From NCBI RefSeq assembly GCF_001641085.1, contig NZ_LXIE01000036.1:1-41279 (forward strand): a stretch of DNA of 41,279 bases. The letters are read 5' to 3'. Below are positions 1 through 41,279 of the stretch, piece after piece. How positions within the stretch are numbered: position 1 is the stretch's first letter; each line of letters begins with the position of its first letter. The stretch comes from Aequorivita soesokkakensis. GTDB lineage: Bacteria > Bacteroidota > Bacteroidia > Flavobacteriales > Flavobacteriaceae. Below the pieces are notes generated by a model that saw only the letters and a list, made by a program, of their open reading frames with translations, had not been told where the DNA came from and did not search any database. The translations under genes and the position numbers were made by a program.

Positions 1-26
1 TAAGTCGGGATGACAAGATTTGAACT
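1..26 (-). repeat. Partial duplicate of the tRNA-Pro 3' end (att-like)
   Basis: These 26 bases are identical to positions 105-130, which hold the T-arm and 3' acceptor strand of the tRNA-Pro gene plus a few flanking bases. The copies are direct repeats 104 bp apart. After the 26 bases the match stops, and no 5' part of a tRNA lies between the copies, so this is not a second intact tRNA. Duplicated tRNA 3' ends are a typical scar of integration by tyrosine recombinases. What lies to the left is outside the window. Confidence 0.7.
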
Positions 27-63
27 TTTTTAGTAAATCGCCGTACGGCACGCTTCGCGTACC

Positions 64-100
64 ACCCAAAAAAATAAAGCACCGATTTTCTCGATGCTTT
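64..100 (-). terminator. Intrinsic terminator of tRNA-Pro
   Basis: On the minus strand a 10-bp stem (AAAGCATCGA pairing with TCGGTGCTTT, one G-T wobble) with a 5-base loop is followed by a T-rich tract. It lies just past the 3' end of the tRNA gene and before the partial tRNA copy. Confidence 0.7.
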
Positions 101-108
101 TAACTAAG

Positions 109-182
109 TCGGGATGACAAGATTTGAACTTGCGACCCCACGCCCCCCAGACGTGTACGCTACCAGGCTGCGCTACATCCCG
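109..182 (-). tRNA. tRNA-Pro (anticodon GGG)
   Basis: Read on the minus strand, the gene folds as a full cloverleaf. The 7-bp acceptor stem is CGGGATG with CATCCCG and discriminator A. The anticodon stem CACGT/GCGTG encloses the loop CTGGGGG, giving anticodon GGG for proline. The T-arm is GCAAG-TTCAAAT-CTTGT. The CCA end is not encoded: ACTT follows instead. It has its own promoter at 195-224 and terminator at 64-100, so it appears to be transcribed alone. Confidence 0.95.
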
Positions 183-194
183 AATTTTGAAATG

Positions 195-224
195 CAAAAA
201 TAACCAAATTATAAAGTTTGGCAA
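195..224 (-). promoter_or_regulatory. Promoter of tRNA-Pro
   Basis: The minus strand carries a -33 TTG (222-224), a 19-bp spacer and a -7 TATTTTTG (195-202). This matches the Bacteroidota consensus TTG-N17-23-TAnnTTTG. The -7 box ends about 12 bp before the first tRNA base. Confidence 0.6.
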
Positions 225-328
225 GTAGATTTTTGTTTAAATGACATACTTAAATCCATTAATGATTATTAGTATTTTCTTAAGCCATATTCCTTTTTTC
301 ATTGTTTATTTTTGATAAAAGTAAAAAA

Positions 329-1852
329 ATGACCACCGTGAAGAAAATTGAAAATCATTACGACCTAATCTGTGTTGGAGGCGGAATTATGAGCGCCACA
401 CTCGCGTTGATGCTGAAACTGATAGATAAAAATCAAAAAATACTTATACTCGAAAGGTTGGACAGGGTGGCTTTGGAAAGCTCCGCAGCTTGGAATAATG
501 CGGGAACGGGACATTCCGCTTTTTGCGAGTTGAATTACACACCCGAAAACGAAGATGGTTCCATCGATGTTTCAAAAGCAATAAAAGTTTGCACCCAATT
601 TGAAAAATCGAAACAGTTTTGGTCCTTTTTGATAAATAATAATTTAATTAAAAACCCAAAAGATTTTATTCACCCTGTTCCGCACCATAGTTGGGTGGAA
701 GGAGAAGATAATGTTGAATTTCTGAAGAAACGCGTAGCCGAAATGACAAAGCATCCTATGTTTGAGGGAATGAAATTTTCAGAAGATTTTAATGAAATGG
801 AACAGTGGTTTCCGTTGATGATGACTGGAAGAAGTACTTCGGAAAAAATAGCGGCAACCCGAATGGAATTAGGCACAGAGGTAAATTACGGTGTACTTAC
901 CCGAACCTTTTTCAAAATTTTGGAAGAAAAATTTGACACCCCAGTTTTCACCCAGCACGAAGTTGAAGATGTAGATCCCACGAAGGATGAAGATTGGTTA
1001 GTAAAGATTAAAAATCTCGAAACGAAGGAAAAAATCCATTGTGATGCTGAGCATGTTTTTATTGGCGCCGGCGGTGGCGCATTGCCGTTGCTCCAAAAAG
1101 TGGAAATAGATGAAAAGGAAGGTTACGGCGGTTTTCCGGTAAGCGGGGAATGGTTAATCTGCAACAATCGCGAAGTGATTGAAAAGCATCACGCAAAAGT
1201 GTACGGCAAAGCCGAAGTAGGCGCCCCACCAATGTCCATGCCGCATTTAGACACTCGTTATATTGACGGGAAACAGGAACTCTTGTTTGGCCCTTTTGCG
1301 GGTTTCAGCACTAAATTTTTAAAGGAAGGATCATTCTTTGATCTTTTCAAAAGCATTAAATGGGACAATATTCCATCTATGTGGGGTGTTTTTTGGCATA
1401 ATATTCCGCTCACAAAATATCTTATAGAGCAAGTGCGAATGGGCCATGAGGATAGAATGGAAGAACTTCGAAAGTTTATAAAAAACGCAAAAAACACAGA
1501 TTGGGATTTGAAAGTTGCAGGACAGCGTGTGCAGATAATAAAACGCGATGAAGAGGAGGGAGGTACGCTTGAATTTGGAACTGAGGTGGTTCACAGTAAA
1601 GATGGAAGAATCACAGCACTTTTGGGCGCATCGCCTGGCGCTTCTGTTGCAGTGGATATTATGATTGATCTTTTGCATTTTGCGTATCCTGAAAAAGCAA
1701 AATCTGAAGCTTGGCAACAAAAATTCTCTGAAATGATTCCGTTTTGGAACAAAGAAATAGAACAAAATCCCGAAGAATTTAAAAATATACGCATCAAATG
1801 TTCTGAAGTACTTCAAATAAATCTTCCGAAGAAAAACGATAGGCTTGCTTAA
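329..1852 (+). CDS. mqo: Malate:quinone oxidoreductase
   Basis: This membrane-associated FAD enzyme oxidises malate to oxaloacetate and passes the electrons to the quinone pool (TCA cycle and respiratory chain). The protein has 507 residues, the usual length of the family. The FAD-binding Rossmann motif GGGIMS lies at residues 17-22 after a hydrophobic strand, and the family's conserved alanine- and glycine-rich stretch with NNAGTGHSA follows shortly after. A TTG at 302 would add nine residues. I prefer the ATG at 329 because it gives the normal short lead-in to the Rossmann fold. It stands alone on the plus strand, and trxB starts 93 bp downstream from its own promoter-like box. Confidence 0.93.
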   Translation: MTTVKKIENHYDLICVGGGIMSATLALMLKLIDKNQKILILERLDRVALESSAAWNNAGTGHSAFCELNYTPENEDGSIDVSKAIKVCTQFEKSKQFWSFLINNNLIKNPKDFIHPVPHHSWVEGEDNVEFLKKRVAEMTKHPMFEGMKFSEDFNEMEQWFPLMMTGRSTSEKIAATRMELGTEVNYGVLTRTFFKILEEKFDTPVFTQHEVEDVDPTKDEDWLVKIKNLETKEKIHCDAEHVFIGAGGGALPLLQKVEIDEKEGYGGFPVSGEWLICNNREVIEKHHAKVYGKAEVGAPPMSMPHLDTRYIDGKQELLFGPFAGFSTKFLKEGSFFDLFKSIKWDNIPSMWGVFWHNIPLTKYLIEQVRMGHEDRMEELRKFIKNAKNTDWDLKVAGQRVQIIKRDEEEGGTLEFGTEVVHSKDGRITALLGASPGASVAVDIMIDLLHFAYPEKAKSEAWQQKFSEMIPFWNKEIEQNPEEFKNIRIKCSEVLQINLPKKNDRLA

Positions 1853-1906
1853 TACTTTAATAACAATTCTTCATAACTTTTAGAGGCACATTCCTTTGAA
1901 AGTTGC

Positions 1907-1914
1907 TATTTTTG
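1907..1914 (+). promoter_or_regulatory. -7 promoter box of trxB
   Basis: TATTTTTG fits the Bacteroidota -7 consensus TAnnTTTG and lies 31 bp before the trxB ATG. No clear TTG is present at the -33 distance, so the call rests on the -7 box and its position. Confidence 0.4.
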
Positions 1915-1945
1915 CCATTCGAAAATCATTATTGAAGAAAATATC

Positions 1946-2908
1946 ATGAGCGAAACTATTGAAAGAATAAAATGCCTTATCATTGGCTCAGGGCCAGCTG
2001 GATATACAGCGGCAATTTACGCTGCGCGTGCAGATTTAAAACCTGTTATGTACACAGGAATGGAGCCGGGCGGACAATTGACTACTACCACTGAAGTAGA
2101 TAATTTTCCCGGCTACCCCGAAGGAATTGACGGTCCAACAATGATGGTGCAACTGCAACAACAAGCCGAACGTTTTGGAACGCAAGTGAGAATTGGAATG
2201 GTTACCAACGTTGAATTTAGCAACGAAGTTGGTGGAATCCACAAAGTAACTGTTGATAACTCTACTAAAATTGAAGCTGAAACCGTTATTATTTCAACTG
2301 GTGCAACCGCAAAATATTTAGGATTGCCAAGTGAGCAAAAGTTGCGTGGTGGTGGCGTTTCCGCTTGTGCTGTTTGTGATGGTTTTTTCTATAAAAATCA
2401 AGATGTTGCAATTGTTGGAGCAGGAGATACTGCTGCTGAGGAAGCTACTTATTTGGCAAATATTTGTAAAAGTGTAACTATGCTTGTTCGTAAAGATTAC
2501 ATGAAAGCTAGTAAAGCTATGCAACATCGCGTTAATAACACAAAAAACCTAAAAGTACTTTACAATACCGAAGTTGATGAGGTTTTGGGAGATATGGTAG
2601 TGGAAGGTTTGCGAATGGTAAACAACCAAACGGGCGAAAAGGAAGAGATAAAAATTACAGGTCTTTTTATTGCAATCGGCCACAAACCGAATACTGATAT
2701 TTTTAAAGGTCAGCTGGATATGGATGATACAGGGTATCTTATCACCAAAGGAAAATCTACAAAAACCAATAAGCCTGGCGTATTTGCAAGCGGCGATGTA
2801 CAGGACAAAGAATACCGTCAAGCGGTAACCGCTGCGGGAACTGGCTGTATGGCTGCACTGGATGCAGAGCGTTATCTTGCAACAATTGAGACTGAAGTTA
2901 CCGCATAA
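1946..2908 (+). CDS. trxB: Thioredoxin-disulfide reductase
   Basis: This cytosolic flavoenzyme reduces thioredoxin with NADPH. The 320-residue length is normal for the low-molecular-weight form. The FAD motif GSGPAG is at residues 14-19, and the redox-active dithiol is CAVC at C141 and C144. An NADP-binding GAGDTA motif follows, and the C-terminal FAD contact appears as FASGDVQD. All catalytic features are intact. It is followed at once by a strong terminator (2934-2965), so it is a single-gene unit. OxyR, encoded about 13 kb away at 14964, could be a regulator, but no site is visible here. Confidence 0.97.
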   Translation: MSETIERIKCLIIGSGPAGYTAAIYAARADLKPVMYTGMEPGGQLTTTTEVDNFPGYPEGIDGPTMMVQLQQQAERFGTQVRIGMVTNVEFSNEVGGIHKVTVDNSTKIEAETVIISTGATAKYLGLPSEQKLRGGGVSACAVCDGFFYKNQDVAIVGAGDTAAEEATYLANICKSVTMLVRKDYMKASKAMQHRVNNTKNLKVLYNTEVDEVLGDMVVEGLRMVNNQTGEKEEIKITGLFIAIGHKPNTDIFKGQLDMDDTGYLITKGKSTKTNKPGVFASGDVQDKEYRQAVTAAGTGCMAALDAERYLATIETEVTA

Positions 2909-2933
2909 TTCAAGCTTTTTAAAAAATAAAGAG

Positions 2934-2965
2934 AGCATCTGAAATTTTTCAGATGCTTTTTATTT
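2934..2965 (+). terminator. Intrinsic terminator after trxB
   Basis: A 10-bp perfect stem (AGCATCTGAA with TTCAGATGCT) is followed by a T-rich run. It lies about 25 bp after the trxB stop codon. Confidence 0.85.
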
Positions 2966-3009
2966 TCCAATAAATTGAAAATTCAAAACATTCTCCGTTT
3001 CTAATAAAT

Positions 3010-3017
3010 TATATTTG
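3010..3017 (+). promoter_or_regulatory. -7 promoter box of the TPR-AraC pair
   Basis: TATATTTG is a perfect match to the Bacteroidota -7 consensus, 20 bp before the ATG at 3038, which implies a very short leader. A TTG at the right -33 distance is not evident. Confidence 0.45.
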
Positions 3018-3037
3018 CAGGAAAACCAGTGGTATCA

Positions 3038-4594
3038 ATGAAAATCCGTTTCTTCCTATTTGCTTTTATCGCATTATTTTCTGTGACTGCAAGCGCACAG
3101 GAAATTATGGAACGGGAACAAATTTTTATTAAAAACCTCAATTCAGTCTATCAAAATCCCGAGCAGACCATTAAAGTTGCAGATTATCTTTTAGAAAATG
3201 CAACTTCAAATTCTGAAAAAGCGAAAGCACTTTATTTACTTTCAAAAGGAAAAATTCTCAGCGGAGCTACTTCCGAAGGGATTGAGGATTTATTTCGTGC
3301 GAAGGAAATTTTAAAGGAAAACGAATCCCCTTTTATTGCTTCATTAGTTTTGGCGGCACTTTCCGAACAGTGCCGAATGGCTGGAGTTGAAGATATAGCT
3401 TCAACTGATTTACAGAAAGCGATAAACCTTTCAAAAGAAATCATTTCCGAAAAAGATTTGGCAATAGCCAACACAGTGATTTTTCAGGAAGAATCCAAGA
3501 TTTTTGCGCGAAGCAAGAATTATGAAAAAACATTCCAGAAATTAAAACAAGCTGAAAATTTATCAAATAATGAGGTTCCGGCACTGCGGGCAATTACACA
3601 GAATGAATTTGGCAATTACTATTTGAATAGTTCAAGACTTGACAGCGCCGAAGTACATTTTAAGAAATCAATTGCAATTTTAAACAGCTCAGAGTTAAAC
3701 GATTCTTCTATTGAAAGTGTTGCGCTGCAAGGTTTGGGAAAGGTTTATTTGTTGAAGGATAATTTGGAAACTTCAATTCAATATTATAAAAGTGCCCTAA
3801 AAATTCCTTTTGTTGAGAACCCGATCAAAATTGAAATGTTTGATAATCTATCTGAGTTATATAAAAGAACGGACAGCATATCGCTGGCGCAAAAGTTTTA
3901 TAACGAAAAAGCTTTGCTAAATGCATCAATGCTCGATTCTGAACGAAACGTGCGGAGCGTTATTATTTCACACATCGATGCGGAGCAGCAAAATAATTTG
4001 CTTGACGACAAAAAGAACTATTACAAATGGGGTGCTGGGCTTGCCGTTCTTTTTTTACTGATATTCGTTGGCTATTATTTTTACAACAGAAAACTCAACA
4101 GAGAATACCAACGTTTCCAAAAAGTAATTGCCCAAGTAGAAAAAGACGAAAAATTGGAAGCGCCTTTCAGTATTGATGACACTTCTTTAAAACCATCCAA
4201 AGGCATTGTAATTCCTGAAGAAACCGAAAAAAATATTTTAGAGCGTTTGGAAGAATTTGAGGCAACAACAAAATTTGCGAACAGCAATATGAATTTAAGC
4301 CTGTTGGCAAAACAGATGAAGACAAATTCTAAATATATTTCAGAAATTATACATACCCACAAACAGAAAAATTTCAACACCTACATCAACGAGCTTCGCG
4401 TAAATTATATTATCCATTTGATGAAAACCGATAAAGCCTACTTAAACTACAAAGTAAGTTATCTGGCCGAAACTTGCGGTTTTTCTTCGCATAGCGCGTT
4501 TACTGTAGTTTTCAAGTCTATTACAGGATTTACGCCCAAGCAGTTTATTGCTTTTTTAAAGAAAAGCAAAAAGGAGAAATCGGCAACTTTTTAG
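3038..4594 (+). CDS. Membrane-anchored TPR sensor with AraC-type DNA-binding domain
   Basis: This is a one-protein transmembrane regulator of 518 residues. A signal peptide ends near residue 20 (SAQ). A long helical region with tetratricopeptide-like repeats fills roughly 25-310 and should be periplasmic. A single membrane span lies near 330-350, followed by a cytoplasmic charged linker. An AraC-family helix-turn-helix domain occupies about 415-510, with LSLLAKQMKTNSKYIS as the first recognition unit and the second ending in GFTPKQF. The architecture is typical of Bacteroidota. The ATG at 3038 is chosen over a GTG at 3029 because it places the signal peptide at the N-terminus. A paralogue without the DNA-binding domain starts 14 bp downstream, so the two are probably co-transcribed. 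The input signal is unknown. Confidence 0.88.
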   Translation: MKIRFFLFAFIALFSVTASAQEIMEREQIFIKNLNSVYQNPEQTIKVADYLLENATSNSEKAKALYLLSKGKILSGATSEGIEDLFRAKEILKENESPFIASLVLAALSEQCRMAGVEDIASTDLQKAINLSKEIISEKDLAIANTVIFQEESKIFARSKNYEKTFQKLKQAENLSNNEVPALRAITQNEFGNYYLNSSRLDSAEVHFKKSIAILNSSELNDSSIESVALQGLGKVYLLKDNLETSIQYYKSALKIPFVENPIKIEMFDNLSELYKRTDSISLAQKFYNEKALLNASMLDSERNVRSVIISHIDAEQQNNLLDDKKNYYKWGAGLAVLFLLIFVGYYFYNRKLNREYQRFQKVIAQVEKDEKLEAPFSIDDTSLKPSKGIVIPEETEKNILERLEEFEATTKFANSNMNLSLLAKQMKTNSKYISEIIHTHKQKNFNTYINELRVNYIIHLMKTDKAYLNYKVSYLAETCGFSSHSAFTVVFKSITGFTPKQFIAFLKKSKKEKSATF

Positions 4595-4608
4595 TACCTT
4601 TCGTTTTA

Positions 4609-5769
4609 ATGAAAATGCAACAATTCACAGATAAGTTAATCCTTTTTTCCTGCGCTATTATTTTTTTTGGCGGGTCTTTTTCATCGTTTGCACAGACCAG
4701 AGCAGAATTGGACAGTTTACGTTCAGAAGCAAGTACTATAACCTATAACAATCCTGAACTTGCTATTGAAAAAGGTTTAAGCCTTTATAAATTGGCCAAG
4801 AAAGATCCTTCAACACAAATTGGAGCTTTAATAATTGTCGCCAATGGATATGCGGTTTTGAAGAATCATGATAAAGTTCTAGAATATGCTTTTCAGGCAG
4901 ATTCTATTGCAAAAAACAGTAAAATTTACACAGACAGAATACGGGTGCTGGGTTTTATTGGCGGTGAATATCAACGTTTGAATTTGAGTAGCAAAGCGTT
5001 GAATTATTTAGATCAAGCTTATGAAATATCAGTGAGTCACCCATTGCCAGACTCCTTAAAATTTCTTCAAGGAAATATACTTTTTGTTAAGGGGTTGATC
5101 CAAAAAGACAATTTGGGCTGTGAGTATGCTTTGCAATATTTTAAACAAGCTGAGGAAGTTTTTAAGAATAATATTTCAAGCAATGCCATAAATGCTAGCG
5201 TTGCCATAGCTAGTAACAAAATAGGCGATTGTAATTTTGAAATGAAAGATTACAAAAAAGCGAAGGAAAATTATGAAGAAGCTATTGTCTATGCCAAAAA
5301 GATAAATGCAACTAAGAATATTGCCTATTCTGAGCTTGGTCTGGCGAATATTCTCTCAACGGAAGGGAAAAATGGTGAAGCCATTCAAATTCTTGAAAGA
5401 GCAATCCGCTCTATTGAAAATGTGAATGATATTGGTATAAATAGTGAAATTTACAAATCGCTTTCTGAAAATTATGCTGCAATTGGCAATGCTGAAAATG
5501 CCAATAAATACACATCGCTATATTTAGCGGAACAAGATAAATTACTTTCCGAAGAAAAGAAATCGCTAAATAAAGTTGTAAACGATTTGTCTTCAGAAAA
5601 CGTAAAAAAGCGTGAGAGGCAAAAAGACAAATACAATTACCTTTTTCTGTTTTTTGGAATTGTATTACTGCTTGTAATTCTCATCGTGGTGAAAAAAATC
5701 ATTGCTAAAAGACGAAAAATTTTCCTTCACAAAGAAGAATTGAAAAAATCTTCCAAAAATAAAAAATAA
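4609..5769 (+). CDS. TPR membrane protein, paralogue of the AraC-type regulator lacking its HTH
   Basis: The 386-residue protein repeats the layout of its upstream neighbour: signal peptide (ending near FAQ, residue 29), TPR-like helices in the periplasmic part (about 30-320), one membrane span near 342-362, then a short basic cytoplasmic tail rich in lysine. The protein stops where the neighbour continues into its AraC domain, so it cannot bind DNA in that way. The end is a clean stop with no residual HTH sequence downstream, which argues against recent truncation. It could act as a partner or decoy of the upstream regulator. Co-transcription is likely because the gap is only 14 bp. Confidence 0.82.
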   Translation: MKMQQFTDKLILFSCAIIFFGGSFSSFAQTRAELDSLRSEASTITYNNPELAIEKGLSLYKLAKKDPSTQIGALIIVANGYAVLKNHDKVLEYAFQADSIAKNSKIYTDRIRVLGFIGGEYQRLNLSSKALNYLDQAYEISVSHPLPDSLKFLQGNILFVKGLIQKDNLGCEYALQYFKQAEEVFKNNISSNAINASVAIASNKIGDCNFEMKDYKKAKENYEEAIVYAKKINATKNIAYSELGLANILSTEGKNGEAIQILERAIRSIENVNDIGINSEIYKSLSENYAAIGNAENANKYTSLYLAEQDKLLSEEKKSLNKVVNDLSSENVKKRERQKDKYNYLFLFFGIVLLLVILIVVKKIIAKRRKIFLHKEELKKSSKNKK

Positions 5770-5821
5770 CAAGTTAATTGATTGTTTTTTAAATAGTTAT
5801 GATTATTTTTTGTTTTTTAAA

Positions 5822-5841
5822 TTTCGTGAAATTTCACGAAA
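5822..5841 (+). promoter_or_regulatory. 20-bp perfect palindrome upstream of the giant secreted protein
   Basis: The two half-sites are TTTCGTGAAA and TTTCACGAAA, forming a perfect palindrome with no spacer. No T-run follows on either strand, so it is a poor terminator and more like a dimeric operator. It lies 84 bp before the ATG at 5926. A possible promoter lies between them: TTG at 5878-5880 and TAATTTTT at 5902-5909, with a 21-bp spacer. The binding protein is unknown. The neighbouring AraC-type regulator is one candidate, although such proteins usually prefer direct repeats. Confidence 0.5.
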
Positions 5842-5925
5842 ATCAAAAAACCTTTCCTTTTATTATAGTATATGGCGTTGTAGGTTTACGCTTCAAAATA
5901 TTAATTTTTATTAAAGACTTTAGAA

Positions 5926-8900
5926 ATGAAAAAATCATTACAAATTTTACTGTTCTTATTACTATGTGTGGGGCAGTACGCAAATTCGCAGTGTGACATC
6001 TCTGAGAATTTCGATTCTTACGAGAATAATGAGGTGCCAACTGATTGGACGATGATAAACACCACAGGTGATTCACAGGCATATGGGAAGGTTACGAGTA
6101 ACCCTGCAGCACCAACTCCTCCAAAATATTTTAGGATGTATAATGCAGGCACCACCACTGGAGAATTAATTTTTATATCACCAATGAACGCGACTACTTC
6201 TGATGGAAATCACCGTTTAAAGTTTTATGCACAGGGCTCAGTAGAATCTAGTTTGATTGTGGGCACAACAAATGTTGGTGATGGAACGGGAACATTTACC
6301 ACCGTTGCAACAATAGCTTTAACTGGTACCACAAATTCAGACTGGGTAGCACAGGACGTTAATATTCCAGCAGGAACAGACCAATACATTTTTTTTCAGC
6401 ATAACCTTGGCTCAACGTTTGACCAAGTTAATATAGATAGCGTTTGCTTGGAAACTATTCCAACTTGTTTGGAAGTTACCAATGTAGCATTATCAAACCC
6501 AAGCCAAACAACGGTAGATTTAACTTGGACCGAAAGCGGTACTGGCGAAGACAACTGGGAGTATGTGGTACAAGAAGTAGGAGGTGGCGAACCAACTACT
6601 AATGGTACGGAATATACATCAACAGACACAAACCTCTTGGTAACAGTTGATAATTTAGATTTTGATACAGATTATGAAGCATATGTGAGAGCTAATTGTG
6701 GTGGAGGTGACTATGGCGCTTGGATAAAAGCGGGCAATACCCTTAGAACATTATGTGGTGCATTTACTGATAATTTTTGTGATGATTTTGCAGGAATACC
6801 TGATAATACAGTTCCTTTTTGCTGGAGTGTTGTTGATGAGCCTGCTGGTGGATGGGCTTATGTAAATTATATAGGGTCCTACGGTAAAAATATGTTTGAA
6901 TTGTATTATACCAGTACAACTACAGGTGACATTATTGCAATTTCACCCGAAGCAACTTTTTCAACAGATGGAACGCACCGTTTGCGATTACAGGCAGGGG
7001 CATCAAGTGGAAGCCCGGCAGATATTTTGCAGATAGGTACTATTGATGGGTCAGGTACTTTTATCCAATTTACTTCACTTACACTAACCGCGGATAGAAA
7101 TGCCGTTTACCTTGTAGATTTGCCTAACAACGGACACTCAAAATTTGCTTTCAAGCACGGTGGAGCTGTAAACAAATTTATTTGGATAAACACCGTTTGT
7201 GTGGAAGACATTCCTTCTTGTCTTGAAGTAACAGATGTTACTGCAACTAACATTCAATACAATTCAGCAAATATATCTTGGACTACAAGCGGTTCTGGGG
7301 AAACAACTTGGGAATACTTAGTGCAGGAAAGTACTCTACCTGCGCCAGAGCCTACTGCAAATGGTACCGAAACAGGGACCAATTCTGTTACTGTTTCTTT
7401 GGATCAAAACACAGCATATATTGCGTATGTTCGTGCAAAGTGTGATGTCTCAGATTATGGCGCTTGGATTGCTTCTGATTTATTTACAACAGCTTGCGAT
7501 ACTAAAGTTGCAGAATACAGTGATAGTTTTGAAGGACTTAATGAAAATGGTCAAGATGTTAAGCCTTGCTGGTCAATTTTAGATACAACTACGGGAGATT
7601 TTAAAACCTACGCATCACAAAACAATATTTTACCTTCTGACGGCAATTTAATGTTGCGTATGTTTTTCAGTACAAGTTCAGATCCGGAAGGATTAATTTT
7701 AAGCTCTCCTGAAACTTTAGATTTGAATGCTGATAAGCAAATTAGGTTCAAAATGAATAAAAGCGCTTCAACTACTGAAGGTTTTAACATCATTGTTGGT
7801 ACAATGTCAGACCCACTGGATGCTTCAACATTTGTAGTATTGGATGATACAACTCTTAATGAAACCAGTATTGTAGCAGAAACTTGGACGGAATTCACCA
7901 TAGACTTTTCAAACTATGATACTAGTTTAAACCATACATATATTGCTTTCAAGCCACAACATTCTGGGAATGGTAGTAACTTCAAGAATGTTTATATGGA
8001 TGAGTTTCATTATGAATATGTTTTACCACAAGGTTTAAACGATGAACCGGTTAATGCGGCTATATTGACAGCATCTGATGACTATATGTGCAACAATGCC
8101 ATAACGGGAGATTTTGTAGGTGCCACCCGTACTACAAATTATCCTTGCACGAATCCAGCTTATGATGCGTATAAGGATCTTTGGTACCGTTTTACGCCTA
8201 CCGAATCTGGAAAATATGCTTTTAGTATTGAAAGCTTAACAGGCGAAGATGTAAATATTTTTATATTTGAAGGCTCTTCGGTAGATTTACAACCAATATC
8301 TGCTGGTTGCAGTACAAGATATACGGCACCAGAACTTAACGGGGGTGAAACATATTTTGTTTCTATTTCTAGCCCAGAACCAAATACGCAGTTCTCGCTT
8401 TGTGTATATAAATTTCCTGAAGTTCCTGTAAACGATGAGCCAACTGGAGCTATCATGCTTACAGAATCAGACGATGATAGTTGTAATAATGGATTAGAGG
8501 GCTATACTGCTTCCGCAACCCATTCTATAGATGTAGATTGCGGTGTAGATTTCTTAGATGTTTGGTACACTTTTGTGCCTACACAAACTGCAAATTATAC
8601 TTTTAGAAAAACGCTTGTTAATGGAACAGCTCCAACTTACGTTGCTGTTTATTCAGGAGCACCTGGAAGTTTAACACGCATATCTGATGAGTGTACTACT
8701 TACTTACAAAGAGTAGATTTGACAGCAGGGGAAACATATTACATTTCCGTTTCAAGTTCGTTAAGTTCTAGGGCTATCTATTTTACTATTTGTGCCTATC
8801 CTTCCCCTCCACCGCCTGTAAATGATGAATGTTCGGGAGGTGTTGAATTAACCGTAGGTACTGATTTTGAAACTAGTTATATTATTGGAAATAGTACTTC

Positions 8901-9780
8901 TTCCACCCGTAATGTAAATGATCCATTGGTTAGTTGTGATGGACTTGAATTTGCTGAAAAAGGTAAAGATGTTTGGTATACTGTAACAGTTCCAGATTCA
9001 GGAAGATTGAAATTGGAAACCAGAACAAACAACGATCCATATTTATCAGATATGGGCTTGCAAGCTTATACAGGTATATGTGGGTCTTTGAGTTCTCTTT
9101 ACTGTAGTTCAGATGAAGGAGAGGGATTCTTTAATTATATTGAACTTGATAATCTTGAACCGGGAACTGAAATTTTGGTGAGAGCTTGGGGTTATGCCGG
9201 AACATATGGCTATTTTAAAATAGCTGCTTATGATGATTCGCCAACTTGTGCCTCTCCAACTGATATTTCAGTTGACGAAATAACTGAGACAACTGCATTG
9301 TTAACTTGGACTGCACCATCTCCAGCACCTACCGGTGGTTATCAATACATTGTGCAATTGGCAGGAACTGGATACCCAGGAGCAGGAACAGGAGTTCCAA
9401 CCTCTCAAACACAAGTAGCATTGGATAATTTAATGCCAGATACAGATTATGAAGTATATGTAAAATCAATTTGCAGCGCCAATGGAAGTGCTTGGGAAGG
9501 GCCAATATTATTTACAACCGAGGCAACGGCGGGAGTTACTGATCACGAAACCGCTTCGTTTAAATTTTATCCAAACCCTGTAAAAGATGTTTTGAATATT
9601 TCTTGCAAAGGATTGATTAAACAGGTCACTGTTTATAATCTTGCAGGGCAAAAAGTTTATAACACTGAAATAAATAATACTTCAGGTGAGATAAATATGG
9701 CCCATTTGGCTTCAGGTTTATATTTGGTTGAGGCGAAAGTAGATTCAGAAGTTATTAGATTTAAAGTAGTAGTTAATTAA
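5926..9780 (+). CDS. Giant secreted multidomain protein, T9SS type A cargo
   Basis: The 1284-residue exported protein is probably surface-attached or released by type IX secretion. A signal peptide covers residues 1-21. Three jelly-roll or MAM-like beta modules lie near 24-178, 277-430 and 525-700. Fibronectin type III-like domains follow the first two (181-275 and 432-522), and a third is at 1107-1198. Three related modules of the pre-peptidase C-terminal type, each starting with NDE and a cysteine, fill about 704-830, 835-958 and 964-1102. The C-terminal sorting domain spans 1212-1284 and begins FKFYPNPVKD, with the usual YNLAGQKV and LASGLYLV motifs. No protease, glycosidase or other catalytic domain is evident, so an adhesin or matrix role is likely. 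It is preceded by a palindrome and followed by a strong terminator. Confidence 0.9.
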   Translation: MKKSLQILLFLLLCVGQYANSQCDISENFDSYENNEVPTDWTMINTTGDSQAYGKVTSNPAAPTPPKYFRMYNAGTTTGELIFISPMNATTSDGNHRLKFYAQGSVESSLIVGTTNVGDGTGTFTTVATIALTGTTNSDWVAQDVNIPAGTDQYIFFQHNLGSTFDQVNIDSVCLETIPTCLEVTNVALSNPSQTTVDLTWTESGTGEDNWEYVVQEVGGGEPTTNGTEYTSTDTNLLVTVDNLDFDTDYEAYVRANCGGGDYGAWIKAGNTLRTLCGAFTDNFCDDFAGIPDNTVPFCWSVVDEPAGGWAYVNYIGSYGKNMFELYYTSTTTGDIIAISPEATFSTDGTHRLRLQAGASSGSPADILQIGTIDGSGTFIQFTSLTLTADRNAVYLVDLPNNGHSKFAFKHGGAVNKFIWINTVCVEDIPSCLEVTDVTATNIQYNSANISWTTSGSGETTWEYLVQESTLPAPEPTANGTETGTNSVTVSLDQNTAYIAYVRAKCDVSDYGAWIASDLFTTACDTKVAEYSDSFEGLNENGQDVKPCWSILDTTTGDFKTYASQNNILPSDGNLMLRMFFSTSSDPEGLILSSPETLDLNADKQIRFKMNKSASTTEGFNIIVGTMSDPLDASTFVVLDDTTLNETSIVAETWTEFTIDFSNYDTSLNHTYIAFKPQHSGNGSNFKNVYMDEFHYEYVLPQGLNDEPVNAAILTASDDYMCNNAITGDFVGATRTTNYPCTNPAYDAYKDLWYRFTPTESGKYAFSIESLTGEDVNIFIFEGSSVDLQPISAGCSTRYTAPELNGGETYFVSISSPEPNTQFSLCVYKFPEVPVNDEPTGAIMLTESDDDSCNNGLEGYTASATHSIDVDCGVDFLDVWYTFVPTQTANYTFRKTLVNGTAPTYVAVYSGAPGSLTRISDECTTYLQRVDLTAGETYYISVSSSLSSRAIYFTICAYPSPPPPVNDECSGGVELTVGTDFETSYIIGNSTSSTRNVNDPLVSCDGLEFAEKGKDVWYTVTVPDSGRLKLETRTNNDPYLSDMGLQAYTGICGSLSSLYCSSDEGEGFFNYIELDNLEPGTEILVRAWGYAGTYGYFKIAAYDDSPTCASPTDISVDEITETTALLTWTAPSPAPTGGYQYIVQLAGTGYPGAGTGVPTSQTQVALDNLMPDTDYEVYVKSICSANGSAWEGPILFTTEATAGVTDHETASFKFYPNPVKDVLNISCKGLIKQVTVYNLAGQKVYNTEINNTSGEINMAHLASGLYLVEAKVDSEVIRFKVVVN

Positions 9781-9799
9781 TCTTTATAGTTAGTAAAGC

Positions 9800-9835
9800 A
9801 AAAACCCCTCTCAAAATTTTTTGAGAGGGGTTTTT
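9800..9835 (+). terminator. Bidirectional intrinsic terminator
   Basis: A 15-bp class perfect stem (AAAAACCCCTCTCAA pairing with TTGAGAGGGGTTTTT) carries A-run and T-run flanks. It can stop both the plus-strand secreted-protein gene and the converging lipoprotein gene. Confidence 0.9.
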
Positions 9836-9855
9836 AATTTTATTTAAAGAGTAAT

Positions 9856-10287
9856 TTATAATTTGGTGAACGTAAGCGTTTCAGGCTCACCGTTGTTTCC
9901 GCTATTTACTTCCAAACTTACTTGTGTGTTATTGGTAGAAACAATCGTCCAATTTTCAGTAATTAAATCAAACGGGGTGGTTTGGTTAAACTGTAAATTG
10001 AATTTTTCATCTTCACTGGAAACATTGTCATATTCCCAAGTGCCACTTTCTGCAAAAAGATCATTTTCTGCACTTACAGTTCCATCTTCATTAAACGTAA
10101 AAATGAAACTCTCAAAGTTTACGGTTTCATCAATTCCGCCTTCAGTGTAGGAGCTCACTGCCCAAGTTCCCTGCGGAAGTATTGTTTGTATGTCTTCAAA
10201 TTGATTGTTACGGACATCTCCAGCATCATCATTGGAACTACAAGAGGCTATAAATATTAATGATAAAATTAAAATTAGTTTTTTCAT
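9856..10287 (-). CDS. Lipocalin-like lipoprotein
   Basis: The protein has 143 residues. A lipoprotein signal peptide ends in the lipobox IASC, followed by SSNDD, so it is probably an outer-membrane or periplasmic lipoprotein. The remainder is a small beta-rich domain with GTWAVSSY and FTFNEDGTV, which resembles the lipocalin-like family found often in Bacteroidota. No enzyme motif is present. I choose the ATG at 10287. A TTG seven codons upstream would put KIKPYT before the signal peptide, which is less likely. It is a single gene converging on the T9SS cargo gene. Confidence 0.75.
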   Translation of the reverse strand: MKKLILILSLIFIASCSSNDDAGDVRNNQFEDIQTILPQGTWAVSSYTEGGIDETVNFESFIFTFNEDGTVSAENDLFAESGTWEYDNVSSEDEKFNLQFNQTTPFDLITENWTIVSTNNTQVSLEVNSGNNGEPETLTFTKL

Positions 10288-10352
10288 AGTGTAAGGTTTT
10301 ATCTTCAATATCGCTTTTTTGTAATAGATGGTTCTTAAAATTATGATAAATG

Positions 10353-10397
10353 AAAAAAGACCTAACAGCTATTTATGATAGTGTTAAGTCTTTTTTT
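10353..10397 (-). terminator. Terminator of the PadR-PspC-DUF2807 operon
   Basis: Arms AAAAAAGAC-c-TAACA and TGTTA-a-GTCTTTTTT pair with one mismatch. They lie 42 bp past the DUF2807 stop on the minus strand and end in a T-run. Confidence 0.65.
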
Positions 10398-10439
10398 GCA
10401 ATTCGGGGTAAATTTTAAAAATAAAGAGTGTCGATAGCT

Positions 10440-11159
10440 TTACATTTTTTTTACGCTCCCCGTACTGCTTTTGTTTGAATTTACGGAAATAGGATCTCCG
10501 TAGTAATTTACATTACCGCCACTACTAACGTGTGTTTCCAAATTATCTTTTACATTAACAGTCACTTCTGCACCGCTGGAAGCTTCGGCATTACAGGTGG
10601 CTACAAATAATTCCTTCGCATCAATTTCACTGCCGCTTGAAGCGTCTGCAGTGAATGAGGAAGCCTTTCCAGAGACTTTTAAATCTGAACCACTGCTGGA
10701 TTTTGCAGAAAGTTCCTTTGAAAAAACCTCTACTTTTAAATCTGCTCCACTGCTGCTTTTTAGGGAAAGTCGTTCACTTTTAATTACAGAGTTTACTGTT
10801 ACATCCGCTCCGCTGCTTGCTTCAACGTTGGTCAGTTCTTTGTAAGTAACATACACTTTCTTTGCTTTTGAGTGGCCAATATTTTCTGAAGTGGTAACGT
10901 GCAGTTTTCCGTCTTCTACGTCGGTCTCAATATATTGAAGCAGGTTTTCATCAGCTTCCACAACTATTTTGTTTTCATCACCTTGCGTAAGGTAAACATC
11001 AAGACCAGCGCTACCGCGTACTTCTGTGAAATCTGCAGAAACGGTACGTTCTTCGGTAACAACATTTCCGTTTCCGTTTTCGCCTGTATTAATATTGAAA
11101 TGGCAAGCACTTAAAAGAAGAGCTCCGGCAATGGCCATAATAAATTTTGTAGTTTTCAT
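10440..11159 (-). CDS. DUF2807 (putative auto-transporter adhesin head GIN) lipoprotein
   Basis: The protein has 239 residues. A lipoprotein-type signal ends in LSACH. The body is a DUF2807 domain: a first part with FTEVRGSAGLDVYLTQGDE, then at least six beta-strand repeats of about 20 residues marked by SSGAD, SSGSD, SSGSE, SSGAE and SSGGN, as expected for a right-handed beta-helix. The family is common in Bacteroidota, and its biochemical role is not known. The ATG at 11159 follows the stop of the PspC-domain gene by 19 bp, so it is the last gene of the operon. An upstream TTG would add nine residues before the signal peptide and is rejected. Confidence 0.88.
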   Translation of the reverse strand: MKTTKFIMAIAGALLLSACHFNINTGENGNGNVVTEERTVSADFTEVRGSAGLDVYLTQGDENKIVVEADENLLQYIETDVEDGKLHVTTSENIGHSKAKKVYVTYKELTNVEASSGADVTVNSVIKSERLSLKSSSGADLKVEVFSKELSAKSSSGSDLKVSGKASSFTADASSGSEIDAKELFVATCNAEASSGAEVTVNVKDNLETHVSSGGNVNYYGDPISVNSNKSSTGSVKKM

Positions 11160-11178
11160 GATATTGGTTTTTTGGTTA

Positions 11179-12933
11179 TTAATCAATAGTTACTGTTACT
11201 GTTTTACGGGAGCGTTTGGTGTTTTCTCCAACATTTTTTAAATCATTTTTCACCTCTTCTTCCCAGCTTTCGGTTTTAATGGTATCTATGACTTTTTCAG
11301 AGTTTATAATTTCCAAGGAATCCATTTCTTGAAAATTTTCCTCTTTTTCTTTACAATCCAGACATTCATAATCATTTTTCAACACTCTGTAATGGTGCGC
11401 ATCATTGTCATAATCGCTCAATTCAGCAAAATTTGAACTGTAGTTATAATAAGAGTTTACATTTTCATCTGAATAAATAGCGGTTCCCTCAGGCAAATAA
11501 ACCGTTATTTCTATTTGCTGGTCCCTGTACTTATTTTTAGTATCGGTGATGAAAAATCCATCAAGCACTAGACTGCTATTTTCAAAAGAATATTTGTATT
11601 CAATGGCTTCAGCACGTTTTTTTGCCTCCAGTTGGTTATTGCCTTCGGCAGATTTTTCAATGACAATTTTGCCAATTGAGTCTTTTGAAGATTTTATGTT
11701 CAGGATAATATCATTGGAATAGATTACCTTTTCTTCATTGGCGTTATATTTCAACTGCAGCGCATTATCCCGGCTCACTCTGTAACTAAATTGTTTGTCA
11801 GCACGCATCGAGATCTGTAAAGTATCTCCAGTTCGAACTGCCAATGCTTGCTCTTCAATATAATTACCGTCATAAGCTTCTTCAGTAGCCTGTTTGATTC
11901 CCAAAATGGTCAAGCCTATTATTGATAAAGCCCAAACAACAATCAAGGATATTTTCAAGGTAGGGCTCATTGATTTCAAATTGCTTATCAAGAGTTTCAG
12001 CCCTAATACAAACAATGCAAAAAACGGGATGCCAATGGCGAATAACCCCAATAAAGCCAGTAGCCATATAGGTACATTGGTTACATCAACCATAGCAATT
12101 TTTTCGGCTATTTCGTTACTGGCCCAATAATCCATGGAACCGAAAGTGAAAAATGCCACGACCAATCCAATAATGATTGAAAGGGAAACGATAATTATAA
12201 GTACACCAATGATTTTTGCGAACACTTTAAACAGTCCTATAATTAATTCTCCCAAGCTATCAAAGAAACCTGAAGCGCCACTTTTTATTTTATTGCCGTA
12301 TTTGTCATAATCCACATTTTTTACACGGTCTGCAACATTGTCAAAACCTTCTTTAAATTTCCGTTCTATGTTTGAAATGTTGACCGGTTCGCCAGTCATT
12401 CGCAACTTTTCTGAAGTTGTAAGTGCTGGCGGAACCAAAATCCACAATAATATATAAACAACAATTGGAGAACCAAATCCAGCAACGATCAACAGTACCC
12501 ACAGAAGACGGATCCAGATTGCATCAATACCAAAATAATGGCCCAGACCAGAGGAAACCCCTGAAATATATTTGTTGTCAATATCTCTAAAAAGTTGTTT
12601 GTGTGAAGCATTTCCGCGAGATTTTGAATATGTTTTTGACGAAGAAGGGGCATCCTCAAAAATCTCGTCATCAACTTCATAATCTTCCGGCTGTCCCATA
12701 ACAGCAATCACCTCGTCCAGATTCTTCAAGGTTATTACTTGGGATGGGCTTTCAATTTTTTCAGAAAAAAGTTCGCCTATGCGGGCTTCAATATCCTGCA
12801 TTATCTCTTCACTTCCGTCAGCACCTTTTAGCGATTTACGGATGGCGTCCAGGTAGCGCGAAAGTTTCCCAAAGGCATCTTCATCTATGTGGAACGAAGT
12901 GCCTGCCAAATTTATATTTACTGTCTTGTTCAT
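11179..12933 (-). CDS. PspC-domain polytopic membrane protein
   Basis: The 584-residue protein starts with a cytoplasmic segment of about 110 residues (IDEDAFGKLSRYLDAI, then MQDIEARIGELF) seen in front of PspC domains in Bacteroidota. The PspC domain is at about 112-172, with KYISGVSSGLGHYFGID and a following membrane span. Further hydrophobic spans lie near 225-340. A large C-terminal beta-rich region follows and should be on the other side of the membrane. PspC domains are named after the phage-shock envelope-stress system, but pspA is not in this window. The start overlaps the padR stop as ATGA, so translation is coupled to the repressor. A DUF2807 lipoprotein follows. Confidence 0.88.
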   Translation of the reverse strand: MNKTVNINLAGTSFHIDEDAFGKLSRYLDAIRKSLKGADGSEEIMQDIEARIGELFSEKIESPSQVITLKNLDEVIAVMGQPEDYEVDDEIFEDAPSSSKTYSKSRGNASHKQLFRDIDNKYISGVSSGLGHYFGIDAIWIRLLWVLLIVAGFGSPIVVYILLWILVPPALTTSEKLRMTGEPVNISNIERKFKEGFDNVADRVKNVDYDKYGNKIKSGASGFFDSLGELIIGLFKVFAKIIGVLIIIVSLSIIIGLVVAFFTFGSMDYWASNEIAEKIAMVDVTNVPIWLLALLGLFAIGIPFFALFVLGLKLLISNLKSMSPTLKISLIVVWALSIIGLTILGIKQATEEAYDGNYIEEQALAVRTGDTLQISMRADKQFSYRVSRDNALQLKYNANEEKVIYSNDIILNIKSSKDSIGKIVIEKSAEGNNQLEAKKRAEAIEYKYSFENSSLVLDGFFITDTKNKYRDQQIEITVYLPEGTAIYSDENVNSYYNYSSNFAELSDYDNDAHHYRVLKNDYECLDCKEKEENFQEMDSLEIINSEKVIDTIKTESWEEEVKNDLKNVGENTKRSRKTVTVTID

Positions 12934-13268
12934 TTTGTGTTTTTTTCGCTGGTTACTTTGTTTACGGCCTGTTGCAGTTCTGCCCAGGTATCGTTCAATT
13001 CGGTTAAAAATAATTTACCGGTGTCGGTAAGATCATAATACTTTCGTGGCGGTCCGCTGGTAGATTCTTCCCAACGGTAGGAAAGCAATCCCGCATTTTT
13101 AAGCCTTGTGAGCAGCGGATAGATTGTACCTTCCACGACAAGCATTTTTGCGTCTTTAAGGGTTTCAAGAATGTCTGAAGTGTAAGCCTCACCGTCTTTT
13201 AAAACGGAAAGAATGCAGAACTCCAAAACCCCTTTTCGCATCTGCGCTTTTGTGTTTTCGATTTTCAT
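12930..13268 (-). CDS. PadR-family transcriptional repressor
   Basis: The 112-residue winged-helix protein shows the family core: RKGVLEFCILSVL, then SDILETLKDAKM, EGTIYPLLTRL, and the wing with SGPPRKYYDLTDTG. It is a PadR-s1 type with a short C-terminal helix for dimer formation. It overlaps by 4 bp with both neighbours, the 61-codon gene upstream and the PspC-domain gene downstream, each as ATGA. That arrangement indicates coupled translation and probable autoregulation. The near-palindrome TGTGT-T-ACACA upstream of the operon is a candidate operator. Confidence 0.93.
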   Translation of the reverse strand: MKIENTKAQMRKGVLEFCILSVLKDGEAYTSDILETLKDAKMLVVEGTIYPLLTRLKNAGLLSYRWEESTSGPPRKYYDLTDTGKLFLTELNDTWAELQQAVNKVTSEKNTK

Positions 13269-13450
13269 AATTGTTCTTTACTTGTTTTTAATTCCTGTTC
13301 GTTATTGATGATGAATGAATAAGGAAGCACGCTTGCGGTTTCTTCGCATTGTTGATGAGTCAATACGCTAACAGTTTCCTGTTCCTGCGGCATGCTTGCG
13401 CCTATAAACTGCAAAATGGCAGCCAATAGGTAACTAACTAATGTGCTCAT
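13265..13450 (-). CDS. 61-residue hypothetical protein embedded in the PadR operon
   Basis: The gene starts with ATG inside the last 17 bp of the DUF4870 gene and ends in an ATGA overlap with padR, so both ends fit a translationally coupled operon gene. The product has a hydrophobic N-terminal stretch (about 3-20) that could insert in the membrane, then a polar tail with one cysteine. I recognise no family. Alternatively it could serve mainly as a coupling leader that carries ribosomes from the DUF4870 gene to padR. It is the least certain gene of the operon. Confidence 0.55.
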   Translation of the reverse strand: MSTLVSYLLAAILQFIGASMPQEQETVSVLTHQQCEETASVLPYSFIINNEQELKTSKEQL

Positions 13451-13931
13451 TTTGAATAGGGTTTAGATTGGTTTTTATAAATTTAATACAAAGTGGATAG
13501 TTATAAAGCTGCCCGCGCGAAGCGTGGATGGAAGCATTGATTACTGCGTAAAGCTCGAAAACGAACAGTGCAACCAGCAACAAAATTGCTAAACCAAATA
13601 ATAAAATATATCCCGAAAGATTTTGAATATTGCTCATTGAAAAATGTCCGGCGCTATGATCAATCGTTTCTATCAATGAAATAAAATCTGTTGCGAAAAT
13701 GATAAAAAACGGAAGGCAGATTAAACCTATTAATATAGTATAGATCAAAACGCTCAACTGAAAATTGATAGCTTGTTTTCCGTGTTCGTCCACAAAAGCT
13801 TTTTCTTTATTAAAATTCCAAATCAATAATGGAGCGATAAAATTCGCAAACGGGAAAAAGTATTTTAAAAAGGTAGATAAGTGAATAAATGCACTTACGT
13901 TTTTTTGATTTTCTGAAATTGTAGTTTCCAT
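13434..13931 (-). CDS. DUF4870 membrane protein
   Basis: The 165-residue protein matches the DUF4870 pattern: AFIHLSTFLKYFFPFANFIAPLLIW, then DEHGKQAINFQLS, two long hydrophobic spans, and a final segment ending in YPLCIKFIK. It should be an inner-membrane protein with about four spans and no known activity. It is the first gene of the operon with the 61-codon gene, padR, the PspC-domain gene and the DUF2807 gene. Its stop lies inside the next gene (17-bp overlap). Regulation by the encoded PadR is likely (inference). Confidence 0.87.
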   Translation of the reverse strand: METTISENQKNVSAFIHLSTFLKYFFPFANFIAPLLIWNFNKEKAFVDEHGKQAINFQLSVLIYTILIGLICLPFFIIFATDFISLIETIDHSAGHFSMSNIQNLSGYILLFGLAILLLVALFVFELYAVINASIHASRGQLYNYPLCIKFIKTNLNPIQNEHIS

Positions 13932-13950
13932 AGCTAATTATTTTCTTATA

Positions 13951-13986
13951 CAAATATATGTCTAAAAGATAGTAGTGTGTTACACA
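13951..13986 (-). promoter_or_regulatory. Promoter and candidate PadR operator of the DUF4870-DUF2807 operon
   Basis: On the minus strand TATATTTG (13951-13958) is a perfect -7 box 20 bp before the DUF4870 ATG. Where the -33 element should be there is no TTG. Instead, an 11-bp dyad TGTGT-T-ACACA lies at 13976-13986. A repressor dimer bound there would block the promoter. The link to PadR is inferred from position only. Confidence 0.45.
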
Positions 13987-14064
13987 TAGTACTAAAATTA
14001 ACATATTTTTAACGAATAGGAAGTATGTGATTTATTGAATATCTTCGTGAAATATTTCTTAGAA

Positions 14065-14520
14065 ATGAAACTCAGCCCAAGTAAAATCAATACTTTCTTA
14101 TTGTTTAAATTACCTTCCGCATATTTTACTGGCGTAAGGGTAAAATCCATTTCAGAAACTACTTGCGTAACAACTGTGAAGCACAGATGGATTAATCAGA
14201 ACCCGTTTAAATCCATGTTTTGGGCGGTACAAGGGATGGCTGCTGAACTCAGTACCGGCGCAATGGTTATGGCCAAAATTAAAGAAACCGATCAAAAAAT
14301 ATCGATGCTTGTTGCTAATAATAAAGGTACATTTTCAAAAAAAGCAAAGGGCAGAATTACTTTTGCTTGTAATGACGGAGATTTAATAGATAGTGCTATA
14401 AAAAAAACAATAAGCACTGGGGAGGGACAAACTTGCTGGATGAAATCTGAAGGAAAAGATAGTATGGGTGAGGTTGTTTCTGTGTTTGAATTTGAATGGA
14501 CTGTGAAGATTAAGAAATAA
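14065..14520 (+). CDS. DUF4442 hotdog-fold protein
   Basis: The 151-residue protein resembles the DUF4442 branch of the hotdog thioesterase superfamily. Conserved features are the segment NPFKSMFWAVQGMAAELSTG, which should form the central hotdog helix, and a C-terminal beta sheet ending in FEFEWTVKIKK. A role in acyl-CoA or acyl-ACP hydrolysis is plausible but not shown. The ATG at 14065 is preferred to a TTG at 14035, because it gives the usual family length. It lies between the divergent DUF4870 operon and a small conserved gene and has no obvious operon partner. Confidence 0.8.
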   Translation: MKLSPSKINTFLLFKLPSAYFTGVRVKSISETTCVTTVKHRWINQNPFKSMFWAVQGMAAELSTGAMVMAKIKETDQKISMLVANNKGTFSKKAKGRITFACNDGDLIDSAIKKTISTGEGQTCWMKSEGKDSMGEVVSVFEFEWTVKIKK

Positions 14521-14702
14521 ATTTTCAATGTATTTAATAGTTATAAAGGGGGATTTGGTGCATTAACAAATTTTTAACAGGTTTTAAAAGAACTCAAAGA
14601 GAATTTAATTGACATTTATTTGTTATATTTAAATCAGATTAATCCATAAAACTTCGCCTATTATTAAAAAGCTACTTAATTTTTACTAAACCTCAATTAG
14701 CT

Positions 14703-14900
14703 ATGGCAAGAGCAATGTTTGATTACACCAAAGCTGTACTTTCAAAAGTAAGTTTTGACGTCAATTTGTTCTGCAAGGAATTGAAAAAAGCGTTAACCAG
14801 ATTGCTTCCCTACGAAGTAGAGGAACTTAAACTCTGGATTGACTCACTTATCAAGCAGAACCCCCAATTAAATCAATGTCTAATCTATCTAAACCCATAA
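14703..14900 (+). CDS. Conserved 65-residue hypothetical protein
   Basis: The small, mostly helical protein has an N-terminal MARAMFDYTKAVLSKVSFD and a second helix rich in leucine, lysine and glutamate. I have the impression that near-identical short proteins occur across Flavobacteriaceae, but no function is known to me. It is flanked by a 180-bp AT-rich gap upstream and a strong terminator immediately downstream, which supports a real, separately expressed gene. It shows no signal peptide and no metal-binding motif. Confidence 0.75.
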   Translation: MARAMFDYTKAVLSKVSFDVNLFCKELKKALTRLLPYEVEELKLWIDSLIKQNPQLNQCLIYLNP

Positions 14901-14903
14901 AAA

Positions 14904-14933
14904 AATCCCCCTGAGCAATCAGGGGGATTTTTT
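14904..14933 (+). terminator. Bidirectional intrinsic terminator
   Basis: A perfect stem (AATCCCCCTGA with TCAGGGGGATT, short loop) is flanked by an A-run and a T-run. It lies between the converging small gene and oxyR. Confidence 0.9.
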
Positions 14934-14963
14934 AGTTATTGAGTTATTGGATAGTTTAGCCGA

Positions 14964-15902
14964 TTATTTTTTTATTGGGCTAATTATTTTCACATCCTCA
15001 AATGCAATCGCACCACGGATAACGCCGGAAATTATATCGTGCAATGCATTTATAATTTGCATTTTCAATTCGCTTTTACTGTAAATAAGGCTCACCTCAC
15101 GGGCTGGAGACGGTTCCTTAAAATATTTTATATTTTTGGTTTGGGAAGGGAGTATATCCAAAGTATGCAAATAGGGCAGAAGCGTCATTCCTAAACCTTC
15201 GTCGGCAAGTTTTATTAACGTTTCAAAACTGCCGCTTTCCAATTGAAATTTTTCACTTCCCCCATTTTTTGAAGCTTTGCAAAGATTTATAATTCCATCG
15301 CGGAAGCAATGGCCATCTTCCAAAAGAAGAATGTCTTCAATATCAAGATCATTTACCTCCAATTTTTCTTTTGAAAACAACCTGTGGCTTTCTGGAATAT
15401 AGCCCACAAAAGGTTCATAATACAAAACCCGTTCTTTAATTTTTTCATGGCCAAGCGGTGTAGCTGCAATGGCGGCATCCAAATAGCCATCGTTTATTTT
15501 AGTTATTATTTCATCGGTGTTAAGTTCTTCAATTTTCAATTGCACCTTTGGATAACGGTTTGAAAAATTCTTTAAAAACATGGGGAGCAATGTTGGCATT
15601 ACCGTAGGAATTATACCCAGTTTGAAAGTACCGCCAATAAATCCTTTTTCTTGGTCCACAACATCTTGCATCCGTTCCGATTCATTGACGATGTTTCGGG
15701 CCTGCTCCACAATTTTTTTTCCAACGCCGGTAAGCTCAATTGGTTTTTTGCTTCTATCGAAAATTTGGATTTCAAGCTCGTCTTCCAGCTTTTGAATTTG
15801 CATACTCAAAGTGGGTTGTGTAACAAAGGTTTTTTCTGCAGCTTTCGTGAAGTTTTGATGTTCAGCCACGGCCAGAACATATTTAAGTTGGGTGATTGTC
15901 AT
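14964..15902 (-). CDS. oxyR: Hydrogen peroxide-sensing LysR regulator OxyR
   Basis: The 312-residue LysR-type regulator has an N-terminal winged helix (1-60, with FTKAAEKTFVTQPTLSMQIQ) and a substrate-binding-like sensor domain. The two redox cysteines are present as GHCFRDGIINLC at C199 and C208. Both number and spacing are identical to the E. coli OxyR pair that forms the peroxide-induced disulfide. The gene stands alone between two terminators. Its promoter region has an inverted repeat that overlaps the -7 box, which suggests autoregulation. No peroxidase or catalase gene is in the window. Thioredoxin reductase at 1946 is the nearest functionally related gene. Confidence 0.92.
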   Translation of the reverse strand: MTITQLKYVLAVAEHQNFTKAAEKTFVTQPTLSMQIQKLEDELEIQIFDRSKKPIELTGVGKKIVEQARNIVNESERMQDVVDQEKGFIGGTFKLGIIPTVMPTLLPMFLKNFSNRYPKVQLKIEELNTDEIITKINDGYLDAAIAATPLGHEKIKERVLYYEPFVGYIPESHRLFSKEKLEVNDLDIEDILLLEDGHCFRDGIINLCKASKNGGSEKFQLESGSFETLIKLADEGLGMTLLPYLHTLDILPSQTKNIKYFKEPSPAREVSLIYSKSELKMQIINALHDIISGVIRGAIAFEDVKIISPIKK

Positions 15903-15919
15903 TTCATTAAATATTTAAA

Positions 15920-15951
15920 CAAAGATAGTTTTTATATCAGAAAAAACTATC
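15920..15951 (-). promoter_or_regulatory. oxyR promoter with inverted repeat
   Basis: The minus strand has the -7 box TATCTTTG (15920-15927), 17 bp before the oxyR ATG. Overlapping it is a perfect inverted repeat: GATAGTTTTT at 15924-15933 and AAAAACTATC at 15942-15951, with an 8-bp spacer. The GATAG/CTATC ends resemble the ATAG/CTAT elements of known OxyR sites, though the spacing differs from E. coli. Confidence 0.55.
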
Positions 15952-15985
15952 ACAATATTTAAAAGCGAAGATTTTATTTATAACA

Positions 15986-16013
15986 AAAAGCCCGATTTTT
16001 AGTTCGGGCTTTT
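15986..16013 (-). terminator. Terminator after the DUF2141 gene
   Basis: Perfect stem AAAAGCCCGA with a 7-base loop and TTCGGGCTTTT. On the minus strand it ends in a T-run about 20 bp past the DUF2141 stop. Confidence 0.85.
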
Positions 16014-16033
16014 CAAATTCTATTTCTAAAGTT

Positions 16034-16465
16034 TTACATTCTAATTTCCATCTCAATGGTTTCATTCCCAACCTCAAATTTTGCATCGCTCCACTGTGGA
16101 GGGCCGAAACTCATTATATTATTGGAAATTCCGTAAGGCTCCAGCGGCATTCCATTTACATCAAAATCCATTTGTTTGTTGCCATTTTTATCCTGAAACA
16201 ATGAAATGCCATAAGTTCCGGGGACTACATTTTCGAAAGTTGCAATGGCTTTTCCATCAACAATTTCGGCAATTGCTCTTTTCATTGGAGCGGCTTTTAA
16301 AAATATGTCTTCCGTATAAAGACCAACCAGCACGTTGCCTTCGTCACTAGTTACCGGAACCGTTACGGTTATGGTTGTTCCTTCGGAAGTTGAGGCCGTG
16401 TCGTTTTGGGCATTTACAAAATGTGTGAAAAATGTGATACCAATTAATGCGATGATTGTTTTCAT
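16034..16465 (-). CDS. DUF2141 secreted protein
   Basis: The 143-residue exported protein has a signal peptide ending VNAQ. The mature part is a beta-sandwich with the DUF2141 pattern: NVLVGLYTEDIFLKAAP, then FENVVPGTYGISLFQDKNGN, MDFDVNGMPLEPYGISN and SFGPPQWSDAKFEV. The family is widespread in Bacteroidota and other Gram-negatives, and its function is unknown. The ATG at 16465 is chosen because it begins the signal peptide. A TTG at 16501 would add twelve polar residues. It has its own terminator and sits upstream of oxyR on the same strand without being joined to it. Confidence 0.88.
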   Translation of the reverse strand: MKTIIALIGITFFTHFVNAQNDTASTSEGTTITVTVPVTSDEGNVLVGLYTEDIFLKAAPMKRAIAEIVDGKAIATFENVVPGTYGISLFQDKNGNKQMDFDVNGMPLEPYGISNNIMSFGPPQWSDAKFEVGNETIEMEIRM

Positions 16466-16568
16466 AAGAATACGTTTTAGTGTGTTTGAATTATGAATCA
16501 AATGTCCAAAAACTTCGCTTTTGAAAGAAAAAGCAATATCCCAACTGTCGAAATTTTATGCTGAAATG

Positions 16569-17903
16569 TTATAAAAGCCCTCTAGCCTTTATTTCCAAAT
16601 ACTTATTAATGGTGTTCACGGTGAGATTTTCCGGCGCGGTAAGTATGGATTGAATGCCGTATTTGTGAAGTTCGTTAACTATCAGTTTCTTTTCATAAAT
16701 GAATTTTTCGGCAATCGTCTTCTCAAAAACTTGATGGGTCGTGCTAGCTTTTTTATTCATAAAAGATTTCAACTCCGTATTTTCAAAAAAGATAACCACC
16801 AAAAGATGTGTCTTATTGATTGCCTGTAAATAGGGCAACTGACGATGCAAGGCATCCATAGTTTCAAAATTTGTGAATAGCAAAAGCAGGCTTCGTTGCT
16901 TGATGTGTCGCTTCACATCAACATACAAACGCGAAAAATCACTTTCCGAAAAGTCGGTTTCCACATTGTAAAGTGTTTCCAAAATTAAGTGCATTTGTGC
17001 ACTTCGCCTTTGCGCAATTACACGATCATCCACTTTTCTGGAAAAAGTGAACATTCCCGCTTTGTCGTGTTTTTTGAGGACTATGTTTGAAATAACAAGC
17101 GTAGCATTAATCGCATAATCCAGCAAACTCAATTGGTTGAAAGGCATTTTCATCACCCTTCCCTTATCAATCACGGCATAAACTGGCTGCGATTTTTCGT
17201 CCTGAAATTGGTTCACCATCAAGCTGCTTCGTTTCGCCGTGGCTTTCCAATTTATGTTCCGCACATCGTCGCCCGATGTGTAATCTTTTATTTGCTCAAA
17301 CTCCATTGTATGGCCGATTCTTCGGATTTTTTTAAGTCCGAAAAGCTTCAATCTATTGGTAAAAGCGAGGAAATCATATTTTTTAAGCTGAAGAAACGAA
17401 GGATAATTTGGCACCATCGCTTCCGCGGAAAACTGTTGTTTCCGGGCAATCAATCCCAAAATAGTTGATGAAAAAATATTCAGATTTCCGAAGTGATATT
17501 CCCCGCGCTCCGTTGGCCGGACTTGATATGTAAATTTCTTTTCATCGGAAGCATTCAAAATAGCTTCAATCTTAAAATCACGAATCTGCCATTGAATGGG
17601 CAATTCGTCGATAATCTTCACGGAAGTTTTAAACTGAAACCTATTTACAACCTTAATTTCAATGGAATTATCATCACCGTTGGAAAGTTTTTCGGGCAGT
17701 ATTCGCTGTGCCTGAATTCCAGTTTTATTTCGATATAATAAGAAAACATCAAAAACAAAAACTCCCAAAAGCAAATAAAACAAAAGCTTTGCCACGCCAA
17801 ACAGTTCCTGAAAGAAGTACGAAACCACAAACAGAATCGCAAGCGAGAACATCACGATGAAAAATCGCTTTTTTAAGTATAGGCTTTTAAGGAATTTCTT
17901 CAA
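16569..17903 (-). CDS. DUF58 domain membrane protein
   Basis: The 444-residue protein begins with two membrane spans (about 13-57), then a beta-rich region. The DUF58 signature follows near 215-240 with DYTSGDDVRNINWKATAKRSSLMV. A von Willebrand factor A-like fold fills the C-terminal half, including the segment with VIDKGRVM where the metal-site motif would lie. A canonical DxSxS MIDAS motif is not seen. DUF58 proteins are constant partners of MoxR ATPases, and the moxR gene precedes this one by 85 bp. It is the last gene of the six-gene operon. Confidence 0.88.
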   Translation of the reverse strand: MKKFLKSLYLKKRFFIVMFSLAILFVVSYFFQELFGVAKLLFYLLLGVFVFDVFLLYRNKTGIQAQRILPEKLSNGDDNSIEIKVVNRFQFKTSVKIIDELPIQWQIRDFKIEAILNASDEKKFTYQVRPTERGEYHFGNLNIFSSTILGLIARKQQFSAEAMVPNYPSFLQLKKYDFLAFTNRLKLFGLKKIRRIGHTMEFEQIKDYTSGDDVRNINWKATAKRSSLMVNQFQDEKSQPVYAVIDKGRVMKMPFNQLSLLDYAINATLVISNIVLKKHDKAGMFTFSRKVDDRVIAQRRSAQMHLILETLYNVETDFSESDFSRLYVDVKRHIKQRSLLLLFTNFETMDALHRQLPYLQAINKTHLLVVIFFENTELKSFMNKKASTTHQVFEKTIAEKFIYEKKLIVNELHKYGIQSILTAPENLTVNTINKYLEIKARGLL

Positions 17904-17988
17904 TTTAAAATTTTTTTCAAGTTTATTGTTTCTGGTTTCAAGTTTTAAAAATTATAATTTATTTTTTCTTCTCACTTTTCACTTCTCA
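17904..17988 (-). repeat. Degenerate short repeats between moxR and the DUF58 gene
   Basis: Read on the minus strand, the gap holds two groups of imperfect short repeats: GTGAGAAGTGAAAAGTGAG, then CTTGAAACCAGAAACAATAAA with CTTGAAA again. The TTTCAAGTTT unit occurs twice on the plus strand. It is the only sizeable gap in an otherwise overlapping operon. Similar purine-rich runs occur at five other gaps in this window. Confidence 0.5.
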
Positions 17989-18981
17989 CTATCTCGGAAT
18001 TTCAATAGTCTCAATAATCTGTTGCACCACTTTATCGGCTGTAATTCCTTCCATTTCGCGCTCTGGCGTGAGCATAATTCTGTGTCTTAAAACCGACGGA
18101 GCAATTTTTTTAATGTCATCCGGAGTTACAAAATCACGTCCATTCATTGCTGCCAAAGCTTTGGAAGCGTTCATAATTGCTAATGACGCACGTGGCGATG
18201 CGCCCAAAAATAGATTTGCATTTGTTCGCGTGTTATCTACAATTGCGGCGATGTATTTCAGCAAATTACTTTCAATAATTATTTGTTTAATGGTGTGCTG
18301 ATATTCCGCAATCTGTTTTGCGTTCAGCACTTGTGTCACGCTATCCAAAACGAAAGCATCCTTCCGGTGGTGTTCGTTTTCAAGAATGTGGATTTCCTCT
18401 TCCAAACTTGGATAAGGCACGTTTATTTTGAAAAGAAAACGGTCCAATTGCGCTTCGGGTAAAGCGTAAGTTCCTTCTTGTTCCACAGGGTTTTGTGTTG
18501 CGAAAACCAAAAATGGCGGTTGCATTTTATATTCGGTTCCGTCCATTGTTACTTGGCGCTCTTCCATTATTTCGAAAAGTGCAGCTTGCGTTTTTGCTGG
18601 CGCACGGTTTATTTCGTCAATCAAAACTATGTTTGAAAATACGGGACCTTGCTTGAATTCAAACTCGCTCGTTTTTACGTTGAAAATTGAAGTCCCCAAA
18701 ATATCGCTCGGCATTAAATCTGGCGTGAATTGGATTCTGCTGAAATCTACCGCCAATGTTTTTGCCAATAATTTTGCAGTCAACGTCTTCGCAACGCCGG
18801 GTACGCCTTCAATCAACGAATGGCCGTCTGTAAGTATTGAAATGATGAGCATTTCCAGCATATCGTGTTGCCCAACGATTACTTTCCCCAATTCGGCTTT
18901 TATTTTTTCAACAGCTTCCTGCAGATTTTTTAAATCTAAACGTGAATTGAATTCCAACGGATTTTCCTGTGTTTCTTCCAT
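17989..18981 (-). CDS. MoxR-family AAA+ ATPase
   Basis: The 330-residue ATPase is chaperone-like and probably acts on the DUF58 partner. Walker A is EGVPGVAKT (58-66) and Walker B IVLIDEINR (118-126). The sensor 1 region FATQNPVEQEGTYALPEAQLDRF is the hallmark of MoxR proteins, and the C-terminal lid contains GASPRASLAI. It is full length with all ATPase motifs intact. The DUF4350 gene ends only 4 bp upstream, and DUF58 follows. In Bacteroidota such clusters are linked to envelope or stress functions, but the substrate is unknown. Confidence 0.95.
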   Translation of the reverse strand: MEETQENPLEFNSRLDLKNLQEAVEKIKAELGKVIVGQHDMLEMLIISILTDGHSLIEGVPGVAKTLTAKLLAKTLAVDFSRIQFTPDLMPSDILGTSIFNVKTSEFEFKQGPVFSNIVLIDEINRAPAKTQAALFEIMEERQVTMDGTEYKMQPPFLVFATQNPVEQEGTYALPEAQLDRFLFKINVPYPSLEEEIHILENEHHRKDAFVLDSVTQVLNAKQIAEYQHTIKQIIIESNLLKYIAAIVDNTRTNANLFLGASPRASLAIMNASKALAAMNGRDFVTPDDIKKIAPSVLRHRIMLTPEREMEGITADKVVQQIIETIEIPR

Positions 18982-18985
18982 AATT

Positions 18986-20173
18986 TTATAATCTAAATAC
19001 TTCTATTTGTTTGTTCAGTTCCAGCAAATCGGCTTCGCTGTGAACAGATTTTTCTTTTAAATGTTTTATTAAATGCATCAATTTCTGCGTTTTTTCCAAA
19101 GTGTTACCACTTTTTAAAGCCAGTTTTTTTATGAAATCTTCTGTAATTTCAGTTGTATTTAAATAATATTTTGAGCGAAGTGTTTCCATAAAATAGGTGA
19201 TTTTCTTCGCAATAATATTGCTGTAATCTTTATGCTGAAAATACAGATCGCCAATTGTTTTCGTGAATTCCACCGAAGTATTTTCCAATGGTTCCATAAC
19301 TTCCACAATTCGTTGTTCGCGTTTTCCTTTGAAAAGTACAAAAATCAACAATCCGCCAATCAAAACATAATATGCCCAAGTGAGCGGCGCTTGGTCCAAA
19401 ACAAACCGCATGGGCGAAGTGACCACTTTTCGGCCTGATTTTAAATATTCATCCCAATAGATTTTATCGGCATCAATGTATGAAAGTACGTTGGCGGCGT
19501 ATTGTTCGTTGCCTTTTAGCAAATAATAATTTGAAAAAGCTTCGGGCAAGTTGTGCAATAAAAACTGTCCTTTTCCGAAGTTTACTTTCACATAATTCAA
19601 ATCTCCCAATACACTTTCGGCATTTTCATAATATCCCAGGGCCGTGGTTTTTAAGGTGTCAATTTCGTTAAATGAAGCTTTAAAAACCCCTTTTTTGAAA
19701 GCGGGAAGCGAATCCTGCTTTAGAGAAGGCGAGAAAAATTGAGGGCGAATTTCTTCTTCCAAAATATTGTAATTGGCCGTGGATTCGATGCCCAGGGAAT
19801 CCCGCAGAATGTAACCAATGCTACGGGAAGCGATAAATACTGTGTTTCCGTTTTCCACATATTTTAAAATTTTATCGGTCTGTCTTTCATCAAAGAATAT
19901 TTCGTCATTGATAAAAATATAGGCCGAATTTTGCGCATAGGTGCCATCCGTCAAAAACTCATAGGGATCTTTGTCAATTTTTTCGATTTTCACATTTTTG
20001 AAAAGGGAAGGTGCTTCCTCAAAAAGCACAAATCCGCCAAACGGAATTTTATCAGTAGAAATATAACTTGCACGCCAATCAATCGGTTTTGGACGCACAA
20101 GCTCTGTAATCACGATGCTTAGCAGCGCAATCCCAAAAATCCACAGTACTCTTTTTGAACGTTTATCCAGCAT
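18986..20173 (-). CDS. DUF4350 membrane protein
   Basis: The 395-residue protein has an N-terminal membrane anchor (about 8-26), an extracytoplasmic DUF4350 region (about 30-240, with KIPFGGFVLFEEAP and GNTVFIASRSIGYILRDS) resembling the GATase-like fold of ABC-transporter auxiliary proteins, a second membrane span near 262-283, and a cytoplasmic helical tail. No catalytic residues are evident. The start overlaps the end of the DUF4129 gene by 11 bp, and moxR begins 4 bp after its stop. It is therefore an integral part of the MoxR operon. Confidence 0.82.
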   Translation of the reverse strand: MLDKRSKRVLWIFGIALLSIVITELVRPKPIDWRASYISTDKIPFGGFVLFEEAPSLFKNVKIEKIDKDPYEFLTDGTYAQNSAYIFINDEIFFDERQTDKILKYVENGNTVFIASRSIGYILRDSLGIESTANYNILEEEIRPQFFSPSLKQDSLPAFKKGVFKASFNEIDTLKTTALGYYENAESVLGDLNYVKVNFGKGQFLLHNLPEAFSNYYLLKGNEQYAANVLSYIDADKIYWDEYLKSGRKVVTSPMRFVLDQAPLTWAYYVLIGGLLIFVLFKGKREQRIVEVMEPLENTSVEFTKTIGDLYFQHKDYSNIIAKKITYFMETLRSKYYLNTTEITEDFIKKLALKSGNTLEKTQKLMHLIKHLKEKSVHSEADLLELNKQIEVFRL

Positions 20174-20888
20174 TTTTTAGGTTTTGGTTCAGTCGTTCAA
20201 AATCTTTTTTGGCGTTTTCAAATCCTGCTTTGTCCAGCGCATATTCGCCGTACCAAATATTATCGTACAAATAGGAAGTTTTTTTGAAGTTCTCCTTCAA
20301 ACTTTCACTTGCAATTTCGCGGTAATAATCGCTATTTGTCTTTTCAAAATGCCAATCGATTATATTATTCAGCGATAGCAATTTCAGTGATTTTAGATAC
20401 ATATATCTAATAGCCAATCGGTAATTTTCTTCCTTTAGAGCATTTTTTATGTAGCTGTCCAAATCTACGTTTTCAATGTGTTCCTCTTGAATATTGAGCG
20501 GCGCGACCATTTTACTTTTTCTACTGAAAAATGACGAAGCATTATCGCCCACGAGCAGTTTCACCAAAATATAAACCGCAAAAATGATAAGCAACCCATA
20601 AATAATGAATTTGATAATTTGGTACATTTCGGGCGAAAGATTTATTCCGAAAATTTCCCCAAGCTTGCTGAAAAACCAATTGATTGCACGCCCCAGAAAA
20701 TTTTCTGCTTCGCCTTCCATAGCATCGTAATCAAAGTCGGTCCCAGAATATTTTTCGGATAAATTTTCCGAAAAATGCCTTTGAGCAACCTTGCTACTAT
20801 CAATTGAAACTGCAAGACTATCTTTCACATTTGCAGTTGCAAAAAAAGTATTCAATAGGAAAAATGATATGAAAAGAAATCTATTCAC
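20163..20888 (-). CDS. DUF4129 domain membrane protein
   Basis: I place the start at a GTG (20888) inside GTGAATAG, which overlaps the stop of the upstream gene by 8 bp. From there the 241-residue product begins with a clean signal peptide, NRFLFISFFLLNTFFATA. A longer version from an ATG at 20927 would overlap the upstream gene by 47 bp and bury the signal in polar sequence. A periplasmic segment is followed by one membrane span near residues 95-115. The C-terminal cytoplasmic DUF4129 domain contains NYRLAIRYMYLKSLKLL and YDNIWYGEYALDKAGF. DUF4129 is often found with transglutaminase-like or MoxR genes. It is coupled to both neighbours. Confidence 0.8.
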   Translation of the reverse strand: MNRFLFISFFLLNTFFATANVKDSLAVSIDSSKVAQRHFSENLSEKYSGTDFDYDAMEGEAENFLGRAINWFFSKLGEIFGINLSPEMYQIIKFIIYGLLIIFAVYILVKLLVGDNASSFFSRKSKMVAPLNIQEEHIENVDLDSYIKNALKEENYRLAIRYMYLKSLKLLSLNNIIDWHFEKTNSDYYREIASESLKENFKKTSYLYDNIWYGEYALDKAGFENAKKDFERLNQNLKNAG

Positions 20889-21807
20889 CCGCACCAATAT
20901 TATCAATTCGTTCACGCGTGGCTTCATTATACGTTTCCTCGTGAAGGGAATAATAGAGAATTCCGTTCGCAAACTGCGAGAGGGATTGGTTTAGGGTGTA
21001 AAGTATCAATAATACCGAAACGGCAAGCGTCCAAACCACGTTTGCTACTGGTGAATTGGCGAGATCAACCCCTGTTTCCAAAGAATGGAAGGCGTAAATA
21101 CCTATTAAAATTCCCGGAACCATTAAAACGACCATCATTAAAATTCCGAGGAGCATCCCGATTACAAGATTTGAAAGCACACTTTTCCAAAAGAACTTTC
21201 TCATCAACTTCCAACCTTCCCCAAATGCGTCGGTTACCTCTTTATTATCGTTTATCATTGCCATAAATGAAAGACCCATCCAACTCATATAAGCCAAAAG
21301 AATTATATAATATGCAATGCTACCCAATAGTGGTATAAAAGAGATAACCACGCCAATAATCATAATCACAACATACATAAACATTGCTAAAATGATGAAT
21401 AGGACTATTTTTCCGAGGTTTTGTTTAACAACATCCCAGACTTTTCTTTTTTCTACAGCTTCGCCTTTATTTTTTTCATATTGAATCATATAAACTGCCG
21501 CAAGACTATAATTTAGCACTGCCGTAATAATAAAAAGAATTAAGAAACCTACGGCGCCGGCAATAAAATAGGCTTCGTAATTTGAATTATCTGCTTCTAT
21601 TCCATAAACTGGAGTGTTTACAAAACTACCGACGAAACCAGTTACCAAAAGATAACTTACCCCCAAAAAACCGAGAATAAAAAGACCGTTATAGCTTATG
21701 AAAATATTTAAAAAAGGCTTAAGATTCTTTTTGAAAAACTCAAAATAGGTTGTGATTATTTCGCCTATATCGCGTTGTTGTTTAAGCGGTATATGTTTGT
21801 GTTGCAT
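20881..21807 (-). CDS. Polytopic membrane protein of the MoxR operon
   Basis: The 308-residue protein has six or seven hydrophobic spans and a cytoplasmic N-terminus (QRDIGEIITTYFEFFKKNLKPF). This opening and the overall layout resemble the membrane domain family related to glycerophosphodiester phosphodiesterase membrane regions, but no phosphodiesterase domain is present. It starts 26 bp before the end of the SpoIIM-like gene and ends overlapping the DUF4129 gene, so all three are translationally coupled. Its role in the complex is unknown; a channel or scaffold is possible. Confidence 0.75.
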   Translation of the reverse strand: MQHKHIPLKQQRDIGEIITTYFEFFKKNLKPFLNIFISYNGLFILGFLGVSYLLVTGFVGSFVNTPVYGIEADNSNYEAYFIAGAVGFLILFIITAVLNYSLAAVYMIQYEKNKGEAVEKRKVWDVVKQNLGKIVLFIILAMFMYVVIMIIGVVISFIPLLGSIAYYIILLAYMSWMGLSFMAMINDNKEVTDAFGEGWKLMRKFFWKSVLSNLVIGMLLGILMMVVLMVPGILIGIYAFHSLETGVDLANSPVANVVWTLAVSVLLILYTLNQSLSQFANGILYYSLHEETYNEATRERIDNIGAGE

Positions 21808-22756
21808 GCTTTTTGTTGAGGATAATTGGATAAATAACGTAATAAAAAATAATAAGTGCCAAGGAACTAAAAATAATAGTCATTGCCAACCAAACCGGCA
21901 TATTGCTGTAACGGGTTATGAATCCTTCAATAAAGCCAGCAATGATGAAAAAAGGAATTGTACTAACCACAATTTTAAGGCCGTCCTTTGCGCCTTTTAA
22001 AAATGAAATTTTCCGTGAATATGTTTTTGGGAAAAGAATGCTGTTGCCCATCACCATTCCTGCACAACCAGCAATTACGATTACTGAAATTTCAATAGTT
22101 CCGTGCAGCCAAATGCTTTTTGAAGCTTCAAAAAGCAAATCGCGATTATAGAAAAACGTAAAAAATGCCCCGAGCATCACACCATTGCTGAAAAGCAAAT
22201 AAGCTGTTCCCAAAGAAGTAATCACTCCGAAAGCGTAGGCCAAAAATGCCACGCGAATGTTGTTAATCGTGATTCCGAGAAAAGTGCCGATCTCGCTGCC
22301 GCTTTTGTAAATAGCGGTTGGGTCGCCTTTGTCAATATTGTTTAAGGTTTCGTTTACGTAGCCATCTCCCAAAATCAACCGAACGAAAGAGTCATCATTC
22401 AGTGCTGAAATTGCCCCAATTGCGGTTGCTACGGCAAATATTAAAAACGAAAAAAGCAAAATGCGCTGATGCTGACGAAAAAAAAGCGGAAATTCATATT
22501 TCCAAAAACTTACGATTCTATTTTTCGACTCTTTTTTGTTTTTATAAATCTTTTGGTGCGCCTGCGAAGCCAACGAATTTAAATACTGAAGCGCCTTGCT
22601 GTCAGGATAATAGGTTTGCGCATAGGCAAGATCATTGGTAAGTTGGATGTAATGGTCGGCAAGCTGGTCTGGACTTATTTTTGAATTAAGTGTGATTGCC
22701 TTTTCAAAAGCAATCCATTTTTCCTTATTTTGCTTGACGAATGCTGCTTCGCGCAT
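21782..22756 (-). CDS. SpoIIM-like (stage II sporulation protein M family) membrane protein
   Basis: The 324-residue protein has a cytoplasmic N-terminal helical region (1-95), then about five membrane spans. Family-like stretches are the polar-hydrophobic NNIRVAFLAYAFGVITSLG and the segment WLHGTIEISVIVIAGCAG with conserved histidine and glutamate. Non-sporulating Bacteroidota carry this family next to MoxR and DUF58 genes, so the name reflects homology only. It is the first gene of the operon and has a convincing promoter at 22773-22803. It is divergent from the RDD gene, whose ATG lies 39 bp away. Confidence 0.85.
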   Translation of the reverse strand: MREAAFVKQNKEKWIAFEKAITLNSKISPDQLADHYIQLTNDLAYAQTYYPDSKALQYLNSLASQAHQKIYKNKKESKNRIVSFWKYEFPLFFRQHQRILLFSFLIFAVATAIGAISALNDDSFVRLILGDGYVNETLNNIDKGDPTAIYKSGSEIGTFLGITINNIRVAFLAYAFGVITSLGTAYLLFSNGVMLGAFFTFFYNRDLLFEASKSIWLHGTIEISVIVIAGCAGMVMGNSILFPKTYSRKISFLKGAKDGLKIVVSTIPFFIIAGFIEGFITRYSNMPVWLAMTIIFSSLALIIFYYVIYPIILNKKHATQTYTA

Positions 22757-22772
22757 CTGTTGAAATTTTCGA

Positions 22773-22803
22773 TAAATATAACCACTTGCTTTTACATGGC
22801 AAA
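22773..22803 (-). promoter_or_regulatory. Promoter of the MoxR operon
   Basis: On the minus strand TTTG (22800-22803), a 19-bp spacer and TATATTTA (22773-22780) fit the Bacteroidota promoter with one mismatch in the -7 box. The -33 element overlaps the first codons of the divergent RDD gene, so the two genes may influence each other's transcription. Confidence 0.5.
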
Positions 22804-23521
22804 CTTAGAAATCAATACAACCCAAAACGTAAACCTAGACTATAAAATAGTTAGTGTAGGCGAACGTATTCTAGCTTTTTTAATAGACCTATTTCTGTTT
22901 TTCGTGTATTTCTATATTGTTGAATTAGCCACGGAAGCAATGAATATGGCTTTTAGCGACAACTGGGCCGTTTTCGGCCTACAACAATTAATGCTAGTGC
23001 CGGTAATGTTTTATTCGCTTTACATGCACATACTTTTCAACGGAAGAACGGTAGGGAAGATGGCGATGAAAACGCGTGTTGTTAAGGTTGATGGAAGCCC
23101 AGCACGGTGGAGCGATTATATGGTTTTGTGGATGCTTCGTTTAGTTGATATTTGGATCTTTTTGGGATCGATCGGATTACTTTCCATTATTTTTTCTGAA
23201 AAAAGACAGCGGGTTGGTGATCACGCCGCTGGAACTGTAGTGATAAGCACAAAAAATAAAGTGAAAATAAGCCACACCATTTTAGAAGAAATAGCAGACG
23301 ATTATCAACCGAAGTTTTTGAATGTGATTAAACTGAGCGACAAAGATGCCAGACTTATAAAAGAAACTTATCTTATCGCAATAAAATCAAATGATTTCAA
23401 AACATTACATACACTTCGGAAGAAAGTGGAAAGTGTTTTGGAAACTTCTTCAGATTTATATGATAAACAATATATAGACACCGTTTTGCGCGATTATAAC
23501 CATTTTACACAGAACATGTGA
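22796..23521 (+). CDS. RDD family membrane protein
   Basis: The 241-residue protein has the RDD layout: GERILAFLIDLFLFFVYFY as the first span, a second hydrophobic block, then NGRTVGKMAMKTRVVKVDG, the family's conserved loop, and a third span near WIFLGSIGLL. The last 80 residues are cytoplasmic and helical (LSDKDARLIKETYL onward). RDD proteins are thought to be transporters or exchangers. The ATG at 22796 is preferred over a longer reading from 22730, which would run through the promoter. It overlaps the TRIC gene by 4 bp. It faces the MoxR operon, an arrangement I recall from related genomes. Confidence 0.88.
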   Translation: MANLEINTTQNVNLDYKIVSVGERILAFLIDLFLFFVYFYIVELATEAMNMAFSDNWAVFGLQQLMLVPVMFYSLYMHILFNGRTVGKMAMKTRVVKVDGSPARWSDYMVLWMLRLVDIWIFLGSIGLLSIIFSEKRQRVGDHAAGTVVISTKNKVKISHTILEEIADDYQPKFLNVIKLSDKDARLIKETYLIAIKSNDFKTLHTLRKKVESVLETSSDLYDKQYIDTVLRDYNHFTQNM

Positions 23522-24144
23522 AGCTAATTTTAATCATAGATATTCTGGGAACCATCGCGTTCGCCATTTCAGGAGTGCTTACCGCGCTCAACAAACGTTT
23601 GGATCCATTCGGGATATTAATCATTGCTTTCGTAACGGCAGTTGGTGGTGGAACATTACGCGACATTCTCATTGACGCAAACGTAGCCTGGATGCGCAAT
23701 CTCACGTTTGTATATGTAATTTTCGGTTCTACCATTTTTGCGGTAATTTTCAGAAAAAGGCTTGGCTATATTCGCCGTTCCTTATTTTTATTTGATACCA
23801 TTGGAATTGCGCTTTATACAATAGTTGGCGTGGAAAAGGGGATTGCAGCAGGTTTTCATCCTATAATTTGCGTGGCTTTGGGAACAATGACTGCTTGCTT
23901 CGGCGGTGTGCTTCGCGATATTCTTTGCAATGAAATCCCGATTATTTTCAGAAAGGAAATTTATGCCACGGCTTGTATTTTGGGAGCTTCGGCGTATTTC
24001 TTATTGCACAATACTCCAATTTCTGAAGATTTTATCGTGATTATTTCGGGTTCTATTGTGATTATAGTTCGGTTGTTGGCGGTATATTTTAATCTTTCGT
24101 TGCCGAGTATTTATAGGAAGGAAGTTGATGAGACTATGAGTTGA
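23518..24144 (+). CDS. TRIC-family cation channel (UPF0126)
   Basis: The 208-residue membrane protein is made of two similar UPF0126 halves, each with three spans and a glycine-rich kink: GILIIAFVTAVGGGTLRDIL in the first half and GVLRDILCNEIPIIF in the second. Bacterial TRIC homologues are trimeric cation channels. The start is a GTG within GTGA, overlapping the RDD stop by 4 bp, which implies coupled translation with the RDD protein. Conserved glycines and the RDIL motif are present in both halves. Confidence 0.9.
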   Translation: MKLILIIDILGTIAFAISGVLTALNKRLDPFGILIIAFVTAVGGGTLRDILIDANVAWMRNLTFVYVIFGSTIFAVIFRKRLGYIRRSLFLFDTIGIALYTIVGVEKGIAAGFHPIICVALGTMTACFGGVLRDILCNEIPIIFRKEIYATACILGASAYFLLHNTPISEDFIVIISGSIVIIVRLLAVYFNLSLPSIYRKEVDETMS

Positions 24145-24176
24145 AGAAACGAAAATATACTTTATTCCACTTTAAT

Positions 24177-24599
24177 TTATTCTTTAGACCATCTTATACC
24201 ACTGTATTTCTCGCTCAAAAGCAGATTGTTTTTACTGTGAAAAAAAACTCTAAAAAAATAAATGATTAATAAAAATAAAAATCTATCTAACATAATTAAG
24301 ATTGAATAAATTACAAATGCTTTATTCAATTTTTTATGATTTTTATAGGTTATTGAAACTTTAAAAAGTTTCATACCTAATGTCCTATTAAAAAAAAATT
24401 CTGATAGTGTAAAAAAAATAAAATAAATAAAAAATAGAAATAGCCAAGGAAAATCTCTAGCAAGATCAAGTTGAAAATAAATAGTATATTCCAATAGAGA
24501 GATTAACAAACCAAAGATTGCAAAGTCTACGAAAAGAATAGTCAGCTTTAATTTAATTGATACTACTTTAATAGCGCTTTTATCTTTTCCTATTGACAT
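24177..24599 (-). CDS. Small RDD-like membrane protein, AT-rich
   Basis: The 140-residue, very hydrophobic protein has three or four spans. The stretch NRTLGMKLFKVSITYKN matches the RDD loop seen in the gene at 22796, so it is probably a short RDD-family member. Its DNA is clearly more AT-rich than the neighbours, with long A and T runs. Codon use also differs (mostly TTT, ATT, AAA, AAT), which suggests separate origin or relaxed constraint. It converges on the TRIC gene 32 bp away and stands downstream of nothing obvious. Function is unknown. Confidence 0.7.
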   Translation of the reverse strand: MSIGKDKSAIKVVSIKLKLTILFVDFAIFGLLISLLEYTIYFQLDLARDFPWLFLFFIYFIFFTLSEFFFNRTLGMKLFKVSITYKNHKKLNKAFVIYSILIMLDRFLFLLIIYFFRVFFHSKNNLLLSEKYSGIRWSKE

Positions 24600-24642
24600 A
24601 TTAGTAGATTTTATTTTTCACTTTTTTTAAAAAGAAGAGATT

Positions 24643-25356
24643 TTACTCCAAAACTTTTGCCGAAATATAAATATTGTTCAACGGCCAATCCCCATCGTCC
24701 GCCTTCACTTTTGAAATTTCCTCCACCACGTCCATTCCTTTTGTAACTTTTCCGAAGATGGTATAGTTTCCATTTAAATGCGTAGTTGAAGTTTTTGGCC
24801 CGAGGAATATGAAAAATTCATAAGGCGCTGTTCTGTTATCAGGGTTTTCACGATATTCCTTAGCGCCGGAAACAGTTCCATATTCGTGCACACGGCCCGG
24901 AATTATTTCTGAGGGAAGTAAATATTCCTTTCCAAGTTCCGCGCGTTTTTTCTGTGTTGAAACCAAATCACTATTACCGGCTTGGATTATAAAATTTGGA
25001 ACCACGCGATGGAAAAAAGTTTCATCAAAATAATGCTGCTTCACCAAATAGATAAAATTAGCGCGGTGCAAAGGTGTGTCTTTATAAAGTTCAATTTCAA
25101 TATCTCCAAAAGAACTGCTTATCAAAACCTTGGTTTCAGGATTTTTCTCGCCGTATTCGGTTAGAAATTGAACCACGTTTTCATTTGTGATTTCGGGATA
25201 ATTTTGGGGATTCTCTTTTTCCGGTTTAATTTTTATTTCTTTCTCCGGTTTGATTTCGTTTTCGATTTCAGTTTCAGTTTGGGAAGCCTTTTTCTTATCT
25301 TCACAGCTTCCGAATAATAGCACAATTCCGAACAAATAAATAAACAACTTCATCAT
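24643..25356 (-). CDS. Cyclophilin-type peptidyl-prolyl isomerase lipoprotein
   Basis: The 237-residue protein has a lipoprotein signal with lipobox LFGSC, a charged glutamate- and lysine-rich linker (about 20-65), and a cyclophilin domain (about 80-237). Active-site motifs are visible: FFHRVVPNFIIQAG, the GTVSGAKEYRENPDN region and FGKVTKGMDVVEEI. It should assist protein folding at the periplasmic face of an envelope membrane. Starting at the ATG 25356 places the signal at the N-terminus and leaves only 2 bp to the divergent Nudix start. Earlier starts would overlap that gene. Confidence 0.9.
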   Translation of the reverse strand: MMKLFIYLFGIVLLFGSCEDKKKASQTETEIENEIKPEKEIKIKPEKENPQNYPEITNENVVQFLTEYGEKNPETKVLISSSFGDIEIELYKDTPLHRANFIYLVKQHYFDETFFHRVVPNFIIQAGNSDLVSTQKKRAELGKEYLLPSEIIPGRVHEYGTVSGAKEYRENPDNRTAPYEFFIFLGPKTSTTHLNGNYTIFGKVTKGMDVVEEISKVKADDGDWPLNNIYISAKVLE

Positions 25357-25358
25357 AA

Positions 25359-26000
25359 ATGGATTTTCGCGATTTTGAAAAACGGATTGTAAAAGTAACA
25401 AAAATGGAACTTCCCGGCGAAACGGTGCAATTTAAAATGGCGCCCATTGAACGCTTGCAGGAATTGAAGCGCGTTGCCCGCGAAAAAAACACTGCGAAAA
25501 AGGCAGGGGTGATGTCGCTTTTTTATCCTTCGGAAGATTATGAAACACGACTCATTTTGATTCTTCGGAAAACGTACAAAGGCGTGCATTCCGCACAAGT
25601 GGGCTTTCCCGGTGGAAAACTGGAAGACGGGGACGAAACCATCCAGGATACGGCGCTCCGTGAAACAGAGGAAGAGGTGGGCATTTCGCGCGAAACTATT
25701 TCGGTTTTAAAGAAACTCACGGAAATTTATATTCCGCCGAGTAACTTTTTTGTGCAACCTTTCTTGGGAATAACAACAGAACTGCCAAAATTTGTTCCAC
25801 AGGAAAAAGAAGTGGAAGCTTTGATTGAAGTTTCCTTGCGCGACTTTATGGATGACGTAAATGTAATAACCCAAACACTTTCCACATCTTATGCCGAAAG
25901 TATTGATGTTCCTGCTTTCAAGTTGAACGGACATATAGTTTGGGGAGCTACTGCAATGATGCTCAACGAAGTGCGCGAATTACTGAAAATGGTACTGTAA
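25359..26000 (+). CDS. CoA pyrophosphatase-type Nudix hydrolase
   Basis: The 213-residue protein carries the Nudix box at about 85-109, with GGKLEDGDE and TALRETEEEVGI, including the metal-binding REtxEExG core. Upstream of it LILILRKTYKGVHSAQVGFP matches the NuCoA motif of Nudix enzymes that cleave coenzyme A to phosphopantetheine and 3',5'-ADP. It is cytosolic. The ATG lies 2 bp from the start of the divergent cyclophilin gene, so each promoter must lie inside the other gene. The acyltransferase gene follows after 68 bp. Confidence 0.9.
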   Translation: MDFRDFEKRIVKVTKMELPGETVQFKMAPIERLQELKRVAREKNTAKKAGVMSLFYPSEDYETRLILILRKTYKGVHSAQVGFPGGKLEDGDETIQDTALRETEEEVGISRETISVLKKLTEIYIPPSNFFVQPFLGITTELPKFVPQEKEVEALIEVSLRDFMDDVNVITQTLSTSYAESIDVPAFKLNGHIVWGATAMMLNEVRELLKMVL

Positions 26001-26029
26001 ATGCTTAATTTAGTATATTTGTCCCAACA

Positions 26030-26068
26030 GAACACTGAATACTGAACACTGAATACCGACTACTGAAA
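26030..26068 (+). repeat. Degenerate ACTGAA repeats before the acyltransferase gene
   Basis: The gap consists almost wholly of variants of one unit: AACACTGAAT, ACTGAACACTGAAT, ACCGACTACTGAAA. It ends at the acyltransferase ATG. Related GACTACTGA units occur at 26921-26939 and 29932-29948. Confidence 0.6.
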
Positions 26069-26872
26069 ATGAGTCTTTTCAAAAAAAATCCTTTCGGACA
26101 TATCCTTTTTTTAAAACTCTGGCTAATACGCATTGCCGGGCTTTTAACGCATCGGCGTTTTAAGGGTTTTAATGATTTACAGATTCACGGAAGCGAGATT
26201 TTAAAAACACTTCCTGAAAGAAATGTACTTTTTGTAAGCAACCATCAAACCTATTTTGCGGATGTTGCTGCAATGCTCCATGTTTTTAACGCCAGTTTAA
26301 GCGGAAGGGATGACAGCATAAAGAATGTGGGTTATTTGTGGCGCCCAAAACTTAACATCTATTTTGTAGCGGCAAAGGAAACTATGAAAGCGGGTTTACT
26401 TCCCAAAATATTAGCCTACGCAGGTTCTATCAGCATAGAACGCACATGGCGCGAAAAGGGGAAGGATATTAACAAGCAAGTAAAAATGAGTGATGTTAGC
26501 AACATTACAAAAGCACTTGATGATGGTTGGGTAATCACTTTTCCACAGGGAACTACAAAACCTTGGAAACCAATTAGACGCGGAACTGCGCATATTATCA
26601 AAAAGAATAAACCTGTTGTAGTGCCCATTGTTATTGACGGTTTCAGAAGGTCTTTTGACAAAAAAGGGATTAGAATTAAAAAACGGGGCATTCTTCAATC
26701 CATGGAAATTAAACCCCCGCTGGATATTGATTATGAAAACGAAACAATGGACCAGATTGTTGAAAAGCTTGAATATGCTATCGAACAACATCCGTCTTTT
26801 CTAAAAGTAATTCCTGCTTCCGAAATACAAAGTGAGGAAGAGCTCAACAAAGAGCGACAATGGCGTTATTAA
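26069..26872 (+). CDS. 1-acyl-sn-glycerol-3-phosphate acyltransferase family protein (divergent motifs)
   Basis: The 267-residue PlsC-type acyltransferase is probably bound to the inner membrane by an N-terminal hydrophobic helix (about 12-26) and would act in phospholipid or other lipid acylation. Motif I is present as NHQTYFAD at 58-65, but the histidine and aspartate are separated by five residues instead of the usual four. Motif III reads FPQGTTKPW instead of FPEGT. The binding block VVVPIVIDGF is intact. These changes suggest a specialised subfamily, so lysophosphatidate need not be the acceptor. A bidirectional terminator begins at its stop codon. Confidence 0.82.
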   Translation: MSLFKKNPFGHILFLKLWLIRIAGLLTHRRFKGFNDLQIHGSEILKTLPERNVLFVSNHQTYFADVAAMLHVFNASLSGRDDSIKNVGYLWRPKLNIYFVAAKETMKAGLLPKILAYAGSISIERTWREKGKDINKQVKMSDVSNITKALDDGWVITFPQGTTKPWKPIRRGTAHIIKKNKPVVVPIVIDGFRRSFDKKGIRIKKRGILQSMEIKPPLDIDYENETMDQIVEKLEYAIEQHPSFLKVIPASEIQSEEELNKERQWRY

Positions 26873-26956
26873 AAAAGTCTGCAGTCGCAGTGGCAGTTTT
26901 CAGTAATTTAAAGGGGGCCAAAACTGACTACTGCGACTGAAAAACACGACTTTTTT
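26871..26956 (+). terminator. Large bidirectional hairpin terminator with ACTG repeats
   Basis: Outer arms AAAAAAGTC (26871-26879) and GACTTTTTT (26948-26956) enclose a second perfect arm pair, CAGTCGCAGT (26882-26891) and ACTGCGACTG (26930-26939), and a third, CAGTTTT and AAAACTG. Each strand ends in a T-run, so it can stop both converging genes. The inner arms are made of the same ACTG units found in other gaps. Confidence 0.75.
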
Positions 26957-27600
26957 CACATTTCTATCTTTTTCAATTCATTATAATTTTTGTGAAGTCG
27001 TCGCAATAAAATTCCATAAACAATTCTATAAAATAACAGAATGAAGCCAATCATTACAATCCCAAAAAGGATTTGTATTAGGAAGAACATTTTCATAAAC
27101 TGTTCCTGTGACAGGTTTGTGATACCGTAATCTTCAGTCATATATTTAAAAACCAAATCTTGGTTGAAATAATAATAAAAGTTGACACAAATCACAATTA
27201 AAATGGAGGTTGCAACATTATAGATTACAAAATATTTCACTGTTTTTCGTGTGCGTAAAATATTTCCCATCAATTCCTTAACGGAATCCGTCATTGAAAT
27301 TTTTCTGTAATTCCTATAAAATAGATAAATAAAGACGGCAAAAACGGAATAGTTCAGAATATTAACGCCCAACAAAATATTGTGCAACCCAATATCATCA
27401 CTAAACTTGGTGCTGGATTCTGGCACGAAAAAGGAAAGTAAAGTCCAAAAAAGGATTTCAGCAATACTTATATAGAAAATCCACTTTACGATTGAAGAGG
27501 ATTTTTTCAACAGCATTTTATAAATGTCTGAATAAGACAGATGGGGCAATTCCTGCTCGCGGGTTTGCCATTGTTTTTTTAATAATTCCAGTTCATCCAT
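26956..27600 (-). CDS. Membrane protein co-encoded with an ECF sigma factor
   Basis: The 214-residue protein starts with a polar helix (MDELELLKKQWQTREQELP), followed by four membrane spans near 38-58, 75-95, 122-142 and 170-192. The gene starts 6 bp after the stop of the sigma factor gene, so the protein is a likely membrane partner or anti-sigma factor, although it lacks the zinc-binding anti-sigma motif. Related proteins in Flavobacteriaceae are sometimes labelled beta-carotene 15,15'-monooxygenase. I see no support for that enzyme here. Confidence 0.75.
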   Translation of the reverse strand: MDELELLKKQWQTREQELPHLSYSDIYKMLLKKSSSIVKWIFYISIAEILFWTLLSFFVPESSTKFSDDIGLHNILLGVNILNYSVFAVFIYLFYRNYRKISMTDSVKELMGNILRTRKTVKYFVIYNVATSILIVICVNFYYYFNQDLVFKYMTEDYGITNLSQEQFMKMFFLIQILFGIVMIGFILLFYRIVYGILLRRLHKNYNELKKIEM

Positions 27601-27606
27601 AATGGG

Positions 27607-28101
27607 TTACGGATTTAAAATAGTTCGTAATTTTTCCTTTATCCTGTTCATTTTCACGCGTGCGTTTACTTCAGTAATACCAAGGGTTTCGGAAATTTCT
27701 TTATAGTTTTTGTCTTCCAAATAAAGAAAAACAAGGGCTTTATCAATATCGTTCAAATTTTTTACGGCACTGTACATCAACTTTAATTGTTGTTCTTCGG
27801 TATCATCATAAGGCACCGAGGAAATTTTAAAACTTACCCCTTCAAAATCTTGTGTCTGTATTCTTCTTTTTGATTTTCGGTAAAGGGTGATTGCCGTGTT
27901 TAGCGCTACTCTATACATCCATGTGCTGAATTTGGATTCCCCTCTAAATTTTGGGAATGCACGCCAAAGCTGAATGGTTATTTCCTGAAACAGATCGTTG
28001 TGCGCGTCACTGTCATTTGTATATAACCTACAGATTTTGTGTACAATGTTTTGGTTTTCCTCCAATTGGGTCACAAAACTATGTTCCAGTTCTTTGTTCA
28101 A
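27607..28101 (-). CDS. ECF-type RNA polymerase sigma factor
   Basis: The 164-residue protein has sigma region 2 (about 18-85, with DLFQEITIQLWRAFPKFRG and STWMYRVALNTAI) and region 4 (about 105-160, with ALVFLYLEDKNYKEISETLG and VNARVKMNRIKEKLR). Regions 1 and 3 are absent, as expected for extracytoplasmic-function factors. The reading frame has no ATG near its N-terminus. The start is TTG at 28101, which gives the normal family beginning and may limit translation. The membrane protein gene follows 6 bp later. The divergent neighbour is NADH dehydrogenase, separated by 113 bp. Confidence 0.92.
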   Translation of the reverse strand: MNKELEHSFVTQLEENQNIVHKICRLYTNDSDAHNDLFQEITIQLWRAFPKFRGESKFSTWMYRVALNTAITLYRKSKRRIQTQDFEGVSFKISSVPYDDTEEQQLKLMYSAVKNLNDIDKALVFLYLEDKNYKEISETLGITEVNARVKMNRIKEKLRTILNP

Positions 28102-28214
28102 TGGTTTTTTGTTAGCGTTTAATTAGTGTTCCTTAAAATTGCTTTGTTACAAAAATCCTAAAAAATAAGGTAACTCAATATACAAATCGTACTTTTATAC
28201 TATATAAAAAAACG

Positions 28215-29489
28215 ATGAATATTCCTGAAACCGGCGTGCCACGAATTGTTGTGATAGGTGGTGGTTTTGCTGGTATTTCCTTCATAAAAAAGCTTCAAAA
28301 ACAAAAGGTGCAGATTGTGCTTTTTGATAGGCATAACTACCACACTTTTCAGCCTTTATTATATCAGGTTTCCACTGCTGGGTTGGAACCCGATTCCATA
28401 GCATATCCGCTTCGGAAGATTTTCAGAAAAAATACAGATTTCCACTTTAGAATGGCTGAAGTGGAAAGCATTAATACGGAAAACAATACAATTTCCACTT
28501 CCATTGGGAGCTTGCGGTATGATTATTTGGTAATTGCCACGGGCACGCGGACCAATTTCTTCGGAAATAAAAGCATTGCAGAAAATAGCATGCCAATGAA
28601 AACGGTACCGCAGGCTTTGAATATCCGAAGTTTGATACTTCAGAATATTGAAAAGGCCGATATCACTGCAGATGAAAGGGAAAGAAAAAGTTTGCTCAAT
28701 TTCGTAATTGCTGGCGCAGGACCAACGGGAGTAGAGCTTGCCGGTGCTTTGGCAGAATTTAGAAAGGGAATTTTGGAAAATGATTATCCCGAACTTGACG
28801 AAGATGAAATGCAGGTACACCTCATTGAAGGCCAAAACAGGGTCTTACCGCCAATGAGTGAAACCGTTTCAAAGAAGGCACAAAAATTTCTCCAAGATCT
28901 TGGCGTGCAATTGCATCTTGAAACTTTTATTAGTGATTACGACGGAAAAATAGTCACGACCAAAGACGGTAAAAAGTTTGAAACAGCAACGTTTATTTGG
29001 GCTGCAGGTGTTACCGGAGCGCCAATTAAAGGTATAGATGGTGAAGCATTGGTTGAAAGAGCGAATAGATATAAAGTTGATGGTTTCAATAAAATAAAGG
29101 GTTTTGAAAATATTTATGCTTTGGGTGATATTGCGTTAATGGAAACAACTGAATTTCCCAAAGGGCATCCACAAGTTGCGCAGCCGGCAATTCAGCAAGG
29201 AAAAAATTTGGGAAAAAATTTCAGAAAAATGCTAAAAGGTGATAAAATGGAACCTTTTAAATATTTTGATAAAGGGACGATGGCAACCGTGGGCAGAAAC
29301 AAAGCCGTTGTTGATATTGGGAAAATGCACTTTGGTGGCGCAATTGCCTGGTTTTTATGGATGTTTGTCCATCTTTGGTTTTTAGTTGGCTTCCGAAATA
29401 GAGTGGTTACTTTTTTCAATTGGACATACAGTTACATCAATTATGATCGCGCTGCACGATTGATTATACGTCCATTTAAAAAAAGTTGA
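28215..29489 (+). CDS. ndh: Type II NADH:quinone oxidoreductase
   Basis: The 424-residue flavoprotein passes electrons from NADH to quinone without pumping protons. The FAD-binding motif VVIGGGFAG lies at 12-20. The NADH-binding motif FVIAGAGPTGVELAG is near 167-181. The conserved FAD contact YALGDIALME comes later, and the C-terminus has a hydrophobic and aromatic membrane-binding region (GAIAWFLWMFVHLWFLVGF). With the malate:quinone enzyme at 329 it supplies electrons to the same quinone pool. It is a single gene, divergent from the sigma factor operon. Confidence 0.9.
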   Translation: MNIPETGVPRIVVIGGGFAGISFIKKLQKQKVQIVLFDRHNYHTFQPLLYQVSTAGLEPDSIAYPLRKIFRKNTDFHFRMAEVESINTENNTISTSIGSLRYDYLVIATGTRTNFFGNKSIAENSMPMKTVPQALNIRSLILQNIEKADITADERERKSLLNFVIAGAGPTGVELAGALAEFRKGILENDYPELDEDEMQVHLIEGQNRVLPPMSETVSKKAQKFLQDLGVQLHLETFISDYDGKIVTTKDGKKFETATFIWAAGVTGAPIKGIDGEALVERANRYKVDGFNKIKGFENIYALGDIALMETTEFPKGHPQVAQPAIQQGKNLGKNFRKMLKGDKMEPFKYFDKGTMATVGRNKAVVDIGKMHFGGAIAWFLWMFVHLWFLVGFRNRVVTFFNWTYSYINYDRAARLIIRPFKKS

Positions 29490-29544
29490 AAGTTCAAAGT
29501 AGAAGTTTGAGATTATTGAAAGAAATTAACCAGAAACCAGAAAT
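29490..29544 (+). repeat. Short degenerate repeats after ndh
   Basis: The gap shows AAGTTGAAAGTTCAAAGTAG and then AACCAGAAACCAGAAAT, with tandem near-copies of 7-8 bp. It separates converging genes and belongs to the same style of intergenic repeat seen elsewhere in the window. Confidence 0.45.
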
Positions 29545-29874
29545 TTATTGAACTTTCACAGAAATAGGCCCTCCGTTTGAAACCCAGCCACCGCCAATTT
29601 CATCAAGGTTTACATCAAGCTCGTCAGTGGTTTCAATTTTCTTTAAATTCACTTTCACTTCGTCATAAGTATCAACACTTTTTAAATTTACATTTAGCTC
29701 ATCATAGGTGCTGATATCTACCAAACGAACGTCCATTACTTCGCTTACCGGTTTATTCCCCACAATTTCTGAGGCGTGGGCCGAAGGAATAATTTCAAAA
29801 TCCTTCATTAAATTGATGGTTAAACAAATTGCTATGATGGTCAAGATTGTTTTTGTGTACTTGTCTGTTTTCAT
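29545..29874 (-). CDS. Small exported or membrane-anchored protein with 13-residue repeats
   Basis: The 109-residue protein has a hydrophobic N-terminal segment (about 9-24), which is a signal anchor or signal peptide, followed after residue 55 by three tandem 13-residue repeats: TYDELNVNLKSVD, TYDEVKVNLKKIE and TTDELDVNLDEIG. The tail is glycine-rich and short. I recall similar small proteins from other bacteria under no functional name. The alternating pattern suggests beta strands that stack or bind a partner. It is flanked on both sides by short intergenic repeats and appears to be transcribed alone. Confidence 0.7.
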   Translation of the reverse strand: MKTDKYTKTILTIIAICLTINLMKDFEIIPSAHASEIVGNKPVSEVMDVRLVDISTYDELNVNLKSVDTYDEVKVNLKKIETTDELDVNLDEIGGGWVSNGGPISVKVQ

Positions 29875-29877
29875 AAT

Positions 29878-29950
29878 TAAGGTTTAAAAGTTTAGAAGTT
29901 TATGAGTTTAGAAAGTTTGGTTAAGATATTTTGACTACTGACCACTGAAA
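29878..29950 (+). repeat. Short degenerate repeats upstream of the 13-residue-repeat gene
   Basis: The gap has AAAAGTTTAGAAGTTTATG, AGTTTAGAAAGTTT and, further on, GACTACTGACCACTGAAAC. The last part resembles the ACTGAA units at 26030 and 26930. Confidence 0.45.
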
Positions 29951-29952
29951 CA

Positions 29953-30549
29953 TCAGCAGTTTTTGTATTTATCGTGAAGTCCCTTTTTGTCTTTTATCAT
30001 AGGAATACATTTTTCCAACCTGCTCAGTTTGGTTTTTTCCTGTTTCGCTTCGGCAATATATTCGGCATATTCGCGCTGGCAACTTGGACTGAGCGCACTG
30101 AATGTTTCGGAAAGTTGTTTATCATCTTTCAAGGCTTCTTTCAGTAAACTTGGAATCTCAACTGGCTTTTTTGGACTTTTCTTCAACTCTTTTCCAGCTT
30201 TGGAATTTGCGATGGCTTCATTAATATATTCCAAAACAAGAGCGGAATCAATTTCATCTTCCTCTTCAAAACGCCATTGGCGCAGTGCTTTGGTTACACC
30301 TTCTTGGGCATTGATGAGTTTTTTGTGTTTGTCCTTTAAAAACACACCTTGATGAAACCAAAGTGCCATATGGTTTTTGAAATCTGCCATTGCAGCCACT
30401 AATTTTCCGTCCAATGTATATGTGGGTTTGCCCCATTTCACTTCTTCCTTTAATTCTGTTTTTTGAAAAACCGCACGCAGTTGCTGCAATTTTCCTTTCC
30501 ACTTTGTTTGCTTTGCTATAAAAGCATCTATTTTTTGGGAATCGGTCAT
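29953..30549 (-). CDS. DUF1801/YdeI (OmdA) family protein
   Basis: The 198-residue protein has an N-terminal DUF1801-like domain (about 12-115, with EEVKWGKPTYTLDGKLVAAMADFKNH and FHQGVFL) and a C-terminal YdeI/OmpD-associated helical domain (about 140-195, with FSALSPSCQREYAEYIAEAK). Both parts are common together in Bacteroidota. The role of the family is poorly known, and it is linked to stress tolerance in enterobacteria by name only. It is cytoplasmic, with no signal peptide. It is divergent from the TonB-dependent receptor with 165 bp between starts, so the two have separate promoters. Confidence 0.85.
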   Translation of the reverse strand: MTDSQKIDAFIAKQTKWKGKLQQLRAVFQKTELKEEVKWGKPTYTLDGKLVAAMADFKNHMALWFHQGVFLKDKHKKLINAQEGVTKALRQWRFEEEDEIDSALVLEYINEAIANSKAGKELKKSPKKPVEIPSLLKEALKDDKQLSETFSALSPSCQREYAEYIAEAKQEKTKLSRLEKCIPMIKDKKGLHDKYKNC

Positions 30550-30714
30550 TTTGCTTTGTTTTCTTCCGAAGATACAATTTTTCGAAATAAATTTATTTTA
30601 GTGAATGTCCTAAAATTACAATTGAGTAATCCATTTTTACAATTCGGTTTGTTTTATTCTGAAAAAATGTACCGAAATTTCACCTTTGACCTGAAATTAA
30701 AAACCAACCAATCC

Positions 30715-32868
30715 ATGAAAATTTTTACAATTACTTTTTTAGCAATCCTTTTACCCTTTCATTTTTTTGGTCAAAACACGGTTTCGGGAACAGTTAAAGA
30801 TAATAACGGTACCCCAATATTTGGCGCCAATGTATATCTTGAAGGAACTTATGACGGAAGCACTTCCGATGATAACGGAATGTTTTCTTTTGAAACTTCT
30901 GAAACGGGCACCCAAACACTAACCATTTCATACGTTTCTTTTGAACCCTTCAAGCTTACAGATGATGTTTCAAAAATGAAAAACTTAAAAATCGAACTTC
31001 GCGAAGATGTAAATTCTTTAGAAACTGTTACAATTTCCGCAGGCTCCTTTTCTGCGGGAGACAACAGTAAAATTTCGGTTTTGAAACCTTTGGATATTGT
31101 AACAACAGCAAGCGCTTTGGGCGATTTTGTTGGCGCTTTGCAAACACTTCCCGGAACAACAACTGTCGCGGAAGACGGCCGTCTTTTTGTTCGGGGCGGT
31201 GATGCGGGCGAAACGCAGATTTTTATTGATGGCATCCGCGTTTTTACACCTTACAGCCCAACAACCAATAATGTTCCCACGCGCGGGCGTTACAGTCCGT
31301 TTCTTTTTGACGGTATTACTTTTTCCACAGGCGGTTATTCCGCAGAATATGGGCAGGCACTTTCCTCGGTTTTGCTTTTGAATACTATTGACGAGCCCAC
31401 ACAGGAAAAGACGGATATTGGCATTATGAGTGTGGGCGGTGCGTTGGGACACACCGAAAAATGGGAAAAAAGTTCATTGAGCTTGAATGCATCCTATATA
31501 AATTTGGCGCCATACATAGCGATTCTTCCCGATAGAAATGATTGGCAAAAACCTTTTGAAACAGCTTCGGGCGAAGCCGTTTTCCGTCAGAAAATAGGGG
31601 ATGGGCTGCTGAAAATTTACGGTGCTTTTGACACTTCCGATTTTGAACTTACGCAGGAAGACATCAACCAACCCGAAGGAACACGTTTTAAATTAAACAA
31701 CAAAAACTTTTATACAAATGCGAGTTTTAGTGAAACCCTTGATAATGATTGGACCCTATTTGCCGGAGGAAGTTATACTTACGGAAATACAAAAGTTGGC
31801 ATTGATGAGGCCGATATAAAAGATGTGGAAAATTCGGCACATTTTAAAATGAAGCTGAACAAACGCTTCAGCAACCGCTTTAAACTGAATTTTGGCGCGG
31901 AACAGTTTGTAACCGATTTCAACGAAAATTATAACGAACCAAATTTTGCCGCAAAGCTTGGCTTCAACAATAATATTTCAGCGGCATTTACGGAAGCCGA
32001 TATTATTTTCTCTCGAAAACTTGCTTTAAAATTGGGCGTTCGCGGAGAATACAGTGAATTGTTTCAAGAGTTTACAATTTCACCGAGAGCTTCTTTTGCT
32101 TATAAAACTGGAAAAAGTAGTCAACTATCATTGGCTTATGGAGATTTTTTCCAACAGCCAGAAAACGAGATTTTGAAATTCACCGATAAAGTTGAAGCGC
32201 AACACACGCAACATTATATTATGAATTATCAATATTCGGCCAATAACCGTATTTTTCGAGCGGAAGTTTTCAGAAAACAATACAGTAATCTGGTAAGTTA
32301 TAATGACGAATTTCCTGATGTAAACACCTCCTTTTCCAACAATGGAAACGGTTACGCGCAAGGTTTGGATCTATTTTGGCGCGATAACGAAACCTTGAAA
32401 AATATAGATTACTGGGTAAGTTATTCCTATTTGGATACGGAGCGCAAATACCGAAATTATCCAATAGAAGCCACTCCTTCCTTTGCGAACACACACAATC
32501 TTTCATTGGTTGCAAAATATTGGATCAACGATTGGAAAAGTCAGATTGGGTTTAGTTATCAATTTGCCAGTGGCAGGCCTTATACAGATTTGAACAAGCC
32601 TGGTTTTCTTCAGGAAAAAACAAAAAGCTACAATAGTTTAAGTTTGAATTGGGCATATTTAATTTCGCAACAGAAAATCCTTTATGTATCCGTAAATAAT
32701 GCACTTGCCACAAAAAATATAAATGGTTATCAATATGCAAATACGCCTGATGCCAACGGAAATTTTGCGCGAAGAGCTTTGCGCCCGGCGGCTGATCAGT
32801 TCTTTTTTGTTGGCTTTTTCTGGACGATTAGCGATGATGGAAAGGACAATCAGTTGGATAATCTTTAA
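30715..32868 (+). CDS. TonB-dependent outer-membrane receptor with carboxypeptidase-regulatory-like domain
   Basis: The 717-residue protein has a signal peptide ending near residue 20 (FFGQ), a carboxypeptidase regulatory-like beta domain at about 22-100 (VSGTVKDNNGTPIFGANVYLEG), a plug domain at about 122-225 (LFVRGGDAGETQIFIDGIRV), and a short beta barrel ending in an aromatic-rich tail. No SusD partner lies beside it, so it belongs to the smaller non-Sus type. The substrate cannot be read from the sequence. The ATG at 30715 starts the signal peptide. An upstream extension to 30463 would overlap the divergent YdeI gene. A TPR protein gene follows after 108 bp. Confidence 0.9.
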   Translation: MKIFTITFLAILLPFHFFGQNTVSGTVKDNNGTPIFGANVYLEGTYDGSTSDDNGMFSFETSETGTQTLTISYVSFEPFKLTDDVSKMKNLKIELREDVNSLETVTISAGSFSAGDNSKISVLKPLDIVTTASALGDFVGALQTLPGTTTVAEDGRLFVRGGDAGETQIFIDGIRVFTPYSPTTNNVPTRGRYSPFLFDGITFSTGGYSAEYGQALSSVLLLNTIDEPTQEKTDIGIMSVGGALGHTEKWEKSSLSLNASYINLAPYIAILPDRNDWQKPFETASGEAVFRQKIGDGLLKIYGAFDTSDFELTQEDINQPEGTRFKLNNKNFYTNASFSETLDNDWTLFAGGSYTYGNTKVGIDEADIKDVENSAHFKMKLNKRFSNRFKLNFGAEQFVTDFNENYNEPNFAAKLGFNNNISAAFTEADIIFSRKLALKLGVRGEYSELFQEFTISPRASFAYKTGKSSQLSLAYGDFFQQPENEILKFTDKVEAQHTQHYIMNYQYSANNRIFRAEVFRKQYSNLVSYNDEFPDVNTSFSNNGNGYAQGLDLFWRDNETLKNIDYWVSYSYLDTERKYRNYPIEATPSFANTHNLSLVAKYWINDWKSQIGFSYQFASGRPYTDLNKPGFLQEKTKSYNSLSLNWAYLISQQKILYVSVNNALATKNINGYQYANTPDANGNFARRALRPAADQFFFVGFFWTISDDGKDNQLDNL

Positions 32869-32976
32869 GATTACATTTCAGCAGTAAAATTCAACAGTTC
32901 AGTTTTTTCAATTTTAATAGGAAAACATTTTATAGGAAATTTGAATATCAATTAATACTAACTAAAAATAGAAGTC

Positions 32977-33636
32977 ATGCAAAATGTAGTCACTTATTTA
33001 ATAATTTTTTTCACAGCCATCGTGATGCAGGCCCAAACTGAAAACACGGTAAATGCAGATGCCGCACCTACAAAATACCAACAAGGCATGCGCAAAGCAT
33101 TCCAATTGTGGCAGGAAGATAAATCCTGGGATGCCGCAAATGTGTTTGAGCGCATCGCTTCAGCAGAACCGGACAATTGGCTTCCGCTTTATTACGTGGC
33201 CCAAATTAACGTAATCAATAGTTTTACGGAAAAAGACGCAACCAAGTTGAAGGCGCAATTGGATAAAGCACAGGATTTTTTAAACCAAGCAACCACCCTT
33301 TCAAAAGACAACCCAGATTTATTGGTTTTGCAGGCGCAATTATATACGGCCTGGATTGTTTTTGACGGCCAACAATATGGAATGACCTATTCCGCGAAAG
33401 CTTCTGAACTTTACAACAAAGCGTTGGCATTAGCGCCCAACAATCCGCGGATTATTTTGGCCAAAGCCGAATGGGATATGGGTGGCGCCAAATATTTTGG
33501 ACAGTCCGTGGAGCCTTATTGCAAAGACATTCAACGCGCCATAGATCTTTTCGCTACCTTTAAACCAGCGGGTGAATTTTACCCAACCTACGGCGAAGAA
33601 CGGGCAAAGCAGATACAGGCGGAAAGCTGTAAATAA
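32977..33636 (+). CDS. Exported TPR protein
   Basis: The 219-residue protein has a signal peptide (about 1-19, ending MQAQ), then helical repeats of the tetratricopeptide type: KYQQGMRKAFQLWQEDKSW, AANVFERIASAEPDNWLPLYY and ASELYNKALALAPNNPRIIL. It is periplasmic. It sits between the TonB receptor and the histidine kinase, whose start is only 16 bp after its stop, so it probably shares a transcript with the kinase. A role in sensing or in receptor assembly is possible, but nothing in the sequence decides. Confidence 0.8.
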   Translation: MQNVVTYLIIFFTAIVMQAQTENTVNADAAPTKYQQGMRKAFQLWQEDKSWDAANVFERIASAEPDNWLPLYYVAQINVINSFTEKDATKLKAQLDKAQDFLNQATTLSKDNPDLLVLQAQLYTAWIVFDGQQYGMTYSAKASELYNKALALAPNNPRIILAKAEWDMGGAKYFGQSVEPYCKDIQRAIDLFATFKPAGEFYPTYGEERAKQIQAESCK

Positions 33637-33652
33637 AATATAAATTTTAGGA

Positions 33653-34984
33653 ATGAAGTTTTTTTTAAAAGAATTCGGCAAGGCTTTTTTTATAGGTTTT
33701 CTCATCTATTTGGTTTTGATGGCCATCACCTATATTTCAGTCGGCAGTTTGGGAACGCCGCGCGAAATTCTTGTGAATTTTGGTTATAATCAGCTTTATT
33801 CCGTAGTACTTTATTTGGTGAACGTGCCGTTGTTTCGGTATTTCATTAAAACCCATAAAGGTGAATTTTTCAAATTAAAAAATCTGCTAAAAAGCTTCTT
33901 TGGGGCCATTCTTTCAACTTTAGTAGGGCTTTTTGTGCTTCAGGTTTTTTTAAATGTAATCATTGAAGGAGAGGATTTTTTAAAGTTCCTTTCCGAACAG
34001 AAAATTGATTATTACTACGTTGCCTTTATAATTGCAATGGTGGTAAGTATTATTTTTTACATTGCCTACTATTACAAGTTCAAACAGGAAAATAAGGTAA
34101 CCGAGCAGAAGATAATCGCGGGCACGGCATCGGCAAAGTTTGATGCGTTAAAAAACCAACTGGATCCACATTTTCTCTTCAACAGTTTGAATGTTTTGAC
34201 CAGTTTGATTGAAGAAAACCCCGAAGCCGCAACGCGTTTCACTACTTCGCTTTCAAAGGTGTATCGGTATGTTTTGGAACAGAAAAGCAAGGAGCTGGTT
34301 ACGTTGGAGGAAGAATTGAAATTTGCGGAACTCTATATGTCACTTTTGGCCGTTCGTTTTGAGGACAGTATCGTTTTTACAACACCTTCAAAATTGGAAA
34401 ACCCACAAGCAAAGGTGGTTCCTTTATCGCTTCAGCTTTTGTTGGAAAACGCAGTGAAGCACAATCAGGTTATGCCTTCCAAGAAACTTCACATAACTAT
34501 TTCCGAGGAAAACGGCAATTTGGTTGTGGCCAACAACAGTCAGCCAAAGCAGGTTTTAAAGGAAAGCACGGGTGTTGGCTTGCGAAATATCCGCGACCGA
34601 TATGCGCTTTTAACGAAACGTCCGGTACTTATTAACGAAACCCAAAAAGAGTTCCGAATTGCAATTCCCGTTTTGGGAGAAAACATTCAAATTATGAATA
34701 CAACGGATACATTTATTTCAGAAAAAAGATACAAACTCGCCAAGAAACGGGTGGAAAAATTAAAGGTGTTTTATATACATTTTGCTATTTATTGTATTTG
34801 TGTGCCCGTATTTATTTACCTTAATTTTCTTTCGCGAGCGGGATTTCCGTGGGCACTGTTCCCCATTGTGGGCTGGGGCATTGGCGTTACGAGCCACGCT
34901 TCGGAAACATTTAATTACAATCCTTTCTTCGGAAAAAACTGGGAGGAACGTAAAATTAGGGAATTGATGGATAAAGAGGATTAA
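33653..34984 (+). CDS. LytS-type sensor histidine kinase with C-terminal 2TM domain
   Basis: The 443-residue kinase has about four N-terminal membrane spans (10-30, 45-62, 82-103, 120-141). The His_kinase motif follows as LDPHFLFNSLNVLTSL with the phospho-acceptor H173. The ATP-binding domain shows N266 in LLLENAVKHN and the G box GVGLRNIRDRY near 307-317. A 2TM domain is fused at 355-443, with AKKRVEKLKVFYIHF, two spans and NWEERKIRELMD. This fused domain matches the three stand-alone proteins encoded just downstream. The cognate LytTR regulator is at 36081. The kinase core is intact. Confidence 0.92.
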   Translation: MKFFLKEFGKAFFIGFLIYLVLMAITYISVGSLGTPREILVNFGYNQLYSVVLYLVNVPLFRYFIKTHKGEFFKLKNLLKSFFGAILSTLVGLFVLQVFLNVIIEGEDFLKFLSEQKIDYYYVAFIIAMVVSIIFYIAYYYKFKQENKVTEQKIIAGTASAKFDALKNQLDPHFLFNSLNVLTSLIEENPEAATRFTTSLSKVYRYVLEQKSKELVTLEEELKFAELYMSLLAVRFEDSIVFTTPSKLENPQAKVVPLSLQLLLENAVKHNQVMPSKKLHITISEENGNLVVANNSQPKQVLKESTGVGLRNIRDRYALLTKRPVLINETQKEFRIAIPVLGENIQIMNTTDTFISEKRYKLAKKRVEKLKVFYIHFAIYCICVPVFIYLNFLSRAGFPWALFPIVGWGIGVTSHASETFNYNPFFGKNWEERKIRELMDKED

Positions 34985-35082
34985 CAGTTCATCCCTCAAA
35001 AATTACGGTTCGGAAGTTTCAATTTTATATTCGGGTCTTCCTTCTGTAATTTTATGCTATAATTTAAAAAACAATTTTAATT

Positions 35083-35391
35083 ATGGAACCTAACGAGAAA
35101 GACAGCAAGTATTTTAAAGCGAAAAGACGTGTTGCCGAAATAAAGAAATTCTACAGCAGCTTAATGTTTTATATCATTTTTATAAGCATGCTTGCCGGTA
35201 TAAACTATTACACCAACCAATGGAGATCACCTTGGTTTTTATGGGCAGCTTTCGGGTGGGGTATAGGAATTTTTTTTCAAGCCATCAAAACCTTCCAATG
35301 GATGCCTTTTGTTGGCAAGGATTGGGAAGATAGAAAAATGAAGCAATTTATGGAAGAAGAGGAAAAACACAACCAAAACCGTTGGGAATAA
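35083..35391 (+). CDS. 2TM domain protein (first of three)
   Basis: The 102-residue protein consists only of a 2TM domain: a basic amphipathic helix (FKAKRRVAEIKKFYSSL), two membrane spans (about 28-45 and 52-68), then the family's terminal motif DWEDRKMKQFME. It is homologous to the C-terminal domain of the kinase encoded 98 bp upstream. Its stop overlaps the start of the next 2TM gene as TAATG, so translation is coupled. It is probably an inner-membrane partner of the kinase, or a modulator that competes with its own 2TM domain (inference). Confidence 0.85.
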   Translation: MEPNEKDSKYFKAKRRVAEIKKFYSSLMFYIIFISMLAGINYYTNQWRSPWFLWAAFGWGIGIFFQAIKTFQWMPFVGKDWEDRKMKQFMEEEEKHNQNRWE

Positions 35392-35708
35392 TGGAATTTT
35401 CAGAAAGCACAAAATTGAGAAAGGCCCGAAAGAGGCTGGAAGCGCTAAAAGGATTTTACAAACACTTGTTAGTTTATATTGTTGTGAACATCGCTATTTT
35501 TATAGTGAGAGGGAATGTTTTGGAGTTTTTTCAAAACCAGTCCCCCGATAAAAATTTCATAGAATGGGTAAATTGGAATACTTTGATAGTCCCTATTTTT
35601 TGGGGAATAGGTTTACTGTTTCACGCTTCAAAAGTATTTCAATATAATTTTCCCTTCATTAAAAATTGGGAAGATAGGCAGATAAAAAGATTTATGGACG
35701 AAGATTAA
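35391..35708 (+). CDS. 2TM domain protein (second of three)
   Basis: The 105-residue protein has the same layout as its neighbours: LRKARKRLEALKGFYKHLLVY, two spans with a longer loop between them (residues about 45-60), and the end motif NWEDRQIKRFMD. The ATG shares one base with the stop of the preceding gene, and a TTG nine bases earlier is not needed. The next 2TM gene starts 12 bp after its stop. The loop between the spans is longer and more charged than in the first copy, so the copies are not interchangeable. Confidence 0.85.
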   Translation: MEFSESTKLRKARKRLEALKGFYKHLLVYIVVNIAIFIVRGNVLEFFQNQSPDKNFIEWVNWNTLIVPIFWGIGLLFHASKVFQYNFPFIKNWEDRQIKRFMDED

Positions 35709-35720
35709 AAGAATCAAAAA

Positions 35721-36026
35721 ATGGAAACGAAGAGAAGCCTGACTTATTTAAGAGCAAAGAAAAAAGTGGAAACATTAAAAGGTTTTTACAGCCATTTGGC
35801 AGTATTTGTTATAATCAATACAGGAATTATAGTAATAAATGCAAATGTTTTCGGAAAGGGGCCGACCAATTTTGAAGATTGGGGCAATTATTTCACCTTA
35901 TTCTTCTGGGGCATCGGATTGGTCTCGCACGCTATTTATGCGTTCTTTGTACTGAAGGTGCGAAACAATTTTTTAAAACGCTGGGAAGAGAAGAAAATCA
36001 ACCAATTTTTGGATGAAGAAATTTAA
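35721..36026 (+). CDS. 2TM domain protein (third of three)
   Basis: The 101-residue protein is another single 2TM domain: LRAKKKVETLKGFYSHLAVF, two spans with a loop containing GPTNFEDWGNYF, and the end motif RWEEKKINQFLD. The end motif is the most divergent of the four in the cluster. It precedes the response regulator gene, from which it is separated by a short tract of ATCGAA repeats. Order and spacing indicate one transcript from the kinase to the regulator. Confidence 0.85.
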   Translation: METKRSLTYLRAKKKVETLKGFYSHLAVFVIINTGIIVINANVFGKGPTNFEDWGNYFTLFFWGIGLVSHAIYAFFVLKVRNNFLKRWEEKKINQFLDEEI

Positions 36027-36076
36027 AAATCGAAATCGAAATCGAAATTAAAATCGAAATTGAAACCTGAAACCAA
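36026..36076 (+). repeat. ATCGAA-type tandem repeats before the response regulator gene
   Basis: The gap holds about five near-copies of a 6-7 bp unit (ATCGAA, ATCGAA, ATCGAAATTAAA, ATCGAA) followed by ATTGAAACCTGAAACC. It ends just before the ATG at 36081. It could alter spacing between the cistrons by slippage. Confidence 0.65.
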
Positions 36077-36080
36077 CCAA

Positions 36081-36836
36081 ATGAACGTATTAATCATTGA
36101 AGACGAAAAACCATCTGCCCGCTATCTGCAACGGATGTTGGAAAAACAGGATGTTGTTGTAAACCAAATGCTCCACAGTGTGGAAGAAGCAGTGAATTGG
36201 TTTCAAAACAATCCGCATCCAGATTTGATCTTTTTGGATATTCAATTGAGCGACGGACTTTCTTTTGAGATTTTTGATGCTGTTGAAGTGAATAGCGCTA
36301 TTATTTTCACCACCGCTTTTGACGAATACGCATTGCAGGCTTTTAAATTGAACAGTATCGATTATTTATTGAAACCAATTGATGAAGATGAATTGCATAC
36401 CGCTGTAAAAAAATATAAGTCCTTAAAACCTGCGGTCCAAAATGTACAGTTCAATTTTGAGGATATTAAAAAACTGCTCGTAAATCCCGTGGAACGCGAT
36501 TACAAAAAGCGGTTTACTACCAAAATAGGGCAGCATATAAAAATGATTTCCGTTGATGAAATTGAATGTTTTTATTCTGAAAACAAAGGCACATACGCAC
36601 ACACGGTAGATGGCCGCGATTATCTGTTGGAAACCACTTTGGAACAGTTGGAACAGGAACTTTCACCCGAAACTTTTTTTAGGATAAGCAGAAAATATTA
36701 TGTAAATATTAATTCAATAAAAGATATAATTTCCTACACAAATTCGCGTCTTCAGTTAAAGCTCAACAGTTATAAAGAACAGGAAGTGATAGTTGCCCGT
36801 GAGCGGGTAAAGGATTTTAAATTGTGGATTGAATAG
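36081..36836 (+). CDS. LytTR-family response regulator
   Basis: The 251-residue regulator has an N-terminal receiver domain (1-120) with acidic residues E7, D8 and E9, phospho-acceptor D53 in LIFLDIQLSDG, and the switch residues TTAFDEYALQAF and YLLKPI. A LytTR DNA-binding domain fills about 145-250, with IECFYSENKGTYAHTVDGRDY and RKYYVNINSI. It is the evident partner of the LytS-type kinase at 33653. The ATG at 36081 gives the standard receiver start. A TTG at 36060 lies in the repeat tract and is rejected. The LETM1-like gene converges 3 bp after its stop. Confidence 0.94.
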   Translation: MNVLIIEDEKPSARYLQRMLEKQDVVVNQMLHSVEEAVNWFQNNPHPDLIFLDIQLSDGLSFEIFDAVEVNSAIIFTTAFDEYALQAFKLNSIDYLLKPIDEDELHTAVKKYKSLKPAVQNVQFNFEDIKKLLVNPVERDYKKRFTTKIGQHIKMISVDEIECFYSENKGTYAHTVDGRDYLLETTLEQLEQELSPETFFRISRKYYVNINSIKDIISYTNSRLQLKLNSYKEQEVIVARERVKDFKLWIE

Positions 36837-36839
36837 TTT

Positions 36840-38063
36840 TTAGCCTTTCTTTTTGGCAGCTTCAATTCTATTGTCCTGAAAAGAAGAAGGCAAAAGTTTC
36901 GGAATAAATTTCACTAAAAGCGGCAAAAGGACGGTTCCGCCGGGCAGCAGAAATATGGTGAGCGACGGAATGGTTTTGCAAATATCCAGCAATTGTTCCT
37001 TTACTTTAGTCTTTTCTTCAGCAGAAAGATCGCGAAGTGTAGATTGGCCCAATAATACAATTAATTCCCCGCTTTCATCCAATTCGCGCGCCAAGCGATC
37101 CTTGTTGCGAATGATCAATAATTTTACCGTGGAAGCAGACTGTTTATAAAACTGTTTCACCGGATGTGAATATTCAAAAAGAAGAATTTTTTTTGTGTAC
37201 TTCTCTGAAAACGTCTTTAAAGCGGACAGACTCTTGTTTAAATCTTCTTCAGAAAAATCGAGCGTTACCAACATTTGCTGCAGAAATTGATGTTCGGCCT
37301 CATCCAGAGTTAAATCTTCAAAGACGGTCAAACAGCAAAGATCAAGCATATATCTTTTTTCCAATGAATTTTCGCTTTTATTCATATAGTTGATGCTTTC
37401 CAAAAAAGTTGCTGCTCCGCCATCAGCATCATCTATTATATATTCGGATGAGGTTTCGAATAATTCTATTAAAAGTTTGTCATATTTAGTCTTTTTCTTT
37501 TTCGACTTTAGGGTGTAAAAACAGCCCGTTAAAACAATTGTTTCCAGTTGTTTGTAATATTTTTTTGCAGTATTTGGTTCTGCCTGCCATTGTTTATAGG
37601 CCAAAACATCCAAATATAAAAGCGCATGCGTAAGCAGGGAAACCGTATTTTTTTTCAATAATGTATTGGCATCCTGCAATCTTGCGGAAAATATATGTTC
37701 CAGCGTGTTTGCAGGGCTTTGCGAAAGTGAAAACCTTTGAAAGAACCCGGTCTTTCTTTTTTCAAGGTGATTGTAAAATGAAAGAATATCTGCAATAGCT
37801 TCTTCATTGGTGCCGGATTCATTCTTTTTAAAATATTGAAAAAGCAGCGCGTGAAACAGATTTATCTTTGCAAGTTCCTCTTCAGTAAGTTTTAGGTTTC
37901 CGAGAGATTTTTTTGGAACTGCCGCAACCGATACACCATAAATAAAACCAGTTTGAATTAACGCATCATAAAAAGTGTTGTCATTTTCAAAGGGCTCGAT
38001 GAGATCTTTTCTTTCAAAATGATTTAAAAATTTTAAAATCCAATCTGCTGCGGACGGGTTCAT
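36840..38063 (-). CDS. LETM1-related (biofilm-associated type) protein
   Basis: The 407-residue protein has a long helical N-terminal part without recognised domain and a C-terminal segment (about 330-395) like the LETM1 ribosome-binding-like domain: RLARELDESGELIVLLGQST, then LSAEEKTKVKEQLLDICKTIPSLTIF and the hydrophobic LPGGTVLLPLLVKFIPKLLP. In Flavobacteriaceae such proteins are annotated as LETM1-related biofilm-associated. Eukaryotic LETM1 acts in mitochondrial ion exchange, but the bacterial role is not established. The ATG at 38063 is preferred to a TTG at 38117. It converges on the response regulator gene with a 3-bp gap. Confidence 0.8.
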   Translation of the reverse strand: MNPSAADWILKFLNHFERKDLIEPFENDNTFYDALIQTGFIYGVSVAAVPKKSLGNLKLTEEELAKINLFHALLFQYFKKNESGTNEEAIADILSFYNHLEKRKTGFFQRFSLSQSPANTLEHIFSARLQDANTLLKKNTVSLLTHALLYLDVLAYKQWQAEPNTAKKYYKQLETIVLTGCFYTLKSKKKKTKYDKLLIELFETSSEYIIDDADGGAATFLESINYMNKSENSLEKRYMLDLCCLTVFEDLTLDEAEHQFLQQMLVTLDFSEEDLNKSLSALKTFSEKYTKKILLFEYSHPVKQFYKQSASTVKLLIIRNKDRLARELDESGELIVLLGQSTLRDLSAEEKTKVKEQLLDICKTIPSLTIFLLPGGTVLLPLLVKFIPKLLPSSFQDNRIEAAKKKG

Positions 38064-38209
38064 CGTATTATTTATGATTATTTTTGGGTGTTCAGCCCTT
38101 GTTTTGGACGTTAACAAAAGATTAACGTTGTTTTAAAAACCATGCAGTTACATTTAAGCGTAAGTATAGGCGAATAAGTAAAAATAAATAATAAAAACCA
38201 ACAAAAAAG

Positions 38210-38896
38210 ATGAAAAAATCAAAATTTTTTGCAGTAATCGGTGGAATAGGCGTAGCCGCACTATCGATATTTTTAATATCCGCGGATCACATTGACGCGC
38301 CAGCTGTAGCCGGCACAACCGCAGATATTACAGACTTTTACGCCTTTCAGGGCGAGAACAATGGCAATTTTGTTTTTGCCGCTAATGTACAAGGGTTATT
38401 GGCACCCGGACAACCCACAAGTCAAGCTGTGTTTGATGAAACCGTATTGGTAGAAATAAACATTGATAATAACAATGACTTAAAGGAAGACTTGGTGATA
38501 CAAGCCATTAAACGTGGGGATTCTATGTATTTCTTTGGTCCTTCTGCGCCAGCTATGCAAGGTTTGGAGAGTACTATCGCAACTTCAGCCAGAAGAAGCG
38601 TGAAAATTTCTACTAAAGATGACGTTCAAATTACTGAAAAAGACGGAATGAAGTTTTTTGCAGGCCCGCGGGAAGATCCTTTCTTCTTTGATTTTAATCA
38701 ATACAATGCAATACTTGCAGGAACAGCTGGTGGTTTTAATAACCCAGGAGCAGACACTTTTGCAGGAACAAACGTATTGAGTATTGTAATTGAAGTTCCA
38801 AAATCTATGATTCCCGGTGGAGTTGCTGGTGTAAATCCATTTGCTCCAAACACACCTATATACAATGTGTGGGTTGAAGCCAAAAGAAAAATATAA
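38210..38896 (+). CDS. DUF4331 protein, N-terminal half type
   Basis: The 228-residue protein has a signal-like hydrophobic N-terminus (about 5-25) directly followed by ADHIDAPAVAGTTADITDFYAF, the opening hallmark of DUF4331. FFAGPREDPFFFDFNQYN and NVLSIVIEVPKSMIPG also match the first half of that domain. The protein ends after YNVWVEAKRKI, about where full-length DUF4331 proteins continue. The second half of the domain appears in the next gene, which begins 27 bp later with its own lipoprotein signal. Both are exported, so they may assemble into one unit outside the cytoplasm. Confidence 0.85.
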   Translation: MKKSKFFAVIGGIGVAALSIFLISADHIDAPAVAGTTADITDFYAFQGENNGNFVFAANVQGLLAPGQPTSQAVFDETVLVEINIDNNNDLKEDLVIQAIKRGDSMYFFGPSAPAMQGLESTIATSARRSVKISTKDDVQITEKDGMKFFAGPREDPFFFDFNQYNAILAGTAGGFNNPGADTFAGTNVLSIVIEVPKSMIPGGVAGVNPFAPNTPIYNVWVEAKRKI

Positions 38897-38923
38897 TTGC
38901 TAACCTTGAAAAAATTTAAAAAG

Positions 38924-39550
38924 ATGAAAACATTAAAATATATAACCCTTTTTGCTGCAATTTCAACATCATTATTGTTTGTGCAGTGTAAAGATGACGA
39001 CGATAACGTAATAATACAAGAAACTTGTACAGACGGAATTATGAACGGTGATGAAACTGGAGTGGATTGCGGTGGAACTTCTTGTGCACCTTGCGGACAA
39101 GTACTTGATTTTAGCGGAACTTACAGACAGGAAGATCAAATGGGTCGTCCAGGTATAAATACCGTTTTTGGAACTACTGGCTTTAAAGATTCTTTTAATG
39201 CTACAGTTCCCTCAGCAATGCAAGCTGCATTTCAAACTAAGTTTCAAGATAAGTTACTTGCTCTAAATGCAGGTTATACAACTAATGCACTTGGTCTTGA
39301 CGCTGCAACTTTCACTACTGTACTTTCTAATGATGTATTGTGGTTGGGTAAAACAGGTATCACTACTTATTTTAACGGCACAGAGATTTTGACAGGTAGA
39401 GCCTTGAGTGATGATGTGATAGACGTATCATTGCTATTAATCTTTGGCGGACCTGACGGAACTGAAAACCCAGGTTTGACAAGTGATGGTGTGCCGTCAA
39501 ACGATGTTGCTTTTTCAAGCAGCTTCCCGTATTTGGCTGGCCCGTTTTAA
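38924..39550 (+). CDS. DUF4331 lipoprotein, C-terminal half type
   Basis: The 208-residue protein has a lipoprotein signal ending FVQC. A cysteine-rich stretch follows, CTDGIMNGDETGVDCGG and CAPC, a short motif seen in Bacteroidota surface proteins. The rest resembles the second half of DUF4331: QMGRPGINTVF, FKDSFNATVPS, RALSDDVIDVSLLLIFGG, and the ending DVAFSSSFPYLAGPF. The ATG at 38924 is chosen because it opens the signal sequence. The gap from the first DUF4331 gene is 27 bp, so co-transcription is expected. A terminator follows at 39571. Confidence 0.83.
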   Translation: MKTLKYITLFAAISTSLLFVQCKDDDDNVIIQETCTDGIMNGDETGVDCGGTSCAPCGQVLDFSGTYRQEDQMGRPGINTVFGTTGFKDSFNATVPSAMQAAFQTKFQDKLLALNAGYTTNALGLDAATFTTVLSNDVLWLGKTGITTYFNGTEILTGRALSDDVIDVSLLLIFGGPDGTENPGLTSDGVPSNDVAFSSSFPYLAGPF

Positions 39551-39570
39551 TAAACACAGCTTTAATTCAG

Positions 39571-39600
39571 AAAAGAGAACCGTCTGGGTTCTCTTTTTTG
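39571..39600 (+). terminator. Intrinsic terminator after the DUF4331 pair
   Basis: Stem AAAAGAGAACC with loop GTCT and GGGTTCTCTTTT, continued by T residues. It separates the DUF4331 pair from the TPR lipoprotein gene, which may depend on read-through or on its own promoter. Confidence 0.85.
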
Positions 39601-39647
39601 GTTTAAACACAATTTTAAAAAAATACAACTAACAAAATACTTTTACA

Positions 39648-40925
39648 ATGAAAAAAATAATAACAATACTCACAATTGCAGTTCTTTTTGGATGTCAGGA
39701 AAAACCAAAAGGAATAACTGACAGTAAGGATTACGATCAATATTTGGTCACAAACAAAACTCCCGGAAAAGATGCCATCCATAAAGATTTAGAATTTTGG
39801 AAAGCACGTTTCAACAATGATTCTACACATTTAATGGAAATGAGCCGTCTCTCTGGAATACACGCAGCGCTTTTTGGAAGTACGGGGGATATTTCAGAAT
39901 TGAAAACTTCGGAAATGTTGATTAAAAAAGCACACAACGTTTCAGCTAGAAATAAGGATTCCTATTTGCGCAGTTTGGCGCATAACTATATTTCGCAACA
40001 CCGTTTTAAGGAAGCACAAGTTTTATTGGACAGCGCATATACCTATGAAGACAACAGAAAGGAAACCGAAATGATGCTTTTTGATGTGGCAATGGAATTG
40101 GGTGAATATGATCGTGCAGACACCCTTTTGGGTAACATAAAAGATCCAAAAGACTTCAATTATTTAATTCGTTTGGCAAAATGGAGCGATCACAACGGCA
40201 ATCTTGATGCTGCCATAAAATATATGGAACAGGCCAAGCAAATTGCTGAAGATCGCGATAACAAAGGCTTGAAGTTATGGGTTTATAGCAATATTGGTGA
40301 TTTTTACGGGCACGCCGGAAGAATAAAGGATTCGTATGATAGTTACCTAAAAACTTTGGCAATTGAACCCGACAATCATTATGTAAAAAAACAACTTGCA
40401 TGGATGGTCTATTCCTCTGAAAAAAATACCGAAGAAGCGAACCGCATTTTGGATTCTGTAATGGTAAACCACAAAGCGCCGGATTATTATCTCTTGATAG
40501 GTGAAATGGCGGAATTTGACGGAAATACTTCTGAAGCAAAAAAACAGTACGATATGTTTTTAAAGGCAACTGATAATCCAAGTTATGGTGGCATGTACAA
40601 TACCTATCTCATTAGCCTGTATGCAGAAACAGAACCTGAAAAAGCGTTGGCTCTAGCCGAAAAGGAAATCACAAATCGCGCTACTCCCGAAACATATCAA
40701 TTGCTGGCATATTCACAATTGAAAGCAGGAGAAAAGGAAGCCGCTTTAAAAACAATTGAAGAACACGTAGCCGGAAAAACTTCAGAGCCAAAGGCGCTTT
40801 TCCATTCCGCTTTAGTATATAAAGCAAATGGAATGGAAGACAAGGTGGCGCCATTAAAAGAAGAGCTTATGGGTGCTTTTTATGAATTAGGCCCTGTAAA
40901 GGCAAAAGAAATTGAAAAATTATAA
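39648..40925 (+). CDS. TPR lipoprotein
   Basis: The 425-residue protein has a lipoprotein signal with lipobox VLFGC and a mature part built of tetratricopeptide repeats. Clear units include AHNYISQHRFKEAQVLLDSAY, DAAIKYMEQAKQIAEDR and SYDSYLKTLAIEPDNHYV, and a late unit has TYQLLAYSQLKAGEKEAALK. It is probably anchored to the outer membrane with the repeats in the periplasm. It lies downstream of the DUF4331 pair on the same strand, an order that suggests a shared role, though a terminator lies in between. Binding partners are unknown. Confidence 0.85.
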   Translation: MKKIITILTIAVLFGCQEKPKGITDSKDYDQYLVTNKTPGKDAIHKDLEFWKARFNNDSTHLMEMSRLSGIHAALFGSTGDISELKTSEMLIKKAHNVSARNKDSYLRSLAHNYISQHRFKEAQVLLDSAYTYEDNRKETEMMLFDVAMELGEYDRADTLLGNIKDPKDFNYLIRLAKWSDHNGNLDAAIKYMEQAKQIAEDRDNKGLKLWVYSNIGDFYGHAGRIKDSYDSYLKTLAIEPDNHYVKKQLAWMVYSSEKNTEEANRILDSVMVNHKAPDYYLLIGEMAEFDGNTSEAKKQYDMFLKATDNPSYGGMYNTYLISLYAETEPEKALALAEKEITNRATPETYQLLAYSQLKAGEKEAALKTIEEHVAGKTSEPKALFHSALVYKANGMEDKVAPLKEELMGAFYELGPVKAKEIEKL

Positions 40926-41004
40926 AAAATTGAAAACCAAGTCTTCAACTATTACGTAAGTTTAGTTGAGGTTGGTTATCTATCAAGAGATTGATAGATT
41001 TTAC

Positions 41005-41027
41005 AAAACCGGAAATATCCGGTTTTT
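41005..41027 (+). terminator. Intrinsic terminator
   Basis: Perfect stem AAAACCGGA with loop and TCCGGTTTT, followed by T-rich sequence. It lies about 80 bp after the TPR lipoprotein stop. Confidence 0.8.
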
Positions 41028-41048
41028 CAGAGTTTTTTTGTTAGTTGA

Positions 41049-41075
41049 AGCGCCCGCAAAATGCGGGCGCTTTTT
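41049..41075 (+). terminator. Intrinsic terminator, GC-rich
   Basis: Perfect 10-bp stem AGCGCCCGCA / TGCGGGCGCT and five T residues. It is the strongest hairpin of the cluster and much more GC-rich than its surroundings. Confidence 0.85.
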
Positions 41076-41118
41076 ATATATAAGAATTTTGAAAAGGCTT
41101 CATCTTATTCAAAAATAA

Positions 41119-41151
41119 AAAAACCTGTACATTAATTGAGTACAGGTTTTT
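41119..41151 (-). terminator. Bidirectional terminator of the right-edge gene
   Basis: Stem AAAAACCTGTAC with GTACAGGTTTTT, one to two unpaired bases at the loop, A-run and T-run on the two sides. It lies about 20 bp past the stop of the partial minus-strand gene. Confidence 0.8.
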
Positions 41152-41169
41152 AATTTAAAACTTTGCTTT

Positions 41170-41279
41170 TTAAATTGTAATCATTACTAAAGTATATAGT
41201 TGTGATAGCGTAGGAGTTTCGCTTCCGCCTTCAGGCTCTAACGTTATTCCGAAGGCTTCCGGGTCTGGGAAATTTACGA
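41170..41279 (-). CDS. Anti-sigma factor (RskA type), C-terminal fragment at window edge
   Basis: Reading the minus strand from the right edge gives 35 codons and a stop at 41170-41172. The peptide reads VNFPDPEAFGITLEPEGGSE, then TPTLSQLYTLVMITI. The FGITLEPEGGSETPTLSQLY stretch is typical of the C-terminus of the anti-sigma-K factor (RskA) domain, which is periplasmic and follows one membrane span. The gene continues beyond the window. A sigma factor gene would be expected upstream of it, outside the sequence given here. Confidence 0.75.
   Translation of the reverse strand, partial: VNFPDPEAFGITLEPEGGSETPTLSQLYTLVMITI

Follow-up and report, generated by a model that had tools for sequence, protein, structure and literature searches.

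The array analysed in this study, which lies in a 41,279-nt stretch of DNA (the window), is tentatively read as an autoregulated LytS/LytTR circuit in which free 2TM proteins induced by the regulator are accessory membrane subunits and likely feedback inhibitors of the kinase, a reading that we hold with somewhat less than even confidence. Sequence comparison identifies the free 2TM proteins as conserved parts of the circuit, and we infer that they most likely act on the kinase, as feedback inhibitors.

Domain profiles verified the gene order at 33653-36836, namely a kinase with a C-terminal 2TM domain, three free 2TM genes (T1 to T3) and a LytTR regulator (Table 1). This is the order given in the preliminary description, and it is borne out by matches to PF06580 (E 6e-25 in the kinase), PF13239 (E 6e-28 in the kinase), REC and LytTR. 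The coupled starts proposed there were found at the T1/T2 junction only (TAATG, 35389-35393), the other junctions having gaps of 98 bp (kinase to T1, with an operator inside), 12 bp (T2 to T3) and 54 bp (T3 to regulator). For the regulator, the probable start is ATG 36081, at which the REC domain begins, and not TTG 36060. The unit reaches upstream past the kinase to the genes for the TPR protein and the TonB receptor, and a TPR homologue was found just 5' of the kinase in 58/80 and 53/80 loci of two locus sets.

Table 1. Genes and predicted operators of the array and its putative regulon (positions in the window)
Feature	Position	Strand	Details
TonB-dependent receptor, encoded at the head of the operon	30715..32868	+	PF13715, PF07715
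Small TPR protein, probably exported	32977..33636	+	PF13428; ends 16 bp before kinase
Histidine kinase, LytS type	33653..34984	+	443 aa; PF06580 residues 161-239, PF13239 residues 362-440
T1, first free 2TM protein	35083..35391	+	PF13239 E 2.8e-26; polar pair S/Q, not H/H
T2, second free 2TM protein	35391..35708	+	PF13239 E 1e-22; start overlaps T1 stop
T3, third free 2TM protein	35721..36026	+	PF13239 E 5.4e-21; 'last' type, H/H pair
Response regulator, REC + LytTR DNA-binding domain	36081..36836	+	PF00072, PF04397
DUF2141 exported protein, predicted regulon member	16034..16465	-	PF09912
Predicted LytTR operator, TonB-receptor gene	30618..30647	+	ACAATTGAG-N12-ACAATTCGG; -7 box 30682-30688
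Predicted LytTR operator, TPR-kinase genes	32873..32902	+	motif
Predicted LytTR operator, free 2TM genes	34984..35013	+	kinase-T1 gap, 69 bp before T1 ATG
Predicted LytTR operator, DUF2141 gene	16540..16569	-	motif

LytS/LytR and BtsS/BtsR are LytS/LytTR two-component pairs, and the kinase domain and the REC + LytTR regulator place the present pair in the same class. The kinase begins with four helices, each long enough to span the membrane, followed by a DHp/ATPase core. H173, N266, N271, G309 and L310 are invariant among 71 aligned kinases; we take H173 to be the phospho-acceptor histidine and the others to belong to the ATP-binding N and G boxes. The AlphaFold2 model of the kinase (mean pLDDT 82, pTM 0.43) matched GanS (6swk) in its kinase-core fold when compared with the PDB, and the best 50 matches listed were all kinase cores or kinases. 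The best NCBIfam matches of the regulator were BtsR and LytR, both under their cut-offs, and orthologues 61-92% identical to it were found in six other genomes. The array has no adjacent regulator in 4 of 67 Flavobacteriaceae genomes and in genome G001. Loss of the regulator was ruled out there because an orthologue, again 61-92% identical, was located elsewhere in all five. Two further arrays (L163 and L247) likewise have no adjacent regulator, the first of them lying at a contig end.

The FY motif, two spans and terminal WE(E/D)(R/K) that had been described are present in all four 2TM domains, each of which exceeds the curated PF13239 cut-off (74.9-97.2 bits vs 24.8). In an alignment of 274 domains from 81 arrays these residues are nearly invariant (F 98%, Y 97%, W 99%, E 98%), and the AlphaFold2 model of T3 is a helical hairpin (mean pLDDT 83.5). 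The types of 2TM domain correlate with position in the array. The two positions of the His/His pair covary; metal or haem binding by this pair was considered and set aside, as shared descent alone could produce the covariation.

A survey of the kinase-2TM-LytTR order, as had been proposed for Bacteroidota, found the array in 67 of 80 sampled Flavobacteriaceae genomes. The view that the free 2TM proteins are part of the kinase system stood up, since in all 67 they are encoded in a row after the kinase (one to seven copies per array), one genome encodes a kinase with two 2TM domains in tandem, and in another family a free 2TM gene precedes a kinase without a 2TM domain, followed by the regulator (6/6 readable loci). 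The preliminary description held that 2TM genes occurring mostly without the kinase would speak against such a system. This was not found in Flavobacteriaceae, where out-of-array copies were read in part, whereas it was found outside the system-bearing families, where a kinase of this sort is missing from the neighbourhood in 12 of the 13 loci read.

Probable regulator operators, among them one that would drive the free 2TM genes apart from the kinase, were left out of the preliminary description. These LytTR-type sites consist of two 9-bp repeats with a period of 21 bp at a fixed distance from a -33/-7 promoter. One such site precedes the TonB-receptor gene and one the TPR-kinase genes; an unlinked DUF2141 gene has another, and the first free 2TM gene a separate one. 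Across arrays, a strong period-21 operator was found 5' of the TonB-receptor gene in 86% (n=50), of the TPR gene in 59% (n=108), of the kinase itself in 10% (n=155) and of the regulator in 1% (n=148), and periods other than 21 gave 0-14%. For the first free 2TM gene the figure was 88% if the kinase-2TM gap was at least 50 bp (n=69) and 1% if it was shorter (n=87). The DUF2141 gene had the operator in 36/43 cases; in some other genera this gene sits within the operon. An A at +35 and TTT at +38-40, which were not among the criteria used to select operators, were present in 99% of those reaching that far (180 of 206 aligned operators). The operator with its -7 box matched four times in the organism's own genome, all within the window, and 47 times in 14 genomes of the genus (reversed control 0). 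The operator alone, with at most one mismatch, gave 29 sites in 13 array-bearing genomes, at least one in each (reversed control 8), and 2 sites in 13 array-lacking genomes (reversed control 7). It was also found in 5/6 operons of the second family. This suggests a dedicated small regulon, predicted here for the first time to the level of operator and promoter. Separate induction of the free 2TM genes is not universal, because the short gap occurs in 87 of 156 deduplicated arrays and all but one of these have no separate operator; in about 61 of the 156, the free 2TM genes are probably induced by the system's own regulator.

In the proposed circuit, a signal at the inner membrane would activate the kinase, whose ATPase domain would have a membrane tether at either end, the N-terminal TM domain on one side and the C-terminal 2TM hairpin on the other. 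The phosphorylated regulator would then bind the 9+12+9 operators and activate beside the -33 box, and newly made free 2TM proteins would join the kinase through 2TM-2TM contacts, altering the freedom of the ATPase domain. This association would most likely lower kinase activity and make the output self-limiting, with the gain set by the copy number and subtype of the 2TM proteins. The model is supported by the presence of the array in 67/80 genomes, the operators, the tandem-2TM kinase, the second family and purifying selection on the free copies. A broader version, which we consider doubtful, is that the kinase titrates itself, in that regulator-induced paralogues of its own domain enter its membrane assembly and set its gain, and that evolution tunes sensitivity by 2TM number and subtype. 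The model proposes a function for PF13239, a domain with none found described, in a widespread bacterial family. If kinase-controlled free copies of a domain do restrain the kinase, this would be a simple gain-control design.

With regard to the contacts between free and fused 2TM domains envisaged in the preliminary description, coevolution was assessed for nine pairs in 146 of the 156 arrays, a weak test given an Neff of 65, with pairings permuted in coarse clusters of at most 50 arrays so that relatedness was partly controlled. At this depth and with this partial control, z was 5.3 for the DHp-REC positive control, 3.7 for the N-terminal TM domain against the kinase 2TM, 3.3 for the kinase 2TM against the first free copy, 0.9 for the kinase 2TM against the last free copy (11/60 permutations as high) and 1.5 for ATPase against REC, and the last copy scored 2.7 against DHp, 2.6 against the N-terminal TM domain, 1.5 against REC and 0.7 against ATPase. 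These scores are not used as support because they are weak and mixed.

That the extra 2TM copies are neutral duplicates would fit a copy number of 1 to 7 and the fact that T2 is present in 17/26 genus loci, three of these truncated, so that it is missing or truncated in 12/26. However, T1 is present in 26/26 and T3 in 25/26 (the sole exception runs into a contig end), and median dN/dS in the genus is 0.087 for T1, 0.139 for T2 and 0.127 for T3 (0.037 for the kinase core). Since each copy is under purifying selection, the free copies are not there by chance, neutral duplication of T1 and T3 is mostly ruled out, and we regard this explanation as very improbable.

The 2TM genes have their operator in common with the genes for the TonB receptor and DUF2141 protein, which look like outputs. 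The 2TM proteins might likewise be outputs, small membrane proteins acting on the envelope that look like the kinase tail only because a membrane anchor was duplicated long ago. All eight array-lacking Flavobacteriaceae genomes with a 2TM carry a single copy of a different type, either fused with DHFR or directly adjacent to it, which is in keeping with the free 2TM proteins belonging to the kinase system. The DHFR fusions, however, fit the output reading and also speak against the feedback model, as they show that a 2TM domain can serve a protein of a wholly different nature, perhaps by simply anchoring it. Outputs are nevertheless an unlikely explanation, because the 2TM genes remain beside the kinase across genera with types tied to position, a tandem-2TM kinase fusion exists, and the association with the kinase recurs in another family in a different gene order. 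It is slightly more plausible, though still rather unlikely, that the free 2TM proteins have a positive or sensing role, as subunits whose hairpin is needed to keep the kinase in a signalling-competent complex, in which case induction would amplify the response. The only 2TM of the second family is free and directly precedes the kinase (6/6), as would be expected of an obligatory subunit, and the near-constant presence of the last-type copy in the genus agrees with this; alone, however, it leaves unexplained why copies multiply and why an S/Q subtype exists without the common polar pair.

No function for PF13239 and no description of such gain control in two-component systems were found in the open-access literature. 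In the accessible parts of the following sources, 2TM and LytTR appear in other contexts than this system (PMC11237479), the '2TM domain' is DUF4191 and not this system (PMC9425974), LytTR and kinase genes have consecutive locus numbers, apparently with no 2TM genes between them (PMC10197871), a LytTR gene is mentioned with no 2TM (PMC10057207), and the content is unrelated to this system (PMC4227749).

The array resembles LytS/LytTR systems in its PF06580 kinase, its REC-LytTR regulator and its 9-bp direct-repeat operator (predicted here), and differs from them in that the kinase has a C-terminal 2TM, that free paralogues of this domain are encoded between the kinase and regulator genes, and that these paralogues have a separate predicted operator. 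Its four 2TM domains are members of the PF13239 family, though here they occur in multiple copies and in an apparently regulated role. According to the portion of PMC6193735 available, LytTR Regulatory Systems consist of a LytTR regulator and a membrane inhibitor outside recognised signalling paradigms; their operators have a pair of 9-bp repeats just 5' of the promoter, in most cases with 12 bp between them; and HdrRM and BrsRM are autoregulated LytTR operons that include a membrane protein. As far as that portion goes, the array is like HdrRM and BrsRM in its autoregulated LytTR operon, repeat layout and membrane proteins within the operon (predicted from sequence here), and, having a kinase and a receiver domain, which sets it apart from both, it does not fall outside recognised paradigms. 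A further difference is that the membrane proteins of the array resemble a domain of the kinase, and the target proposed for them is the kinase instead of the regulator.

Sequence comparison shows the kinase with a C-terminal 2TM domain, the free 2TM proteins and the LytTR regulator to be a conserved circuit, whose predicted regulon is small and takes in the circuit itself. The kinase, the three small 2TM genes and the regulator reported in the preliminary description were all found in place. In the kinase, residues 161-239 match the LytS-type domain PF06580 and residues 362-440, at the C-terminal end, the 2TM domain PF13239; each free protein is one 2TM domain and nothing else, and the regulator combines a REC with a LytTR domain. 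The kinase was modelled with AlphaFold2 from 71 of the 81 kinases of the set (mean pLDDT 82, pTM 0.43); the model has N-terminal helices at 2-30, 36-67, 75-104 and 119-167, then the kinase core, and at the C-terminal end a helix pair (350-394 and 402-419) plus a tail helix. Because of the N-terminal helices and the final helix pair, the ATPase domain appears to be flanked by membrane helices at both sides. The top PDB match of the model in a fold comparison was the GanS kinase domain (6swk). In the kinase of another locus, L148, residues 75-157 of the N-terminal TM region gave a weak 2TM profile match (E 7e-5), so the sensor part of the kinase may itself have arisen from 2TM hairpins. The gap between the third free 2TM gene and the regulator (36028-36063) contains short AAATCG-type repeats. 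Further downstream, neighbouring in-frame ORFs at 38210-38896 and 38897-39550 both match DUF4331, and this gene seems to be broken by a stop codon.

The distribution of the array was assessed in 80 evenly chosen Flavobacteriaceae genomes from 79 genera, that of A. soesokkakensis among them, and array regions were read in 60 sampled genomes, genome G018, five more and the window. A 2TM match was present in 74 of the 80 genomes, and in 67 a kinase-2TM gene had one or more free 2TM genes behind it. A LytTR regulator lay 3' of the array on the same strand within the region read, usually directly adjoining, in 63 of these 67, and in the remaining four, as in genome G001, a regulator orthologue (61-92% identity) was located elsewhere in the genome. 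At one locus (L096), where the regulator orthologue is also elsewhere, the sole free 2TM gene borders on an integrase gene of phage type that is encoded on the other strand. The fused array was also present in one further family of the same order (genomes G039 and G052, loci L160 and L161). One to seven free copies were counted at 23, 22, 25, 7, 1, 1 and 1 loci in a first set of 80, and one to six copies at 7, 28, 22, 11, 7 and 5 loci in a second, partly overlapping set of 80, in which close relatives are over-represented, since the window kinase was used to gather it.

The preliminary description had held that the system would be called into question if 2TM genes mostly occurred without the kinase. 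This was not the case among the family genomes read, whereas outside the order it was true of 12 of 13 loci. No array-type 2TM gene without the kinase was found in the family genomes read, in which out-of-array copies were covered for a minority of the array-bearing genomes. Of the 13 sampled family genomes lacking the array, six had no 2TM match and seven had one; in these seven and in G031 (8/8 array-less genomes read) the single 2TM domain was fused to, or directly before, dihydrofolate reductase (DHFR). A second 2TM lineage of this kind accounted for all the out-of-array family loci that were read (15 loci in 13 genomes), either fused to DHFR or directly before or overlapping its gene, and it is apparently a membrane-attached DHFR. 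In a phylum sample 26 of 118 genomes had a 2TM match. Among 13 loci from 12 2TM-bearing genomes outside the order, only that of genome G174 had kinase and regulator beside the 2TM gene, and both were absent within about 5 kb at the other 12; within the order sample (59 genomes, 11 with 2TM), no kinase or regulator was found about 1.5 kb to each side of 11 further loci.

The family of G174 (2TM match in 8 of 41 genomes) has a second form of the operon. At all six readable loci a free 2TM gene came first, then the kinase gene, in which no 2TM domain was found, and then the LytTR regulator gene; a TPR gene lay upstream in four and a TonB-receptor gene in two. Of the other two matches, one locus stops just past the 2TM gene and the other scored under the cut-off, where a 2TM frame was not found. 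The two lineages thus have operons that otherwise look alike, but one encodes the 2TM domain as a free protein and the other as part of the kinase. The kinase of one Flavobacteriaceae genome (L127) ends in two tandem 2TM domains.

The 2TM copies are unequal, with types that differ in sequence by place in the array. A midpoint-rooted tree was built from the 274 domains of 81 arrays. One of its clades (154 domains, support 0.89) united all 81 fused domains with most first copies (47 of 60) but few of the last (3 of 60) or single ones (1 of 21), and the nearest relative of a fused domain was another fused domain in 78 of 81 cases. One TM1 position was Pro in 81/81 fused domains, and the neighbouring position was Asn in 49/60 last and 20/21 single copies. 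Two polar positions, one per span, co-varied (H/H in 138, N/H in 60 and S/Q in 36 of 274 domains), which common ancestry alone could explain. Single copies were H/H in 21/21; at genus loci fused domains (26/26) and last copies (25/25) were H/H and the first free copy was S/Q in 23/26. In the 26 of 28 genus genomes with the kinase locus read, the first free gene was present in 26, the third in 25 (the missing one at a contig end) and the second in 17 (three truncated). Median dN/dS over pairs unsaturated at silent sites was 0.087 (69 pairs), 0.139 (75) and 0.127 (100) for the first, second and third genes; the fused domain had 0.084 and the kinase core 0.037.

The TonB-receptor gene is the first gene of the operon, and at eight genus loci, the window among them, it is preceded by a pair of 9-bp direct repeats (approximately ACARTTSRG) with 12 bp between them. 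The predicted operator has the same form as LytTR sites, which PMC6193735 describes as a pair of 9-bp repeats directly ahead of the promoter, in most cases separated by 12 bp and most frequently lying 10 bp from the -35 box. When the pattern derived from these eight loci was tried on other regions, it was found at period 21 in 34 of 38 upstream regions (source loci included), with no more than 2 in 100 shuffles scoring as high; it was weak at L095 (6 of 100) and not seen at L117, L146 and L153. In 156 arrays, after removal of 5 near-duplicates from 161, a strong period-21 pair lay upstream of the TonB receptor in 86% (n=50), TPR in 59% (n=108), kinase in 10% (n=155) and regulator in 1% (n=148). 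For the first free 2TM gene the figure was 88% at kinase gaps of at least 50 bp (n=69) and 1% at shorter gaps (n=87), and for later copies 13% at long gaps (n=15) and 0% at short gaps (n=243); other periods gave 0-14%. Of the 156 arrays, about 61 had a separate operator for the free 2TM genes. In 41 of the 156 a DUF2141 gene was on the same strand within the array region read, usually a short way before the kinase, and DUF2141 genes at array loci had the operator in 36 of 43 cases (other periods, 0-9 of 43).

Features that played no part in finding the operators were also conserved. In the 206 aligned operators T predominated at +10 to +13 (75-98%), and in the 180 extending far enough position +35 was A and positions +38 to +40 were TTT (99% each), with G (86%) or A (14%) next. 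This motif is the flavobacterial -7 box, given as TAnnTTTG in PMC9723704, with a -33-like element, and the placement suits an activator. The box directly after the kinase ended in TTTA rather than TTTG in the 13 of 14 genus genomes with a match there, which may point to a weaker promoter.

Searches of whole genomes suggested a small regulon. The operator alone (up to 2 mismatches) had 16 matches in the A. soesokkakensis genome versus 3 for the reversed pattern; of ten read, three preceded the TonB-receptor, TPR and DUF2141 genes, six were within reading frames and one (L297) was intergenic, in a repetitive stretch. The site of the first free 2TM gene was read in the window, separately from these ten. 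With the -7 box added (up to 1 mismatch) four matches were found, every one in the window (see table), where the DUF2141 gene sits 14 kb from the TonB-receptor gene. The same search of 14 genus genomes (own included) gave 47 matches versus 0 reversed, a few of which lie at a distance from the array and seem to be chance matches. The operator alone (up to 1 mismatch) was also searched for in 26 genomes of other genera: the 13 with the array had 29 sites, at least one each (reversed pattern, 8), and the 13 without it had 2 (reversed, 7). By coordinates, 17 of the 29 were in the array region; 11 of the 12 elsewhere were examined, with four before DUF2141, two before TonB-receptor and two before DUF2807 'head GIN' genes (L316 and L318, two genera) and three before nothing convincing. 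The DUF2807 operators hint at a link to envelope stress, and the regulon as predicted (TonB receptor, DUF2141, TPR, and DUF2807 in two genera) points to the envelope. In the G174 family the operator preceded the first detected gene in 5 of 6 operons, with none at L306. Family, position and co-occurrence suggest that the array regulator binds these predicted operators; two further proteins related to it, with about 30% identity, are encoded in the A. soesokkakensis genome.

Features of the array, predicted operator-promoters and 2TM-DHFR loci
Feature	Locus	Position	Strand
Kinase gene	window	33653..34984	+
First free 2TM gene	window	35083..35391	+
Second free 2TM gene	window	35391..35708	+
Third free 2TM gene	window	35721..36026	+
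Regulator gene	window	36081..36836	+
Operator + -7 box, TonB receptor	window	30618	
Operator + -7 box, TPR-kinase	window	32873	
Operator + -7 box, first free 2TM	window	34984	
Operator + -7 box, DUF2141 (gene 16034-16465, operator 16540-16569)	window	16569	minus
2TM-DHFR example	G000:C31 (L170)	6369-6806 and 5887-6372	minus
Other 2TM-DHFR loci	L171-L174, L187, L188, L347-L354		

We infer that the regulator would activate the promoters at these operators, and that the free 2TM proteins would associate with the kinase by way of 2TM contacts, lowering its activity. The free proteins would then act as feedback on the kinase, a reading that is based on their likely induction by the output, their likeness to part of the kinase, their location and the tandem fusion. 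Coevolution analysis (effective number 65) gave the kinase 2TM domain z 0.9 with the last copy and 3.3 with the first copy (nine pairs), and the last copy z 2.6 with the N-terminal TM region and 2.7 with DHp; the DHp-REC control reached 5.3. It is also possible that the free 2TM proteins are an obligatory or sensing subunit of the kinase, or that they are pure output proteins.

The 2TM domain and the single parts of the feedback circuit proposed here are already known, and no description of the arrangement as a regulated circuit was found in the open-access literature searched. The LytTR Regulatory Systems differ from the array circuit, in which a kinase and a receiver are present.
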